Shown here piece by piece: positions 1-64,000 of a stretch of DNA of 64,000 bases. Origin of the DNA: Geomonas agri (GTDB taxonomy: Bacteria > Desulfobacterota > Desulfuromonadia > Geobacterales > Geobacteraceae); assembly GCF_020179605.1 (NCBI RefSeq), contig NZ_JAINZO010000001.1, positions 1,896,799 through 1,960,798 of the forward strand, written 5' to 3'. The position numbers and the translations under genes were made by a program. How positions within the stretch are numbered: the stretch's first letter is position 1; every line of letters starts with the position of its first letter. The notes under the pieces were generated by a model that searched no databases, was not told where the DNA came from, and saw nothing but the letters and a program-made list of their open reading frames with translations.

Positions 1-425
1 CCCAGGGGGCGCAGCAGCTCGACCATGGCGCTTACCTTGGCCGGGGCACCGGTGGCCTCCAGGGTGTAGGACTTCGGTGTCACGTCGATGACCTTGGCGC
101 GGAAGATGTCGGCGATTCTCAGCACCTCGGCGCGGCTTTGGTCCTCGGCAGACACCTTGACCAGCACCATCTCGCGCTCGATGGCGTTCTCCGGTTCGAA
201 ATCGATCACCTTGATCACGTCGATCAGCTTGTTGAGCTGCTTGGTGATCTGCTCGATGATCTGCTCGTCGCCGCGGGTCACCAGGGTGATGCGGGACAGC
301 GCCTCGTCGTTGGTGGGAGCCACGGTGAGCGAATCTATGTTGAAGCCGCGCCCGGAAAAAAGTCCGACCACGCGGGAGAGAACGCCGAACTCGTTCTCGA
401 CCAGAACAGCAATGGTATGTCTCAT
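1..425 (-). CDS. ilvN: acetolactate synthase small (regulatory) subunit, partial
   Basis: Regulatory subunit that pairs with IlvB and gives valine feedback control over the first common step of valine, leucine and isoleucine synthesis. The protein begins MRHTIAVLVENEFGVLSRV, the start of an N-terminal ACT domain, followed by the GRGFNIDSLTV segment typical of IlvN. The ATG at 425 has GGAGGG 5 nt upstream. It follows ilvB by 27 nt, so the two are surely co-transcribed. The window edge cuts it after 141 codons; the family is usually 160-180 residues. Identity is secure; only the C-terminal end is missing. Confidence 0.95.
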   Translation of the reverse strand, partial: MRHTIAVLVENEFGVLSRVVGLFSGRGFNIDSLTVAPTNDEALSRITLVTRGDEQIIEQITKQLNKLIDVIKVIDFEPENAIEREMVLVKVSAEDQSRAEVLRIADIFRAKVIDVTPKSYTLEATGAPAKVSAMVELLRPL

Positions 426-452
426 GTTTACCCTCCTCAGGCAGTTGGCAAA

Positions 453-2153
453 TTAGCTGGCAAGAACCATCTCGGTCAGCGAAGCGCCGGCCGGGACCAT
501 CGGCAGCACCTTTTCCTCGCGTGCAACCTTGAACTCCATCAGTACGGGGCCCTTGATGGCGAACCCTTTCTTGATGACCTCGTCAACCTCGTCCACCTTG
601 GTGGCCTGCAGGCCGGTGGCGCCGAAGGCCTCGGCGAGCTTGATGAAGTCGATGGGAAGTTCCATGCAGGTCGAGGAGTAGCGCTTGTCGAAGAAGAGCT
701 CCTGCCACTGGCGTACCATGCCCAGGAAGTTGTTGTTGAGAATGACGATCTTTACGTTGAGACGGTTCTGCACGATGGTGGCGAGTTCCTGCATGTTCAT
801 CTGGAAACCGCCGTCGCCGCAGACCACCATGACCTGGCGCTCGGGGAAGCCCGCCTGCGCCCCCATGGCAGCTGGGAGGCCGAAGCCCATAGTGCCCAGG
901 CCGCCGGAGGAAAGGAGCGTCCTCGGGGCGGTGAAGCCGAAAAACTGAGCGGTCCACATCTGGTGCTGGCCGACGTCGGTGGCCACGATGGCGTCCGGGT
1001 CGGACAGGGCGCGCAGTCTCTGGATCACGTACTGCGGCTTGATCACCGAGGTGGACTGCTTGTAGGTCATCGGATGTTTCGTCTTCCACTCGTCGATCTC
1101 GGCGATCCAGGGGGCAAGTGCCGCCTGGCAGGCCTTGGCGTCCGGACCGATCTCGTCGGCCACCTTGAGCATCTTCTGGAGGACGTCGCGCACGTCGCCC
1201 ACGATGGGGAGGTCGACGCGGACGTTCTTCTTTATCGAGGTCGGGTCGACGTCGACGTGGACGATCTTCGCGTGCGGTGCGAACGAGGCGATCTTGCCGG
1301 TGACGCGGTCATCGAAGCGGGCGCCGATGGCGATCAGCATGTCGCAGTGGGACACGGCCATGTTGGCGTAGTAGGTGCCGTGCATGCCCAAAAGCCCCAG
1401 GGACTGCGGGTCGTTCTCCGGGTACGCACCGAGGCCCATCAGGGTCGTGGTGACCGGGATGCCCAAGCGCTTGGCGACCGCGACCAGCTCGGCGGCAGCG
1501 TTGGCCAGGATGACACCACCCCCCACGTAGATCACCGGCTTCTTCGCCTGCATGATCGAGGCGATCGCCTTCTCGATCTGCTTCGGGTGCCCCTCGACGG
1601 TCGGTTTGTAGCCACGGATCTCGACGCTCTCGGGGTAGTGGAACTCGGTTTGAGCGATCTGGACGTCCTTGGGGAGATCGACCACGACCGGGCCGGGACG
1701 GCCGGTGCGGGCGATGTAGAACGCCTTCTTCATGATGGTGGCGAGGTCTCTGACGTCTTTCACCAGGAAGTTGTGCTTGGTGCAGGGACGGGTGATGCCG
1801 ATGATGTCGGCTTCCTGGAAGGCGTCGTTGCCGATCAGCGCGGTGGGCACCTGCCCGGTGATGATCACCATCGGGATGGAGTCCATGTAGGCGGTGGCGA
1901 TGCCGGTGATGGTGTTGGTGGCACCGGGCCCCGAGGTGGCGATGGCGACACCGACCTTGCCGGTGGCGCGGGCGTAGCCGTCGGCCGCGTGGACGCCGGC
2001 CTGCTCGTGCCTGGGCAGGATGTGCCTGATCTCCTTGAACGAGAAGAGCTCGTCGTAGAGGTTGATGACGGTCCCACCGGGATAGCCGAAGATCGTGTCG
2101 ACCCCCTCCCGTTTGAGACACTCCAGCAGGATGCGTGCTCCGTTCAGTTTCAT
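453..2153 (-). CDS. ilvB: acetolactate synthase large (catalytic) subunit
   Basis: ThDP- and FAD-dependent enzyme condensing two pyruvates, or pyruvate and 2-oxobutyrate, to acetohydroxy acids. The 566-residue reading starts MKLNGARILLECLKREG at 2153, where GGGGGT lies a few nt upstream; an in-frame extension to 2225 has no comparable start. GYPGG is near residue 25, the catalytic glutamate is E50 (HEQAG), and the ThDP motif GDGGF starts near residue 446 with NNN following. It lies between ilvD (156 nt upstream) and ilvN (27 nt downstream), so the order ilvD-ilvB-ilvN suggests one biosynthetic operon. Length is normal for the family. Confidence 0.96.
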   Translation of the reverse strand: MKLNGARILLECLKREGVDTIFGYPGGTVINLYDELFSFKEIRHILPRHEQAGVHAADGYARATGKVGVAIATSGPGATNTITGIATAYMDSIPMVIITGQVPTALIGNDAFQEADIIGITRPCTKHNFLVKDVRDLATIMKKAFYIARTGRPGPVVVDLPKDVQIAQTEFHYPESVEIRGYKPTVEGHPKQIEKAIASIMQAKKPVIYVGGGVILANAAAELVAVAKRLGIPVTTTLMGLGAYPENDPQSLGLLGMHGTYYANMAVSHCDMLIAIGARFDDRVTGKIASFAPHAKIVHVDVDPTSIKKNVRVDLPIVGDVRDVLQKMLKVADEIGPDAKACQAALAPWIAEIDEWKTKHPMTYKQSTSVIKPQYVIQRLRALSDPDAIVATDVGQHQMWTAQFFGFTAPRTLLSSGGLGTMGFGLPAAMGAQAGFPERQVMVVCGDGGFQMNMQELATIVQNRLNVKIVILNNNFLGMVRQWQELFFDKRYSSTCMELPIDFIKLAEAFGATGLQATKVDEVDEVIKKGFAIKGPVLMEFKVAREEKVLPMVPAGASLTEMVLAS

Positions 2154-2309
2154 GTTGTACCCCCATGCTGCGGCAGAAAAGCTGCCGCTATTGATCGATC
2201 CCGCGCTTGGTAAGCGCCGAATCACTAGTAATGAAGACTTCCCCTGAGGCCGACCCTCCCCGGTGAAAGGAGGGCCTCCCTCTGCCCCTCGGTAAAGGGG
2301 GTCGAGGTT

Positions 2310-3971
2310 TTATTCAGCGGTGGTAATGGCGCCGGTGTGGGCGGAGGTGACCACCTTAGCATAGCGGGCGAGCCAACCCTTCTTGATCTTCGGCTCGGGC
2401 GCAACCCAGCGGGAGCGCCGGCTGACCAGTTCCTCGTCGCTCACGAGGAGCTTCAGGGAACGGGACGGAATATCGAGTTCGATCTTGTCACCGTCTTCAA
2501 CGAGGGCAATGGGACCGCCAACGGCCGCCTCGGGCGAGATGTGGCCGATGCAGGGGCCGCGGGTGCCGCCGGAGAAGCGACCGTCGGTGATAAGCGCCAC
2601 AGAGTCTCCCAGGCCCAGACCCATGATGGCAGCGGTAGGCGCCAGCATCTCCCTCATGCCCGGGCCGCCCTTGGGGCCTTCGTAGCGGATCACCACCACG
2701 TCGCCGCTCTTGATCTGGCCGTTCATGATGGCTGCCATGGCGATGTCTTCGGAATCGAAGCAGCGAGCGGTGCCGGTGAACTGCATCATCTTCTCGCCGA
2801 CGCCGGACTGCTTGACCACGGCGCCCTGGGGGGCGATGTTGCCGAAGAGGACGGCGATGCCGCCTTCCTTTTTGACCGGCGCGTCCACCGGGCGGATCAC
2901 GCTGTCGTCCACCCCTTTCAGGCTCGCCGCGATCTCCTTGGTGGAAAGCCCCATCAGGGTCGGGCAGTCGTGGATCTTGTCGCCCAACTGCTTCATGACG
3001 CCGGCCACGCCGCCGGCGGCGTCGAGGTCTTCCATGAAGTGCTCGCCCGCCGGGTTCATCGAGGCGATCTGCGGGGTCGTCTTGGAGAGGATGTCGAAGG
3101 TGTTCAGCGGCAACTCCACGCCGGCCTCGTGGGCGATGGCGAGCAGGTGCAGCACGGTGTTGGAGGAGCCGCCCAGCGCCAGGTCGACGCGGATCGCGTT
3201 CTCGAACGCCTCGCGGGTCAAGATGGAGCGCGGGGTGACGTTCTCACGCACCAGGTCGACGATGCGCTCGCCGGAGGCGAAGGCGATGCGGCGCTTCAAA
3301 GCGGAAACGGCGAGCGCGGTGCCGCAGCGCGGCAGGCTCATGCCCATGGTCTCGGTGAGGATGGCCATGGTATTGGCGGTGAAGAGTCCCTGGCAGGAGC
3401 CCATCCCAGGGCAGGCGTTCTCCTCGCAGCGGGCCAGTTCCTGGTCGTCAATGACGCCGGCCTTGTAGCGGGCCATCGCCTCGAAGGTGTCGGTGACGAA
3501 GGAGTATTTCCTGCCGGCGTCGCCGCGGCCGCTCATCATCGGGCCTGCGGTGACCACGATGCAGGGGATGTCCAGGCGGGCCGCCGCCATGAGCATGCCC
3601 GGGGTTATCTTGTCGCAGTTGGTCAAAAGCACCAGGCCGTCCAGGCGGTGCGCCTCGGCCACGGACTCGACCATGTCCGCGATCAGCTCGCGGGTCGGGA
3701 GGGAGTAGTGCATCCCCTTGTGCCCCATGGAGATGCCGTCGCAGACGCCGGGAATGCCGAAGAAGAACGAGTAGCCGCCCCCGGTGTGGACGCCTTTCTC
3801 GATGAAACGCTCAAGATCCCTCATGCCCACGTGTCCCGGGATGAGGTCGGTGAAGCTGGTGGCGATGCCGATGAAGGGCTTCCCCATCTCGCTTTGTGGC
3901 AGGCCGGTTCCTTTCAAAAGGGCACGGTGCGGGGTGCGCTCCAGCCCTTGTGTGATCATGTCGCTACGCAT
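2310..3971 (-). CDS. ilvD: dihydroxy-acid dehydratase
   Basis: Iron-sulfur dehydratase that makes 2-oxoisovalerate and 2-oxo-3-methylvalerate, the third shared step of valine and isoleucine synthesis. 553 residues, normal length. The cluster cysteines are visible as C77 (GVCDGI), C119 ([10 protein letters not shown]) and C194 ([14 protein letters not shown]). The ATG at 3971 has AGGGAG 6 nt upstream. It is the first gene after a sigma70-type promoter at 4082-4110 and a leader of about 100 nt carrying two palindromes, so transcriptional control of the whole ilvDBN unit probably acts here. Confidence 0.96.
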
Positions 3972-3995
3972 GCAGTTCTCCCTGCGCCGGCAGGA

Positions 3996-4110
3996 ACCCT
4001 GTTCAGGGTCACCAAACCGACTGTTGGTCTTACCAAAAGCTAAGTAGTTGAGAGCAGTTACCAGAAACGGTAGGAAGGGACACGATAATACATTAAAACC
4101 AAGCTGTCAA
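3996..4110 (-). promoter_or_regulatory. ilvD promoter and leader with GntR/FadR-type palindrome
   Basis: On the minus strand TTGACA (4110-4105) is followed after exactly 17 nt by TATCGT (4087-4082), a good sigma70 promoter. The leader then carries TTGGT-CTT-ACCAA at 4024-4036, a perfect 13-bp palindrome fitting the FadR-subfamily GntR pattern TTGGTnnnACCAA, and ACCCTG-TT-CAGGGT at 3996-4009. The first palindrome lies about 40 nt inside the transcript, a position suited to a roadblock operator. No obvious branched-chain-rich leader peptide was found. The regulator is not in this window. Confidence 0.65.
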
Positions 4111-4125
4111 CCGACTAAAACGGCG

Positions 4126-4818
4126 TTAAACAGACTCACGCTTTCTCTTGGCGATCTCGGCCTCGGAGGCACGCAGGTAGGTGGGGTTCAGGTCGGCAAG
4201 CGGGGTGAATTTCCCCTCGCGGGCGGATTCGCGTGCGATGACCGCACCGGCGCAGGCGCGCGGCAGGTTGGCGTGCCAGGGGGGAAAGATGGCGAGGTCT
4301 CCGAGGGAGTCCTGGATCAGGTCACGGTAACGGACGGCGCCGTCGCCGACGAAGATGGTGGGGTGCTTCACCAGTGCGAGAAAGTCCTGCGGGGAGAGCA
4401 CCGTGTCGGCCTCGACGACATCGGGAAGAGCGCCGCAGCGGTACAGAGCGCCGTACACCTCTCCTTTCCTGGCGTCGAACAGGGGTGCTACCTGCTCCGA
4501 ACTGTAGGGGAGGTTCATGGCCAACATGGCCAGGGAAGAAAAGCCGACCACGGGTTTGCCGGTGGCGAGCGCGAGCCCCTTGACGGTGGCGATGCCAACC
4601 CGCACTCCCGTGAAGGAGCCGGGCCCCAGGGATACGGCGAAGCAATCAATCCCTTCGGGGGTAAGCCTGGCGGCCTGTAGCAGGCTCGAAATGGAGTCCA
4701 TCAGGCGTCCGGAGTTACTGCGGTCTTCGCCCAAAAGGCACTCGCCCAAGAGGGTTGCGTCATCGCTCAAGGAAACCGAGGAGCAGTTGCTGGAGGTGTC
4801 GACGGTGAGTATCTTCAA
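4126..4818 (-). CDS. tsaB: tRNA threonylcarbamoyladenosine biosynthesis protein TsaB
   Basis: Partner of TsaD and TsaE in making the t6A37 base of ANN-decoding tRNAs; an ASKHA-fold protein without its own active site. 230 residues, the family's usual length. MKILTVDTSSNCSSVSL at the N-terminus and GPGSFTGVRVG near residue 68 are the TsaB hallmarks. The reading begins at a TTG codon (4818), only 4 nt after the rseP stop, with a weak AAGG upstream, so translational coupling to rseP is likely. It closes the long minus-strand cluster before the ilvD promoter. Confidence 0.92.
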   Translation of the reverse strand: MKILTVDTSSNCSSVSLSDDATLLGECLLGEDRSNSGRLMDSISSLLQAARLTPEGIDCFAVSLGPGSFTGVRVGIATVKGLALATGKPVVGFSSLAMLAMNLPYSSEQVAPLFDARKGEVYGALYRCGALPDVVEADTVLSPQDFLALVKHPTIFVGDGAVRYRDLIQDSLGDLAIFPPWHANLPRACAGAVIARESAREGKFTPLADLNPTYLRASEAEIAKRKRESV

Positions 4819-4822
4819 AGTC

Positions 4823-5890
4823 TTACGCCTTGCTCGCGATCATGCGCGCGATGTCGTTGTAGAAGGCAAGCATCATGAGGCTGATCAGGAGGACGAGTCC
4901 CACCTGCTGTGCGATCTCGCGCGTCCGCTTGGAAAGCGGCTTCCCCGTGACCAGCTCGATGAAGAAGAAGGCCAGGTGTCCGCCGTCCAGGATCGGCACC
5001 GGCAAAAGGTTCAGCACACCCAGGTTCACCGACAACAGCGCCACGAAAGCGAGGAAGCTCACTCCGCCCGCCGCAGCCTGTTCACCGGCCATCTTGACGA
5101 TCATGATCGGCCCGCCGATGTTGTCCAGCGGGATGGCCCGCTCCACCAGGCGCACCAAAGAGAGCACAGTCAGTTCGATCACGTTCCAGCACTGGGCGCT
5201 CCCCTTGACGATGGCCTCACCGGGGGGGAAATGGTCGGTGACGGTCTCGCCGGCGGCGACCACGCCGATCACGGGCCGGATAACCTTCTCACCGAGGAGG
5301 TTCTTGCTGGTGGTCGTCTCCGGCACCATGGTGAACTTGAGCAGCGAGGTGCCGCGCTGCACCTCGAGCTGCACCGGCACGGCCTTGCCATCGAAGATGA
5401 TCTTGGCGAACTCGTCCCAGCGGGTCACCGGCCTGCCGTTCACGCTCTTGATGGCGTCGCCGGTTTTGATCCCGGCACGTGCCGCCGGCTTGTCCGGGAG
5501 CACCTCGCCCACTTTGGTGGTGACGGCGGGAACACCGAGGAACATGTAGATAACGATGAAGATGACGTAGGCGAACAGGAGGTTGAAGATCGGCCCGGCC
5601 GCGACGATGACGATGCGCTGCAGCACCGGCTTGTCGGCGAAGGAGCGCTTGCGGTCCTCTTCGGAGACCTCGACGTCCTCCCCCTCCCCTACCATCTTGA
5701 CGTAGCCCCCCAAGGGGAGCGCGGAAAGCAGGTACTCGGTCTCGCCCACCTGTTTGCTGAGCAGCTTAGGACCAAAGCCAAGGGAGAATTTCTCGACCCC
5801 GACTTTGAACGTTTTGGCAAACAGGAAGTGCCCCAGCTCATGAATGAAGATCAGCGCCCCGAGGGCGATGATGGCCCAGAATATGCTCAT
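4823..5890 (-). CDS. rseP: site-2 intramembrane protease RseP
   Basis: Membrane zinc protease that cleaves anti-sigma factors and leftover signal peptides within the inner membrane. Starting at the ATG at 5890 (AGAGGGACC upstream) gives 355 residues. The zinc motif HELGH is at residues 17-21 in the first membrane segment, a PDZ domain (PAARAGIKTGDAIKSVNG) sits mid-protein, and the second catalytic motif LDGGH lies near the C-terminus in a membrane segment. The longer frame to 5947 is not needed. It sits between dxr and tsaB as in many Geobacter-type genomes. Confidence 0.95.
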   Translation of the reverse strand: MSIFWAIIALGALIFIHELGHFLFAKTFKVGVEKFSLGFGPKLLSKQVGETEYLLSALPLGGYVKMVGEGEDVEVSEEDRKRSFADKPVLQRIVIVAAGPIFNLLFAYVIFIVIYMFLGVPAVTTKVGEVLPDKPAARAGIKTGDAIKSVNGRPVTRWDEFAKIIFDGKAVPVQLEVQRGTSLLKFTMVPETTTSKNLLGEKVIRPVIGVVAAGETVTDHFPPGEAIVKGSAQCWNVIELTVLSLVRLVERAIPLDNIGGPIMIVKMAGEQAAAGGVSFLAFVALLSVNLGVLNLLPVPILDGGHLAFFFIELVTGKPLSKRTREIAQQVGLVLLISLMMLAFYNDIARMIASKA

Positions 5891-5971
5891 ATGGTCCCTC
5901 TGTCGGTGTGGTCGGGTACACCCCGGCGCCCCGGCCCAGCGGCACAAAGCGACGGACGAAGCGGTAAAGGA

Positions 5972-7126
5972 TTAAGTGGTGCCGAGTACTTCTTTCGCGG
6001 TCCTTCTCCCCCAGCGGTCGGCTTCCAGCACCTCCTCGATGGAGTGCAGGGAGCGCGGGGTATGCAGGTCCATCACCTTGGCAATGGTCTGGGAGATGGC
6101 CATGAAGCCAATCCGGCCGGAGAGAAAACTCTCCACTGCAATCTCATTGGCGGCGTTCATAACCGCCGGCATGCTCTCCCCGGCCTGCACCGCGTCGTAA
6201 GCGAGCTTCAGCGCAGGGAAACGGTCGGTATCGGGATTGAAGAAGGTGAGCCCCGACAGCGCGGTGAGATCGAGCGGCTTCACCCCGGAGGCAACGCGCC
6301 CGGGATAGGTGAGCGCGTAGGCGATCGGCCCCTTCATGTCGGGCACGCCCAGTTGCGCCATGACGCTGCCGTCGACGTACTCGACCATGGAGTGCACGAT
6401 GCTCTGGGGGTGGATGTTGACCGCGATCCGCTCAACCGGGATGTCGAAGAGCCAGCGGGCTTCAATCACCTCGAGCCCCTTGTTCATCATGCTGGCGGAA
6501 TCCACCGTGATCTTTTTCCCCATGCTCCAGTTGGGGTGGTTCAGCGCGTCGGCCACGGTGGCGCCGGCAAGTTTCTCCTTGCCCCAGTTCAGGAACGGCC
6601 CCCCCGAGGCGGTCAGGATGACCTTGGCGATGTCTTCGGTGCGATGGCCGGCCATGGACTGGAACACGGCGCAGTGCTCGGAGTCGACCGGGTACAGGCG
6701 CACGCCCTTATCGCGCACCATCTTCATGATCAGGTGCCCGGCTGTGACCAGGGTCTCCTTGTTGGCCAGGGCAACGTCCTTGCCAGCCATGATGGCCGCA
6801 GCGGTCGGGACGAGACCTGCGGCGCCGACGATAGCAGCTACCACCATGGTGGTGTCGGCGGCGGTGGCGGCCGCGATCAGCCCTTCTACGCCGTGCATGA
6901 TCTGGGGTTTTTTACCGCCCAGGGAGCGGCTCAGCGCCTTGGCCTTGTCGGCGGTCAGCACCGAGACGAGGTCGGGCTTAAAGGTTTCGATCTGCTGCTT
7001 CAGAAGTTCCAGGTTGGACCCCGCGGTAAGCGCCACCACGCGGAACTTGTCCGGGTGCGCGGCGACTACCTCAAGGGTGCTTACCCCGATCGATCCTGTC
7101 GAGCCCAAAATGGTAAGATTTTTCAT
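5972..7126 (-). CDS. dxr: 1-deoxy-D-xylulose 5-phosphate reductoisomerase
   Basis: Second enzyme of the MEP isoprenoid pathway; NADPH-dependent conversion of DXP to MEP. 384 residues from the ATG at 7126 (GAGGGAAA directly upstream). The NADPH-binding motif GSTGSIG is at residues 8-14, and the metal and substrate segment [10 protein letters not shown] and the loop LTASGGPFL are intact. It follows cdsA by 111 nt. With ispE at 28 kb and uppS next door, the window holds several steps feeding undecaprenyl phosphate. Confidence 0.96.
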
Positions 7127-7237
7127 TTTCCCTCGCAGATGTCTCAAGTCAAGTGGTGCGACAGGCTAACTAGCGGATATTTTTGTGGTGCTGCCCGCTC
7201 CAGCGCTGCGGTGGCAACGGCGGCGCGGCACCCGATC

Positions 7238-8026
7238 CTAAAAAAGGAAAAAGGCGTAGTAGTAAGCCGCCGGCGCCGCGAACAAAATCGAATCAAGCCG
7301 GTCCAGGATGCCACCGTGCCCGGGGATGATCGAGCCGGAGTCCTTCACGCCGCAGCTTCTCTTGATAAGCGACTCGAACAGGTCGCCCAACTGCCCCAGC
7401 ACACCCAGGAGGAGCGCGGCGGCGAAGCAGTCGCCGATGGCGAGCTGGTGGAAGAAGGTGAACTTGACGATGATCGCTCCTATGACACTGCCGCACAGGC
7501 CACCCAGCGCGCCCTCGACACTTTTTTTGGGACTCACCGCCGGATAAAGGCGGTGTTTGCCCAACGTGGAGCCAACGTAGTAGGCGGCACTGTCGCCGGC
7601 CATGACGATCACCATGATCAGGAACAGCCATGAGACGCCGTTGGGGAGCGACCTGACCAGCACCAGGTGCACCAGCAGAAGCGGCACATAGAGAAAGCCC
7701 ATCAGGACGAGGGCGACGTCAGGGGCGGCCTGCTTGATGTCCTTGAGCCGAAAAAGGGCAACCAGGGTGAAAGCGAGCACCAGGGTGGTAAGGGTGAACA
7801 GCGGCAGCACCGGGTTCCCAGAGAAGACCGCGAAGACGGCGCCGGCGCCGGCGACAGCGGCTACCCGCCCCTCGCCGCGGCGCTGCGGCAGCGCCATACG
7901 GTAGAACTCGTCCAACCCCAGGAGGGCGAGCAGGGACACCAGCAGGGAGAACTGGAATACCGACGCCTTCAGGATGAAAACAATCACGAGGGGCAGCAGG
8001 ACCGCTGCGGTGGCTAGTCGTTTGAT
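7238..8026 (-). CDS. cdsA: phosphatidate cytidylyltransferase, apparent ATC start
   Basis: Integral membrane enzyme making CDP-diacylglycerol from phosphatidate and CTP. Several hydrophobic segments and the C-terminal signature around LIKRSCGVKDSGSIIPGHGG are present. The frame is open far upstream, but that part lies inside uppS in another frame and is arginine-rich shadow sequence. Homology begins at IKRLATAAVLLPLVIVF, whose first codon is ATC (8026-8024) with AAGGAG six nt upstream. No ATG, GTG or TTG occurs nearby until a GTG about ten codons inside the first membrane helix. Starting at ATC gives 262 residues, the family's size. Function is secure; the start codon is inferred. Confidence 0.93.
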   Translation of the reverse strand: MKRLATAAVLLPLVIVFILKASVFQFSLLVSLLALLGLDEFYRMALPQRRGEGRVAAVAGAGAVFAVFSGNPVLPLFTLTTLVLAFTLVALFRLKDIKQAAPDVALVLMGFLYVPLLLVHLVLVRSLPNGVSWLFLIMVIVMAGDSAAYYVGSTLGKHRLYPAVSPKKSVEGALGGLCGSVIGAIIVKFTFFHQLAIGDCFAAALLLGVLGQLGDLFESLIKRSCGVKDSGSIIPGHGGILDRLDSILFAAPAAYYYAFFLF

Positions 8027-8055
8027 GGCGGACTCCTTCGGGGCGAGCCCCGGAA

Positions 8056-8802
<747 letters not shown>

Positions 8803-8882
8803 GAGCATCCTGAAAACAAAAAATCCCCTTTGGATCGGGGGTTTACTTGAGGGAGCAGTGCGGACGGACGGCGGAGGCTCAA

Positions 8883-8901
8883 GGGGGAGCCAAGCTCCCC
8901 C
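8883..8901 (-). other. hairpin in the frr-uppS gap
   Basis: Perfect inverted repeat GGGGGAGC-CAA-GCTCCCCC just downstream of the frr stop. No T-run follows on the minus strand, so it is more likely an RNA-stability or processing hairpin than a full terminator. Confidence 0.5.
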
Positions 8902-8917
8902 CTGATCTGTCGGTCCG

Positions 8918-9475
8918 TCAGACCTCCATAACCTCTTTTTCCTTGTGGGCCAGCACCTCATCGCACTTGGCGACGTACTTGTTGGTGGAATCCTGCACGT
9001 CCTTCTCGGCGCGCTTCAGCTCGTCCTCGGAGATCTGCTTGTCCTTCTCGAGTTTCTTCAGCTTGTCGATGGCGTCGCGACGGATGTTCCTCAGGGCCAC
9101 CTTGGACTCCTCGGCGTCGCGCTTCAACTGCTTGGCGATGTCCTTCCTGCGCTCCTCAGTGAGGGGCGGGAGAACAAGGCGGATCAACTTGCCGTCGTTA
9201 GCCGGAGTAAGGCCCAGGTTTGCGTTCATGATCGCCTTCTCGATGGGGCCGATCATCTTGTTGTCCCAGGGCTGGATGGTGATGGTGCGCGCCTCGGGAA
9301 TCGCGAGGGAGGCCACCTGGTTCAGCGGCGAAAGCGTGCCGTAGGAATCGACCTTGATGTCGTCCAGAAGCGCGGTGCTGGCGCGACCGGTGCGGACCTT
9401 CTGGTACTCCTTCCTGAGCGACTCTATGGTCTTGTCCATGTGGACGTTCATATCGGCGATGACATCCTTGATCAT
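8918..9475 (-). CDS. frr: ribosome recycling factor
   Basis: Acts with EF-G to split post-termination ribosomes. 185 residues from the ATG at 9475, which has AAGGAG six nt upstream; this is exactly the family's length. The tRNA-mimic helices and the conserved KVRTGRAS segment near residue 27 are present. The ATG lies 2 nt from the pyrH stop, so coupling is likely; pyrH-frr is a very common pair. Confidence 0.97.
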   Translation of the reverse strand: MIKDVIADMNVHMDKTIESLRKEYQKVRTGRASTALLDDIKVDSYGTLSPLNQVASLAIPEARTITIQPWDNKMIGPIEKAIMNANLGLTPANDGKLIRLVLPPLTEERRKDIAKQLKRDAEESKVALRNIRRDAIDKLKKLEKDKQISEDELKRAEKDVQDSTNKYVAKCDEVLAHKEKEVMEV

Positions 9476-9476
9476 G

Positions 9477-10235
<759 letters not shown>

Positions 10236-10328
10236 TTACGCAGAACAGGTTCCGCAGCGATGTACCGCGTGCGGTGCGCCCGCCGGGGCGAGAACCTCCC
10301 GCGCAGCGCCTTTTGCCTTGCTACAGAT

Positions 10329-10361
10329 AAAAAAAGAGCCGCCCATTTTCATGGCCGGCTC
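10329..10361 (-). terminator. rho-independent terminator between tsf and pyrH
   Basis: On the minus strand an 11-position stem starting GAGCCGGCCAT, with one G-G mismatch and a GAAA loop, is followed by seven T residues. It lies 14 nt after the tsf stop and should separate most rpsB-tsf transcription from pyrH-frr. Confidence 0.9.
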
Positions 10362-10374
10362 CGTTTGGAACGTG

Positions 10375-11025
10375 TTACACGCCGGCCGCCGCGGCGACCT
10401 CTGCCGCGAAATCGTTCTCCTTCTTGGCGAGGCCTTCGCCGAGCACGAACTTGGCGAAGCGACGGATGCTCATGTTCTCGCCGATGGAAGCGATGGTCTC
10501 GTTGAGGAAGGTCTGGATGGTCTTGTCCGGGTCCTTAACGTAGGCCTGCTCCATGAGGCAGATGTCGCCGAAGAACTTGTTGATCTGGCCGTCGAGGATT
10601 TTCTCGATGATGGCCGCCGGTTTGCCGCTCTCTTTGGCTTTCTCGCGGTAGATTGCTTTCTCGCGCTCGATCAACTCTGCGGGAACTTCCTCACGACGGA
10701 CGTACAGCGGGGAAGCTGCAGCGATGTGCATCGCGATGTCCTTCACGAAAGCCTGGAAGTTTTCGTTCTTGGCAACGAAGTCGGTCTCGCAGTTGACTTC
10801 GACCAGGACGCCGATCTTGCCGCCGGCGTGGATGTAGGAGCCGACCAGGCCCTCGGTGGCGGCGCGGCCAGCCTTCTTGGAGGCGGCAGCCAGACCCTTG
10901 GTACGCAGGTAGTCGATCGCTTTCTCGTGATCGCCGTTGGTTTCGGTCAGGGCCTTCTTGCAGTCCATGAGGCCGGCGCCGGTTACTTTCCTGAGTTCGT
11001 TTACCTGTGCAGCTGTAATGCTCAC
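10375..11025 (-). CDS. tsf: translation elongation factor Ts
   Basis: Nucleotide exchange factor for EF-Tu. The reading starts at GTG (11025) with GGAGG five nt upstream, giving 216 residues; this is the short EF-Ts form, compared with about 283 in E. coli. The N-terminal UBA-like helix ([19 protein letters not shown]) and the conserved CETDFVAKN loop are present. It follows rpsB by 92 nt; that gap holds a strong GC hairpin at 11043-11063 whose role is unclear. Confidence 0.96.
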
Positions 11026-11117
11026 GTTATCCTCCACAGTCACCCGCGCCTTGGCGGCGCGGGTTTCTTAGTCATTGTGTTATTGATAGGTGTTGCGGTT
11101 GCCGCGGATGGGGAGGC

Positions 11118-11885
11118 TTAGGCCTCTGCGGTAACCTCTTCAGCCACTTCCTCGCCCTCGGTGGAGAACTCCTCCTCGGCACCGGTCTGGAGACGGGCGT
11201 TGCGAGCTTGGGCACCTTCGAGAACTGCGTCAGCCATCTTGCTGGTCAGCAGGCGGATGGCGCGGATAGCGTCGTCGTTGCCCGGGATGACGTAGTTGAT
11301 GTCGTCCGGATCGCAGTTGGTGTCGACGATTGCGACAACCGGGATGCCAAGCTTCTTGGCTTCGCTGACAGCGATCTCTTCGTTTTTCGGGTCAACTACG
11401 AACAGCACGCCCGGAACCTTGCCCATGCCCTTGATGCCGCCCAGGGTCTTCTCGAGCTTCTCACGCTCTTTGGCAAGCTTGAGCTGCTCTTTCTTGGTGT
11501 AGGCCTCGATGGTGCCGTCAGCGATCATGGCGTCGAGACGCTTGAGACGGTCGATGCTCTGCTTGACGGTGGCGAAGTTGGTGAGCATGCCACCCAGCCA
11601 ACGGTCGTTGACGTAGAACTGCCCGCAACGCTGTGCCTCTTCAGCCACGGAATCCTGAGCCTGCTTCTTGGTGCCGACGAAGAGGATGGTCTCACCAGCC
11701 TGGGCAGCGTCGGTGACGAAGCTGTAGGCGTTTTTGAAGAGCCTTACGGTCTTCTGCAGGTCGATGATGTAGATCCCGTTACGAGCGCCGAAGATGTACG
11801 GCTTCATTTTCGGGTTCCATCTCTTGGTCTGGTGTCCGAAGTGGACGCCGGCTTCCAGCAGTTCTTTCATGGTGATGTTCGACAT
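11118..11885 (-). CDS. rpsB: 30S ribosomal protein S2
   Basis: Small-subunit protein binding S1 and the head-body junction of 16S rRNA. 255 residues from the ATG at 11885, preceded by AAGGAGA. Diagnostic stretches are [18 protein letters not shown] at the N-terminus and [19 protein letters not shown]. The C-terminal 30 residues are acidic. First gene of the minus-strand translation cluster, downstream of a promoter near 12.0 kb. Confidence 0.97.
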
Positions 11886-11994
11886 GTTTGCTTCTCCTTT
11901 TGGTTTTCCCTCCGCCACCCATCGATACCGGAACCCGCTAAGCGGGCACCGCCGGCAAGGACTGCAATGGCGTGCGAATTTTAAACAGCAAACT

Positions 11995-12023
11995 TATATA
12001 GCACATGGGTGAAACGAAGGCAA
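11995..12023 (-). promoter_or_regulatory. rpsB promoter
   Basis: TTGCCT (12023-12018), 17 nt, TATATA (12000-11995) on the minus strand. The leader to the rpsB ATG is about 100 nt and includes a small hairpin, CCCGC-TTA-GCGGG, which could serve S2 autoregulation; that role is only inferred. Confidence 0.6.
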
Positions 12024-12033
12024 GGCGAAAACC

Positions 12034-12174
12034 GTCTCACGCAAAGGCGCAAAGACGCAAAGTTAACAGCTCTAACAGGGATAAAAAGGATAAAAGGGAT
12101 AAAACCAAAACGACTCTCTCATTTCACGAGAGACTGCCATTTCTTTGATCCCTTACATGCCCTTCATCCCTGTT
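12034..12174. repeat. intergenic palindromes between ilvY and rpsB
   Basis: Two dispersed-repeat types share this gap. At 12034-12062 lies a copy of the CACGCAAAG-type repeat, also seen as an inverted pair at 33884-33960. At 12074-12103 and 12144-12174 lie imperfect inverted arms of about 30 bp built from AACAGGGAT and AAGGGAT blocks, around a loop that holds its own CTCTC/GAGAG hairpin. No gene was found in 11886-12190. The structure could stop ilvY read-through into rpsB. Confidence 0.75.
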
Positions 12175-12190
12175 TGATGATTTCTCTTAC

Positions 12191-13117
12191 TTAAGCCTTT
12201 GTCTCTTCCCGTTTTTGCGTGAGCTGCCCTTGTTTCGATGACTGCTCCTCTGCCAGTTGCCAAAACGCCTTCACGCTCGGCCGCTGCAGGTTTCTCTTGC
12301 TAGTGCAAAGCCCTACCTCGTAGGGTTTCAACTCCGGTGCGTTCTCCAGGACGACCACTTCGTCCCGGAATGGGCTGCGCTCAAGAACCAGTTGCGGCAC
12401 GATGCCGACGCCGCATCCCAGCCGCACCATGGCGATGATAGCCTCGTTCCCCGAAACCTCGGAGGTGATGTTGGGGGTGATGCGGTGCTCCTTGAGCCAC
12501 TGGTCCAGGCGCCTGCGTGAAAGACCCGTCTGCGGCAACACCAGCGGCGCGCGGGAAAGATCCAGACACTCCCCTTTGACCGGAACCTCGACGGCGCCCG
12601 ACCGTCGCGGCGCTATGAAGATAAGCGGGATGGTGACAATGGGAAGGAACTGGATGTTGGAGCGCGGCCCGTCCGGGAACGCCGCCACCGCGAGATCGAT
12701 CTCCCCGCTTTGCACCTGCGCCACCGCCTGTTCCGCCGCACCGGTCCTCAACTCCAGTTGCACCTCTGGGTACTTCTCCCGGTATGACTCCAGTAGTTCC
12801 GGAAGCAGGCTGTAGACCGCCGTGATCGATGCATATATAGATAGGGACCCGGCAACGGTCTGTTCGTTTTTCATCGAGGAGCGCAGGCCCTGCCATTCGT
12901 TGAGGCAAAGACGTGCGTACGCCCTCAGTCGTTCACCCGCCGGCGACAGGGTCACCGTCCGGTTGTCGCGCAGGAAAAGCGGTTGTTCCAGTTCCTCCTC
13001 CATGCGCTGAATGGTGCGGGTCAGGGCCGAGGGGCTCAGGTTGCACGCCTGGCTCGCCCGTCCGAAATGTTTCAGTTCCGCCACCGTAAGAAATATTTCC
13101 AGCTCACGCAGATCCAT
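12191..13117 (-). CDS. ilvY: LysR-type regulator of ilvC (IlvY)
   Basis: LysR-family activator. The winged helix occupies residues 1-60 (MDLRELEIFLTVAELKHFG, then SPSALTRTIQRMEEEL) and an effector domain follows. It matches what I know of E. coli IlvY along its length, for example QPLFLRDNRTVTL and GCGVGIVPQLVLE, and it is transcribed divergently from ilvC as in enterobacteria. Start at ATG 13117 with GGAGG five nt upstream, 308 residues. In E. coli IlvY senses acetolactate and acetohydroxybutyrate, the substrates of IlvC; the same inducer logic is likely here. Confidence 0.9.
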   Translation of the reverse strand: MDLRELEIFLTVAELKHFGRASQACNLSPSALTRTIQRMEEELEQPLFLRDNRTVTLSPAGERLRAYARLCLNEWQGLRSSMKNEQTVAGSLSIYASITAVYSLLPELLESYREKYPEVQLELRTGAAEQAVAQVQSGEIDLAVAAFPDGPRSNIQFLPIVTIPLIFIAPRRSGAVEVPVKGECLDLSRAPLVLPQTGLSRRRLDQWLKEHRITPNITSEVSGNEAIIAMVRLGCGVGIVPQLVLERSPFRDEVVVLENAPELKPYEVGLCTSKRNLQRPSVKAFWQLAEEQSSKQGQLTQKREETKA

Positions 13118-13181
13118 TCGGCCCTCCATAACTCCCATCTCTCCCACAACGCCCATTCTTCCCAAGCAGTTGTCTTTAGCA

Positions 13182-13233
13182 TTGCGTCGCACGCAACACA
13201 ATATGCACAACAAATCAATTTACGCAATGTAAA
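13182..13233. promoter_or_regulatory. ilvY-ilvC divergent operators
   Basis: The 193-bp divergent gap holds two perfect 15-bp palindromes, TTGCGT-CGC-ACGCAA at 13182-13196 and TTTAC-GCAAT-GTAAA at 13219-13233, with centres 37 bp apart. ACGCAA recurs in the second. A possible ilvC -10 element, TATACA (13240-13245), follows the second palindrome without a good -35, as expected for a LysR-activated promoter. Two operators agree with the known tandem IlvY sites of E. coli; the match of base sequence is not claimed. Confidence 0.7.
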
Positions 13234-13310
13234 ATTTGGTATACATTCGCCACACTTTCACACTACAAACCGCCACTAACCACACCACACGATATATTCA
13301 GGAGGGAAAG

Positions 13311-14783
13311 ATGGGACAGAACTACTTCAACACCCTGCCGCTGCGTCGCCAGCTTCAGGAACTGGGCACCTGCCGCTTCATGGACGCTTCCGAGTTCTCC
13401 AACGGCTGCGAGTACGTGAAAGGCAAGAAGATCGTCATCGTGGGCTGCGGCGCACAGGGCCTCAACCAGGGCCTCAACATGCGCGACAGCGGTCTCGACG
13501 TCTCCTACACCCTCCGCAAAGAAGCCATCGAGCAGAAGCGCCAGTCCTACCAGAATGCGGTGGACAACGGCTTCAAGGTCGGCTCCTACGAAGAACTGCT
13601 CCCGACCGCCGACATCGTCATGAACCTTGCCCCGGACAAGCAGCACAGCAATGTCGTTGCAACCGTCATCCCGTTCATGAAGCAAGGCGCTGTGTTCAGC
13701 TATGCCCACGGCTTCAACATCGTTGAAGAAGGGACCCAGATCCGCAAGGACCTGACCGTCATCATGGTGGCTCCGAAGTGCCCGGGTTCCGAGGTCCGCG
13801 CAGAGTACAAGCGCGGCTTCGGCGTACCGACCCTGATCGCCGTTCACGGCGAGAACGACCCCAAAGGCGACGGCCTTGAGATCGCTAAAGCCCTGGCCTC
13901 CGCACAGGGCGGCGACCGCGCCGGCGTGCTCGAGTCCTCGTTCGTGGCCGAGGTGAAATCCGACCTCATGGGCGAGCAGACCATCCTCTGCGGCATGCTG
14001 CAGGCGGGCGCGCTCCTCTGCTTCGACAAGATGACCCAGAACGGCATCGCCGCTCCCTACGCCGTCAAACTGATCCAGTACGGTTGGGAGACCATCACCG
14101 AGGCGCTCAAGCACGGCGGTATCACCAACATGATGGATCGTCTGTCCAATCCCGCCAAACTGGTCGCCTTCAAACTTGCCTCCGAACTGAAGGACATCAT
14201 GCGTCCGCTGTTCCAGAAGCACATGGACGACATCATGAGTGGCGAGTTCTCCCGCACCATGATGGAGGACTGGGCCAACGACGACGTGAAACTCCTCACC
14301 TGGCGCGAGCAGACCGGCCAGACCGCTTTTGAGAAGACCGAGGCAGCCGGCGACATCTCCGAGCAGGAATACTTCGACAAGGCGATCCTCATGGTTGCCA
14401 TGGTGAAGGCCGGCGTCGAACTTGCCTTTGAGACCATGGTGCAGACCGGCATCGAGCCGGAGAGCGCTTACTACGAGTCGCTGCACGAGACCCCGCTCAT
14501 CGCCAACACCATCGCCAGGAAGAAGCTGTACGAAATGAACCGCGTCATCTCCGACACCGCCGAGTATGGCTGCTACCTCTTCTCCCACGCCTGCGTACCG
14601 TTGCTGGCTGACTTCATGAGCAAGGTCGGCACCGACGTGATCGGCAAAGGTCTCGACGTCAAGGACAACAGCGTCGACAACCAGTTGCTGGTCGCCGTCA
14701 ACGCCGAGATTCGCGAGCACCTCGTCGAAGAAGTCGGCGCCGAACTCCGCGCCGCCATGAAAGGTATGCAGAAGATCGTGTAA
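13311..14783 (+). CDS. ilvC: ketol-acid reductoisomerase, long (class II) form
   Basis: NADPH-dependent isomeroreductase, second shared step of branched-chain synthesis. 490 residues: the long form with a duplicated C-terminal KARI domain, as in E. coli and plants, not the 330-340-residue class I form. The nucleotide motif [14 protein letters not shown] starts near residue 43. ATG at 13311 has AGGAGGG upstream. Standing alone with divergent ilvY and away from ilvBN, it looks like the enterobacterial ilvYC unit. A class I ilvC may also exist next to ilvN outside the window. Confidence 0.97.
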
Positions 14784-14813
14784 GTCCAGAAAGCTGGATA
14801 AGCAGAAAGAAAA

Positions 14814-14839
14814 AGGCGCTCAAACGAGCGCCTTTTTTT
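14814..14839 (+). terminator. ilvC terminator
   Basis: Eight-bp perfect stem AGGCGCTC-AAAC-GAGCGCCT followed by a T7 run, 30 nt after the ilvC stop. Confidence 0.95.
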
Positions 14840-14890
14840 GTGATATCAGATATAGCTTCTTTGAAGATCTTTGAACCAAGATACATTTGC

Positions 14891-14953
14891 CACGAAGCGC
14901 TGCATCCGCTGAGGCGTCCCCCCCTTTGCGAAGGGGGGACAGGGAGGCTTTGC
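14891..14953 (+). repeat. dispersed intergenic repeat, copy 1
   Basis: Starts CCACGAAG, then carries the palindrome CCCCCCTTTGCGAAGGGGGG and ends CAGGGAGGCTTTGC. Related copies lie at 25931-25989 (plus) and 48679-48745 (minus). It occupies most of the gap between the ilvC terminator and the hydrolase gene. Confidence 0.7.
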
Positions 14954-14962
14954 TTCTTGTTC

Positions 14963-15835
14963 CTATTGCCCAATCGGCATCGACTGCGCCTCCGAGGCCA
15001 CGGCGGGCGGCGCATGGGTCGCCTCCAGAATTGTGCTCAAGAGATACACCATGGGCTTGATCACGGTCTCGTCACTCCAGTAGGCGGAGTGATTGGCCGG
15101 GTTCCAGGAGGTCAGGATGTTGCCGACACTCACCTCGACATCCTCGGATACCGCCGCCGAGTAGCTTGAGCTGAGCGGCTTGAGGGGCCAGCCCAGCACG
15201 TCGTCCGAATCATAAAGGTTCAGCCACTTTGCCTTTTTCCGAAGCGGTTCAGTCAGAGTAGGAGGGGGAAACTCGATGCAGGCGAGGTTCTCCTTGTCCA
15301 CGCAAAATAGCGGGATATTGCTCCCCAGCGTCACTAGGCCGGTCAGCGTCTCCATGCGCTCAAAGGGCGTGCTTCCGTAGCGCTCCCGGTCGTACCCTTT
15401 CTGACGGTCCCAGATGTAATTGGACATGAACACCGAACCGACGGAGTGTGCTACGACGATGAGAGGCTTGTCCTGGTCCCCCAGCTTGGCCCGCAGTTGC
15501 TGAATGCCCTGGTGCACCACGCCGTGGATCCTGTGATAGAGGTTTTCGGTTCGGTTACCGGAAGCGTGGTAGGAGCTCATGGTGCCGAAGGCGTTCAGGA
15601 AGAACTTGCGCAACTTGGCCCAGTTCAGGTCGTTGTTGGCCGCCAGGTCGACCCAGATCTGGTGCTCCCGGGCCGAAAGCAGCGGGGCCCAGTAGACCCC
15701 TTGCCAGGCGACCTCGTCCCTGTTCAGGCCACGCCCCGAAATCCTCTCACGCAATTCGTAGACCATGTCGTGTGCGAAGTCGTCGGCCAAAGTTCCCATA
15801 CCATGCACAAGCAGCACGCCAACTTTCTTGTTCAT
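14963..15835 (-). CDS. alpha/beta hydrolase-fold protein
   Basis: Predicted hydrolase of unknown substrate. LVHGMGT at residues 9-15 is the oxyanion-hole strand motif of alpha/beta hydrolases, and the nucleophile elbow reads VVAHSVGSV, giving a likely catalytic serine. Asp and His candidates lie further on. Starting at ATG 15835 (GGGGGCAC upstream) gives 290 residues with no signal peptide. The longer in-frame extension is a low-complexity Arg/Gly shadow. The ATG overlaps the stop of the upstream open frame as ATGA. Confidence 0.75.
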   Translation of the reverse strand: MNKKVGVLLVHGMGTLADDFAHDMVYELRERISGRGLNRDEVAWQGVYWAPLLSAREHQIWVDLAANNDLNWAKLRKFFLNAFGTMSSYHASGNRTENLYHRIHGVVHQGIQQLRAKLGDQDKPLIVVAHSVGSVFMSNYIWDRQKGYDRERYGSTPFERMETLTGLVTLGSNIPLFCVDKENLACIEFPPPTLTEPLRKKAKWLNLYDSDDVLGWPLKPLSSSYSAAVSEDVEVSVGNILTSWNPANHSAYWSDETVIKPMVYLLSTILEATHAPPAVASEAQSMPIGQ

Positions 15836-16761
15836 GTGTGCCCCCTTTCGCGCCCGCCCATTGGATCGGCCGCCCCGCGTAGCGCCGCCCCGCGTAGCGC
15901 CGCGTCGCTGCTGCTTCCGCCCCTGCAGGGCCAAGCGCAGCAAACGCGCCGCATAACGCCTTTAATGTGATCACACAAATATAACCACATATCCTGTCGG
16001 CGCAACCGTCTCCTGCATGAGTAGCACTGAGAACAACTCAGCGCACGACTCGGCCGCAGCGAAAACCGTTGGGGCTTGAGAAGGCTCAACACTATTACGA
16101 GTCCTCGGGCTCCTTTGTAGCTGCCATGCGAACAGAACGCTGGGTGAGCGGACACCAGGCCTGGGAAAGCGGGGCTGTAAAACCTTGTCATTCGTGTTGG
16201 AGAAAAGGAGTCTGCCGGGATGGTAAGGATGCCATCCCCTTGCGGGCTTGCGCCCCGTAGCGCTTGTTCGCGCAGGGGTGAGTGAAATTGCCACCTCAGA
16301 TATGACGGAACCTGCGTCTGATCAAATCCCCGGAATTCTTTGCCTCCCAAAGTTCCGCCCGCTGCGCCTAGCGACCCTCTCCTGCTCCTAACCTCCTCGT
16401 TGAACTTCCTCATGTTGCCGCTCAACTCACCGGTCAGCGAAAAGTAGTCGTCTATTGCACGCCCTAGCAGGAACTCCGCCTCGTGCCGTACGTCCATGTG
16501 CACGTACAGATCCGTCTCGTGCGCCGACGAAACCTCTTCGCGCACCCGCGTCTTTGCTGGCCGCAACAACTCCAGGACCGACCGAAAGGGGCTCTGCTTC
16601 TCCCCGGGCTCCTGCAACCGCAGCAACTCTCGGAAAATTTCCTCGGCGGCGCCAGCAAGGGTGATAACGCTGAAAAGGTCCTTCTGCGCGAAGTAGAGCA
16701 AGAGCGCCGTCTCCACCTGCCGCGTGGCGATGTCCTGCTTATGATGTTTCTCGATGTTCAC
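15832..16761 (-). CDS. conserved hypothetical protein with abnormal 3' extension
   Basis: Residues 1-125 look like a real protein: RQVETALLLYFAQKDLFSVI, then TLAGAAEEIFRELL, ending IDDYFSLTGELSGNMRKFNEE. This resembles a family of short hypothetical proteins with an ITLAGAAEEI core that I know only as unnamed. Such proteins normally end shortly after the MRKF-like segment. Here the frame stays open for about 180 more codons through an arginine- and serine-rich part (16370 to 15832) that does not read like a protein and coincides with the unassigned segment at 15960-16370. Start taken at GTG 16761 (GGGGGAG upstream). Function unknown; the true stop was probably lost. Confidence 0.5.
   Translation of the reverse strand: MNIEKHHKQDIATRQVETALLLYFAQKDLFSVITLAGAAEEIFRELLRLQEPGEKQSPFRSVLELLRPAKTRVREEVSSAHETDLYVHMDVRHEAEFLLGRAIDDYFSLTGELSGNMRKFNEEVRSRRGSLGAAGGTLGGKEFRGFDQTQVPSYLRWQFHSPLREQALRGASPQGDGILTIPADSFSPTRMTRFYSPAFPGLVSAHPAFCSHGSYKGARGLVIVLSLLKPQRFSLRPSRALSCSQCYSCRRRLRRQDMWLYLCDHIKGVMRRVCCAWPCRGGSSSDAALRGAALRGAADPMGGRERGHT
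15871..15900. repeat. 15-bp tandem duplication
   Basis: CGCCCCGCGTAGCGC occurs twice back to back, followed by a partial third unit (CGCG). It lies just upstream of the hydrolase start. Confidence 0.85.
15960..16370. other. unassigned structured segment, possible repeated element or RNA
   Basis: About 400 bp without a convincing gene. Several small hairpins are visible on either strand: CTGAG-AACAA-CTCAG (near 16028), TTGAG-AAGG-CTCAA (near 16077) and GGATGG..CCATCC (near 16220). Frames are open on both strands but have no protein-like composition or start sites. No known RNA motif (RNase P, tmRNA, 6S, group II domain V) was recognised. It abuts the 3' part of the upstream hypothetical gene. 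Confidence 0.4.
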
Positions 16762-16795
16762 GGCTCCCCCAAGCGGCGACCACGCCACCAAACGT

Positions 16796-16828
16796 AAAAG
16801 GGCCGCACTCCCTGGGGAGGCGGCCCTT
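16796..16828 (-). terminator. rplI operon terminator
   Basis: Minus-strand stem AAGGGCCGC/GCGGCCCTT with a 13-nt loop, followed by a short T-run, 36 nt after the rplI stop. Confidence 0.85.
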
Positions 16829-16863
16829 CATTATTACTGAAACTGCAGGTTTTGCAGCAAGGC

Positions 16864-17307
16864 TTAGGCCTTGGTGATCACGACTTTCAGGGTAGCGACC
16901 ACTTCCGGGTGGAGTTTCACGGTTGCGGTGAACTCGCCCAGGTGTTTGATCGGCTCGGCAAGGACGATGCGCTTGCGGTCGATTTCCACGCCGGCGGCTT
17001 TGAGCTGCTCGGCCAGTTCCATGTTGGTGACGGCGCCGAAAAGCTTGTCGTCAGCACCAGCCTGGTGAGCGATGGAAAGGGTGATGCCCTCGATCTTGGC
17101 TGCGATCAGCTTGGCAGCTTCGAGAACCTTGTTTTTCTTGTACTCGAGGTGACGCTTGGCGTGCTCGAGAGCCTTGGCGTTCTTCTCGGTGGCCTCGATG
17201 GCGAAGCCCTTCGGGAGCAGGTAGTTCCTGGCGTAGCCCGGTGCTACTTTCACGATGTCGCCGATGTTGCCGAGATGCTCTACGTTTTCTTTGAGAATGA
17301 CCTTCAT
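16864..17307 (-). CDS. rplI: 50S ribosomal protein L9
   Basis: Large-subunit protein at the base of the L1 stalk. 147 residues with the N-terminal L9 signature (GNIGDIVKVAPGYARNYLLP at 14-33), the long connecting helix and the C-terminal domain. ATG at 17307 has AGGAGG upstream. Last gene of rpsF-rpsR-DUF2232-rplI. Confidence 0.97.
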   Translation of the reverse strand: MKVILKENVEHLGNIGDIVKVAPGYARNYLLPKGFAIEATEKNAKALEHAKRHLEYKKNKVLEAAKLIAAKIEGITLSIAHQAGADDKLFGAVTNMELAEQLKAAGVEIDRKRIVLAEPIKHLGEFTATVKLHPEVVATLKVVITKA

Positions 17308-17330
17308 GTGTTGCCTCCTAGCCTGGTTAG

Positions 17331-18284
17331 TTACAGGTTTTCCTGTTTATTGGGGGACCGGAAGTCCGCCCAGAGATCAAATACGCCCAGCGCCGCCACC
17401 GCCAGCACCATCATGGGCTGGAAGATCAGGAGCAGGCTTGCCAAAAGTCTGATAAAGACCGGAACCTGGAGCTTCCTGAAGAAAAAGCTGATGATCGCAA
17501 ACCCTTGGGCCGAGTAGACAGCGCCGAGGACGATCAACACGTTCAGGGCAGCGAGGTGCACCAGGGTATCCGGAACCAGCGTGCCGAAACCCGACACGAT
17601 CAACAGCCAGATCAGCGGCTCCGGATTCTTGTACTTCCTGAAATCCCCGGCGTACAGCGGTATGCGCAGGCGCGCCGCTATCCCGGCGAGGAGCATCAGG
17701 TTCATGCAGGCGATCATCCCGTAGGCCACAGTCACCAGCGCGGGATAAATGGTAATCACCAGCTGTCCGGCCTGGTGCATCGAGTCCTGCAGCGCCTTGA
17801 GCTCGTCGCCCTTGACACCCGCCTTCTGGTAGATCTGCGAGGTCTGGTTGATGCTCGTCTGCACGCCCTTGCTGATCTTGGCATGCAGGTCGGCGCCGGT
17901 GGTCATGCCGTACACTACCGCGGCGACCAAAAGTACCGTGATGGTGACCGCCACCGAGTAGATGACGGAACGCGCCCCCCCCTTGTTCCTGAGCAGGAAC
18001 TCGGGAAGCGCCAGCGACAGCACGCCGGCCTGTAGTAAGTAGATCGCCGTTGCGGCCGGATCACCGATTCCGAGAAGAATGGCGCAGCTGGCCAGAACAA
18101 TGGCCAGGCCGACCACCCGCCCCTGCTTGACCGCGTAGAACGCGGCCGGGGCCGAGGCGAACAGCCCGGGGATGGTGCCGACCACGGGGAGATAGACGAA
18201 AGCAAGGAAGAGCGTCACCGTGGCGACGCTCCCCTTGATCACATCTAAAATCTTCCCCTGCAACGGATTCACCGTCAGCGGCAC
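17331..18284 (-). CDS. DUF2232 multi-spanning membrane protein
   Basis: Unknown function; DUF2232 (YybS-like) proteins commonly sit between rpsR and rplI in Geobacter-type and Gram-positive genomes, as here. 317 residues with about eight hydrophobic segments and a soluble loop near residues 130-165 (HAKISKGVQTSINQTSQIYQ). The reading begins at GTG 18284, directly after the rpsR stop codon with no spacer, so it is translated by coupling. Confidence 0.8.
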   Translation of the reverse strand: MPLTVNPLQGKILDVIKGSVATVTLFLAFVYLPVVGTIPGLFASAPAAFYAVKQGRVVGLAIVLASCAILLGIGDPAATAIYLLQAGVLSLALPEFLLRNKGGARSVIYSVAVTITVLLVAAVVYGMTTGADLHAKISKGVQTSINQTSQIYQKAGVKGDELKALQDSMHQAGQLVITIYPALVTVAYGMIACMNLMLLAGIAARLRIPLYAGDFRKYKNPEPLIWLLIVSGFGTLVPDTLVHLAALNVLIVLGAVYSAQGFAIISFFFRKLQVPVFIRLLASLLLIFQPMMVLAVAALGVFDLWADFRSPNKQENL

Positions 18285-18563
18285 CTAGGCGGTTGCGTGG
18301 CTGCCGGCGATCGGGAGCAGCGCGATGTTCCTGGCGCGCTTGATCGCCTCGGTGATTTCCCTCTGGTGCTTGGAGCAGTTGCCGGAAATACGGCGCGGGA
18401 TGATCTTGCCGCGCTCCGAAACGAAGTAACGGAGGGTACGGGGATCTTTGTAGTCGATGCTTACCTGCTTGTCTGCGCAGAAACGGCAGACTTTACGACG
18501 CTGGAACGGACGCTTCTTCCTCGGCCCGCTGCTGGTTCTCTGGGGTGCTCTTTCGTCTGCCAT
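18285..18563 (-). CDS. rpsR: 30S ribosomal protein S18
   Basis: Binds 16S rRNA with S6. 92 residues, with the conserved core [19 protein letters not shown]26-x2-C29 and C63-x2-H66 mark it as a zinc-binding (C+) form of S18. ATG at 18563 has GGAGG upstream; the gene follows rpsF by 3 nt. Confidence 0.97.
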
Positions 18564-18566
18564 CTC

Positions 18567-18968
18567 TTATTCCTCCACCGTAGTAGTCGTTTCGGCCGGA
18601 GCCTCGGTAGCAGCCGCAGCCACTTCCTCGGTCCCTTCCTCGGCACTTTTGGCCGGAGCGGCTGCCGGTGCAACCACTTCCTGCTCGAGCTTCACGCTCT
18701 GGTACCTGATCACCTTGTCGTCAAGGCGCAGACGACGCTCAAGCTCAGCGATCAGCGGGGCATCTGCGTCGAAACGGAGGTAAAAGTAACGGCCACGGGG
18801 GTTCTTGTTGATCGGGTAAGCCAGTTTCCTGGTGCCCCAGTCCTCAAGTCTCTTGAAATCGCCGTTCATGCTGGCGATTACGTCCTGCACCTTGGTGGAA
18901 AGAGCTTTGATCTCTTCGTCACCGAGGTCCGGCTGGACGATGTAAATCGTCTCGTACATCCTGCTCAT
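18567..18968 (-). CDS. rpsF: 30S ribosomal protein S6
   Basis: Partner of S18. Residues 1-100 form the S6 fold (MYETIYIVQPDLGDEE, then DWGTRKLAYPINKNPRGRY). The last 30 residues are an Ala/Glu/Thr tail, as in proteins subject to C-terminal glutamylation. ATG at 18968 with GAGGAGG upstream. First gene of its operon. Confidence 0.97.
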   Translation of the reverse strand: MSRMYETIYIVQPDLGDEEIKALSTKVQDVIASMNGDFKRLEDWGTRKLAYPINKNPRGRYFYLRFDADAPLIAELERRLRLDDKVIRYQSVKLEQEVVAPAAAPAKSAEEGTEEVAAAATEAPAETTTTVEE

Positions 18969-19022
18969 TGTTAAGCCTCCTCACGGTTAATTTAGCCCCG
19001 GTCCAACCCGGAGCAAGGAGAT

Positions 19023-19082
19023 ACGGCCCTTAGGCCGTTCTGGTGAACGGTACTTACTACTACACTTATGAAAATTTGACAA
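19023..19082 (-). promoter_or_regulatory. rpsF promoter and leader hairpin
   Basis: TTGTCA (19082-19077), 17 nt, TAGTAA (19059-19054) on the minus strand. The early leader forms ACGGCC-TAAG-GGCCGT at 19023-19038. rpsF leaders of many bacteria bind the S6-S18 complex; whether this one carries that motif was not established. Confidence 0.55.
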
Positions 19083-19100
19083 GCAAAAGATCCAGAGGCC

Positions 19101-19193
19101 GGCGAATATTTATTCGTCCCTACTGTGAAAGAATCCTCTGATCCAGCTTATATGTGATGCCACGGCCGCTGTAGGGAGGAATAATCATTCGCC
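19101..19193. repeat. inverted repeat of the GGGCGAATGATT family, copy 1
   Basis: Arms at 19101-19123 and 19171-19193 match in 20 of 23 positions and begin GGCGAAT. A single arm of the same sequence recurs at 47257-47281. It sits between ychF and the rpsF promoter. Confidence 0.75.
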
Positions 19194-19208
19194 CTACCCC
19201 TCCGCAAT

Positions 19209-20303
19209 CTACACGTTGAACCTGAAATGCATGACGTCGCCATCCTGCACCACGTACTCCTTGCCTTCCAGCCGCATCAGGCCCTTCTCCTTGGCTCCAC
19301 TTTCGCCTCCGGAGGCGATGTAGTCGTTGTAGGAGATCACTTCGGCGCGGATGAAGCCTTTCTCGAAGTCCGAGTGGATTACGCCTGCGGCGCCGGGTGC
19401 CTTGGTCCCTTTAGTGATGGTCCAGGCGCGAACTTCCTTGACGCCGGCGGTGAAGTAGGTGATGAGCCCAAGCAGTTCGTAGCCGGAGCGTATCAGGCGG
19501 TCAAGGCCGGACTCGGCAAGCCCCATCTCCTCAAGGAAAGCCTGCTTCTCCTCACCCTCGAGTTCGGAAATCTCCGCTTCGATGGAACCGCAGATGGTAA
19601 CCACGCCGTTGCCTTCCTTGGCGGCGAACTGGCGCACCTCCTCGATGTAGGGGTGTTTTCCCTCGAGGTCGTCCTCGGCCACGTTGGCGACGTAGAGCAC
19701 AGGCTTAGCGGTCATCAGGTGCATGTCGCGCAGGATCAGTGTTTCATCCTCATTTTCGGGCAGGTGGCGCGGCGAGAGCCCCTTTTCCAGGGCCGCTTTT
19801 ACCTTCAGGCAGAACTCTACGTCTTCCTTGGCCTTCTTGTCGCCGCTTCTCGCCTGCTTCTCGGTGCGCAGGATGCGCTTCTCGACGGTGTCAAGATCAG
19901 CCAGCGCCAGTTCGGTCTGGATCACCTCGATGTCGCGTACCGGCGACACGGAGCCGCTTACGTGCACAACGTTCTCGTTCTCGAAACAGCGCACCACGTG
20001 CAGGATCGCGTCCACGGAGCGGATGTGCCCAAGGAACTTGTTGCCCAGTCCCTCCCCCTGGCTGGCCCCCTTAACGAGGCCGGCGATATCGAGGAACTCA
20101 ACGGTGGTGGGGAGGATCCGCTCCGGGTGCACGATCTCGGCAAGCTTGTCCATGCGGGGATCAGGCACCGACACGATACCGACGTTGGGATCGATGGTGC
20201 AGAAGGGGTAGTTGGCGGACTCGGCACCGGCCGAGGTGAGCGCGTTGAAGATGGTGGACTTTCCCACGTTGGGGAGACCGACTATGCCGCAGTTGAAACC
20301 CAT
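19209..20303 (-). CDS. ychF: ribosome-binding ATPase YchF (OLA1 family)
   Basis: Obg-related P-loop protein that prefers ATP, binds ribosomes and helps control stress translation. 364 residues, normal length. Walker A GLPNVGKS at residues 9-16, a G3 region [10 protein letters not shown], a coiled-coil insert and a C-terminal TGS-type domain ending [17 protein letters not shown] at 20303 with AAAGGAA upstream. It follows pth by 18 nt. Confidence 0.96.
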
Positions 20304-20321
20304 GCTATTTCCTTTTGGTCG

Positions 20322-20888
20322 TTACTTCGCGTTGAAGATGCTCATGGCCTTGGGCATCCCTTCCTTGATGGCCATCTCCATGGCGTCCAAGGAGGTATCC
20401 AGTACTTCCAGCAGCTCGTTCATCTCCTCTTTGGCGAAGTTGGTCAGGACGAAGTTCACCACGTCGCCGTGCAACGGCCGGCCAATGCCGACGCGCACCC
20501 GGGCGAAGGCGTTGGAACCCAACTCCTGCCCCAGCGACCGAAGACCATTGTGGCCTCCATGACCGCCCCCCTCCTTGAGTCGCACCTTGCCGAACGGGAT
20601 ATCGAGGTCGTCGTGGATCACGATGAGATCAGACAGGGACAGCTTGTAGAAGCGGAGAGCCTCGGCCACCGAGCGGCCGGACAGGTTCATGAAGGTCTGC
20701 GGCTTGAGGAGGTAGACCCGCTCGCCCGCCCAGTTGCCGTCACCGGCAAGGCCGGAAAAGGCCTTCCTGGTGACGGCGATGTTGGACTGGCTTGCCAAGC
20801 GGTCTAAAACCATGAAACCCGCGTTGTGGCGGGTCCATGTGTACTTGGGCCCGGGGTTGCCGAGCCCTACGATCAATTTTGCTGCCAT
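20322..20888 (-). CDS. pth: peptidyl-tRNA hydrolase
   Basis: Releases peptides from prematurely dropped peptidyl-tRNA. 188 residues. The conserved N-terminus GLGNPGPKY and the catalytic histidine H21 (TRHNAGF) are present, along with IHDDLD and GGHGGHNGL. ATG at 20888 with AGGA upstream, 12 nt after the rplY stop. Confidence 0.97.
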   Translation of the reverse strand: MAAKLIVGLGNPGPKYTWTRHNAGFMVLDRLASQSNIAVTRKAFSGLAGDGNWAGERVYLLKPQTFMNLSGRSVAEALRFYKLSLSDLIVIHDDLDIPFGKVRLKEGGGHGGHNGLRSLGQELGSNAFARVRVGIGRPLHGDVVNFVLTNFAKEEMNELLEVLDTSLDAMEMAIKEGMPKAMSIFNAK

Positions 20889-20900
20889 AACGGTCCTGGA

Positions 20901-21488
20901 CTAGGCGGCGGCCTCTTCCTCGGTAGCAGCCTTGCGGCCGAGGATGCTGACCACCGGAGCCTTCGGATCGCTCAGGATGGCGGTGCCGATCGGGGCGCTG
21001 ATGTCGCCCACGTGGATGGAGTGGCCGATGGCGAGGTCAACGACGTCAACGTTGATGTGCGCCGGGATGTGAACCGGGAGGCACTCGACTTCAACGGTGT
21101 GCATAGCGAAATCAAGGAAGCCGCCAGCTTTAACGCCGGCCGGGGTGCCGACCAGGTTCAGCTTGACCTGTACCTTCACCTTGTCGGCGAGGTTGATCTT
21201 GTGCAGGTCGACGTGACGTGCGTGGTTCTTCAGGGAGTCACGCAGCAGGTCGGCAACGATGACGTTGGCGCCTTCCAGTGCCGGCACGCCCTGCAGGGTC
21301 AGGATGTGGTTGCGGCCGCCTTCACCGGCGATGGCTTCGGTAAGGTCCTTCAGGGCCAGCGAGATGCAGATCGGCTCGATCCCTTTGCCGTACACGACGG
21401 CCGGAACGCGGCCAGCGGCGCGCAGACGACGGCAGATACCCTTGCCGGTTTTTTCCCTCAGTTCAACATTCAGCACCTGCTTACTCAT
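20901..21488 (-). CDS. rplY: 50S ribosomal protein L25/CTC, long form
   Basis: 5S rRNA-binding protein; 195 residues make it the CTC/TL5 form with an extra C-terminal domain. N-terminus [20 protein letters not shown] and YGKG are diagnostic; the tail is Ala/Glu-rich. ATG at 21488 with GGAGG four nt upstream. Between prs and pth, a common arrangement. Confidence 0.95.
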
Positions 21489-21545
21489 ACATCCTCCGAT
21501 GTCAATCTTGGTATTTGATCTTCCAATGACAGTTTTATTTTGGTA

Positions 21546-22496
21546 CTACACAAAAAGGGAGCTGACGGATTCGTCCTCGTGGATGCGGCGGATCGCCTCG
21601 GCCAGGAGGTCTGCTACGGAAAGCACCCTGAGCTTGTCGGTCTGTTCTGCCTTCTCGCCCAGCGGGACGGTGTCGGTGATGACCACCTTCTCGATGACGG
21701 AATTGTTGATCCTCTCGATCGCCGGCCCGGAAAGGACCCCGTGGGTGGCGCAGGCGTAGACGTTGGCGGCGCCGTGATCTTTCAGAGCCTGGGCAGCATG
21801 GGTCAGGGTGCCGGCGGTGTCGATCATGTCGTCCAGGATGATGGCGTTCTTGCCCTTCACGTCGCCGATCAGATGCATGACCTCCGCCACGTTCGGCCCG
21901 GTGCGGCGCTTGTCGATCACGGCCAGGGTGCAGCCGAGCCTCTTGGCAAAGGCACGGGCACGCTCGGTGCCGCCTGCATCCGGCGATACCATGACCAGGT
22001 TGTCGAGGTCATCAGCGAAGCGGCTCTTCAGATGGGTCAGGAGCACCGGCGCTGCGTAGAGGTTGTCCACCGGGATGTTGAAGAAGCCCTGGATCTGGCC
22101 TGCGTGCAGATCGATAGTCACTACACGGTCGGCGCCGGCTGCGGTGATCAGGTCAGCGACCAGCTTGGAGGTGATCGGAGTCCTCGGGGCAGCCTTGCGG
22201 TCCTGGCGCGCGTAGCCGTAGTAGGGAATCACGGTGGTGATGGTCGCTGCGGACGCCCTTTTGAGGGCATCGATCATGATGAGCAGTTCCATCAGATTGT
22301 TGTTGGTCGGGCAGCAGGTGGACTGCACCACGTAGATGTCACGACCGCGCACGTTCTCGCCGATTTCGACCATGATCTCGCCATCGGAGAAGGTCCTCAC
22401 CTTCGCCTTACCCAGGGGGACCCTGAGGCAGTCACAGATCTTTTCTGCCAGAACCGGATTGGAGTTACCGCTGAACACCCTGATCTTGTTTTCCAT
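21546..22496 (-). CDS. prs: ribose-phosphate pyrophosphokinase
   Basis: Makes PRPP from ribose 5-phosphate and ATP for nucleotides, histidine and tryptophan. 316 residues. [26 protein letters not shown] and the PRPP loop [14 protein letters not shown] are present. ATG at 22496; a TTG at 22499 is also in frame and spaced slightly better from GAGGG. In related genomes prs directly follows ispE and tRNA-Gln; here about 5 kb intervenes. Confidence 0.97.
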
Positions 22497-22596
22497 CAAT
22501 GCACCGGCCCTCTTTGTTTTTTTCTTTTATAAATGGCTGCGCGTGCACCGGTCGCATCGGCGGGGCAGCCTGCATCCAGAACCCAGGAAACGCTAC

Positions 22597-22625
22597 TTAA
22601 TACAATAGTTGCCCCTTGAAGTCAA
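22597..22625 (-). promoter_or_regulatory. prs promoter
   Basis: TTGACT (22625-22620), 17 nt, TATTAA (22602-22597) on the minus strand, about 100 nt upstream of the prs start. Confidence 0.6.
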
Positions 22626-22735
22626 TCGAAAAGCTATCACGAGAGCGCCTCTCCGCGCTCACCGCCACGCCCTTCGCAAGCCTTGCGCGGCACACTTCGC
22701 CTGCCGCGGCAAAAAACCTGCGCTACAACGGATTG

Positions 22736-22764
22736 TTGACAAAATCCGCTATAGTTAATATCTA
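22736..22764 (+). promoter_or_regulatory. promoter of the PilZ gene
   Basis: TTGACA (22736-22741), 17 nt, TATCTA (22759-22764), about 55 nt upstream of the gene. The -10 element is weak. No gene is seen in 22497-22821 apart from this and the divergent prs promoter. Confidence 0.5.
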
Positions 22765-22821
22765 ATCTGGACGATAAGAAGCCTGCCGATCAACACACAT
22801 GTGTGCGAGGAGGATACGGAG

Positions 22822-23238
22822 ATGGAACAGCGACGCTTTCACCGGGTCACATACAGTGCCCCCGGAGAATTAGTTCATCATGGCATCAAATATCGTTGCC
22901 GCCTGGAAAACGTCAGCCTGCGCGGCGCCCTGATCAGCGCCGACGAGTGCCTCATGGTACCTCTCCACGAGTCATGTAAACTCACCGTCCCCGTGGAACC
23001 GGGGAAAGAGCCCCTGACCATCACGGTCTGCGTGGTGCACTGCTTCTTCTCGATGGTTGGGGTGAAGTTCATCGGCTTCGCTGGAGACACCGAACTGAGA
23101 CTGCTCGAACTGCTAAAGCGGGAAACTTCCGAACCGGACAGGCTCGCAGAGGAGTGGCAGAGCCTGGAAAAGAAGAGTGCAGTAAGCGAGGGAGAAGGGA
23201 CAACCTGCATCCCTGAACCGGCCGTGGCGATCTTTTGA
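22822..23238 (+). CDS. PilZ domain protein
   Basis: Likely cyclic-di-nucleotide effector. The two binding motifs are present: QRRFHR at residues 3-8 (the RxxxR element) and NVSLRGALIS near residue 35 (the D/NxSxxG element). 138 residues, one domain plus a polar C-terminal tail. Start taken at ATG 22822, where GAGGAGG lies eight nt upstream; a GTG at 22801 is less likely. First gene of the accessory block beside two riboswitches, so a role in second-messenger response is a fair inference. Ligand unknown. Confidence 0.85.
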   Translation: MEQRRFHRVTYSAPGELVHHGIKYRCRLENVSLRGALISADECLMVPLHESCKLTVPVEPGKEPLTITVCVVHCFFSMVGVKFIGFAGDTELRLLELLKRETSEPDRLAEEWQSLEKKSAVSEGEGTTCIPEPAVAIF

Positions 23239-23260
23239 TCGCCACAGTACCGAACCCCGT

Positions 23261-23620
23261 TCAGTGCTTGGTGGGGTGAATCTCGGAGTCCTTGGGTATG
23301 CGGCTTTCATAGGGAAGGCAGCTGTTGATGTTTAGTACCTCTTCAGCCAAAGCCACACTCTTGTACCTCAGCGAGACCTGTTCCAGCTTATCCTTCAGGC
23401 GCAGCAGAACGTCAATGCACTCGGTTTTGGCGTACTCGTTGTACAACTGCATCACTTCCAGGAATACCTCATCCAGCGATTCATCCAGGGAAACTTCCGG
23501 CACCGTCACTTCCGAACCTTCCTTGTTCCAGTTCTGACGCACCTCGTCTTTAAAGCGACCCAGAGCCATTTTGTCGATCTTATACTTGGCATTACCAATT
23601 TCAAGGATGCTTCTAACCAT
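23261..23620 (-). CDS. hypothetical protein
   Basis: 119 residues, mostly helical by composition, beginning MVRSILEIGNAKYKIDKMAL. No signal peptide, membrane segment or motif recognised. ATG at 23620 has GGGAG nearby. It converges on the PilZ gene with 22 nt between stops and is the only minus-strand gene of the accessory block. Function unknown. Confidence 0.7.
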   Translation of the reverse strand: MVRSILEIGNAKYKIDKMALGRFKDEVRQNWNKEGSEVTVPEVSLDESLDEVFLEVMQLYNEYAKTECIDVLLRLKDKLEQVSLRYKSVALAEEVLNINSCLPYESRIPKDSEIHPTKH

Positions 23621-23777
23621 GCCCTCTCCCGATACAGCTCAAATTCATCAAAACAAGACGAGGCTACGACCGCCTCCATGATGTAAGATTTCGGCAACTA
23701 CACGGGAAACTTTAGTGTTTTTGTCGTCAGCAGTAATGTGCAGCCGCAGCAAAATTGATTTCGCCTTAAAAACCTTC

Positions 23778-23806
23778 CTTGACAGGGTTCATGCCTTGAG
23801 CTATCG
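23778..23806 (+). promoter_or_regulatory. promoter of riboswitch 1 transcript
   Basis: TTGACA (23778-23783), 17 nt, TATCGT (23801-23806). It puts the transcript start near 23813, just ahead of the aptamer. Confidence 0.7.
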
Positions 23807-23837
23807 TTCCCACAACTTTTCCGACTCCACATACGAT

Positions 23838-23946
23838 AGACGATAATACTAAACCATCCGCGAGGATGGGACGGAAAGCCTACAGGGTCTCACCGAGACA
23901 GCCGGGTCGCCGAAATATCAAAGAGATATTCGGTCCCGGCTTTTTT
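23838..23946 (+). promoter_or_regulatory. GEMM-Ib (3',3'-cGAMP type) riboswitch 1 with terminator
   Basis: The core matches GEMM-I: TAAACC, a CCATCC-GCGA-GGATGG hairpin with a GNRA loop, then GGGACGGAAAGCC. Aligned to the V. cholerae Vc2 aptamer without gaps, position 20 is A (23848), not the G of c-di-GMP riboswitches, and positions 21 and 46 are C and G (23849, 23874), a swap of the Vc2 G-C pair that supports the alignment. G20A is the known mark of GEMM-Ib RNAs, which in Geobacter sense 3',3'-cGAMP. A long stem (CCGAAATATC with GATATTCGG) and T6 at 23941-23946 form the expression platform. It controls 24032-25268. Confidence 0.9.
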
Positions 23947-24031
23947 ATTGCCCAAAATCCAGCCCCCCTTTCCGTCCAGACTCCAGCTATGACTGGATCA
24001 GGAAAAGGCTGATACACCAGGAGGAACTGAC

Positions 24032-24304
24032 ATGAGCATAAAATCGTTACTCAACACGCTTGCGGCAGGAGCCGTTTTCTGCATGCTCGGCGTCGCAACC
24101 GCGCAGGCCGGTTCTGTCGGCGTTAACATCAACCTGAACGGCTATATCCCCGCCCCCCCCGGAGTGCACATCTATTACGATTCCGGCCGCCCCTACTACG
24201 TAGAAAACCGCCAAAGGGTTTACCTGAAGGAAAAGGATCACCACGAGAAGGAGCACCACGACCACGGCAAGAAGAAAGGGCACAAGAAGCATCACAAGGA
24301 CTAA
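24032..24304 (+). CDS. small secreted His/Lys-rich protein
   Basis: 90 residues. Signal peptide MSIKSLLNTLAAGAVFCMLG through AQA, with cleavage likely before GSVGVNINLNG. A short middle part (IPAPPGVHIYYDSGRPYYVE) is followed by a tail packed with His, Lys, Glu and Asp (KDHHEKEHHDHGKKKGHKKH). The tail suggests metal or polyanion binding in the periplasm or outside. ATG at 24032 with AGGAGG upstream. First gene behind riboswitch 1. Confidence 0.8.
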   Translation: MSIKSLLNTLAAGAVFCMLGVATAQAGSVGVNINLNGYIPAPPGVHIYYDSGRPYYVENRQRVYLKEKDHHEKEHHDHGKKKGHKKHHKD

Positions 24305-24335
24305 ATCTCTTCACAGGTAGAAGGAGGTTAGCACT

Positions 24336-25268
24336 ATGCGAAACACGACTATTGCCTTTAGATCCGTCATCATCGCCATCGGCGCCATCATCGCTACAAT
24401 GGTTTACCTGGGAGGATGCGGCGGCGGTGGCGGCGGCGCCAGCACCGGAACCCTGAAACTCGCCATCACCGATAAGCCAAGTGATGCCTACCAGAACCTG
24501 GTCATCTCCATCAAGGAGATCAGGGTCGTGCCCGCCGGTCACGAAAATGCGGCAGACAACGACCCGGCCCTCCCGGTCCTGGCCACCTTCAACCCGCAGG
24601 AAAAGGTCATTGATATCATGACCCTGCAATTCATCCAGCAGGCGTTGGGCGAGATCGTGCTGCCGGCAGGAACCTACAACCAGATTCGCCTGGTCCTTTA
24701 CCCGAATCCGAACGAAAACCAGGCTCCGGTCAACTACCTCACCCTGAAGAGCGACCCGAACACGAAGATCCCACTGACCACTCCGAGCGGTCAAACCTCC
24801 GGGCTCAAGATCCTCGGCCCGCTCGAGGTCAAACCTGGAGTTATCAATGCCGTCATGATCGACTTCGACCCGAACACTGCAGTGGTTAAGCGCGGCAACA
24901 GCAACGAATACAACTTGAAGCCCACCGGCATCAGGATGATCCAGATGGCCAACATGCTGAGCCAATTCGGCTCCATCGTGGGCAACGTCAGCAACGCCTT
25001 GCAGAACTGGAGCAGCGCCACGGTCTCCATCAAGCGTCGCGGCACCATCAACGACGCCACGCCCATCGCCTCTGGCCAGATCTTCGCTGCCTATACCAGC
25101 GGCAAATGGCAAGCCCCCTTCTCCGCCTTCGTGCCGGCCAGCGAATCGGGCTGGGGCTACAAGACCTTCATAAACTCCAACGGCTTCGCTCTCTACTCCT
25201 CACCCACCGTGCCGGTGGTGCAGAGTCAGCCCAGCGATCTGGGACAAATCGTACTCGCTCCGCAATAG
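24336..25268 (+). CDS. DUF4382 lipoprotein
   Basis: 310 residues. N-terminal hydrophobic segment ending in the lipobox LGGC, followed by a Gly linker, so it is likely anchored by a lipidated cysteine. The mature part begins TGTLKLAITDKPSDAYQNLV, the start of the DUF4382 fold, an immunoglobulin-like domain of unknown role. ATG at 24336 has AAGGAGG upstream. It follows the His-rich gene by 31 nt, so both depend on riboswitch 1. Envelope location is inferred from the lipobox. Confidence 0.85.
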   Translation: MRNTTIAFRSVIIAIGAIIATMVYLGGCGGGGGGASTGTLKLAITDKPSDAYQNLVISIKEIRVVPAGHENAADNDPALPVLATFNPQEKVIDIMTLQFIQQALGEIVLPAGTYNQIRLVLYPNPNENQAPVNYLTLKSDPNTKIPLTTPSGQTSGLKILGPLEVKPGVINAVMIDFDPNTAVVKRGNSNEYNLKPTGIRMIQMANMLSQFGSIVGNVSNALQNWSSATVSIKRRGTINDATPIASGQIFAAYTSGKWQAPFSAFVPASESGWGYKTFINSNGFALYSSPTVPVVQSQPSDLGQIVLAPQ

Positions 25269-25282
25269 CGGAGGTCGTCATA

Positions 25283-25314
25283 ACCCGGTCTTCCCCGCAT
25301 GGGGGAGACCGGGT
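25283..25314 (+). terminator. strong hairpin after the lipoprotein gene
   Basis: ACCCGGTC..GACCGGGT stem of about 13 bp around a GCAT loop. No T-run follows, so stopping may be partial and hemerythrin could be read through. Confidence 0.5.
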
Positions 25315-25342
25315 GCATTACTGATGAGGGAGAACAAAGTGT

Positions 25343-25744
25343 ATGCCTATAATTGAATGGAAGGACTGCTATGTGGTCGGCATACAGGAGATCGATCAAC
25401 ACCACCAAAGCCTCGTGCAGTATCTCAACAAAACCTATGACCACTTCCGGGAGGGGCACCCGTTGGACCCCTCAGTGCTGGAGATCCTCATCGACTATTC
25501 CATGCAGCACTTTGGCTGTGAAGAGCGTTGGATGGAGAACTCCTCTTACCCAAAGCTCGGAACGCACAAGGATGAGCATCGACAATTCCGCGCCAAGATC
25601 TCGCAATTGAAGAAAAAACGGCCATTCGACACCAAGTGGTCGGTCGAACTCCTATGGTTTCTCTGTAACTGGGTCACCCACCACATACGGGAAACCGATG
25701 CAGAGTTCGGCAGGTACCTGAACACCAAGTCTCGACACGGCTGA
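25343..25744 (+). CDS. bacteriohemerythrin
   Basis: Non-heme diiron O2-binding four-helix protein. The metal ligands appear in the usual order: H in IDQHHQSL, H and E in MQHFGCEERWM, H in THKDEH, H in WVTHHIRETD with the final D. 133 residues, a single domain without signal peptide, hence cytoplasmic. ATG at 25343; the closest Shine-Dalgarno (GGGAG) is ten nt away. In Geobacter such proteins are thought to help sense or scavenge oxygen; that role is inference here. Confidence 0.92.
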   Translation: MPIIEWKDCYVVGIQEIDQHHQSLVQYLNKTYDHFREGHPLDPSVLEILIDYSMQHFGCEERWMENSSYPKLGTHKDEHRQFRAKISQLKKKRPFDTKWSVELLWFLCNWVTHHIRETDAEFGRYLNTKSRHG

Positions 25745-25754
25745 GAACAATATA

Positions 25755-25859
25755 GCGACAATACTCAACCATCCGCGAGGATGGGGCGGAAAGCCTAAGG
25801 GTCTCACCGAGACAGCCGGGTTGCCGAACTATCACCAGATACTCGGCCCCGGCTTTTTT
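25755..25859 (+). promoter_or_regulatory. GEMM-Ib (3',3'-cGAMP type) riboswitch 2 with terminator
   Basis: Same architecture as riboswitch 1: TCAACC, the CCATCC-GCGA-GGATGG hairpin, GGGGCGGAAAGCC, then a GCCGGG..CCCCGGC stem and T6 at 25854-25859. Position 20 is again A (25763), with C21 (25764) and G46 (25789). It starts 11 nt after the hemerythrin stop, and no clear promoter was seen, so it may be reached by read-through. It controls the SYLF gene at 26036. Confidence 0.9.
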
Positions 25860-25930
25860 GTTTCTTCTGGGAAGGCTGGGGAATAAAATACAAGTCAAGG
25901 AAGCACTGCACGAGTTCTCGCACAATTTGA

Positions 25931-25989
25931 CCACGAAGATCTGCCCCCGCCTCATCCCGTGTGCAAAGGGGAGACAGAGGGGATTTGCC
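25931..25989 (+). repeat. dispersed intergenic repeat, copy 2
   Basis: Starts CCACGAAG and ends GCAAAGGGGAGACAGAGGGG plus ATTTGC, closely matching the 48679-48745 copy and less closely 14891-14953. It lies in the leader between riboswitch 2 and the SYLF gene. Confidence 0.7.
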
Positions 25990-26035
25990 ATGGTGGACAT
26001 TACCTGCATCACCTGAAAAGGAGGAACACACCGTT

Positions 26036-26701
26036 ATGAAAATGATGAAACTTCTCGCAACAGCAGTAGCCGCAGTCATGATGACAATTACAGTCACCCC
26101 CGCCTATGCCGGGAAGGAATCGAGGAAGATTGAGGACTGCATCGAGGTGGTCAAGGCGATCAAGGCCATCCCCGAGGAAGGTATCCCCCCGATGTTGTTG
26201 AAGAACGCGCAAGGCATCATGATCATCCCCGAAGTGCTGAAGGTCGGTTTCGTGGTCGGCGGCAGGTACGGCACCGGTATCTTGACCGTGCGCGACGAAA
26301 AGGGGAACTGGACCGATCCGGTATTCGTCAAGATCGCCGGCGGCAGCCTGGGTTGGCAGATAGGCGCCGAGTCGACCGACCTTGTCCTGGTGTTCAAAAC
26401 CAGGAAGAGTGTGGATGGTGTTCTCAGGGGCAAGTTCACTCTGGGTGCTGACGCCTCTGTTGCCGCTGGCCCGGTTGGACGAAGCGCCGAGGGTGCGACC
26501 GACGTCACTCTGAAGAGCGAGATACTCTCCTATTCGCGCAGTCGTGGTCTCTTCGCCGGGATTGCCCTCAACGGCGCCGCGCTCATGATCGACGATGATG
26601 CCAACGGTGCCTACTACGGCAACCTCGACCCGAGGACGATCGCCGCCGGAGAAGCCGGCAAGCGCACACCGGAAGTAAAGCAACTGCTCGACCTGCTGTA
26701 A
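26036..26701 (+). CDS. exported SYLF-domain (Ysc84-like) protein
   Basis: 221 residues. Signal peptide MKMMKLLATAVAAVMMTITV with AYA before GKESRK. The rest is the SYLF/Ysc84 fold (LLKNAQGIMIIPEVLKVGFV, GRYGTGILTVRD, KIAGGSLGWQIGAESTDLVL), known for lipid binding in eukaryotes and found as exported proteins in many bacteria. ATG at 26036 with AAGGAGG 11 nt upstream; ATGs at 26042 and 26045 are also possible. Regulated by riboswitch 2. A periplasmic lipid-related role is inferred. Confidence 0.85.
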   Translation: MKMMKLLATAVAAVMMTITVTPAYAGKESRKIEDCIEVVKAIKAIPEEGIPPMLLKNAQGIMIIPEVLKVGFVVGGRYGTGILTVRDEKGNWTDPVFVKIAGGSLGWQIGAESTDLVLVFKTRKSVDGVLRGKFTLGADASVAAGPVGRSAEGATDVTLKSEILSYSRSRGLFAGIALNGAALMIDDDANGAYYGNLDPRTIAAGEAGKRTPEVKQLLDLL

Positions 26702-26716
26702 TTTATATACTGTAAG

Positions 26717-26745
26717 TGCCGCCCCTCTACTGTGGTGGGGCGGCA
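26717..26745 (+). terminator. hairpin after the SYLF gene
   Basis: TGCCGCCCC/GGGGCGGCA nine-bp stem 15 nt after the stop; no T-run, so only a possible terminator. Confidence 0.5.
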
Positions 26746-26883
26746 TATACTTGTCTCAACGTCCCCTCGCTTCCCTCCATTTTGATACATCTCCCCTACC
26801 TTTCATTCGCCACCGCCATTTACACAAAATTGTTTACAGGCCCGCCAGTGCTTCCGCCGCGCGATTGAAGCAGGTTCCGCAGA

Positions 26884-27211
26884 AAAACATTTCTGCGAGC
26901 AAGTGAAGCGTTCCGTTGCGCAGAGAAGGCTTTCGACGGGCGACGGAAGTGTTCCGTCGAGCGGAGAAAGCTTTCCGCGAGCGACGAAAGCGTTCCGTTG
27001 AACAGAGAAAGCTTTCCACGAGCGACGGAAGCGTTCCGTTGAGCAGAGAAAGCTTTCCGCGAGCGACGGAAGCGATCCGTTGAGCAGAGAAAGCTTTCCG
27101 CGAGCGACGGAAGCGTTCCGTTGAGCAGAGAAAGCTTTCCGCGAGCGACGGAAGCGTTCCGTTTGACAGAGGAAGCTTTCCGCAGGTGACGGAAGCGCTC
27201 CGTCTCGCAGA
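26884..27211. repeat. 41-bp tandem repeat array, about eight units
   Basis: Units of exactly 41 bp; GAGCGAC recurs at 27061, 27102 and 27143. The inner copies are nearly identical and the outer ones diverged. Each unit carries two palindromes, ACGGAA-GCG-TTCCGT and GAAAGCTTTC. 41 is not a multiple of three and minus-strand frames stay open in more than one phase, so it is not read as a protein. There is no unique sequence between units, so it is not CRISPR. It fills most of the gap 26746-27362. Confidence 0.9.
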
Positions 27212-27362
27212 ATGTCATCAACACTGGAAAGGTAGGACGAGAAAGAGTAAGATAAGTTTTGGGCCATGAGCCCAGGCACATCAACCATTCAACCGGCGGG
27301 CTGTCGGGGTTGGTGTAAACTCCGAAGACGGAGAAATCCTTGAAAAGGCATAGAGGTTTGCC

Positions 27363-27563
27363 ATGACAAAAGATCTGCTTAAAAATAAAGAATTCGACTT
27401 GGTTAGCGTTATTTACAACGCCTCGCAGGCAGCCGAAACCTGTAGCCAGTACATCAAAGACGCCGAAGGCGATCAGGAAGTGGAAAGATTCTTCAATGAT
27501 GTAATCGACTCCAACTCGAACTTGGTGCAAAAAGGCAAAGACCTGCTGAAAGACAGGATCTAA
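27363..27563 (+). CDS. small hypothetical helical protein
   Basis: 66 residues, MTKDLLKNKEFDLVSVIYNA and onward, rich in Asp, Glu, Lys and Asn, with no signal peptide or membrane segment; amphipathic helices are likely. AGG lies a few nt upstream of the ATG, and a good terminator follows. Base composition is more AT-rich than the neighbours. I do not recognise a named family. Confidence 0.65.
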   Translation: MTKDLLKNKEFDLVSVIYNASQAAETCSQYIKDAEGDQEVERFFNDVIDSNSNLVQKGKDLLKDRI

Positions 27564-27591
27564 AACACCATACGAGATGGAAGCGTGATGA

Positions 27592-27625
27592 GGGGGATTG
27601 ACCGTAAGGCCAGTCCCCTTTTTGA
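27592..27625 (+). terminator. terminator of the small gene
   Basis: GGGGATTG/CAGTCCCC eight-bp stem (one G-T pair) followed by T5, about 30 nt after the stop. Confidence 0.8.
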
Positions 27626-27652
27626 TGGCCGGTGGACAACAAATTTAAAAGC

Positions 27653-27682
27653 AAAAGGGCCAGCTGTAATAGCTGGCCCTTT
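27653..27682 (-). terminator. tRNA-Gln downstream terminator
   Basis: Perfect 12-bp stem AAAGGGCCAGCT/AGCTGGCCCTTT with a 5-nt loop; the minus strand ends in TTTT. Likely works in both directions. Confidence 0.88.
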
Positions 27683-27690
27683 CCTATGAT

Positions 27691-27765
27691 TGGCTGGGGC
27701 GCCAGGGATCGAACCTGGGAATGACGGGATCAAAACCCGTTGCCTTACCGCTTGGCGACGCCCCA
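27691..27765 (-). tRNA. tRNA-Gln (anticodon TTG)
   Basis: 75 nt including encoded CCA. Acceptor TGGGGCG pairs with CGCCCCA; the anticodon arm is ACGGG-TTTTGAT-CCCGT with TTG at positions 34-36; the T arm CCAGG-TTCGATC-CCTGG is canonical. It lies 17 nt downstream of ispE on the same strand, the usual ispE-tRNA-Gln order of this group. Confidence 0.97.
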
Positions 27766-27782
27766 ATAATTCTGTTTTTCTC

Positions 27783-28625
27783 TTACAGCGTCTGCACTGC
27801 TTCAGCGAACCAACCGTGCGCCGCGGCTATGTCGGCCGCCGCTTTTCTGGCGACTGCCTCGTCTTCGAAAATCCCGAAGACGGTGGCGCCGCTGCCGGAC
27901 ATCAGTGAACCGGCGGCCCCGGCAGCAAGCAGCATGTCCTTCACCTCGTTTAGGAGCGGATGTTTCCCGCAGGTTACAGGTTCGAGGTCGTTGGACAAAA
28001 GCTCGGCAACTTCTGTCGCGTTGCTGTATGAACCGCGAATTATAGTGGCAGGTCGCTTCCCTGTCAATATTAAATTTTGGTAGACCCAGGCGGTTGAGAC
28101 ATGGATGCCCGGGTTAACGAGCACCACCCACAGACTCGGCATCGATTCCAGGGCGGTGAGCTTGTCCCCTATTCCTTCCGCGAGCGCAGTTTTCTTGAAG
28201 ATAAAGAAGGGAACGTCGGCGCCGAGCTTGACTCCTATCTCCATGAGATGCTGATCGGAAAGCCCTAGTCCCAGCAGTTCATTTACTCCCATGAGCACGG
28301 TGGCGGCGTCGCTGCTCCCTCCGCCCAGACCGGCAGCCACCGGAATGCGCTTGTCGATGGCGATGTCGATGCCGGTCTCTTTCCCAGAGAGTTTCAATAG
28401 TACATCGGCGGCACGCCAGGCGATGTTGCCGGGTCCATCGGGCACCCCCTTCTTGCCGCAAGTGACCCGAATACCGGGAGTCGCACTCAGGGCGATAGTG
28501 ATCTCGTCGTACAGGCCGACCCGCTGCATGACCATGCGCAGATCGTGATAGCCGTCCGGCCTCTTCCCCAGCACGTCCAGCCGGTAGTTGACCTTGGCCG
28601 GCGCCTGTAATTGCAGTTTTTCCAC
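27783..28625 (-). CDS. ispE: 4-diphosphocytidyl-2-C-methyl-D-erythritol kinase
   Basis: GHMP kinase of the MEP isoprenoid pathway. 280 residues. N-terminal [20 protein letters not shown] and the ATP loop [14 protein letters not shown] near residue 95 are diagnostic; the C-terminal SGSGATVFG is intact. Start is GTG at 28625 with AAGGAG six nt upstream. Confidence 0.96.
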
Positions 28626-28659
28626 GATTTACTCCTTCCGCCCCATAGGGGAACTGCAT

Positions 28660-29856
28660 TTATTGATCTTTCATTACCTCGTTCAACACGCAGGTGGCGT
28701 AAGCGCCTCGCGGCAGGGCGAAATCGAAAAGCAGGTCACTACCATCCTGGCGCACTGTGGCGGCCAAAAGCGGCACGCGCAGCGGACGCCGCTCACCTTC
28801 CATCCTGAGTCCACCCGACAGGTTGAAACTCTCCGGCACCAGCCCTTCGCCAGCCAGGATCCCGGCTTCCAACTCACCTTGTGCCCCCTTGGCTTCCATC
28901 ATGGTGCAACCGAACATGGGGCCGGTCGGCGAAATCTCGAAGGCCTGGACGCGCGGTGCCTCGGCGGCCGCATCCTGCACCAGGAAACAGGCACCGTTGT
29001 CATGCTTGAACGCGATGTCGCCCGCTTCCACCAGGTCCAGACGCTCCAGCCTCTGCTCCAGCGCCAAGTCAAACAGGGAGGACTGGAATGCGGAGAGGTA
29101 CAATCTCTTCATGCGCGGTTGCACCGCGTGGAAGGCTTTCTCATAGGCATCGGGACGCTGCTGCAACCGTCCCAGCAGTTCGCGCTCGGTGCGGAAGTGT
29201 CCGGGGAACAGGGCGAGGCTTTCCGCCAGGTCCCCCTGGCGGTAGGCCTCGATGGCTTGCCGCCAGCGCTCATCCGTCACGTGGGCGGGGTCACCGATCA
29301 AGGTATCAATGGCCGCCTTGTAATCGCGGCGCAGCATGGCCGCGCCGATGGCGTGGGTGTTCCCCTGCACGCCGTAGCGCTGCACGCCGAACCGGTTAGG
29401 TACGCCCCGGGACATCAGGACGGCAAGTACCGCTTCGGCCTGGGTCAGAGCACCGAGCGCCACGTCACGAACCCTGATCCCGAAGCGGTTCCCCTTTAGG
29501 TGCCCAAGCCTCAGCTTATTGCCATGCAAAACGGCGGACAGCACCTTGATGCCCGGGATCTCCAGTGCGCGCACCTTGTCGGGTGCGACCCGGGGGATAG
29601 AGACGGTCTGGCGGGTGATGCCCACCGCGTCTTTCATGCCGGCATAACCTATGTCCCGCTCCTGCACACCAAGCGCCTTGGCGAGGCGACGCACAGCTTC
29701 GGGCGTCGTGATGCCGCGCTTTTCGATGGCGACGTAGCAGTGCTCCCCCTGTCCCGAAGGGAGGTACGCGGGAACCTCCTCAACGATAAAGTCTTCGGGG
29801 GTATTTTTTATAGTACCGCCGGTACCGGGTACCTCGGCTGTCAAATATCTCTGCAC
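28660..29856 (-). CDS. truD: tRNA pseudouridine(13) synthase TruD
   Basis: Isomerises U13 in tRNA-Glu. 398 residues. The active-site aspartate is D76 in GYAGMKDAVGITRQ, and the TruD insertion domain follows. Start is GTG at 29856 with GGAG at a five-nt spacing. It lies 34 nt upstream of ispE on the same strand. Confidence 0.95.
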   Translation of the reverse strand: MQRYLTAEVPGTGGTIKNTPEDFIVEEVPAYLPSGQGEHCYVAIEKRGITTPEAVRRLAKALGVQERDIGYAGMKDAVGITRQTVSIPRVAPDKVRALEIPGIKVLSAVLHGNKLRLGHLKGNRFGIRVRDVALGALTQAEAVLAVLMSRGVPNRFGVQRYGVQGNTHAIGAAMLRRDYKAAIDTLIGDPAHVTDERWRQAIEAYRQGDLAESLALFPGHFRTERELLGRLQQRPDAYEKAFHAVQPRMKRLYLSAFQSSLFDLALEQRLERLDLVEAGDIAFKHDNGACFLVQDAAAEAPRVQAFEISPTGPMFGCTMMEAKGAQGELEAGILAGEGLVPESFNLSGGLRMEGERRPLRVPLLAATVRQDGSDLLFDFALPRGAYATCVLNEVMKDQ

Positions 29857-30021
29857 CGCTCCTCCACACCGAACGTTCTCTCGATCCCGGCATCATACCC
29901 AGTAGCAGGTCCACTTTCAACAGGTTTTGTCAGAGACAAAGAAAGGTTCAGCCTTGCCTTTCTCCTGACCTCCTGCGCCATTTTCATACCTACTTTCCCA
30001 CCGTCGCTACGGAGGTTACCG

Positions 30022-30162
30022 ATGAAAGAAGCTGTTGGTTGCAGCAGTGATGGGGCAGTCTGTTTACTCAAAGCAAACTTTTTTCAATCAGAAGCAAGAT
30101 CTATTAAAGCAAATCGCTTTGTCGCTGATATACTGGTGCAGAAGCAGTTATATCGAAGCTAA
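30022..30162 (+). CDS. possible 46-residue small ORF upstream of glutamate dehydrogenase
   Basis: ATG at 30022 with a textbook CGGAGG six nt upstream, open for 46 codons and ending 13 nt before the glutamate dehydrogenase start. The product (MKEAVGCSSDGAVCLLKANF onward) has no recognised motif. It may be a leader ORF or chance. The rest of 29857-30175 holds nothing else I can support. Confidence 0.3.
   Translation: MKEAVGCSSDGAVCLLKANFFQSEARSIKANRFVADILVQKQLYRS
30126..30134 (+). promoter_or_regulatory. possible extended -10 promoter for glutamate dehydrogenase
   Basis: TGATATACT at 30126-30134 fits an extended -10 (TGn-TATAAT-like); no good -35 is present. If used, it would bypass most of the small ORF. 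Confidence 0.4.
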
Positions 30163-30175
30163 AGGGGAATGAAGC

Positions 30176-33139
30176 ATGACGAGCAAGGCCAATGTCAGGA
30201 AAAGCGTCGCCAGTGAGCTTTTAGAAAACCACAAATGGCTGAAAGAGCAGATAAATCCCTATTTCTTCACATCGATGCAGGACGAACCGGAGGCACTGGT
30301 GCTTCTGGAGCGCGAGCTTCGTTCCCTCAAGAGCAACCGGCGCCTGATCCTGGCGGACCGCGACAAGAGCCTGATCCTGGCGAGGGTCAACGAGCCGGGC
30401 TCCCTGTACGATTCGTTGCGCCACTTCCAGGACCGGGAGATCTCCTATGCCATGATCACCCATTCCGACGGCCCTATGCCCGGGATGAGCCAGGCGCTGG
30501 AGATACAACGCTTCGAATTCGACCGCAAGAGCAACGACGACATCAAGGCCTGGAAGGACGTGCAACTCCCTCAAGGGCTGACGCGCAAGATCGCAGCCGA
30601 ACTGCGCGCGACCTATCCCGAATTTGATATGAAGGAGTTCGAGCGCCTGCTCAAGATCCTCTGGCTCAACAATGAAAGCTACGTCAAGGTGGCTTCGCCG
30701 CTGCGCGTGGCCCAGGTGCTGCACCTGATGCAAAAGTCGAGCAGGAGCGGCGGCCTGTACCTCCACGTCGAGCCGACCCCGGACGTGAAGATATCGAGAG
30801 TGCATTTCGCGGTCGCCAACCCGCCCCAGAAGGAGTTCCTGCTTCAGCTCATGGAGGTGTTCAACCGGCTCGACCTCGGTGTCAACCGTGCCTACTGCCT
30901 CACCATCTCCAACGGCATCCACCCCTATTTCCTGGGGACCTTCCTGGTGAACCGGCGCTCGGGCGAGGTGTTGGAGTTAGGATCGGAGCTCTACCGCAGG
31001 CTGCAGCAGGAGCTCTACAACACCCAAATCGTTTCGACGAAGAGCTACACCTATCGCGAGTTCGTCACCAACAACGTCATGACCGGAGAAGAGGCCTCGT
31101 TGGTGAACGCATTCATCGCATTCTGCCACACCAACCTGGCCCACAACCAGCCAGACCGCTTCGGGCTCGACGACGTGCAGAACGCCTTCCACGCGCACCC
31201 TGAGATGTCGCTGCAGCTCGTAAAGCTGTTCAAGGCCCGCTTCGATCCCGCAATCACCGAGAGCCATCCGCTCTACGCCTCGATTCTGGAGGAAACGGTG
31301 CGGGCGGTGAACGACTACAACACAGGTCACCGCTACCTCGACGAAGTCCGCCGCGCCATCTACCGCTGCTGCCTCATCTTCATCACCCACACGTTAAAGA
31401 CCAACTTCTTCGTGCTGGAGAAGCAGGCCTTCGCCTTCCGGCTCAATCCGAATTACCTGTCCGAGCTGGGTCCGGCTTTCACCGCAGACCTGCCACAGGC
31501 GCTCCCCTTCCGGGTCACCTTCTTCTTCAGCCGCTTCGGTTTCGGCTATCACATCGGCTTCTCCGACATCGCGCGCGGCGGCTGGCGCACCGTCATTGCC
31601 CGCAACATGGACGACTTCATCACCAACTCGAACACCATCTTCAGGGAGAACTTCGTGCTGGCGCACACCCAGCACCTGAAGAACAAGGACATCTATGAGG
31701 GGGGCTCAAAGCTTGTGCTGATCCTGGATTCCTCCGATCTGCAGCGCGGCAGCGAGCGCCAGATGGAGAACTGGCGCCTGTACAAGCTGCAGCACGGAGT
31801 CACCAACGCGTTCCTGGACATATTCGTAACCGATCAGGGGGTGGCCAAGTCACCCGCAGTGGTGGACTACTACCGGGAGGATGAGCCGATCGAACTCGGG
31901 CCGGACGAGAACATGCATGACTCCATGATCGAGAACATTGCGCGCATTTCCAAACGGCGTGGCTACATCCTCGGCATCGGCATCATGTCCAGCAAAGAAG
32001 TGGGGATCAACCACAAGGAGTACGGCGTCACCTCGACCGGCGTTGTGAAGTTCGCCGAGATCACCATGGCGGAGTTGGGCATCGATATCTATCGCGATCC
32101 TTTCAGCGTAAAGTTCACCGGCGGCCCCAACGGCGATGTCGCGGGCAACGCCATGCGCATCCTCCTCGAGCGCGCGCCGCAGGTGGCGATCAAGCTCGTT
32201 CTGGACGGTACTGCCGCCTTGTGCGATCCGGAGGGGGCGGACCGCAAGGAACTGGGACGGATCGTGTTACAGCAGGATCTGGATGCCTTCGACCCGCAGG
32301 CGCTGCACCCCGGGGGCTTCCTGCTCTACCGTAGCGGCAGCCGACGCGACGGCCTGCGCGAGCTGTACCGCAAGGTGAGCAAGACCGCCGAGGGACTTAG
32401 GGAGGAATGGATCTCCACCGACGAGTTCTCCAGGGTCTACGCCGGCCTCCCCTTCACGGTGAAAACCGACCTTTTCATCCCGGCCGGCGGACGACCGGAG
32501 ACCATCGACAAGGACAACTGGCAGAATTACATGTTGCCCAACGGCGCTCCTTCTGCGGGTGCAATCGTCGAGGGCGCCAACTCCTTCATCACTCCGGAAG
32601 CGCGGGTGCAGTTGCAGAAGAAGGGGGTCATCATCATGCGCGACGCTTCGGCCAACAAGTGCGGGGTGATCTCTTCCTCCTACGAGATCATCGCCAACCT
32701 GCTGCTCACCGAGACGGAGTTCATGGCACATAAGGAGCGTTACGTGCAGGACGTCCTGGAGATACTGGAGCAGCGCGCGGCGGACGAGGCACGGCTGATC
32801 CTGAAGCGGCGCCGCGAGCAGCCGGGGCTGCTCTGCACCGAGATCTCCGACGCACTGAGCGGCGAGATCAACGAGCAGTACGCGACCATCTACCGCTTCT
32901 TCCAGAACAGGCCTCACCTCTGCCTGCAGCCGATCTACAAGAAAGCGATCCTATCGCACCTGCCCAAGATGCTCAGGGACGAGCCGAAGTATGCCAAACG
33001 CATCAAGAACCTGCCGCAGAAGTACCTCTTCGCCATCCTGGCTGCTGAGATTGGTTCATCGCTCGTCTACCGTGGCGATCGCGAGGCCGATTTCGAAGCG
33101 ACGCTCAAGGGGCACCTGACCAGGATGTTCGGAGAGTAA
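30176..33139 (+). CDS. NAD-specific glutamate dehydrogenase, about 1000-residue type
   Basis: Oxidative deamination of glutamate to 2-oxoglutarate. 987 residues. The catalytic half carries RFGFGYHIGFSDIARGGWRT, then GGSKLVLIL and FTGGPNGDVAGNAMRILLE, and a nucleotide region IVEGANSFITPEAR. The long N-terminal half (about 450 residues) is typical of the large NAD-GDH class and is presumed regulatory. It is much longer than the 450-residue hexameric enzymes and shorter than the 1600-residue type. AAGGGG lies eight nt before the ATG. Monocistronic, with a strong terminator. Confidence 0.9.
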   Translation: MTSKANVRKSVASELLENHKWLKEQINPYFFTSMQDEPEALVLLERELRSLKSNRRLILADRDKSLILARVNEPGSLYDSLRHFQDREISYAMITHSDGPMPGMSQALEIQRFEFDRKSNDDIKAWKDVQLPQGLTRKIAAELRATYPEFDMKEFERLLKILWLNNESYVKVASPLRVAQVLHLMQKSSRSGGLYLHVEPTPDVKISRVHFAVANPPQKEFLLQLMEVFNRLDLGVNRAYCLTISNGIHPYFLGTFLVNRRSGEVLELGSELYRRLQQELYNTQIVSTKSYTYREFVTNNVMTGEEASLVNAFIAFCHTNLAHNQPDRFGLDDVQNAFHAHPEMSLQLVKLFKARFDPAITESHPLYASILEETVRAVNDYNTGHRYLDEVRRAIYRCCLIFITHTLKTNFFVLEKQAFAFRLNPNYLSELGPAFTADLPQALPFRVTFFFSRFGFGYHIGFSDIARGGWRTVIARNMDDFITNSNTIFRENFVLAHTQHLKNKDIYEGGSKLVLILDSSDLQRGSERQMENWRLYKLQHGVTNAFLDIFVTDQGVAKSPAVVDYYREDEPIELGPDENMHDSMIENIARISKRRGYILGIGIMSSKEVGINHKEYGVTSTGVVKFAEITMAELGIDIYRDPFSVKFTGGPNGDVAGNAMRILLERAPQVAIKLVLDGTAALCDPEGADRKELGRIVLQQDLDAFDPQALHPGGFLLYRSGSRRDGLRELYRKVSKTAEGLREEWISTDEFSRVYAGLPFTVKTDLFIPAGGRPETIDKDNWQNYMLPNGAPSAGAIVEGANSFITPEARVQLQKKGVIIMRDASANKCGVISSSYEIIANLLLTETEFMAHKERYVQDVLEILEQRAADEARLILKRRREQPGLLCTEISDALSGEINEQYATIYRFFQNRPHLCLQPIYKKAILSHLPKMLRDEPKYAKRIKNLPQKYLFAILAAEIGSSLVYRGDREADFEATLKGHLTRMFGE

Positions 33140-33154
33140 AAAGGCTGGCAGCAC

Positions 33155-33193
33155 AAAAAAAGAGGGGGACCCCAAACGGGGTCCCCCTCTTCC
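33155..33193. terminator. bidirectional terminator between gdh and trmB
   Basis: Perfect 12-bp stem GAGGGGGACCCC-AAAC-GGGGTCCCCCTC at 33162-33189 with A7 on its left, giving T7 for minus-strand transcripts; the plus-strand T tract is weaker. Confidence 0.93.
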
Positions 33194-33210
33194 ATTATTT
33201 ACTCACAAGG

Positions 33211-33834
33211 CTACTTCACCTTGTAGTGCATGAAGTAGATCTGTTTCCCTTCGGCCATGAACTTGCGCATGTATTTCGAGAGGTGGTAACCGGGGAACTC
33301 GTGGCGGTAGAGATCCGGGCCAAACTGGTTCTCGAGAGCCGCGATACCAGGAAGCGCGTTGGCGACGTCGATGCCGTAGTCGTCGAAGTCGGTGGCGAAG
33401 AAGAAGTCGGCACCGGGGACCATGTAATCCAGGAGAAACTCGATGAACTCCTTGTTCACCAGACGCCGCTTGCGATGCCGCTTCTTGGGCCAGGGATCGG
33501 GGCAGTTGATGTAGATGGCGGACAAGCTCCCCTTGGGAATACGCTCGGTGACGAAGGCGCGGGCCTCGTCGCGCACCACGCGCACGTTGGGGACGCCATG
33601 CCGGTCGATGCGGCGGCAGGTCTTGTCGCACCCCTTGTTGTAAAAGTCGATGGCGACGAAGTTGGTGTCAGGTTGGTCCAGGGCGGTCTTGAGCATGAAG
33701 TCGCCCACGCCGCAGCCGATCTCCAGGGCGAGCCGGTTGTCGTTGCCGAAGATGCTTGGCCAGTCTGGCTGGGTGGGAAGGTCTTGGAGTCTCAGGTAGT
33801 TGGGTGATTCGATGTGAATAAAGGATTGCGTCAT
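33211..33834 (-). CDS. trmB: tRNA (guanine-N7-)-methyltransferase
   Basis: SAM-dependent m7G46 methylation of tRNA. 207 residues from ATG 33834 (AAGAGG upstream). The SAM motif [12 protein letters not shown] lies near residue 35, and [18 protein letters not shown] contains the TrmB signature. The in-frame extension to 33876 falls in repeat sequence and was dropped. Confidence 0.96.
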
Positions 33835-33883
33835 CGGTACCTCTTGGGGATTTTGTCGCGGGGGAACATACCACAAAAAAACG

Positions 33884-33960
33884 TGTCACGCAAAGCCGCA
33901 AAGGCGCAAAGCGATCCAAGCACTCTTTTCCCCTTCGCGTCTTGGCGGCTTTGCGTGACA
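33884..33960. repeat. CACGCAAAG-type palindromic repeat
   Basis: Arms TGTCACGCAAAGCCGC (33884-33899) and its exact complement (33945-33960) enclose further GCAAAG steps, forming a potential hairpin of about 75 nt. It lies between the divergent trmB and rhlB genes. A related single arm lies at 12034-12062. Confidence 0.85.
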
Positions 33961-34070
33961 TAGCCTTTGATTTGACGACAAACCGGCGTTCCCCTTTCTG
34001 TCATTGCCATTTTTCTCACAACATGCTAATTGTATCCGGTTGAAATAAGGCAAAAAAGGAAAACAACAAC

Positions 34071-35504
34071 ATGAAATTTACCGAGCTGCAGCTGCCGGAA
34101 CTGGTCCAGAAGGGCATCGACGAAACCGGCTTCACCGACTGCACACCGATACAGGAAAAGGCGCTACCCCTGGCCCTCACCGGCAAGGACGTGGCAGGAC
34201 AAGCCCAAACGGGCACCGGCAAAACCGCCACCTTCCTCATCACCGTCTTCACCAAGCTGCTCAGCCAGCAGAAAACCGGCGCCGTCAATCACCCCCGCGC
34301 CCTCATCCTCGCCCCCACCCGCGAACTGGTGGTCCAGATCGAGAAGGACGCCCAGGCACTGGGCAAGCACACCGGCTTCACCGTCCAGGCCATCTACGGG
34401 GGCGTGGACTACATGAAACAGCGCGATGCTTTGAAGGCGGGCGCCGACATCGTCATCGGTACGCCGGGCCGTCTCATCGACTATCTCAAGCAGAAGGTCT
34501 ACTCGCTGAAAGACATCGAGGCCCTGGTCATCGACGAGGCCGACCGCATGTTCGACATGGGCTTCATCGCCGACCTGCGCTTCATCCTGAGAAGGCTCCC
34601 CCCCTACGACAAACGCCAGAACCTTCTCTTCTCCGCCACCTTGAACACTCGGGTCATGGAGCTTGCCTACGAGTTCATGAACATGCCGGAAAAGGTCTCG
34701 GTGACGCCGGAGCAGATGACCGCCGAGCGCGTGGAGCAGGTGCTCTACCACGTCGCACGCAAAGAGAAATTCCCGCTGCTCCTCGGCCTGCTCCGCAAGA
34801 TGGGCATGGAGCGCACCATGATCTTCGTGAACACCAAGCGCGAGGCCGAGTACCTGCAGGACCGCCTGAACGCCAACGAGTTCCCGGCCAAGGTGATCTC
34901 CGGCGACGTCGAGCAGAGAAAAAGGATGAAGATCCTCTCCGACTTCAAGGCCGGCCTCCTCCCGATCATGATCGCCACCGACGTCGCCTCGCGCGGCATC
35001 CACATCGAAGGTGTCTCCCACGTCATCAACTACGACCTGCCACAGGACTGCGAGGATTACGTGCACCGTATCGGCCGCACCGCCCGCGCCGGTGCCGAGG
35101 GTATGGCGATCTCGCTGGCCGACGAGGACGGTGCCTTCTTCATCGAGGCGATCCAGGAGTTCATCAAGCAGAAGATTCCCACCGAGTGGGCGGAGGACGA
35201 TATGTTCGTCCACGACTACAAGAGAACCGCCAGGCCTCCGCGCCGCACCGAGGAGAAGCCCGGCGGCAAGGGCGGCAAATCCGGCGGGCGCGGCGAGAAA
35301 CCCGGGCGCGGTGAATCCCGTGGCAGGAGTGGCAGATCCGGTTCCGGCAAGGACAAAGCGGAGCAGAAGGAAGCTCAGCCGGCCGTAAAGGATGCAGCTC
35401 CGACAGGTGATGCCGCCGCAACAGGCGATGCACCGGCCAAGCGCAAGCGTCGTCGCCGGAAACCAAAGGCGAAGACCGGCGAGCAACAGCCCGAGCAGCC
35501 GTGA
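34071..35504 (+). CDS. rhlB: DEAD-box RNA helicase, RhlB-like
   Basis: ATP-dependent RNA helicase. 477 residues: Q motif near FTDCTPIQEKALPLAL, motif I AQTGTGKT, Ia APTRELVVQ, II DEAD, III SAT, VI HRIGRTARAG. The overall match to E. coli RhlB is good, but RhlE-like naming is also possible. After residue 370 comes a low-complexity Gly/Arg/Lys/Ala tail, probably for RNA or degradosome contacts. The stop overlaps the WYL regulator's GTG by four nt. Confidence 0.92.
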   Translation: MKFTELQLPELVQKGIDETGFTDCTPIQEKALPLALTGKDVAGQAQTGTGKTATFLITVFTKLLSQQKTGAVNHPRALILAPTRELVVQIEKDAQALGKHTGFTVQAIYGGVDYMKQRDALKAGADIVIGTPGRLIDYLKQKVYSLKDIEALVIDEADRMFDMGFIADLRFILRRLPPYDKRQNLLFSATLNTRVMELAYEFMNMPEKVSVTPEQMTAERVEQVLYHVARKEKFPLLLGLLRKMGMERTMIFVNTKREAEYLQDRLNANEFPAKVISGDVEQRKRMKILSDFKAGLLPIMIATDVASRGIHIEGVSHVINYDLPQDCEDYVHRIGRTARAGAEGMAISLADEDGAFFIEAIQEFIKQKIPTEWAEDDMFVHDYKRTARPPRRTEEKPGGKGGKSGGRGEKPGRGESRGRSGRSGSGKDKAEQKEAQPAVKDAAPTGDAAATGDAPAKRKRRRRKPKAKTGEQQPEQP

Positions 35505-36535
35505 CCGTAAAGGGACGTCCCCCGCGCAAATACTCCCAGGCGGGCCGGGTCCACGACGTGATCCGCCTCATCGAGGCGCGTCACGGCATCTCCGTGGCCG
35601 AGCTCGCCGATGAGACTGGCGTAAACAAGCGCACCATCCACCGCGACCTGGTCGCCATCCAGGAGGCGGGCTACCCGCTCATCTCCGACTGGCAGGACGG
35701 CGAGAAGGTGTACCGCTTCCTGACCCGTTTCAAGGACGTCCCTCCCATCAGCTTCACACTGCAGGAGCTGATGACCCTTTCCCTTTTGCGCTCCCAGCTC
35801 GACCTCCTCAAGGGGACCCCGTTTCTGGAGGACATGCAGAGCGTCTTCCGCAAGGTGAACTCCGTGCTGCCGCCTCGCCTTGCCGCCCACATGGAGCGCA
35901 TCGCCGAGGTGTCCCTGCCGCTTTTGCAGGGAAAGCGCGACTACTCCCGCTACGCCGAATACCTGCAACTGATCCGCAACGCCCTGCTCTACCAGCAGAC
36001 CGTAGTCATCTCCTACCGTCCCCCCAACCGTCCCGAGCCGGTCGGCTACCGGGTCGATCCCTACACGCTGCTGTTCCAGAAAGGCGGCATCTACCTTCTG
36101 GGCTACGCGCAGGAGCGTGAGGCACTGCGCACTTTCGCCGTCGAGCGCATCTGCGGCGTCGAGCCGCTCAAGGAACGCTTCGAAATACCGGAGGGGTTCC
36201 ATCCCGGCTCTGCGCTAGGCGAGGCGTTCGGCATCGTCGCCGAGCCCCCCATGGACGTGGTGATCAGGTTCTCCGCGTCCATCGCGCACGCCATCAGGGA
36301 CCGCGTCTGGCACTCGTCGCAAAGGATCGAGGAGCAACCCGATGGAACGATTCTTTTGACCTTTCACGCCGGCGGCAAGATGGAAATCCTTGCCTGGCTC
36401 CTCTCCTACGGCGCGCACGCCGAACTTCTCCAACCGGCTCACCTGCGCGAGGAACTGGCGGGGATGGTGCAGGCGACGGCGCGGGTGTACTGCCCCCCTC
36501 CCTGTCCCTCCCCCTCCGGGAGCGGGAACGCTTGA
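35501..36535 (+). CDS. WYL-domain transcriptional regulator
   Basis: 344 residues. DeoR/HTH_11-type helix-turn-helix in the first 65 residues (RVHDVIRLIEARHGISVAEL, then VNKRTIHRDLVAIQEAG), and a WYL domain further on (VVISYRPPNRPEPVGYRVDP, then GGIYLLGYAQ). WYL domains sense nucleic acids or nucleotides in several cases. The GTG start overlaps the rhlB stop in the GTGA arrangement, so the two are translationally coupled and may work in RNA or DNA damage response; that link is inference. Confidence 0.88.
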   Translation: MTVKGRPPRKYSQAGRVHDVIRLIEARHGISVAELADETGVNKRTIHRDLVAIQEAGYPLISDWQDGEKVYRFLTRFKDVPPISFTLQELMTLSLLRSQLDLLKGTPFLEDMQSVFRKVNSVLPPRLAAHMERIAEVSLPLLQGKRDYSRYAEYLQLIRNALLYQQTVVISYRPPNRPEPVGYRVDPYTLLFQKGGIYLLGYAQEREALRTFAVERICGVEPLKERFEIPEGFHPGSALGEAFGIVAEPPMDVVIRFSASIAHAIRDRVWHSSQRIEEQPDGTILLTFHAGGKMEILAWLLSYGAHAELLQPAHLREELAGMVQATARVYCPPPCPSPSGSGNA

Positions 36536-36661
36536 GGTATCGGGGTCACATCGTGCGACGGCGCAACTTTGCCGTCACCGAGTGCCCAGGCAACATTCCT
36601 TTTTGTCCCGCCTCAGTGAGCACTATATATAATTCATCCTGCCCCCGGTTCTCCCCCTGCG

Positions 36662-36690
36662 TTGACAACCATTTTCGTTCCGTATATATA
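36662..36690 (+). promoter_or_regulatory. promoter of the MidA-like gene
   Basis: TTGACA (36662-36667), 17 nt, TATATA (36685-36690); about 28 nt before the ATG. Confidence 0.75.
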
Positions 36691-36718
36691 AAGACCTTCA
36701 GATTCAGGAGGGCTTTTA

Positions 36719-37879
36719 ATGGCTGACGAAGTGGCAACGACGCAACTGGCAGAAATCATCCTCAAACGCATCCGCTCCCGCGGTGACATCACCTTCGCCT
36801 CCTTCATGGAGAGCGCTCTCTACGAACCCGACCTGGGCTACTACACCTCCCCGGGGCGCAAGGTAGGCGCCGAGGGGGATTTCTACACCAGCATGAACGT
36901 GCACAGCGCCTTCGGCCGCCTGATTTCCCGCGAGATTGGCCGGTTCTGGCAGCTGCTGGATCGCCCAGAGTCCTTCACGGTCGCCGAAGCCGGCGCGGGG
37001 GGAGGGCAACTGGCACAGGACATCCTCGACGCCATCGCCGAGGAGAATCCCGACCTCTACGCCGCCCTCACCTACCGCTTGATCGAAAAGGAACCGTCCC
37101 TGCAGGAGGCTCAGGCAGCACGGCTCGCACAGCACGTCGACCGCCTGGCCTGGAGCTCGCCGCAGGAACTCTCCGAGGGCGCGCTCAGGTTCACCGGCTG
37201 CATCATCTCCAACGAGCTCTTCGACGCCATGCCGGTACACCTGGTCGAGATGGCGGAGGATGGTCTCAAGGAGGTCTTCGTCTCCGCCGACGCCAACGGC
37301 TTCCGCGAAAAACTCCTCGCTCCCTCGACCCCTGAACTTGCGGCGTACCTGGCCAAGTTCGAGGTACACCTCATGCCGGGCCAGCGGGCGGAAATCAACC
37401 TTGCCGCACCCGCCTGGATCACACGCGCCGCCACGACCCTCGAGCGCGGCTTCGTGCTCACCATCGATTACGGCTACCTCGCCGAAGAACTCTACACCCC
37501 GCAACGACGCAACGGCACCCTGCTCTGCTACCACAAGCACAGCACCAACGAGGATCCGTACCAGCTGGTGGGCGAACAGGACATTACCACCCATATCAAC
37601 TTCAGTTCGCTCATCGAGGCAGGCAAGGAGGAGAACCTGGTCGCGGTCTGGTACGGCGAGCAGTACCGCTTCCTTTTGGGCGTGGGACTGATGGAAGAAC
37701 TGATGCAGCTCGTGGCCCAGGCCAAGGACGAGCACGAAAGCCTGAAACACCGGCTTGCCATCAAGAAGCTGATGATGCCCGAGGGTGGCATGGGTGACAC
37801 CTTCAAGGTGTTGATCCAGGCCAAGGGGGTGCAGAACCCGCAGCTTCTCTGCATGAGAAAATGGGGAATGGGGCTTTGA
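36719..37879 (+). CDS. MidA/NDUFAF7-like SAM-dependent methyltransferase
   Basis: 386 residues. N-terminal ITFASFMESALYEPDLGYYT and GDFYTSMNVHSAFGRLIS are typical of the DUF185/MidA family; the SAM loop reads AEAGAGGGQLAQDIL, and SNELFDAMPVH follows. In mitochondria the relative NDUFAF7 methylates an arginine of a complex I subunit; the bacterial target is unknown but complex I is plausible. AGGAGGG precedes the ATG. Confidence 0.88.
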   Translation: MADEVATTQLAEIILKRIRSRGDITFASFMESALYEPDLGYYTSPGRKVGAEGDFYTSMNVHSAFGRLISREIGRFWQLLDRPESFTVAEAGAGGGQLAQDILDAIAEENPDLYAALTYRLIEKEPSLQEAQAARLAQHVDRLAWSSPQELSEGALRFTGCIISNELFDAMPVHLVEMAEDGLKEVFVSADANGFREKLLAPSTPELAAYLAKFEVHLMPGQRAEINLAAPAWITRAATTLERGFVLTIDYGYLAEELYTPQRRNGTLLCYHKHSTNEDPYQLVGEQDITTHINFSSLIEAGKEENLVAVWYGEQYRFLLGVGLMEELMQLVAQAKDEHESLKHRLAIKKLMMPEGGMGDTFKVLIQAKGVQNPQLLCMRKWGMGL

Positions 37880-38484
37880 TCGTCAAGGCCATCGTCTTCG
37901 ACCTGGATGGGACCCTGTACCAGGAAGACCGCCTCGGTGAGGAGGTCAACCAAAGCGCCATACACTACGTGGCCGACCTCAAGGGACTCTCTCCACTCGA
38001 GGCGGAATCCCTCCTGGAGGCCACCCGCGCCGGCGACGGCGCCGGCGGCACGCTCAGTCGCACCGTCGTGGAGTTGGGGGGAACCCTGCAGGAGATGCAC
38101 AGAAGATTCGCCGCCGACTGCCACCCCGAACGACTGCTCAAGCCCGACCACCGCGTCCGGGAGCTCCTGCAGCTCCTCTCAACCCGCTGCCAGCTGCATC
38201 TCTACACCAACAACAACCGCGACCTCTCCAGCAGGATCATGAAGCAGATCGGGGTGATCGACCTGCTGGACCGAGTGTTCACCATCGAGGATTACTGGAT
38301 CCCGAAGCCGGATCGCCGCATCATCGAGGACATACTGGCAAAGATCGGCTGCCGCCCGCAGGAGACGCTCTTTGTCGGCGACCGCTACCGTGTCGACCTG
38401 GCAGTTCCCGAATCGATGGGATGCCGTATCTTCGAGATGAAAACGACTGAAGAGCTGCTGACACTGGCAGATCTGGTACACTGA
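37861..38484 (+). CDS. HAD-superfamily hydrolase
   Basis: Phosphatase-like protein. Motif I FDLDGTLY near residue 15, motif II YTNNNRDLSS, a lysine in YWIPKPDRR, and motif IV FVGDRYRVDL; 207 residues. It overlaps the end of the methyltransferase gene by 19 nt. The start is uncertain: ATG 37861 is used, but the family normally begins one or two residues before VKAIVFDLDGT, where only TTG (37876) or ATC (37879) is available after GGGG. Substrate unknown. Confidence 0.85.
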   Translation: MGNGALIVKAIVFDLDGTLYQEDRLGEEVNQSAIHYVADLKGLSPLEAESLLEATRAGDGAGGTLSRTVVELGGTLQEMHRRFAADCHPERLLKPDHRVRELLQLLSTRCQLHLYTNNNRDLSSRIMKQIGVIDLLDRVFTIEDYWIPKPDRRIIEDILAKIGCRPQETLFVGDRYRVDLAVPESMGCRIFEMKTTEELLTLADLVH

Positions 38485-38625
38485 TAGCGCCATGCTGAGA
38501 CTGAGACTCCGCCTGATTCTCCACGCTTTTTCTTAGAGAGAAAGCGAGAGAAACGAGTGACGGCACTAAGCCAGTGCAGGAGTCTTGAGCGACAGCATGC
38601 CCAAATCGTTTTCGAGGAGCTAGTC

Positions 38626-40026
38626 ATGGCACACCGGTTGGAAAAAGACACCATGGGGACGGTCGAGGTCCCCGAAGGCGCCTACTACGGCGCCCAGACG
38701 CAGCGCGCAGTCAACAACTTCCCCATCTCAGGGCTTAAGCCGCACCAGGCGCTGGTGCGCTCCACAATCCGCATCAAAAAATGCGCGGCCATCGCCAACA
38801 TGACCACGCACCGTCTGCCCAAGGAATTGGGCGAGGCCATCGTCAAGGCCGCCGACGAAGTGCTCGCCGGGCAGTTCGCCGACCAGTTCGTAGTCGACCC
38901 GTTCCAGGCCGGTGCGGGCACCTCGCACAACATGAACGTGAACGAGGTGCTGGCCAACCGCGCCAACGAGATCCTGGGCGGCACCGTCGGCGAGTACGCC
39001 CGGGTCAACGCCAATGACCACGTCAACATGGCGCAGTCCACCAACGACGTATTCCCGACGGCAATGCGTCTGGCGGCACTGGAACTTGCGCAAGAGCTCG
39101 ATAACGAGTTGCGCGACCTCTCCGATGCGCTGGCGCGCAAGGGAATCGAGTTCGACCACATCCTTAAATCGGGGCGCACCCACCTGCAGGACGCGGTGCC
39201 GATCCGCCTGGGGCAGGAGTTTTCGGCCTGGTCCATCGCTATCGCCAACAACCGCTCCGGCATCGAGCGCACCTTCACCGGGCTGCGCGAACTTGGTATC
39301 GGGGGCACCGCGGTAGGGACCGGGTTGAACGCGGAGCAGGCCTTCATCGACCTGGTCGTCGAGGCGCTCGCTCGCGAAACCGGGCAGGAACTGACCCGGG
39401 GCGAAAGCCTCGTCGAGCGGATGCAGAACATGGATCCCTTCGTTGCCCTTTCCTCCAGCGTAAAAGGGGCAGCGGTCAACCTGATCAAGCTAGCCAATGA
39501 CCTGCGCCTGCTCTCCTCCGGCCCCCGCACCGGTTTGGGCGAGATCAACCTCCCCGCCATGCAGCCGGGCTCGTCCATCATGCCGGGCAAGGTGAACCCG
39601 GTGCTCCCGGAGGTAACCAACATGGTCTGCTTCCAGGTCATGGGGTGCGACCTGACCGTTGCACTGGCGGCCCAGGCCGGGCAGTTGGAACTGAACGTGA
39701 TGATGCCGGTCATTGCCTTCAACCTGCTCTTCGCCATGGAGATCCTGAAGAACTGCCTGCACCAGCTGACATCCCTCTGCATTACCGGAATCACCGCCAA
39801 CGAGGAGCGCTGCCGCAACTTCCTCGACCAGTCTGTGGGACTCGCCACGGTGCTGGCGCCCAGCATTGGCTACGCCGCCGCAGCCGAGGTCGCCAAGGAG
39901 TCGGCCAAGAGCGGCAAGAGCATCCGTGAGGTGATCCTGGAGCGGGCCATCCTCACCGAGGAGGAGTTGGAAGAGGTGCTGGCGCCCTACCCGCTCACCA
40001 CCCCTGGCGTACACGGCAAGGATTAA
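38626..40026 (+). CDS. aspA: aspartate ammonia-lyase (aspartase/fumarase superfamily)
   Basis: Lyase releasing ammonia from aspartate to give fumarate. 466 residues from ATG 38626 (GAGGAG six nt upstream). Superfamily signature GSSIMPGKVNP is present. Aspartase-like rather than FumC-like features are GAGTSHNMNVNEVLAN, LLSSGPRTGLGEINLP, the segment GITANEERC and GKSIREVILERAILTEEEL. Class II fumarase is the alternative and cannot be fully ruled out by reading. Confidence 0.85.
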   Translation: MAHRLEKDTMGTVEVPEGAYYGAQTQRAVNNFPISGLKPHQALVRSTIRIKKCAAIANMTTHRLPKELGEAIVKAADEVLAGQFADQFVVDPFQAGAGTSHNMNVNEVLANRANEILGGTVGEYARVNANDHVNMAQSTNDVFPTAMRLAALELAQELDNELRDLSDALARKGIEFDHILKSGRTHLQDAVPIRLGQEFSAWSIAIANNRSGIERTFTGLRELGIGGTAVGTGLNAEQAFIDLVVEALARETGQELTRGESLVERMQNMDPFVALSSSVKGAAVNLIKLANDLRLLSSGPRTGLGEINLPAMQPGSSIMPGKVNPVLPEVTNMVCFQVMGCDLTVALAAQAGQLELNVMMPVIAFNLLFAMEILKNCLHQLTSLCITGITANEERCRNFLDQSVGLATVLAPSIGYAAAAEVAKESAKSGKSIREVILERAILTEEELEEVLAPYPLTTPGVHGKD

Positions 40027-40117
40027 CCGGCGGACGGAGTGTCGGCGGGCTTTGCAATTATTGTAAAAATCCTATAGACTCATACCTGTTCCAAACCAAA
40101 GATCACTGGAGGAGTAC

Positions 40118-40339
40118 ATGACTGAAGAAGTAAAAGCGATACTGGAAAACATCAGGCCGGCGCTTCAGGCGGACGGCGGCGATGTTGAACTCGTAGAAGT
40201 GACCGACGACGGTGTCGTCAAGGTGCGTCTGGTAGGGGCATGCGGCCACTGCCCGATGTCCACCATGACCCTCAAGATGGGGATCGAAAGGACCATCAAG
40301 GACAAGATCCCCGGCATCAAGGAAGTGGTTTCTGTGTAA
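40118..40339 (+). CDS. NifU C-terminal domain protein (Fe-S scaffold)
   Basis: 73 residues, a stand-alone Nfu domain. GACGHCPMS carries the two cysteines that hold a transient Fe-S cluster. GGAGG precedes the ATG. TTGCAA and TATAGA at 40052-40078 with a 15-nt gap may be its promoter. Own terminator downstream. Confidence 0.93.
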   Translation: MTEEVKAILENIRPALQADGGDVELVEVTDDGVVKVRLVGACGHCPMSTMTLKMGIERTIKDKIPGIKEVVSV

Positions 40340-40366
40340 CGGGTACCCCCTCATTCGTAACACCCG

Positions 40367-40406
40367 AAGCGCGGAAGTAACCGATTGACGTTATTTCCGC
40401 GCTTTT
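40367..40406 (+). terminator. terminator of the NifU-like gene
   Basis: Long stem from GCGCGGAAGTAAC with GTTATTTCCGCGC, then TTTT. Confidence 0.9.
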
Positions 40407-40424
40407 CGCTTTTGGGTTCGGCTT

Positions 40425-41612
40425 ATGACCAGCGTGCGGCGAAAAAGAAAGCAGTTGCTGTTTCAGACGGCAAAGTTCTTCGATTTTTTCAGGAGGAACA
40501 CTGAGGCCGCCACGTTCATGGGCAACCGCGCCACGCTGTACCGCTACGGCTCCGAATTCTTCGCTGCACTTCTGGAGGCCCTGCCCGAGGCTCAGGAAAG
40601 CATCTGCCTGGAGTTCTACACCATCGCCGACGACGAGACCGGTCGCATGGTAGCCGACGCCCTCATCGCCGCCGCCTCACGCGGGGTACGGGTTTACGTG
40701 CTCTACGATTACATCGGCTGTTTCGACACCCCTGCCGCGTACTTCAAGAGGCTCGCCAAGGGAGGCGTCAACTGCGCCCCCTTCAACCCGCCCCCCTTCC
40801 GCAAAGGGATCGCCTGGTTCGACAAGCGTGATCACCGCAAGATCGTCATCATCGACGGCTGGCGTATATTCACCGGCGGCATGAACATCGCCGACGTCTA
40901 CTCCGGCTTCGGCAAGAAGAAGACCAAGTGGCGCGACGTGGGACTGCGTATCGAAGGCGAGGCAGGGCTTGAGTTGCTGCGCCTGTTCCGCGAGACCTGG
41001 GCCGAGGAGTTCGGCGTGCCTCCGGTGGGAACCGATCCAGCTCCGCTGCCAGAACTTGACGGCGATGCGAAAGTCATGGTAGTGAACGGCGGACCGCACC
41101 AAAAGCGGAGCTTCATCAGGAGCGCCTTTCGGGTCGCCATCGCCGGCGCCTCGGAAAGCGTCACCATCGCCAGCCCCTACTTCATACCGGGCCCGCGGGT
41201 GATCCGCTCTATGCTGCGGGCGGCAGGGCGCGGGGTACGGGTGAGGTTGCTGCTCCCTTACAAGAGTGACGTCCCGCTGGTGCGCCTAGTGAGCCGGACC
41301 TACTACGGTCAGCTCTTGAAAAACGGCATTGAGATCCACGAGATGGACCGTGCCGTACTGCACGCCAAGGTTCTCATCATCGACGGCGACTGGACCATGG
41401 TCGGCTCCGCCAACATGGACCTCAGGAGCTTCCACCGCAACTACGAACTGAACGTGGTGGTAGACAGCCACGATTTCGGCGCACAGGTCGCCGACATGCT
41501 GGAGGCCGATTTCGCCGGCACCCGGCGCATCGTGCTGCACGAGCACGAAAAACGCGGCTGGCCGGTGCGCTTCCTGGAGCGCCTGTTCAGCCCGGTCGCC
41601 TGGTTTTTGTAA
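40425..41612 (+). CDS. phospholipase D-type (cardiolipin synthase-like) protein
   Basis: 395 residues with two HKD motifs: DHRKIVIIDG near residue 138 and LHAKVLIIDG near residue 310, each followed by a GGMN or GSANMDLRS segment. No N-terminal membrane helix, so it is nearer to ClsB-type than to ClsA. Likely joins phosphatidyl groups to form cardiolipin. No clear Shine-Dalgarno before ATG 40425. Confidence 0.85.
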   Translation: MTSVRRKRKQLLFQTAKFFDFFRRNTEAATFMGNRATLYRYGSEFFAALLEALPEAQESICLEFYTIADDETGRMVADALIAAASRGVRVYVLYDYIGCFDTPAAYFKRLAKGGVNCAPFNPPPFRKGIAWFDKRDHRKIVIIDGWRIFTGGMNIADVYSGFGKKKTKWRDVGLRIEGEAGLELLRLFRETWAEEFGVPPVGTDPAPLPELDGDAKVMVVNGGPHQKRSFIRSAFRVAIAGASESVTIASPYFIPGPRVIRSMLRAAGRGVRVRLLLPYKSDVPLVRLVSRTYYGQLLKNGIEIHEMDRAVLHAKVLIIDGDWTMVGSANMDLRSFHRNYELNVVVDSHDFGAQVADMLEADFAGTRRIVLHEHEKRGWPVRFLERLFSPVAWFL

Positions 41613-41678
41613 AACGAAAAGGTTCGCCAAAATCCTTCCCCTTGGCCTTTGCCTGTTTCTTCCCCCGGAGTTAGCTAC

Positions 41679-44024
41679 ATGATCGACAAGGACACCCTGA
41701 AGCGGCTGGAATTCGACAAGATCCTGGAAACCGCCGCTACCTTCGCCCACTGCGAGGCTTCCCACGAGGGAGCCCTTGCCATAGCACCGCTGCAAAGCCG
41801 TCAGGAGATGGAACTACGCCTGGGGCTCGTCGACGAGATACGCAAGCTGACTCGGCTCGGCATCGCGCTGAAGCTCGCCCCCTTCGAGGACATCACGCCA
41901 CAGGTAAAGGCGGTCCGTCCCAAGGGCGCGGTCATTGCCCCCATTGCCCTCCAGCGCTTCATCCCTACCCTGCGCGTCATGGCAGCGGTGGCGTCACAGC
42001 TCTCCTTCCGCAGCGACGTACCGCTGCTACTCGCCGAGGCGGGCTGCATCACCGGATTCCCGGACCTTTTGAACCCGCTCGAGCACACGGTGAACGAGGA
42101 GGGCGAAATACTCGACACCGCCTCACGGCTTCTGGCTGACATCCGTGGTAGAAAGAAGGGGCTCACCGCGCGCATCAAGAAGAGGCTGGAGGAGATCGTG
42201 CGGGAGCGGCACACCGCTATCTTTCTGCAGGACGATTTCATCACCCAGAGGTCGGGGCGCTGGGTAATCCCCGTGCGCATGGACTCCAAGGGGATGGTCC
42301 CCGGGGTGGTGCACGATGTCTCCAACTCCGGCGAGACCGCGTTCATGGAGCCGCTGGAGATCATCGGTCTCGCTAACGAGCTGGAGAACCTGGTGGCCGA
42401 CGAGCGCGCCGAGGAAATCCGCATCGTACGGCAGATCTGCGACTGGATCAGGGAGGACGCCGAGGCGATCCAGCAGCAGTTCGAGGCGCTGGTGGACCTG
42501 GACATCCGCAACTGCATCGCCACCCTGAGTGATCGCCTCAAGAGCGAGACGCCGGTCATCGCCGACACACCGACCATACTGCTCAAGGCAGCGCGCCACC
42601 CGATCCTCACCCTGATGGGCAAGGACGTGGTCCCGCTGGACCTGGAACTTGCCGCGGAGAACCGGGTCATGGTGGTCACTGGCCCCAACACCGGGGGCAA
42701 GACCATCGCCATCAAGAATGCGGGGCTTCTCTCGGTCATGGCACTGTGCGGCATGCCGGTCCCCGCCCTCTCTGGCACCATCCTGCCGAAGGTCGAGAGC
42801 ATCTTGGTGGACATCGGCGACGAGCAGTCCATCGAGGAGAGCCTGTCCACCTTTTCGGCCCATATCTCCAAGATTTCCAGCATCATCGAGCACGCCGACC
42901 GGGGCGCGCTGGTGCTCCTCGACGAACTCGGTACCGGCACCGAACCGGGCCAGGGGGCGGCCATCGCGTGCGCCGTCCTTAAGGAGCTGCAAAACAAGGG
43001 GGCGCTGGTGGTCGCCACCACGCACCTCACCGAGATCATCGGCTTCGTGCAGCGCGAAGCCGGCATGGTGAACGCGGCCATGGCCTTCGACCGTCAGAAG
43101 CTGGCCCCCTTGTACCGGCTGGTGGTGGGCGAGCCGGGCGAATCGCACGCCCTCGAGATCGCAAGCCGCTACGGGCTGCCCGATCGGGTGGTGAGCTTCG
43201 CCCGGAGCATGATCGGCACCATGGAGGCCGACTTCCACGCCTTGCTGCGCGACTTGAAGGAGAAACGCGAGCAGTTGGACCGCACGCTCACCGAACTTGC
43301 CGAGCGCGAAGAGACGCTGGTACGCGCCGAGCGCAACCTGGTGGACCGCCGCGATGAAGCGGCAGCCCTGGTGCGCGATGCCCGTGAGAAGGGACTCCTG
43401 GAGGCGCAGCAGATCATCGCCAAAGCGCGCCGCGAGGTGGCAACCATGCTCGACGAGGCCAAGCGCGAGAAGGCGCGCGAAGCCAAGGAGAAACTGGACC
43501 AGGCGGCGCGCGAGGTCGAATCGGCGCTGGACGGACTACATCCCGAAGAGAACGTCGACCCGGACCAGGTGGCCGCTGGCGACGTCCTCTTCGTGAAGCC
43601 GCTCAACTGCGACGCCACCATCCTCTCCGTCGATCGGCGCGCCGGCCGGGCCCGGGTGCGCGCCGGCAGCATGGAGCTCGACGTGGCACTCATATCGCTG
43701 TTAAAGCCCAAGGGCAAAGAGCCGAAGAAAGTACGTAAGCAGCGCGCCAAGCAGCAGGAAGCGGAGGCCGCCGCCCAGGAGCCAGCAAGCAGCATCAACC
43801 TGCTCGGGATGCGAGTGGAAGAAGCCATCGGCGCGCTGGAGCCGTTCCTGAACCACGCCTCCCTGGAGCGGATGTCGGAGGTGCGTGTGGTGCACGGCAA
43901 GGGGACCGGCGCCCTGATGAAAGGGGTGCGCAGCTACCTTACCGGGCATCCGCTGGTGGCTGAGTTCCGCACCGGCGAGCGTTTCGAAGGAGGCGACGGT
44001 GTTACGGTGGTGACACTGCGCTAG
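41679..44024 (+). CDS. mutS2: endonuclease MutS2
   Basis: MutS-related ATPase with a C-terminal Smr nuclease domain; linked to suppression of recombination and to rescue of collided ribosomes. 781 residues from ATG 41679 (GGAG upstream). Walker A TGPNTGGKT near residue 338, Walker B LVLLDELGTGT, a long charged coiled coil (about 515-635), and the Smr part ending in RVVHGKGTGALMKGVRSYL. The mismatch-recognition domain I of MutS is absent, as expected. Confidence 0.95.
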   Translation: MIDKDTLKRLEFDKILETAATFAHCEASHEGALAIAPLQSRQEMELRLGLVDEIRKLTRLGIALKLAPFEDITPQVKAVRPKGAVIAPIALQRFIPTLRVMAAVASQLSFRSDVPLLLAEAGCITGFPDLLNPLEHTVNEEGEILDTASRLLADIRGRKKGLTARIKKRLEEIVRERHTAIFLQDDFITQRSGRWVIPVRMDSKGMVPGVVHDVSNSGETAFMEPLEIIGLANELENLVADERAEEIRIVRQICDWIREDAEAIQQQFEALVDLDIRNCIATLSDRLKSETPVIADTPTILLKAARHPILTLMGKDVVPLDLELAAENRVMVVTGPNTGGKTIAIKNAGLLSVMALCGMPVPALSGTILPKVESILVDIGDEQSIEESLSTFSAHISKISSIIEHADRGALVLLDELGTGTEPGQGAAIACAVLKELQNKGALVVATTHLTEIIGFVQREAGMVNAAMAFDRQKLAPLYRLVVGEPGESHALEIASRYGLPDRVVSFARSMIGTMEADFHALLRDLKEKREQLDRTLTELAEREETLVRAERNLVDRRDEAAALVRDAREKGLLEAQQIIAKARREVATMLDEAKREKAREAKEKLDQAAREVESALDGLHPEENVDPDQVAAGDVLFVKPLNCDATILSVDRRAGRARVRAGSMELDVALISLLKPKGKEPKKVRKQRAKQQEAEAAAQEPASSINLLGMRVEEAIGALEPFLNHASLERMSEVRVVHGKGTGALMKGVRSYLTGHPLVAEFRTGERFEGGDGVTVVTLR

Positions 44025-44056
44025 TTGAATTGCATCACAGTGACCGCGGAGGCCTT

Positions 44057-44980
44057 ATGATCATATCCATCATAGCTGCCATGTCTGACAACAGGGTGAT
44101 AGGCGCGCACGGGAAGCTCCCTTGGGACATTCCCGCTGATTTAGCTCGTTTCCGAAGCCTCACGATGGGACATGCGGTGTTGATGGGGAGAAAGACCTTC
44201 GAGTCGATCGGCCACCCGCTGGACGGGCGCAAGAATATCGTGCTCAGTAAGAGCATGGGAAGGACCGACGGCATCATCGTCGCCCGCACTCTCCAGGAAG
44301 GGATCGCGGCCGCCGAGGGGGGCGAGGAGCTTTTCATCTGCGGAGGCGAGGAGGTCTTCCGGGAGGCGCTCCCCCTTTGCCAGAGGATTTACCTCACCGT
44401 GGTGCACGGCCGCTACGAGGGGGACGTCCATTTCCCGCAGCCACCCTGCACGTTCACCGAGATGCACCGGGAGGAATTCCTGGAAGGGTCCCCCCCCACC
44501 AGCTACGTGGTGCTGGAGAAGGTTGATCAGATCCAGCCGGGGAGCGACGTGTTCGAGCTCAGGGAGAAAGGGGTGGAGGCATTGAACCGCCAGCTCTACT
44601 TCCTGGCCCGCTGCTGTTTTGGACAGGCGCAGGCACTGGAGGATGATCCGGAAACCGCCTCCGACCTTGCCTTCAGCCAGGCTAAAAGCGGCGGCGACCT
44701 GGGCGAGGCCCTGAAGCTTGCGGAGAAGGCCTTCCGGGACGATCCCGGCAACCTGCGCATCCGGCTGAACCTGGGGCGCATCCAGATCATAACCGGCGAA
44801 AAGGGGAAAGGGCTCGACACGCTGCGCAAAGGGGTGCAACTGGGCGGCGGACAGGAGTTCTACACTGAACTAGCCAAGTGCGGCACCAGGGGTACACCGC
44901 CCATCAAGTCGCTGCCGCGAAGCCACCCGCTGAACCGGTATTTGGGACTGCTGATGAATAGGTTGAACATACGGGGGTAA
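44057..44980 (+). CDS. folA: dihydrofolate reductase fused to a TPR-like domain
   Basis: Residues 1-155 are a complete DHFR (MIISIIAAMSDNRVIGAHG, LPWDIPADLARFR, GRKTFESIG, CGGEEVFREAL), making tetrahydrofolate. Residues 165-307 add a helical repeat part (ALNRQLYFLARCCFGQAQAL, AEKAFRDDPGNLRIRLNLGR) and a tail ending HPLNRYLGLLMNRLNIRG that resembles stand-alone TPR proteins. Normal DHFRs are about 160 residues. ATG 44057 has GCGGAGG upstream. The extension's role is unknown. Confidence 0.9.
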   Translation: MIISIIAAMSDNRVIGAHGKLPWDIPADLARFRSLTMGHAVLMGRKTFESIGHPLDGRKNIVLSKSMGRTDGIIVARTLQEGIAAAEGGEELFICGGEEVFREALPLCQRIYLTVVHGRYEGDVHFPQPPCTFTEMHREEFLEGSPPTSYVVLEKVDQIQPGSDVFELREKGVEALNRQLYFLARCCFGQAQALEDDPETASDLAFSQAKSGGDLGEALKLAEKAFRDDPGNLRIRLNLGRIQIITGEKGKGLDTLRKGVQLGGGQEFYTELAKCGTRGTPPIKSLPRSHPLNRYLGLLMNRLNIRG

Positions 44981-44983
44981 TCC

Positions 44984-45016
44984 CCCCTCCCAACCTCCCC
45001 CCTCCAGGGGGAGGAG
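44984..45016. repeat. C-rich intergenic palindrome
   Basis: CCTCCCCC-CTCCA-GGGGGAGG hairpin directly after the DHFR-TPR stop. Similar C-rich or G-rich pieces lie after ilvD (2250-2300), hflX-distant 57000-57040, and 47300-47325. Confidence 0.6.
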
Positions 45017-45075
45017 TGTGTGTCGAAGTTATCACCCATTGACTCGCCACCTGCCGCAATGCTACTTTTCACCGC

Positions 45076-45714
45076 ATGAAAAACGCTGAAGTTGAAGGGA
45101 TAGTGCTGCGCCTCACCGACTTCGGGGAGGCGGACCGCATCGTCACCCTGTTTACCCTGGAACAGGGGAAACTACAGGGGGTGGCGCGCGGCGCCAAGCG
45201 GAGCAAGAAACGCTTCGCCGGCGCCCTGGAACCTTTCGCGCACCTTAAGCTTCAGCTACACCTCGGCACCGGCCTCGCCACGCTGTCCAACACTGACATC
45301 ATCGACATCTTCCCCGGCATCCGCGCCGACCTCGCCCGGATCGGCTGCGCCGCCTACGCCTGCGAACTGGTGGAACGGCTCACCCCCGAGGACGAGCCGA
45401 GCCCCCGCCTGTTCCGCCTCCTGTACTGTTACCTGGAACGCCTCAACAACGCACCTGCCTCCCCCTCCGATCGCCGCTTCTTCGCCGTCAACCTTTTGAA
45501 GATCCTTGGCTATCAGCCGGAGCTGCAGGTGCGCGGTGTTTCCGAGGAAACCGCTGCTCTGCTCGCCCGCGCCATGCAGACGGGACGCTTCGGTGCCGTG
45601 GTCTTTCCGGACGCGCTCCTGCGCGAGGCTGACCTCCTCCTGAATCCCGCCATCGACCTCCACCTGGACCGGGAACTGAAGTCGTTGGCCTTTCTTAAGG
45701 AGTGCGGTGTGTAG
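45076..45714 (+). CDS. recO: DNA repair protein RecO
   Basis: Loads RecA on SSB-coated single strands with RecR/RecF. 212 residues: OB-fold N-terminus ([20 protein letters not shown], then [20 protein letters not shown]) and a helical C-terminal part. No zinc CxxC pair is seen, unlike in some RecO proteins. No clear Shine-Dalgarno before ATG 45076. Confidence 0.93.
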
Positions 45715-45779
45715 CTGCAGCCAACAGGCCGGAAGCCCCCGGCACTGCAGCAACTTTCTTTTGCAAACCGTCAATTTTG

Positions 45780-45808
45780 TTGACCCCGGCGCCGGTAACA
45801 GGTACTAT
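45780..45808 (+). promoter_or_regulatory. dnaB promoter
   Basis: TTGACC (45780-45785), 17 nt, TACTAT (45803-45808); about 68 nt before the dnaB start. Confidence 0.6.
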
Positions 45809-45876
45809 TCCTCGCTTCAGCCAAACCCGTACGTGCGGCCGCGCCTAGGCGCAGCTTTTTGTTTTTGAGGAACTGC

Positions 45877-47226
45877 ATGAACCAAGCGGACATGAGAAAA
45901 CTGCCGCCACAGAGCATCGAAGCGGAGATGTCGATCCTGGGAGGGATCCTGGTCGACAACGAGGCGATCAACCGCGTGCTCGAGGTCCTTTCACCGGAGG
46001 AAATGTACCGGGAAAGCCACAGAAAGATCATGCGAGCCATGATCGAGTTGAACGAGCGCGGCGAGCCCTGCGACCTGATCACCATGACCACCATCCTGCG
46101 CAAGAAGGGTGAGCTGGAGGAGGTCGGTGGCGGCGCCTACCTGGCCACCCTCGTCGACTTCGTTCCCATGGCGGCCAACATCTCCTACTACTGCAAGATC
46201 GTGAAGGAGAAGTACATCACCAGGAAGCTCATCTCCGCCGCCACCGACATCGTCAGTAACGGTTTCGAGGACAAGGTTGAGGTCGAGGAGCTGCTCGACT
46301 CCGCGCAGAAGGTCATCTTCGAGATCTCTGAGAACAAGCTGCGCCCCTCCTACTACAAGGTCAGCGACATCCTCAAGGACACCATCAAGAACATCGAGCT
46401 CCTCTACGAGAAGAAGGAGCTGGTGACCGGTGTCCCAACGGGGTACATCGACCTCGACAAGCTCACCGCCGGTTTTCATGCCGGCGACCTGGTCATCATC
46501 GCGGGACGTCCGGCGATGGGTAAGACCACCTTCGCGCTCAACGTGGCCCAGTACGCGGCGGTGGACTCGGAGAAGAAGTTCCCGGCTGCCATCTTCTCGC
46601 TGGAAATGCCCAAGGAGCAGTTGGTGGAGAGGCTTCTGTGCTCCGCCTCCCGTGTCGACCTTACCCGCCTTCGCTCCGGCCATCTGCAGGAAAACGACTG
46701 GCCCAAGCTGATCAAGGGCGCGGGGCTTTTGCACAACTCCAAGATCTTCATCGATGACACCCCGTCAATCACCGTGATGGAGCTGCGTTCCAAGGCAAGG
46801 CGGCTCAAGGCCGAGCACGACATCGGCATCATCGTCATCGACTACCTCCAGCTCATGCGCGGCGGCGCCAACAGTGAATCCCGCCAGCAGGAGATCTCGG
46901 AGATCTCGCGCTCGCTGAAAGCGCTGGCGAAGGAACTGTCCATCCCGGTGATCGCCCTGTCGCAGTTGAATCGAAGCTTGGAGCAAAGAACCGACAAGCG
47001 CCCGATGATGAGCGACTTGCGCGAATCCGGGGCAATCGAGCAGGACGCCGACATCATCATGTTCGTCTACCGCGGCGAGGTGTACGACAAGGAGAACGAG
47101 GACCTCAAGGGGAAGGCGGAGGTCATCATCGGCAAGCACAGAAGTGGTCCCATCGGCACCGTCGACCTCGCCTTCAGAGGCGAGTTCACCCGGTTCGAGA
47201 ATCTCAGCAACAAGGATGGATATTAG
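45877..47226 (+). CDS. dnaB: replicative DNA helicase DnaB
   Basis: Hexameric 5'-3' helicase of the replisome. 449 residues. N-terminal collar domain (LPPQSIEAEMSILGGILVDN), linker, then the RecA-like domain with Walker A GRPAMGKT near residue 210, FSLEMPKEQL, Walker B VIDYLQLM and SDLRESGAIEQDAD. No intein. ATG 45877 has GAGG six nt upstream; an ATG at 45859 is possible but unsupported. Confidence 0.97.
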   Translation: MNQADMRKLPPQSIEAEMSILGGILVDNEAINRVLEVLSPEEMYRESHRKIMRAMIELNERGEPCDLITMTTILRKKGELEEVGGGAYLATLVDFVPMAANISYYCKIVKEKYITRKLISAATDIVSNGFEDKVEVEELLDSAQKVIFEISENKLRPSYYKVSDILKDTIKNIELLYEKKELVTGVPTGYIDLDKLTAGFHAGDLVIIAGRPAMGKTTFALNVAQYAAVDSEKKFPAAIFSLEMPKEQLVERLLCSASRVDLTRLRSGHLQENDWPKLIKGAGLLHNSKIFIDDTPSITVMELRSKARRLKAEHDIGIIVIDYLQLMRGGANSESRQQEISEISRSLKALAKELSIPVIALSQLNRSLEQRTDKRPMMSDLRESGAIEQDADIIMFVYRGEVYDKENEDLKGKAEVIIGKHRSGPIGTVDLAFRGEFTRFENLSNKDGY

Positions 47227-47256
47227 ATGCACCATTCGTGACCGGCACGGGGAGCT

Positions 47257-47281
47257 GGGTGAATGATTATTCACCCCTACA
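47257..47281. repeat. GGGYGAATGATT repeat, copy 2
   Basis: GGGTGAAT-GATT-ATTCACCC perfect hairpin followed by CCTACA, matching the right arm of the inverted repeat at 19171-19198 read on its other strand. Located between dnaB and the next gene. Confidence 0.7.
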
Positions 47282-47348
47282 GGTGTCACGCGCGGGTCCA
47301 CCTCCCCCCTCCTGGGGGAGAAGCAAACCAACACAGAAAGGAACGTAG

Positions 47349-48632
47349 ATGAGCAGATACCATGCAATGACGGAAGTGCCGGCTACCGCCGGTTATAAGG
47401 AAGGGGACGTACTGTTTCTCTGCGGCGAGCTGTTCGGCCGCGGCTACGCCAACGGCATCGTGGACGAGGCCAGGGCCAAGGGCATGACCATCTTCGGCGC
47501 CACCGTAGGAAGGCGCGATGCCGACGGCACCTTGCGCCCGCTCAACGAGGAAGAGCTCGCCACCGCCGAGGCGGGGCTGGGCGGCAAGATCATCAACATC
47601 CCGCTGGAGGCCGGTTTCGACATGGAACCAGGCAAGGATGGCGTCGCCCCGGTGGACCGCTTCAAGGGTGTCAAGCCTGATGACTGGGCTTCGGTCAAGC
47701 TGGACGCGGCGGAAGTCGAGTACTCCAAGCAGCGCGGCACCGAGCGTTTCTGCAAAAACCTCGCGGCCGTAGTCGCAGAACTGGAGAAGATGATCCCGGC
47801 GGGGAGCAAGCTGCTCGTGGTGCACACCATGGCCGGCGGCATCCCGCGCGCCCGCGTCTTCATGCCGATCCTGAACAAGCTCTTCAAGGGACAAGGCGAC
47901 CGCTTCCTCTCCTCCGAAGCCTTCTGGGGCTCCGACATGGGCAAGCTGTGCGAGGCGAGCTTCAACGAGGTCACCGCCGACACCTTGCGCTACCTGATCG
48001 ATGCCACCGCCGGCCTCAGGGACAAGCACGAAACCCACTATGCCGCCTACGGCTACCACGGCACCGCCGTGCTGATCGACGGCGCCATCACCTGGCAGTC
48101 CTATACCCCCTACCTGCAGGGGTGGGCCAAGATCCGCCTGGAAGACATCGCCATCGAGGCGTGGGGCAAGGGAATCAAAGCGACCGTGTACAACTGCCCG
48201 GAGATCCTCACCAACTCGAGCGCGCTCTTCCTGGGCGTCGAGAACTCCCTCTACCCCCTCATGGCCACGCTGCGCGCAGAGGGTGTGCAGTCGGTAGTCG
48301 ACGAATGCCAGGCGCTGCTGCGCGAAGGAGTAACCATTGACGATCTGCTGAAGATCGCCAACACCTATCTCACCTCCGATCTGGTTACCAGCACCCGCGA
48401 CTTCGACAGCTGGCCGCAGCACAACAAGCCGGAGCAACAGGAGTACATGCTGAACACCTCGGCGGAGTTGATCAGCATGAACGCGGATCAGAAGGACATC
48501 GTTTGCGCGGTACTCTCACGCGCCGTGTTCCAGGGGGTAGGCAGCCTCATGTTCAACAGTTCCTGGAACCCGCAGGCGCCGGTGTTCTGGCTGAACCATG
48601 ACGTGATAGCGAAGACGCTGGCAAAAGGGTAA
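47349..48632 (+). CDS. conserved protein, possibly FabMG-type enoyl-ACP reductase
   Basis: 427 residues, no signal peptide. The N-terminus (EGDVLFLCGELFGRGYANGI, then EARAKGMTIFGATVGRRD) reads like a nucleotide-binding Rossmann strand-loop-helix. It resembles proteins I have seen annotated as enoyl-ACP reductase FabMG family, but I cannot verify this. A tyrosine-rich part (HYAAYGYHGTAVLIDGAITW) could hold the active site. AAAGGAA precedes ATG 47349. Monocistronic with a terminator. Treat the function as unproven. Confidence 0.5.
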   Translation: MSRYHAMTEVPATAGYKEGDVLFLCGELFGRGYANGIVDEARAKGMTIFGATVGRRDADGTLRPLNEEELATAEAGLGGKIINIPLEAGFDMEPGKDGVAPVDRFKGVKPDDWASVKLDAAEVEYSKQRGTERFCKNLAAVVAELEKMIPAGSKLLVVHTMAGGIPRARVFMPILNKLFKGQGDRFLSSEAFWGSDMGKLCEASFNEVTADTLRYLIDATAGLRDKHETHYAAYGYHGTAVLIDGAITWQSYTPYLQGWAKIRLEDIAIEAWGKGIKATVYNCPEILTNSSALFLGVENSLYPLMATLRAEGVQSVVDECQALLREGVTIDDLLKIANTYLTSDLVTSTRDFDSWPQHNKPEQQEYMLNTSAELISMNADQKDIVCAVLSRAVFQGVGSLMFNSSWNPQAPVFWLNHDVIAKTLAKG

Positions 48633-48643
48633 TAGGCAATAGT

Positions 48644-48673
48644 AAAGGGGCGAACGTGTTTCGCCCTTTTTTT
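48644..48673 (+). terminator. terminator after 48632
   Basis: GGGCGAA/TTCGCCC stem followed by T7. Confidence 0.93.
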
Positions 48674-48678
48674 AAAAA

Positions 48679-48745
48679 GGCAAATCCCCTCTGTCTCCCC
48701 TTCGCAAAGGGGAGGACGTGGGGGACGGGCGGTGCTTCGGTAGCA
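48679..48745 (-). repeat. dispersed intergenic repeat, copy 3
   Basis: Read on the minus strand it contains CCCCTTTGCGAAGGGG and then GACAGAGGGGATTTGCC, nearly the same as the end of copy 2 at 25931-25989. Confidence 0.75.
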
Positions 48746-48855
48746 CATTTACGGCTGGGAATGCTGGACCCGAGGCGTTTCGGGAAACGGATTCGGTGAC
48801 GTGAAGCTTTCTTTGAACTTAAACTCTTGAACACACCGAAGAAGTAGGAGTACGC

Positions 48856-49566
48856 GTGGCACACAAGGTCCTGCTGGTAGATGACGTGAGTATGTTCCTG
48901 GAACTGGAGAAGGACTTTCTCTCCCTGTCCGCGGTCGATATCTTTACCGCCCGCAACGGCGAGGAAGCACTGCGCATCTGCCGGGAACAGCACCCGGACC
49001 TGGTGGTCATGGACCTGCACATGCCGGTCATGGACGGCGCCGACTGCTGCCGCGCCATAAAAAAAGACCCCCAACTCTCCAGCCCGGTGATTCTCGCCGT
49101 TTCTGAAGGGAAGGAGGCCGATCGTCAGCTCTGCCTGGCGGCAGGCTGCGACGACATTGTCTTTAAACCGCTCGACCGCGTGATTTTTCTCGAGGCGGCC
49201 CGCAAGCTCCTGCCCGCCGTGGACCGGCGCGACCGGAGGGGAAGTTGCCGCTTCAACGTGAAGTTCCGGGCCTTCGGCCTCACCGTCTCGGGCTTTAGTG
49301 TCAACTTAAGCCAAAACGGCCTCTACCTCGCGACAGACGTCGACCTGAGTGAAGGGACCGAACTGGAACTGCTCTTCGCGCTCCCCGAACCGTCAGGCGC
49401 CATCATCCAGACCAAGGGACGCATCGCCTGGCTCAACACCAGCAAGGTCCGCAGGAAGAGCGCGCTGCCCGAGGGCTTCGGCATCCAGTTCACCGGGATC
49501 TCCGACGAGGACCGCGAGCGGATCGACCGCTACGTCAGCACCCTTTCCCCTACCTCACGAGCTTAG
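48856..49566 (+). CDS. response regulator: receiver plus PilZ
   Basis: 236 residues. Receiver domain 1-120 with the acidic pocket DD at 9-10 and phosphoacceptor D53 (VVMDLHMPVMDG); lysine in FKPLD. A PilZ domain follows (DRRGSCRFNVKFRAF, then NLSQNGLYLATD, ending GFGIQFTGIS), so phosphorylation and a cyclic dinucleotide may both be read. Start is GTG 48856 with TAGGAG upstream. No kinase is adjacent. Its stop overlaps the convergent hydrolase gene by 17 nt. Confidence 0.88.
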   Translation: MAHKVLLVDDVSMFLELEKDFLSLSAVDIFTARNGEEALRICREQHPDLVVMDLHMPVMDGADCCRAIKKDPQLSSPVILAVSEGKEADRQLCLAAGCDDIVFKPLDRVIFLEAARKLLPAVDRRDRRGSCRFNVKFRAFGLTVSGFSVNLSQNGLYLATDVDLSEGTELELLFALPEPSGAIIQTKGRIAWLNTSKVRRKSALPEGFGIQFTGISDEDRERIDRYVSTLSPTSRA

Positions 49567-50113
49567 AGAGCTTCTTGAACTCCTCGGTGCCTGCGACGCG
49601 CAGCAGTTGGAACAGCGCCGACTCCGTCGAGGTCATCACCGCGCCGGCCTGCGTCATGGTCTGCAGCGCGATATCCCAGTTGTGCTTCTTGCGGCTCATC
49701 ACCGCGTCGACCACCAGGTGCACCACGTAGCCGCGCGACAGGAGTTCCAGCGCGGTCTGCAACACGCAGACGTGGGTCTCCATCCCGGTCAGGATCACCT
49801 GGCGCCTGCCGTTTTTCTCCAACGTCTCCAGGAAACCTTCCCCGCCACAGCAGCTGAAGGTCATCTTCTCCAGGCTCGGTGTGCACAGCTTCTCTTTCAA
49901 GGCGGGCACCGTCTCGCCGAGCCCCTTGACGTACTGCTCGGTGGCGAGCGCCGGGATCCCCAGTTCGGCCGCCGCATCGAGCAGGATGGAGATGTTGTTG
50001 GTCAGCTTCCCCAGCACCTTCTCGTCCATGGCGCGGCAAAGCTTGTCCTGCACGTCGACCACCACCAGTTGCGCACTATCTTTGTCCAGAAAAAACCTTT
50101 CCAGCAGGGTCAT
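49550..50113 (-). CDS. isochorismatase-family cysteine hydrolase
   Basis: 187 residues. The catalytic triad expected for the family is visible as D20 (VVVDVQDKL), K83 (LEKMTFSCC) and C116 (GMETHVCVLQTAL). Similar to YcaC-type hydrolases; substrate unknown. Last gene after ntrC, 57 nt downstream, with overlapping 3' end on the opposite-strand REC-PilZ gene. Confidence 0.87.
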   Translation of the reverse strand: MTLLERFFLDKDSAQLVVVDVQDKLCRAMDEKVLGKLTNNISILLDAAAELGIPALATEQYVKGLGETVPALKEKLCTPSLEKMTFSCCGGEGFLETLEKNGRRQVILTGMETHVCVLQTALELLSRGYVVHLVVDAVMSRKKHNWDIALQTMTQAGAVMTSTESALFQLLRVAGTEEFKKLSKLVR

Positions 50114-50170
50114 GGGAGCCTCCTAAAAGCAGGTTGAAGTTAAGGTTGGGACTGAGAAAACCAGTTACTC

Positions 50171-51607
50171 TTACTCCTTGCGGAGTTCGATCCCCAGCTC
50201 GGTGATCTTCTTCCGCAAGGTGTTGCGGTTGATGCCCAGGATATCGGCGGCGCGGACCTGGTTGCCACGGGTCTTCTCCAGGACGAAGCGGATCAGCGGA
50301 CGCTCGACCTGCTCCAGTACCATGGCATGCACATCCCCGCTCTCCATCTTCTCCATGTTGGAGAAACTGCCGCGCAGTTTGAGATCGACGATCCCCTCCA
50401 GCGACAGTTCTTCCCCCTTCCCTTCGCTCTGGCGGGTCCTGAGGCCGGGGAAATCGGAGGCAACCAGCAGCGGGTCGGGTGACAGGATCACGGCCCGCTT
50501 GATGGTGTTCTCCAGCTCACGGATATTGCCGGGCCAGTTGTAGTTGGAAAGGAGCTTTACAGCGTCGGCGGAGGTGCGCTTGAGCGGGACCTCCAGCTCG
50601 GAGCAGATCTTGCCCAGGAAATACTGCACCAGGAGCGGAATGTCCTCCTTGCGCTCGCGCAGCGGCACCAACTGGATCGGGATCACGTTGAGCCGGTAGT
50701 AGAGGTCCTCCCGGAACTGCTTGTTGCGGACAGACTCCTCCAGGTCCTGGTTGGTCGCGGCCACCACCCTGACGTCCACCTGGATACTCTGGTTGCCGCC
50801 GGTCCGGGTGATCTCGCGCTCCTGCAGCACCCTCAAAATCTTGGCCTGCAGGTCGATGGGCATGTCGCCGATTTCGTCCAGGAAGATGGTGCCGCCGTTG
50901 GCCTGCTCGAACTTGCCCAGTTTCCTCTCGGTGGCACCGGTGAAGGCCCCCTTCTCGAAACCGAACAGTTCGCTCTCCAGGAGCTCCTTGGGGATGGCCG
51001 CGCAGTTGAGCGGGATGAACGGTTTACCCAGGCGCTTGGAGTTGTAGTGGATGGCGCGGGCGATCAGCTCCTTGCCGGTGCCCGACTCGCCCTGCACCAG
51101 GACCGTGACGTCCGAAGGCGCCACCTTGCCGATGGTCTTGTAGACCTCGCGCATCGCGGGGGAGTTGCCGATGATGGTCTTCTCGAGCTGGTAGCGGTCG
51201 GCCAGTTCCTCTTTGAGGAGCGACACCTGCGAGGTCATCTCGCGCGCCCGGCTCACCTTCTCCACCACCGCGTCGATGACGCCCAGGTCGAAGGGCTTGG
51301 TCAGGTAGTCGTAGGCGCCGCGCTTCATCGCCTCGACGGCGTTCTTCATGCTCGCCTCGGCGGTCATGATCACCACCATCAGGTCGGCGCGCTCCTCCTT
51401 GACCCGATCCAGGAGTTCCAGTCCCGTGACGCCAGGCATCTTGATGTCCAAAAGCGCCAGGTCGTAGACGTTTTCCTTGATGAGCTTGAGCGCCTCGTTG
51501 CCGTCCTTGGCGAGTTCGACGTTGAATCCTTTTTTCTTGAGGGCCTTGGACAGGACCCAGCGCATGCTCTCTTCGTCATCCGCCACGAGTATGTTGTTGA
51601 TTGACAT
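50171..51607 (-). CDS. ntrC: NtrC-family sigma54 response regulator
   Basis: 478 residues. Receiver domain with D54 (LLDIKMPG), AAA+ sigma54 domain with Walker A GESGTGKE and the sigma54 loop GAFTGA, and a C-terminal Fis-type helix-turn-helix (QVRAADILGINRNTLRKKI). Together with the PAS kinase just upstream it looks like NtrB-NtrC for nitrogen control, but other NtrC-type roles are possible. AGGAG precedes ATG 51607. Confidence 0.9.
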   Translation of the reverse strand: MSINNILVADDEESMRWVLSKALKKKGFNVELAKDGNEALKLIKENVYDLALLDIKMPGVTGLELLDRVKEERADLMVVIMTAEASMKNAVEAMKRGAYDYLTKPFDLGVIDAVVEKVSRAREMTSQVSLLKEELADRYQLEKTIIGNSPAMREVYKTIGKVAPSDVTVLVQGESGTGKELIARAIHYNSKRLGKPFIPLNCAAIPKELLESELFGFEKGAFTGATERKLGKFEQANGGTIFLDEIGDMPIDLQAKILRVLQEREITRTGGNQSIQVDVRVVAATNQDLEESVRNKQFREDLYYRLNVIPIQLVPLRERKEDIPLLVQYFLGKICSELEVPLKRTSADAVKLLSNYNWPGNIRELENTIKRAVILSPDPLLVASDFPGLRTRQSEGKGEELSLEGIVDLKLRGSFSNMEKMESGDVHAMVLEQVERPLIRFVLEKTRGNQVRAADILGINRNTLRKKITELGIELRKE

Positions 51608-51626
51608 AAATGCTCCTAAAAAAACC

Positions 51627-51765
51627 GTTCAATGGTCAATGTTCAACGTTCGATGCGGTCATCCGCCCTTGGACTCTACGCCTTGACGTGCGACGCTGCA
51701 GGTCAGGCCAGGATGACGGCGCCACGGAAGCGGCGCGATCGAACCTTGAACGTAGAACGTTGAAC
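51627..51765. repeat. GTTCAACGTTC inverted repeat between ntrB and ntrC
   Basis: Arms 51627-51653 and 51739-51765 (27 nt each) match with about five differences and are made of GTTCAA/GTTC steps. It fills most of the 167-nt gap between the kinase and regulator genes, which otherwise show no feature. Confidence 0.8.
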
Positions 51766-51774
51766 AGCTGTAAG

Positions 51775-52860
51775 TTATTGCACCAGCGGCAGCATGACGG
51801 TGAAGACGGTGCCGCGGGAGGGATTGGAATCGACGCGGATCATGCCGCGGTGCTCGGACACGATCTTCTGGCAGATGGCCAGCCCCAGTCCCGTGCCCTG
51901 GGACTTGGTGGTGAAAAACGGGGTGAACATGTTCTCCAGCACGTCCTCGGGAATGCCGGGACCGTTGTCGGAGATGTCGATGGCGACCATGCGGGCACGC
52001 CGCTCTCCCTTTTGCGTCAATGCGTAGTCGGCAAGTACCCGGCTGGTCACCTTGACCACGCCGCCGGTACCGACGGCCTCCATGGCATTCTTGATCAGGT
52101 TCAGGAACAGCTGGGTCAAGAGCGCCTCGTCGGCGAGTATAGGGGGGATGCTGGGGTCGAAATACTGCTGCAGGTAGACTTCCTTCCCCTCGCAGGCGTT
52201 TTTCTGCAAGAGGACGATGTCGGAGAGAACCCGGTGCAGGTTTACCTTGCCGAGTTTCAGGCGCCCCGGCGAGGCGAGCCCCAGGAGCTCCTCGACGATG
52301 ACGTTGACCCGCTGCACTTCCTTCAGCATGACCCGCACGTATTCCCTTAAGTCTTCGTTGTCCGGAAACTCCATCTCCAGGAGCTGGGCCGCCCCCTTGA
52401 TGCCGCCAAGGGGGTTCTTGATCTCGTGGGCGAGGCCGGCGGCGAGCGCTCCCAGCGAGGAGAGGCGGTCGGCCTGACGCACGGCGCTCTCGAGCTCGCG
52501 CACGTTGGTGAGGTCGCGCAGCAGCACGATGGTGCCGATCCGCTCGCCGCTCGAGCTCAAAAGTGGCGAGGTGCTGGTCCCCACCGGGGTGATACGACTC
52601 CCCCTCTTGAGCACGATGTTTTCGTGGTCGGAAACGGACATGCCGGTGCTGACAGTCTTGGCCACCAACTCGTTCAGGGCGTGATCGTCCTTGAAGATCT
52701 CGCTGAAAAGATGCCCCAATGCCTGGCGCCTGGACACGCCGGCCAGTTCCTCGGCAGCCGGGTTCACCAGCGTCACGGCCCCGGTGTTGTCCAGTACGAT
52801 GACACCGTCACCCACGCTGTCGACCACGTTTGCGTAATAATTCTCCAGGCGGTCAGCCAT
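51775..52860 (-). CDS. ntrB: NtrB-like PAS histidine kinase
   Basis: 361 residues, no membrane segment, so cytoplasmic. PAS domain about 5-115 (VDSVGDGVIVLDNTGAVTLV), H box GLAHEIKNPLGG near residue 143, N box NLIKNAMEAVG, G boxes DNGPGIPED and GTGLGLAI. Domain order equals NtrB/GlnL. Its ATG overlaps the end of dusB by eight nt. Confidence 0.9.
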   Translation of the reverse strand: MADRLENYYANVVDSVGDGVIVLDNTGAVTLVNPAAEELAGVSRRQALGHLFSEIFKDDHALNELVAKTVSTGMSVSDHENIVLKRGSRITPVGTSTSPLLSSSGERIGTIVLLRDLTNVRELESAVRQADRLSSLGALAAGLAHEIKNPLGGIKGAAQLLEMEFPDNEDLREYVRVMLKEVQRVNVIVEELLGLASPGRLKLGKVNLHRVLSDIVLLQKNACEGKEVYLQQYFDPSIPPILADEALLTQLFLNLIKNAMEAVGTGGVVKVTSRVLADYALTQKGERRARMVAIDISDNGPGIPEDVLENMFTPFFTTKSQGTGLGLAICQKIVSEHRGMIRVDSNPSRGTVFTVMLPLVQ

Positions 52861-53818
52861 TAAAGAACTCCTCCATCGCCCCGACCAGCTCGGCAGTATG
52901 TTCGATCCGGTTCACCGCGGCGCGAAACTGCGCGGCTCCCGGAAGCCCCTTGGAGTACCAGGCAAGATGCTTGCGCATCTCCATCAGGGCCACTCTGCCC
53001 CCCTCTAACTCGGTGAAGAGCTCGAAGTGCCTGCGGGCGACCGCAAGCCGTTCCGCCACCGTCGGCGGTGCCGGGGTCTCACCGGCCAAAAGGGCAAGCG
53101 CCTCCCGGAATAGCCAGGGGTTGCCCATCGCGCCGCGGGCAACCATCACCGCGTCGCAGCCGGTTTCCCGGAACATGCGGACCACGTCGTCCGCGCTGAA
53201 GAGGTCGCCGCTGCCGATCACCGGGATCTTCAGCGCGCTCTTCAGTTCAGCCAGTTTGGACCAGTTCGCCTTCCCCTCGAACATCTGGGCACGGCTCCTG
53301 GGGTGCAGCGTGATGGCGTCGCACCCTTCCTCCTGCGCGATGCGTCCCACCTCGAGAAAGGTGTCGTCGCCGCAGACCCAGCCGGTGCGGATCTTCACGG
53401 TAAAGGGGAGCGAGGTCGCCTTGCGCACGCAGCGGATGATGCGGCCGACCTTGGCCGGGTCCTTCATCAGCGCGCTGCCGGCGCCGGTGCCGACCACCTT
53501 CTTCACCGGGCAGCCCATGTTGATATCGATGAGCTCACCGTATCCCTCAACCAGTCGGGCCGCTTCGGCCAGCATCTCCGGTTCGTCCCCGAAAAGCTGC
53601 ATGCCGATGGGACGGTCCTCGGGAGTGGTCTTCAACAGATCGAAACTCTTGCGCCCCTCCCTGGTCAGGCCGTTAACGCTCACCATCTCGGTGAAGGTAA
53701 GCGAGGCCCCGCCCTCGCGGGCGATGATGCGCATGGGAAGGTTGGTGATGCCGGCCATGGGGGCCAGAAATACCCGATTCTTCAAGGTAAGGGAGCCGAT
53801 GGCCACCGTGTTTTGCAT
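52853..53818 (-). CDS. dusB: tRNA-dihydrouridine synthase
   Basis: FMN enzyme reducing uridines in tRNA. 321 residues from ATG 53818 (AAGGAAG upstream). LAPMAGITNLPMR at the N-terminus, catalytic cysteine in INMGCPVKKVVGTGAGSALM, and FMN-binding GSGDLF and VMVARGAMGNPWLF. The dusB-ntrB order recalls the dusB-fis and dusB-ntrBC arrangements of other proteobacteria. Confidence 0.95.
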   Translation of the reverse strand: MQNTVAIGSLTLKNRVFLAPMAGITNLPMRIIAREGGASLTFTEMVSVNGLTREGRKSFDLLKTTPEDRPIGMQLFGDEPEMLAEAARLVEGYGELIDINMGCPVKKVVGTGAGSALMKDPAKVGRIIRCVRKATSLPFTVKIRTGWVCGDDTFLEVGRIAQEEGCDAITLHPRSRAQMFEGKANWSKLAELKSALKIPVIGSGDLFSADDVVRMFRETGCDAVMVARGAMGNPWLFREALALLAGETPAPPTVAERLAVARRHFELFTELEGGRVALMEMRKHLAWYSKGLPGAAQFRAAVNRIEHTAELVGAMEEFFNG

Positions 53819-53853
53819 ATGTGATGACTTCCTTATCTGCCTAAAAAATGTGC

Positions 53854-53882
53854 ATACTAACAGCCAAGAATTTAAAACGCAA
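53854..53882 (-). promoter_or_regulatory. dusB promoter
   Basis: TTGCGT (53882-53877), 17 nt, TAGTAT (53859-53854) on the minus strand, giving dusB-ntrB-ntrC its own start downstream of the sirtuin gene. Confidence 0.55.
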
Positions 53883-53966
53883 GGGTTTTTTGTGGACGGC
53901 GTATACGGAAAACGGGGGAAATTTATAGGGAAATTGGAACGGGGTAAGGGGATAATCCCCCAAAGC

Positions 53967-54806
53967 TCACAGCAACCGCAGCGCCTGTTCGATGCCGGAA
54001 AGGCCCTCCAGCGCGCCGCAGGTAAGGGAGAGGTGTGGCGACCGGATCTGCGGTTCACGGGGGTTGATGCGGATGACGCGCGCGCCGGAAAGCGAGCCGA
54101 TACGCTCGCTGGCGGCGCGGACGGTGGGAATGGCTGTCCCGGCGCCCATCTCCACGACCACGATGCTCCGGCCGGACTGGCGCGACAGGAACTGCCGGAA
54201 GCGCTCCTGCTGCCTCGCGGTACGCTCGCCGATCCAGGCGTAGTCCCCGAACATTAGGATGTTGGGACGGGCCGCCCTGCCGCAGCGGGGACAAAGCGGA
54301 ACGTGGTCGGCGCGCATGGTCCCCTCGTCAATCTGGAACTGTTCGCGGTTGTCCCAGATCCGCTCGCAGCAGGGGCCGGTGCACTGCAGGTGGTGGATGG
54401 AGCCGTGGAATTCGAGGACGCCCTGGTCCGGGAACCCCGCCTTCTGGAACTGCCCGTCCACGTTGGAAGTGGCGACGAACAGGTCGAGGCAAAAGCGGGC
54501 AGCCCAGTCGAGCAGGAGCGCGAAGCCGGGATGGGGGACAGTGGCGCGGTACAGGTTGGTGCGGTGGCCGTAGAAGCCCCAGCCGAAGGCAGGGTCGTGT
54601 TCGAAGTGTTCGGGGTTCGCGGCATCGACGAAGCTGATGCCCAGACGCTGGTACAGGGGATAGGCGCGCCAGAAGCCGGTGTCTCCGCGGAAGTCGGGGA
54701 GACCGGAGTCGACCCCCATGCCGGCGCCCGCGGTCACCACCAGTGCCTGCGCACCGGCAAGCGCCTCGGCCGCAGCCTTGAACACCGGGGCACGGTCGAC
54801 CGCCAC
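53967..54806 (-). CDS. sirtuin-family NAD-dependent deacylase
   Basis: 279 residues. NAD loop GAGMGVDSGLPDFRG near residue 27, TSNVDGQFQKAGF and EFHGS (catalytic histidine), and two cysteine pairs (CTGPCC and CPRCG) for zinc. GTG start at 54806, 2 nt after the ybaK stop, with GGTGGGG upstream. The histidine, zinc and NAD features are all intact. Confidence 0.9.
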   Translation of the reverse strand: MAVDRAPVFKAAAEALAGAQALVVTAGAGMGVDSGLPDFRGDTGFWRAYPLYQRLGISFVDAANPEHFEHDPAFGWGFYGHRTNLYRATVPHPGFALLLDWAARFCLDLFVATSNVDGQFQKAGFPDQGVLEFHGSIHHLQCTGPCCERIWDNREQFQIDEGTMRADHVPLCPRCGRAARPNILMFGDYAWIGERTARQQERFRQFLSRQSGRSIVVVEMGAGTAIPTVRAASERIGSLSGARVIRINPREPQIRSPHLSLTCGALEGLSGIEQALRLL

Positions 54807-54808
54807 GT

Positions 54809-55291
54809 CTAGATCCCCACCTTGACCGGGACCGGCTGCAGCACCCGCTGCAGCTCGGAAGGAGCCATGGATACCAGGAAGCCGCGACTGCCGCCGTTGA
54901 TGTAGATGAGCGGCAGGTCGAGGATGCTCTCTTCGACGTAGACCGGCATCTGCTTCTTGGTGCCGAAGGGGGAGGTACCACCGACCATGTAGCCGGAGTG
55001 CCGGTTGGCGGTATCGGGGGTGCAGGGGGCGACGCTTTTGACGCCGATGGCCCGCGCCAGTTCCTTGGTGGAAACCTGGAGGTCACCGTGCATCAGCACC
55101 ACGAGCGGCGCTCGGGCCTCGTCCTCCATGATCAGGGTCTTGATGACGCTATGCTCGTCAACGCCCAACTCGCGTGCGGAGACGGCGGTACCGCCCTTTT
55201 CCTCGTATTGGTAGGGATGCTCGCCGAAGGTGACCCCCGCTTGCCGCAGTACCCGGATGGCAGCCGTGACCGGCGATTTCACCTTGGCCAT
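54809..55291 (-). CDS. ybaK: Cys-tRNA(Pro)/aminoacyl-tRNA deacylase YbaK
   Basis: Trans-editing enzyme that removes cysteine mis-attached to tRNA-Pro. 160 residues from ATG 55291 (AAGGAG upstream). The YbaK lysine lies in the segment VIKTLIMEDEA, and GGTSPFGTKKQMPVYVEES is typical. First gene of ybaK-sirtuin-dusB-ntrB-ntrC. Confidence 0.93.
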   Translation of the reverse strand: MAKVKSPVTAAIRVLRQAGVTFGEHPYQYEEKGGTAVSARELGVDEHSVIKTLIMEDEARAPLVVLMHGDLQVSTKELARAIGVKSVAPCTPDTANRHSGYMVGGTSPFGTKKQMPVYVEESILDLPLIYINGGSRGFLVSMAPSELQRVLQPVPVKVGI

Positions 55292-55337
55292 TGCAGTTCT
55301 CCTTGAACACATTTGATTTCGCTAGTAAAAAAGTCAC

Positions 55338-55366
55338 TTGCCAGGCACGGACATACCGGCTATAGA
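55338..55366 (+). promoter_or_regulatory. promoter of the receiver gene at 55419
   Basis: TTGCCA (55338-55343), 17 nt, TATAGA (55361-55366). Confidence 0.6.
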
Positions 55367-55418
55367 TTAATAGCACGTCTTCAGCAGCTTAACAACCGTG
55401 TAACTAGGGTAACTTGTT

Positions 55419-55829
55419 ATGGGAAATGAGAACCAACGACCGGCCAAAGTTCTGGTGATGGACGATGACGAGATGGTCCGGTTTGTAGCCGGCGAAACCT
55501 TGAAGCGCTACGGCTTCGAGGTCGAGTTCGCCAATGACGGCGCGCAGGCCGTCGACATCTACCGCGAGCGCCACGAAGCGGGCAACGGCTTCGCCGCCGT
55601 GATCCTGGACCTGAACATCCCGGGAGGCATGGGAGGGCAGGAAGCAATGAAGCGCCTGCTCGAGATAGATCCCGCCGCCAAGGGATACGTGTCCAGCGGC
55701 CGCACCGACGATCCCGTCATGATGAACTACGAGAGCTTCGGCTTCAGCGGCACCATCGAGAAGCCGTACTTCTACCTGAACAAGCAACTCATGGAAGATT
55801 TCAGCAAGACCCTGCGCGGCACCGAGTAA
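55419..55829 (+). CDS. single-domain response regulator
   Basis: 136 residues, receiver only. Acidic pocket MDDDE near residue 14, phosphoacceptor D64 (VILDLNIPGGMGG), S in GYVSSG in place of the more usual T/S position, and lysine in IEKPY. This form is often found in or near hybrid kinases. Co-transcribed with the YkgJ-like gene 2 nt downstream. Output partner unknown. Confidence 0.87.
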   Translation: MGNENQRPAKVLVMDDDEMVRFVAGETLKRYGFEVEFANDGAQAVDIYRERHEAGNGFAAVILDLNIPGGMGGQEAMKRLLEIDPAAKGYVSSGRTDDPVMMNYESFGFSGTIEKPYFYLNKQLMEDFSKTLRGTE

Positions 55830-55831
55830 GC

Positions 55832-56341
55832 ATGACCGGATTGGAAAACTATTGGGCCCTCCTGGCACGCGTCGACGAAATCTGCCGGCGCACATCGGAA
55901 GCATTCAGCACGCACATCACCTGCCATGCCGGCTGCGATGCCTGCTGCCGCCACCTCTCTATCTTCTCCGTGGAAGCCGCTGCGCTCAGAAACGCACTCA
56001 AGGAGCTCCCGCCCGAGCAGGCCGAACTGGTCCGCTCCAAGGCCCGGGAGGCGCGCGAAGACTCTCCTTGTCCGCTGCTCCACGACGGCCTGTGCCTGCT
56101 CTACCAGGCCCGCCCCATCATCTGCCGCACCCACGGGCTGCCGCTTCTGCTGTTGCGCGAGGGGGAAAAGACAGTCGACTTCTGCCCGGAGAATTTCCAG
56201 GGGCTCCCGAGCATCCCCGGCAGCGCCGTCCTCGACCTGGAGCGGCTGAACATGATGCTGGCCACCATCAACGCACTGTACCTGCAGTCCTTCCCGGGGC
56301 CCGAGCGGCTCACAATTGCCCAGGCGCTTCTCGCCGATTGA
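55832..56341 (+). CDS. YkgJ-like cysteine cluster protein
   Basis: 169 residues. Cysteines in CHAGCDACCR near residue 31 and later CPLL..C..C match the YkgJ/CxxxCxxCC family, thought to bind zinc or an Fe-S cluster. Role unknown. It begins 2 nt after the receiver gene's stop with a weak ribosome site. Confidence 0.82.
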   Translation: MTGLENYWALLARVDEICRRTSEAFSTHITCHAGCDACCRHLSIFSVEAAALRNALKELPPEQAELVRSKAREAREDSPCPLLHDGLCLLYQARPIICRTHGLPLLLLREGEKTVDFCPENFQGLPSIPGSAVLDLERLNMMLATINALYLQSFPGPERLTIAQALLAD

Positions 56342-56472
56342 CTTTTCCATCGACTTCAGGATATATGGCCCGATGCGAAAAATTAGCGTCGCCGCCGTCG
56401 CACGTAAAGCGGACGATGGCGCGGTGGATTTGGGCGCATATACTTTACTGCTGGAAAAGGAGAGGCAACACG

Positions 56473-56730
56473 ATGAAGGTAAGCTACAACACATCCGGGA
56501 GCTGCGCCTCCCGCATCGAGATAGAAATCGAGGACGGCGTCATCGTCGCCACCAAGTTCGTGGACGGCTGTGCCGGCAACACCCAGGCTGTGGCAGCCCT
56601 GGTACGCGGCATGGAGGTCAGCGAAGCGATCAGGCGCCTGAAGGGAATCGCCTGCCAGGGTGACACCTCCTGCCCGGACCAGCTGGCCAGGGCCCTGGAG
56701 CAGTCACAATGCAGCACCAGACCTTCCTAG
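56473..56730 (+). CDS. TSCPD-domain protein (TIGR03905-like)
   Basis: 85 residues. The C-terminal TSCPDQLA motif, preceded by GCAGNTQAVAALVRGMEVSE, is the TSCPD domain also found at the end of vitamin B12-dependent ribonucleotide reductases. Stand-alone forms are of unknown function. ATG 56473 has AAGGAGAGG upstream; the longer open frame upstream is a shadow of the YkgJ-like gene. Confidence 0.85.
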   Translation: MKVSYNTSGSCASRIEIEIEDGVIVATKFVDGCAGNTQAVAALVRGMEVSEAIRRLKGIACQGDTSCPDQLARALEQSQCSTRPS

Positions 56731-56741
56731 ACGGAGGCATT

Positions 56742-56960
56742 ATGGAAATCTTCGGTGGCTTCATGATGATGATGAGCATCATCGGCTTCTTCCTGGTCGT
56801 GATCTGGTTCATCCTTCCCTTCGTGATCTTCAACATCAAGGGGCGGGTGGACCGTTCCGCGGCAATGCTCGAGGAGATGGACCAGCGCTTGAAACATATC
56901 GAGCGCCTCCTGCAGGAACGAGACGTCGAGGAGCCTCGCCCGCTCGACCCGCCGCTGTAG
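56742..56960 (+). CDS. small single-span membrane protein with coiled coil
   Basis: 72 residues from ATG 56742 (GGAGG four nt upstream). One membrane segment, MSIIGFFLVVIWFILPFVIF, then a charged helix (AAMLEEMDQRLKHIERLLQE) likely to form a coiled coil. Phage-shock-like small proteins have this layout, but no family is claimed. Confidence 0.7.
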   Translation: MEIFGGFMMMMSIIGFFLVVIWFILPFVIFNIKGRVDRSAAMLEEMDQRLKHIERLLQERDVEEPRPLDPPL

Positions 56961-57061
56961 CCAACCGACTGCCCCTTTGGTCTCCACATCAAGCCCTCCC
57001 TCCGCCCGCGGCGGGGAGGGTTTCCCCCTCCCTCCCCCACCTTAAAAGGCTGTCATATCCC

Positions 57062-57090
57062 TTGCCAACCCCAGCTTTTTTCATTATCAT
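57062..57090 (+). promoter_or_regulatory. fabI promoter
   Basis: TTGCCA (57062-57067), 17 nt, TATCAT (57085-57090), about 68 nt upstream of fabI. Confidence 0.65.
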
Positions 57091-57158
57091 GTGCCGCTGT
57101 GTGTCCGCCGGCAGACTAGAGAAGGTTAATCTGGCGCAGTCGACGGCAAGGAGAGTTC

Positions 57159-57929
57159 ATGGGTTTACTGGAAGGCAAAAAAGCACTTATTTTCGGAGTA
57201 GCTAACGATAAAAGCATCGCCTGGGCTACCGCTGAGGCGTTTCACCGCGAAGGGGCTGATGTCGCCCTTGCCTATGCGGGCGAGGCGGTCGCCAAGAGGG
57301 TGATGCCGCTGGCGGAAAGCATCGACTGCAAGCTGGTGCTCCCCTGTGATGTGAGAAGTGACGAGGAGATCGCGCGCCTGTTCGCGGACGTGCGCGAGGC
57401 GTGGGGAGGACTGGACATCCTGGTGCACTCGGTCGCCTTCGCCAACAAGGAGGAACTGAAGGGCTCCTTCCTGAACACCACCCGCGAGGGGTTCGCGACC
57501 GCGCTCGACATCAGCGCCTATTCGCTGATCGCCATGGCACGGGAGGCCGCGCCGCTCATGCAGGGGCGCGACGGCAGCGTGATCGCGATGACCTACTACG
57601 GCGCCCAGAAGGTGTTCCCGAGCTACAACGTCATGGGTGTCGCCAAGGCGGCGCTGGAGGCGAGCGTACGCTACCTGGCCGAGGCGATGGGGCCGGAAGG
57701 AACCCGGGTCAACGCCATCTCCGCGGGCCCGCTGAGGACGCTGGCTTCCGCCGGCATCGGCGGCTTCGGCCAAATCGCCGGGCACGTCGCTGAAAAAGCG
57801 CCGCTTCGGCGCAACATCTCGCAGGAGGAGGTCGGCAACGCCGCCCTCTACCTCGCCAGCCCGCTCGCCAGCGGCGTGACCGGCGAGATCCACTTCGTGG
57901 ACTGCGGCTACAACACCATCGGACTGTAG
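57159..57929 (+). CDS. fabI: enoyl-ACP reductase FabI
   Basis: NADH-dependent last step of each fatty-acid elongation round; the triclosan target. 256 residues. Cofactor segment GVANDKSIAW near residue 13 and catalytic Y-x6-K in the stretch QKVFPSYNVMGVAKAAL. AAGGAGAG precedes the ATG. Twelve nt before the proposed hflX start. Confidence 0.96.
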   Translation: MGLLEGKKALIFGVANDKSIAWATAEAFHREGADVALAYAGEAVAKRVMPLAESIDCKLVLPCDVRSDEEIARLFADVREAWGGLDILVHSVAFANKEELKGSFLNTTREGFATALDISAYSLIAMAREAAPLMQGRDGSVIAMTYYGAQKVFPSYNVMGVAKAALEASVRYLAEAMGPEGTRVNAISAGPLRTLASAGIGGFGQIAGHVAEKAPLRRNISQEEVGNAALYLASPLASGVTGEIHFVDCGYNTIGL

Positions 57930-57941
57930 CGGAGGCGCGCC

Positions 57942-59645
57942 ATCAAAGGACTGCACGGTAACCTGACAGGGCTGAAATCAAGCCAGGTGAACAGGCTGGA
58001 GAGGCTGTATCGCCGCCGGGTCAAACCCACGGAGGTCATTTCGCTGGAACTTGCCCGGGAGCTCGCCGACATCTCGCTGGAGATCCGGCGCCAGATCGGC
58101 ATCCTGGTGAGCCGGATCGGCGAGATCGCCTACGTGGTGGTGGGGGACGAGCGCGGCATCATGATCCCCGCCCTCGAAGATTACCCGCTGGGCAAGCGGC
58201 TTTTGCGCGGCGTGCGCCTGGTGCACACCCACCTGAAAGGCGAGGTGCTCTCCGACGACGACCTGACCGACCTGTCGCTGTTGCGCCTGGACCTGATCGC
58301 CGCCCTGCAGCTCACCCAGAACCCGGACCGCTTCTCGATCCAGACTGCCGCGTTGGTCCCCCCCGACGGCGGCCACCTTCCCTACCAGGTAGAGCCCTCG
58401 GTTCCCTTCCAGAAGTACGACCTCGAGTTCAAGGGATTCGTGGAAACCCTGGAACAGACCATGGAGCGCGGCCTCAAGGAAGGCAAGATCGTCGCCAGCA
58501 GCCAGGAGCGCGGCATCCTGATCTCCGTCACCCAGCGTCCCATGGAGGAGGCGGTCGATTCCATCGAGGAGCTGAAGGAGTTGGCCCGCACCGCCGGCGT
58601 CGGCGTCCTCGATACCGTTATCCAGCGCCCCAAGGAGTTCAACCCGCGCTACCTGCTGGGCGAGGGGAAGATCCGCGAGGTGGTGATCAAGGCGCTGCAG
58701 TACGGCGCCACCATGCTGGTCTTCGACCAGGAGCTCTCGCCGGCCCAGGTCCGCTCCATATCCGAGCTGACCGAACTGAAGGTTATCGACCGCAGCCAAT
58801 TGATCCTGGACATCTTCGCGCGGCGCGCCACCACCCTGGATGGCAAGGTGCAGGTGGAACTGGCCCAGCTAAAGTACCTGATGCCCAGGCTCTCCGGGCG
58901 CGGCGTGCAGATGTCGCGGCTCATGGGCGGTATCGGCGGGCGCGGTCCCGGCGAGACCAAGCTCGAGATCGACCGGCGCCGTATCAGGGACCGCATCGCG
59001 CACCTGGAAAGAGAACTGAAGGAGCTCTCCAACGGCCGCTACCAACGCCGACAGAAGCGCGTCAAGGCGGGCATCCCCATCATCTCCATCGTCGGGTACA
59101 CCAACGCCGGCAAGTCCACCCTCTTGAACACCATGACCAAGAGCGAGGTGTTCACCGAGGACCTCCTCTTCGCCACGCTGGACACTTCTTCCCGGCGGCT
59201 GCGCTTCCCCTTGGACCGCGAGGTGATCATCACCGACACCGTCGGTTTCATCAGGAGCCTCCCCAAGTCACTGCTGGGCGCCTTCAAGGCAACCCTGGAG
59301 GAGTTGAAAGACGCCGACCTGCTGTTGCACCTGGTCGACTGCGGCCACCCGCGCCTGGAGGAGCACATCAACCAGGTGAACGACATCCTGGCCGAACTGG
59401 AACTATCCCAGAAGCCGACCCTCCTGGTGTTCAACAAGATGGACCTGCTTCCGGACCTGAAGAAGAGCGATCCCCTTGCCTTCATGAAGGTGCGGCAGCT
59501 GACCCGCAAGTACGGCGCCATCACCATCAGCGCCTCCGATCGCAAGACCCTCGAACCGCTCATGAAAGAGTTGCAGCACCGTTTCTGGCACGACGTCGAG
59601 GATTACCGGGCCCCGGGGGAGAACCACGACGAGTTCGAGGAGTAG
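57942..59645 (+). CDS. hflX: GTPase HflX, apparent ATC start
   Basis: Ribosome-splitting GTPase. A GTG at 57987 gives 552 residues, but the conserved N-terminal helix reads further up as [20 protein letters not shown], and the frame ends at ATC 57942, six nt after a perfect GGAGG. Starting there gives 567 residues. No ATG, GTG or TTG lies between 57942 and 57987. G1 [10 protein letters not shown]3 DTVGF, G4 NKMD and the glycine-rich [14 protein letters not shown] are intact; an extra N-terminal domain of about 180 residues precedes the HflX core. The start is inferred. Confidence 0.92.
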
Positions 59646-59686
59646 TTCGGCTCTCTCCTTCCCGTAGTAGAGGAATCGATCTTTAC

Positions 59687-60304
59687 ATGGACCAGCAAGC
59701 CATCATCTACGCCCTCGACCTCCTGGGCACCGTCGCCTTCGCCGCCTCGGGAGCGCTCGCCGGCGTACGCCGCGGCATGGACCTCTTGGGCATCATCGTG
59801 CTCGGCATCGTCACCGCAACCGGCGGAGGCGTCATCCGCGACGTCCTCTTGAACGACACTCCCCCCTTCTGTTTCAAAAACGAGCTCTACCTCTACCTCG
59901 CCGTGGCCGCCTCGGTAGTGGTCTTTCTCACCCCGCGCAGTTTCGAGCGGATGAACCGCGCCATGCTCCTCCTGGACGCCCTGGGATTGGGGACTTTCCT
60001 GGTGATCGGGACCTCCAAGGCGCTCCAGTTCAACCTGGGGCTCATGGGCGCCATCATCATGGGGGTAATGACCGCGACCTGCGGCGGGTTGGTGCGCGAC
60101 CTCCTCTCCAACGAGATCCCGCTCATCCTGCAGCGCGAGATCTACGCCTCGGCCTGCGTGGTCGGAGGAGCCCTCTTCTTCTTTCTGCACCAGACCAGCC
60201 TCCCCTCCCAGGTGAACCTCACCGTCTCCGCCGCGACCGTGATCGCCATCCGCTGCACCGCCATCGTCAAGGGGTGGCAGCTGCCGCGCGGCCAGGCCCT
60301 CTAA
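59687..60304 (+). CDS. TRIC-type (UPF0126/YicG) cation channel protein
   Basis: 205 residues, about seven membrane segments. The repeated motif GGGVIRD and CGGLVRD, once per half, marks the internal duplication of TRIC/UPF0126 proteins. Bacterial members form trimeric channels conducting monovalent cations. Physiological role here unknown. GAGGAA lies 11 nt before ATG 59687. Confidence 0.88.
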   Translation: MDQQAIIYALDLLGTVAFAASGALAGVRRGMDLLGIIVLGIVTATGGGVIRDVLLNDTPPFCFKNELYLYLAVAASVVVFLTPRSFERMNRAMLLLDALGLGTFLVIGTSKALQFNLGLMGAIIMGVMTATCGGLVRDLLSNEIPLILQREIYASACVVGGALFFFLHQTSLPSQVNLTVSAATVIAIRCTAIVKGWQLPRGQAL

Positions 60305-60307
60305 CCC

Positions 60308-60778
60308 ATGCCCAAACAGAGTGCGGGGCTCATCATGTACCGCGTCGTCAACGGCGAACCGGAGCTTCTTCTGGTGCACCCGGGCGGGCCGTTCTGGGCC
60401 AAGAAGGATCTCGGTGCGTGGTCGATCCCCAAGGGGGAATACCTTCCGGGCGAGGATCCATTCCAGGTGGCCCGGCGCGAGTTCTACGAGGAAACGGGAC
60501 TGACCCCGGAGGGGGAGTTCCAGGAGCTGGCCGAGATCAGGCAGGCGGGGGGCAAGCGGGTCAAGGCATGGCTCTTTGCCGGCGACTGCGATCCCGCCAC
60601 CCTTACCAGCAACAGTTTCACCATGGAGTGGCCGCCCCGCTCGGGACGGCAGACAGAGTTTCCCGAGGTGGACCGCGCCTCCTGGTTCACGGTGGCACAG
60701 GCCCGAGAAAAAATCCTCCCCAGCCAACTATCGCTGATCGACCAAGTAACCACACTGCTGCGCAAGTCGGACCAGTAA
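60308..60778 (+). CDS. Nudix hydrolase
   Basis: 156 residues. The Nudix box runs from G in PKGEYLPGED to REFYEETGL (about residues 44-64), complete for metal binding. The N-terminal AGLIMYRVVNGEPELLLVHP is typical of small Nudix proteins resembling YpjP/MutT-like housekeepers. Substrate unknown. Begins 3 nt after the channel gene. Confidence 0.9.
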   Translation: MPKQSAGLIMYRVVNGEPELLLVHPGGPFWAKKDLGAWSIPKGEYLPGEDPFQVARREFYEETGLTPEGEFQELAEIRQAGGKRVKAWLFAGDCDPATLTSNSFTMEWPPRSGRQTEFPEVDRASWFTVAQAREKILPSQLSLIDQVTTLLRKSDQ

Positions 60779-60941
60779 ACTCGCACGGACCTCTTCGTTT
60801 TTTCCCGCCACACTCCCTCCCTTTTCATCCGGCTCATCTTTCCAGCTAAACTTCAGCACCTTACCTGCCAACAGTAAACAGCCACACTGTTCCCCTACCT
60901 TTTTTGACTCTTCTGTACCCTACTTTTTTTATCGTATACAT

Positions 60942-60969
60942 TTAAGTCCATGAATCTACTGGTCGATGG
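60942..60969 (+). promoter_or_regulatory. possible sigma28-type promoter for the chemoreceptor gene
   Basis: TTAAGTCC (60942-60949), 12 nt, GTCGATGG (60962-60969) resembles the flagellar sigma28 consensus TAAAGTTT-n11-GCCGATAA at 10 of 16 positions. Only suggestive. Nothing else was seen in 60779-61047. Confidence 0.35.
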
Positions 60970-61047
60970 GGTAGAAAGCGTCGCTGCGAAGACAGAGCCG
61001 ACCACAAGGGCAGGTGCGGCACGACTATGAATGAACCAGGGGGGAAA

Positions 61048-63225
61048 ATGAAGATTCAGGACATGAAGATCGGTACGCGGCTTAGCGTTGGCTTCGGCAT
61101 CATCCTGTTACTGCTCCTTGTCATCGGTACCATCAGCGTTTTCAGCATGCTCAAGATCGACCAGGGGCTGGAAACCATCGTAAAGAAGGATTACGCCAAG
61201 ATAAAGCTTGCCAACGAGAGCGCCGACAACGTCACGACCATCGTCTCCAGCATCAAGTCGATGGTCATCGAGTCCGATCCGATGGCCAGGCGCGAGGAAA
61301 ACAAGAAGATCGAACAAGCCCGGCAGCAGTACAAGGCCGCCATGGAAAAACTCGAAAAACTTGAGAGCACCGAGAAGGGCAAGGCGCTGATCGCCAAGGC
61401 CAAGCTCTCGCTCGACAACGCCCGCAAGGCCAACAACCAGGCTATAGAGCTGGCCCTGGCTGGCAACAGCGCCCGGGCCGCGACCTTGTTCGAAAAGGAG
61501 GCTGAGCCGCTGTGCGCTGCGATCGACTCGGCATTCAGGGATCTGGTGCAGTACCAGGAGCAGGGTATCGAAGAGCGCTACGATAATGCCGCCGCACTCT
61601 CCGCGCGCTCCCGCATCATCGCCATCACCCTGGCGCTGTTCGCCATAGCCATTGGCGCGGCCATCGGCTTCGTCATCACCCGCAGCATCAGTCGCCCAGT
61701 GGGCGCACTGTCCGCCTGCGCCGACAAGCTCGCGCTCGGGGACGTCGAGGTGGAAATCGACACCGAGGGCAAAGACGAGATCGCCCTTTTGGCACGCTCC
61801 TTCAAGAACATGGCGGACAACATCAAGGAGGCCTCGCTTGCGGCCGAGCGCGTCGCCCACGGTGACCTCTCGGTGCAGGTCACCCCGAAATCGGAGCGGG
61901 ACCTGATGGGCAACAACCTCTCCACCATGATCGCCACCATCGGCACGCTGAGCCAGGAGATGAACGAATTGATCAAGGCGATCCGGGAGGGCAAGCTCAG
62001 CGTACGCGGCGATGCGGCAGCGTTCCAGGGGGCCTGGGGTGAGCTCCTTACCGGGCAGAACCGGCTGATCGAGGCGTTCGTGCAGCCGATCGACGTCACC
62101 TCGCGCCACCTCGCCCGTATCTCCAAGGGGGACATCCCCGCCAAGATCACCGACACCTACTACGGCGATTTCAACGACATCATCAACAGCCTCAACCTGC
62201 TGATCGACGCCAACAACGACGCCACCAATCTCGCCAAGGAAATCGCGGAGGGGAACCTGCTCCTCGAGGTGAAGCAGCGCTCGGAAAACGACGGGCTTAT
62301 GCAGGCGCTGTCAGCCATGGTGCGCAACCTGACCCGCGTGGTCTCCGACGTCAAGATCGCCGCCGACAACGTCACATCCGGGAGCCAGGCGCTCAGTTCC
62401 ACCTCCGAGGAAATGTCCCAAGGGGCGAGCGAACAGGCAGCCTCGGCGGAAGAGGCGAGCTCGTCCATGGAGCAGATGACCTCCAACATCAGGCAGAACG
62501 CGGACAACTCGATGCAGACGGAAAAGATCGCGGTTAAGTCGGCGACCGACGCCAGCGAAAGCGGCCAGGCGGTGGCGAGAACGGTGGCGGCCATGAAAGA
62601 GATTGCCTCCAAGACCTCGATCATCGAGGAGATCGCGCGCCAGACCAACCTCTTGGCCCTGAACGCAGCCATAGAGGCGGCGCGGGCGGGGGAGCACGGC
62701 AAGGGATTCGCCGTGGTGGCCTCAGAGGTGAGAAAGCTCGCCGAACGGAGCCAACGGGCAGCCGGAGAGATCGGCGATCTTTCCCTCACCTCTGTCGAGG
62801 TGGCGGAGCACGCCGGAGCCCTGCTGGAGATGCTGGTCCCCGACATCCACAAGACGGCGGAACTGGTGCAGGAGATTTCAGCCGCCTGCAAGGAACAGGA
62901 CACCGGCGCCGAGCAGATCAACCGCGCCATCCAGCAGCTGGACCAGGTGATCCAGCAAAACGCCAGCGCGTCCGAGGAGATGGCCTCCACGGCCGAAGAA
63001 CTCGCCTCCCAGGCCGAGCAGCTGCAGGGCACCATCGCGTTCTTCAAGGTCGGCGCATCAGCCGTTGAACAGAGACGGCCCAGCAAGCCGGCGGCGGCGA
63101 CGCAAAAGCGGGGGCAGCAGAAGCTGACCCGTTCCGGAAGCGTATTGCCGGGGCTGACCGGAGTCGAACTGAACATGGTGGCCAACGAGGAGAGCCTGCT
63201 GCAGGCGGGATTCGAGAGGTACTAG
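61048..63225 (+). CDS. methyl-accepting chemotaxis protein
   Basis: 725 residues from ATG 61048 (GGGGGG upstream). Membrane segments at about 13-36 and 190-212 enclose a four-helix-bundle sensor. After them come HAMP ([20 protein letters not shown]) and probably further HAMP-like repeats, then the signalling hairpin around [20 protein letters not shown]. No CheR-tether pentapeptide at the C-terminus (ends LLQAGFERY). Ligand unknown. Confidence 0.93.
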
Positions 63226-63248
63226 CAGACCATCTACAGCGTGACGAG

Positions 63249-63278
63249 AAAGGCGGCCCAACGCGGCCGCCTTTTCTT
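63249..63278 (+). terminator. terminator after the chemoreceptor gene
   Basis: AAAGGCGGCC/GGCCGCCTTT ten-bp stem with a six-nt loop followed by TCTTT; may also serve rtcA on the other strand only weakly. Confidence 0.88.
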
Positions 63279-63280
63279 TG

Positions 63281-64000
63281 TCACGAAGTCGGGGTGATGG
63301 CCACCGCGCCGGGTCCCCCTTCCCTCCCTTCCACGCGGCAGGAAAGCTTCAGGAAGTAGCCCGTCACCAGAAGGTTGATGGCAAGGTGGCTGGTGATGCG
63401 CGAGGTGCGAAAGAGCGAGGCCCCCGTGCCACGGGCGAGGTAGAGCACTAGCTGGTCGGCGAGGTGGGGGTCGACCGCTTCGCCGCTTTCATGGTGCTCG
63501 AGAAACTCGCTGGCCGCCTCGGCCCCGACCGTTTCCGCGGGCTTGCCCCGCTCCCCCAGGGCGGTGAACCCGGCCACGGCGTGCTCGTACTCTGCCTTGA
63601 TGAAGATGAAGGTCCCCTGCCCGAAGATGGTCAACTCCCGCGTTTCTATGTCCATGGGCAGACCGCGCTCCAGCTTACCCTTGAGGCCGGTGAGGGCTGA
63701 CTGGATCTGCCGCTCGGCGATGGTCCTCGGGAGGTTGCCGACGGCAGAGACGATGCGCAGTCGGGTGAGCTTCCCCCTCTCCCGGGGGAGGTACGGGGCC
63801 AGCACTTCGGCTGGTTCCACCGTGCACTCCACGCGCCCTCCCCCCTTGGGGTAGAAGCCGAAGGAGCGGGCGGTGGTTTCGCCGCGCACCCCGAGCCGTG
63901 CGATGCTGGGCCAGAAGATTTCCTCGAAGTAGTTCCAGGAAGGGCTGAAAGGGACGTGGGTGCTGCCAATGACGGTGACCCTGCTTGCCTTGCGGGCGGC
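63281..64000 (-). CDS. rtcA: RNA 3'-terminal phosphate cyclase, partial
   Basis: ATP-dependent enzyme converting RNA 3'-phosphates to 2',3'-cyclic phosphates, part of RNA repair with RtcB. The window holds the C-terminal 239 residues: GSTHVPFSPSWNYFEEIFWP at the edge, then GFYPKGGG and DIETRELTIFGQGTF, and the end HLADQLVLYLARGTGA with a late SHLAINLL segment. The frame is open through to 64000, so the true start lies outside. Confidence 0.9.
   Translation of the reverse strand, partial: AARKASRVTVIGSTHVPFSPSWNYFEEIFWPSIARLGVRGETTARSFGFYPKGGGRVECTVEPAEVLAPYLPRERGKLTRLRIVSAVGNLPRTIAERQIQSALTGLKGKLERGLPMDIETRELTIFGQGTFIFIKAEYEHAVAGFTALGERGKPAETVGAEAASEFLEHHESGEAVDPHLADQLVLYLARGTGASLFRTSRITSHLAINLLVTGYFLKLSCRVEGREGGPGAVAITPTS

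Follow-up and report, generated by a model that had tools for sequence, protein, structure and literature searches.

Within the window, that is, the whole 64,000-nt stretch of the Geomonas agri genome analyzed here, a GEMM-I RNA (switch 1) precedes genes for a His-rich secreted protein and a DUF4382 lipoprotein, which raises the question of whether this RNA senses 3',3'-cGAMP or c-di-GMP and how far along the gene row its control extends. The coordinates of the features are given in Table 1. The initial annotation had aligned the aptamer without gaps to the Vc2 c-di-GMP aptamer between positions 18 and 52, had read an A at position 20 and a C-G pair at positions 21 and 46, and had suggested a search with RF01051 (c-di-GMP-I/GEMM-I) as a check. 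That search, run with cmscan, returned switch 1 at 43.8 bits, where the gathering score is 35 (E 2.9e-5, calculated for 4227 families and 64 kb), with model positions 1-87 complete, i.e. a full-length GEMM-I aptamer, and all three readings are borne out by its alignment, which is gap-free over model positions 1-44 and has its earliest insertion after position 44, outside the 18-52 region. Model positions 11, 12, 37 and 38 are occupied by A, C, G and A; with a model-to-Vc2 numbering offset that we take to be 9, model position 11 corresponds to Vc2 position 20.

Table 1. Features of the switch 1 region and of the genes behind it (window coordinates).
Feature	Coordinates	Strand	Details
Sigma-70-like promoter TTGACA-17-TATCGT	23779..23807	+	10/12 consensus bases
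P1 helix, 5' strand GATA	23835..23838	+	pairs with 23916-23919 TATC
GEMM-I aptamer, switch 1	23838..23914	+	A20 = 23848, C21 = 23849, G46 = 23874, A47 = 23875; RF01051 alignment
Predicted intrinsic terminator	23901..23946	+	stem 23901-23940, then U tract 23941-23946; 5' arm made of the 3' parts of aptamer and P1; folding
His/Lys-rich secreted protein, 90 aa	24032..24304	+	signal peptide by eye
DUF4382 lipoprotein, 310 aa	24336..25268	+	PF14321, 3.4e-33
G+C-rich intercistronic hairpin without U tract	25283..25314	+	between DUF4382 and hemerythrin
Bacteriohemerythrin, 133 aa	25343..25744	+	open reading frame and family search
GEMM-I aptamer, switch 2	25753..25828	+	RF01051, 44.5 bits, full model; A20-C21-U22
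Switch 2 terminator with U tract	25815..25859	+	folding (L017), -22.6 kcal/mol
SYLF/Ysc84-domain exported protein	26036..26701	+	3' of switch 2; start codon by eye

Switch 1 carries A20, which marks the GEMM-Ib group, in place of the G20 of Vc2-type c-di-GMP-I RNAs, and also the A47 beside the 21-46 pair, which plays a role in GEMM-Ib. This group was reportedly founded by papers of Kellenberger and of Nelson in 2015. The Rfam scans contained no separate GEMM-Ib family, and RF01051 is the best clan match of both window switches, unlike RF03167 (c-di-GMP-I-GGC) and RF03168 (c-di-GMP-I-UAU), which belong to the same Rfam clan and both occur in the same genome. By sequence, switch 1 looks like a typical representative of an established family of cGAMP sensor RNAs.

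The 4.68-Mb genome encodes 20 GEMM-I RNAs (11 to 27 per genome in 19 genomes of the genus), of which 11 have A20 and nine have G20. At the foot of P3, an A opposite G is present in all 11 A20 RNAs and a C-G pair in all nine G20 RNAs. The proposed cGAMP-type signature had combined A20 with the C21-G46 pair, and its two parts fared differently: A20 is a published discriminator, while C21-G46 was rejected as a cGAMP mark, being found together with G20 in three of the nine G20 RNAs (L007, L008 and L012); six of the nine have G21-C46. According to PMC6456294, the Gmet_0970 switch, which shares A20 with switch 1, is cGAMP-selective and its A20G variant is c-di-GMP-selective. This swap backs the initial statement that A20 RNAs are cGAMP receptors in Geobacter, although the host here is a Geomonas and not a Geobacter in the narrow sense. 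In G. sulfurreducens, 13 GEMM-Ib switches were named and 12 of 17 GEMM-I riboswitches were said to bind cGAMP (PMC8835794). Across 48 Geobacteraceae genomes, the exact C21-U22 scaffold was counted in 430 A20 copies (summed by hand; a reversed-pattern control gave 0) and eight G20 copies, the patterns being exact, so that diverged copies went uncounted and one of the 11 A20 RNAs of the genome itself, L006, was missed. As far as sequences go, A20 thus stays coupled to its own scaffold, the count being no measure of the ligand.

Switch 1 might instead respond mainly to c-di-GMP, or to both ligands alike, and thus read the total cyclic-dinucleotide state. The omcST switch has been reported to be sensitive to both ligands (PMC6456294), and the Desulfobacca acetoxidans cluster 3 aptamer, which likewise has an A for G at a ligand-contact position and is paired with a cobalamin switch, is only partly shifted in selectivity, since its A variant gained affinity for c-AMP-GMP, perhaps slightly lost affinity for c-di-GMP and retained most of the latter (PMC9481103); because of these two cases, A20 alone does not guarantee selectivity. 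Many GGDEF domains of the genome also keep the ordinary Asp (25 of 30 by script, and L041 by eye). However, A20 is constant in the 33 switches of the 29 relatives' loci described below, the C21-U22 scaffold carries it in 430 of 438 exact copies, and the genome maintains a separate G20 class, mostly with G21-C46, which makes a c-di-GMP or dual response unlikely. A20 shifts ligand preference, and selectivity of switch 1 for cGAMP is what we infer from it.

Upstream of switch 1, the promoter-like site is weak when taken alone, since 2.5 kb contained three such sites and shuffled versions averaged 1.4; by eye, the orthologous switches of L081-L086, L098 and L100 are preceded by the same TTGACA-17-TATCGT, and that of L109 by a weaker form. 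The paired architecture is well preserved among 62 A20-type sequences, in which P1 is paired in 87.8% of cells, with A-U, G-U and G-C at one pair, and P1 to P3 together in 96.0%, compared with at most 49.2% for slid versions. P1 to P3 contain 24 double-changed cells versus 8.1 in shuffles, an excess that kinship can also produce without structure.

The terminator proposed at the end of the aptamer is supported by folding, though a simple terminator scan did not list it. It is part of the -43.8 kcal/mol minimum of 23814-23946, and the hairpin alone reaches -23.0. Its stem consumes GCCGGG of P3 and CCGAAATATC (aptamer end and P1) and is followed by six T; aptamer and terminator are therefore mutually exclusive, and this predicted overlap reproduces the GEMM-Ib ON-switch layout, in which the terminator shares the 3' strand of the aptamer. 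The pilM cGAMP switch of G. metallireducens is likewise a terminator-based ON switch (PMC9262584). Covariation in the terminator helix did not exceed that of shuffles in the MAFFT alignment, whose upper part is poorly aligned, and therefore each sequence was tested by folding: a terminator using the aptamer GCCGGG passed a strict automatic test in 53 of the 62 sequences. Seven of the nine failures concern the tail pattern, six of which by eye retain the stem but have a broken T tract (CTGTT...), while L091 is degenerate; as for the remaining two, the terminator of L010 pairs only four of the six bases and that of L087:3277 is weak (-11.9). Minimum-energy folds of the growing RNA gave the complete aptamer at no printed length, as can be expected without ligand terms, and lend no support.

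We consider it highly probable that switch 1 acts as a transcriptional ON riboswitch of the GEMM-Ib (cGAMP) type, in the following way. Transcription would start about 25 nt before the aptamer, from the sigma-70-like promoter. When 3',3'-cGAMP is scarce, the 3' part of the aptamer (GCCGGG to CCGAAATATC) would pair with the downstream strand and form the terminator, while cGAMP bound in the A20 pocket would hold P1 and P3 together and thereby prevent it. The predicted read-through would then cover the His-rich and DUF4382 genes and probably reach the hemerythrin gene, after which the second A20 switch at 25753 would gate the SYLF gene.

A DUF4382 homologue search over 58 genomes, including the genome itself, found 42 matches in 35 genomes, and 30 loci, including that of the window, were fetched. 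An RF01051 match on the same strand lies 82 to 446 nt before the matched part in 26 of the 29 relatives' loci, each of the 26 with A20-C21-U22, and A20 is invariant over 33 switches (these 26 and seven counterparts of switch 2). Neither RF01051 nor a model built from the genome's own RNAs found a switch in L071, L080 and L077; the L077 contig is short and carries no more than the later portion of the gene. In the named collection, A20-C21-U22 occurs 57 to 438 nt upstream in 34 of 47 loci. In 13 of the 47, the 500 nt preceding the DUF4382 match contain no A20 switch: L122 has a G20 RNA 710 nt upstream and 12 have none, among which L112 and L115 start at a contig edge and L124-L127 are just 32-37% identical. 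A G20 RNA lies downstream of DUF4382 in L096. The 29-locus and 47-locus sets overlap, so their counts were not added. None of the 47 named DUF4382 loci, which were collected with a peptide-pattern finder, belongs to G. sulfurreducens or G. metallireducens; this is no proof of absence. With about 20 switches in 4.7 Mb, the chance of one falling within 450 nt upstream of a given gene on the same strand is estimated at about 1/1000, an estimate to be read with the non-independence of related genomes in mind.

The claim that the His-rich and DUF4382 proteins are targets is thus strengthened by this joint conservation of switch and DUF4382 gene, with ligand selectivity as the predicted part. Since an A20 switch precedes the gene in most related loci, the DUF4382 lipoprotein is a conserved predicted cGAMP target, and, with the switch kept across genera and families, it is a good candidate for a core role of the cGAMP pathway in the envelope. 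That switch 1 is merely a decayed aptamer acting as a constitutive terminator, as could be imagined from L085 and L086, which retain only a terminator half resembling switch 2, is very improbable: it scores above the gathering threshold, positions 20, 21-46 and 47 are intact, and it is kept at the same place in 26 of the 29 relatives' loci. An A20 switch with a 53% identical DUF4382 gene was also seen in L101, a contig filed as Nitrospirae bacterium GWC2_56_14, which reflects either gene transfer or a misplaced contig.

The row of switch 1, a small His/Lys-rich protein, DUF4382 and hemerythrin is present in the window and in 14 of 16 same-genus loci (L052-L065; the full row is missing in L073 and L074). 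The His-rich gene was recovered by script in 11 of these 14, and L053, L054 and L056 (genomes G005, G003 and G014) also have it in place. In the other fetched loci the switch precedes DUF4382 without a His-rich gene, which indicates that DUF4382 is the constant target and that the His-rich protein was added in part of the genus. Neither Pfam nor NCBIfam has a match for the His-rich family. Its homologues at 12 non-syntenic loci (that of L151 at E 9e-4 only) have an A20-C21-U22 switch upstream in five cases, immediately in front of the gene in L145, L149 and L154 and ahead of a preceding gene, of beta-barrel type by eye, in L143 and L147; judged from sequence, this is a second link between the His-rich family and A20 switches. 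The DUF4382 protein shares 90-91% identity with its counterparts in Geomonas azotofigens, G. paludis and G. anaerohicana, and its lipobox cysteine C28 is invariant in 18 aligned sequences, including that of the window. A weaker promoter-like site (9/12) at 24373-24400, just inside the DUF4382 gene, could bypass switch 1 for the hemerythrin gene. The controlled unit probably includes the hemerythrin gene and, past the second switch, the SYLF gene. A G+C-rich hairpin of changing sequence occupies the DUF4382-hemerythrin gap in all 14 genus loci examined (L052-L065), and the one in the window, a stable hairpin, is possibly an mRNA stability element.

Switch 2, which starts 9 nt past the hemerythrin stop codon, is present in L052-L058, while L059-L065 gave no match with RF01051 or with the model from the genome's own RNAs. 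The hemerythrin gene of L085 and L086 (Geomonas edaphica and G. oryzae) is followed by a terminator half like that of switch 2 without an aptamer, which looks like decay of switch 2. Between 24401 and 26100, the promoter scan listed nothing promoter-like on the + strand, and a looser scan found no good promoter shared inside eight hemerythrin genes (best 7 to 8/12). Switch 2 could nevertheless be an independent SYLF leader with its own promoter in the hemerythrin gene, so that switch 1 would control the earlier genes only. L106 and L108 (Geomonas limicola and G. silvestris) have an A20 switch and a SYLF-like gene with no preceding hemerythrin gene listed, and an unrecognized promoter could exist; yet the two promoter scans, the closeness of the aptamer to the stop codon and the hairpin before hemerythrin, which has no U tract, speak against it, and we regard this independent leader as possible but doubtful. 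The likelier reading is that switch 2 is a second gate on the same transcript. In L106 (477-555) and L108 (417-495), the A20 switch lies about 3 kb upstream of DUF4382 and directly before the SYLF-like gene, which was assigned by sequence likeness.

A broader proposal, a serial two-gate cGAMP device on one mRNA with G20 second gates elsewhere, perhaps in three lineages, is quite possible, though we put it forward only tentatively. If true, one transcript would have to pass switch 1 for the His-rich, DUF4382 and hemerythrin genes and then switch 2 for SYLF, with two thresholds for one signal, and A20-then-G20 pairs would be natural cGAMP-then-c-di-GMP AND gates. The tandem GEMM-Ib leader of omcAHG (PMC6456294) similarly places two cGAMP-type switches on one gene row, whereas the window switches are three genes apart and switch 2 lies between cistrons. 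Beyond the row, window positions 26879-27203 contain a tandem array of a 41-base unit (7.9 copies, 87% matches) inside - strand open frames.

Among 32 GGDEF matches in the genome, the NDxxGHxxG(D) position could be read in 30; the substrate site is Ser in L040, Thr in L045, and Asp in 25 by script and in L041 by eye, while the motif is absent from L047 and from L050, the latter being a fragment. Thr at the substrate site also allows cGAMP synthesis. L040 (459 aa, Response_reg and GGDEF) reads NDNFGHLIGS, i.e. GHLIGS at the substrate site, and so has the Ser for Asp that distinguishes Hypr/GacA cyclases. The best solved relative of its GGDEF part is 6d9m (E 2.1e-67), which also has Ser there and whose title fits the T4-lysozyme fusion with Gmet_1914 residues 294-459 described in PMC6456294. 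By these sequence marks, the genome encodes a GacA-like Hypr GGDEF cyclase. Of the 48 family genomes, 46, including this one, have a match to the 6d9m domain at E <= 1e-60, the Ser having been checked in this genome only. The closest GGDEF domain among the 48 is 94% identical, and therefore the G. metallireducens genome lies outside the set.

A PilZ-domain protein is encoded at 22801-23238, just upstream of the switch region. Elsewhere in the genome, an A20 switch (L010/L155, C1:2416598-2416673, - strand) precedes a PAS-GGDEF-EAL gene, and in seven of nine fetched regions, this one included, a GGDEF-motif frame comes after an A20 switch; cGAMP may control a c-di-GMP enzyme.

Switch 1 shares with the Geobacter GEMM-Ib switches (pgcA/Gs1761, Gm0970 and pilM) the GEMM-I fold, many copies per genome and a GacA-type Hypr cyclase, as well as the terminator-based ON layout of pilM (PMC9262584), a likeness drawn from descriptions of the named switches, with the ligand of switch 1 predicted. 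Their targets are cytochromes or pili, whereas those in the window are a DUF4382 lipoprotein, a His-rich protein and a hemerythrin. In Geobacter, cGAMP signaling has been tied to growth on metal oxides, and the named targets comprise outer-surface cytochromes, pilus genes, lipoprotein transpeptidases and hypothetical genes (PMC6456294). The G. bemidjiensis genome is said to share riboswitches known from G. sulfurreducens and G. metallireducens, and it has GEMM-regulated genes of fibronectin type (PMC2996986). In the searched literature, DUF4382 turns up in a single paper, which by title and abstract deals with archaeal glycoproteins, and never with Geobacter; hemerythrin together with riboswitch, Geobacter and cGAMP appears, among the matches listed, just as a word in the G. 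bemidjiensis genome paper. Neither the aptamer core letters nor a report of the operon was found in the searched literature, whose scope excludes the 2015 founding papers of GEMM-Ib; the supplements of those papers may include some of the present sites. The kind of riboswitch is known, and what is added here is a conserved envelope-protein target and the serial arrangement.

The DUF4382 protein was also modeled from the 18-sequence alignment (pLDDT 80.6, pTM 0.69). No sequence relative of known structure was found (best E 0.13), and a whole-fold assignment was rejected, with Foldseek TM-scores of at most 0.26 among the 12 matches at E <= 0.001. Residues 211-310 align with beta domains of transthyretin-like and CnaB-like type (best Z 9.5, rmsd 2.4 over 79 residues), with many unrelated entries scoring close behind, so the model supports a C-terminal beta-sandwich domain and nothing more specific.

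Finally, several other arrangements of GEMM-I RNAs were observed. Among the eight G20 copies of the A20 scaffold in the 48 genomes, five (L164, L165, L166, L167 and L170) stand second in a tandem behind an A20 RNA, each with its own terminator by eye, two (L168 and L169) are single and L171 is cut at the contig start; these A20/G20 tandems are possible cGAMP-then-c-di-GMP gates. L164-L166 precede the same kind of lipoprotein gene and probably represent one event. One and the same tandem, located in front of a CxxCH-containing gene, occurs as A20/A20 in three genomes (L173, L174 and L175) and as A20/G20 in one (L172), the 32-base core of the second member differing at position 20 only, for which a sequencing error in that one genome is possible. 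As well, the genome of Geomonas agri itself carries, at C2:173586-174657 (- strand), an A20 switch (L015), then a hemerythrin-like gene (by eye) and after it two consecutive G20 switches (L005 and L004).
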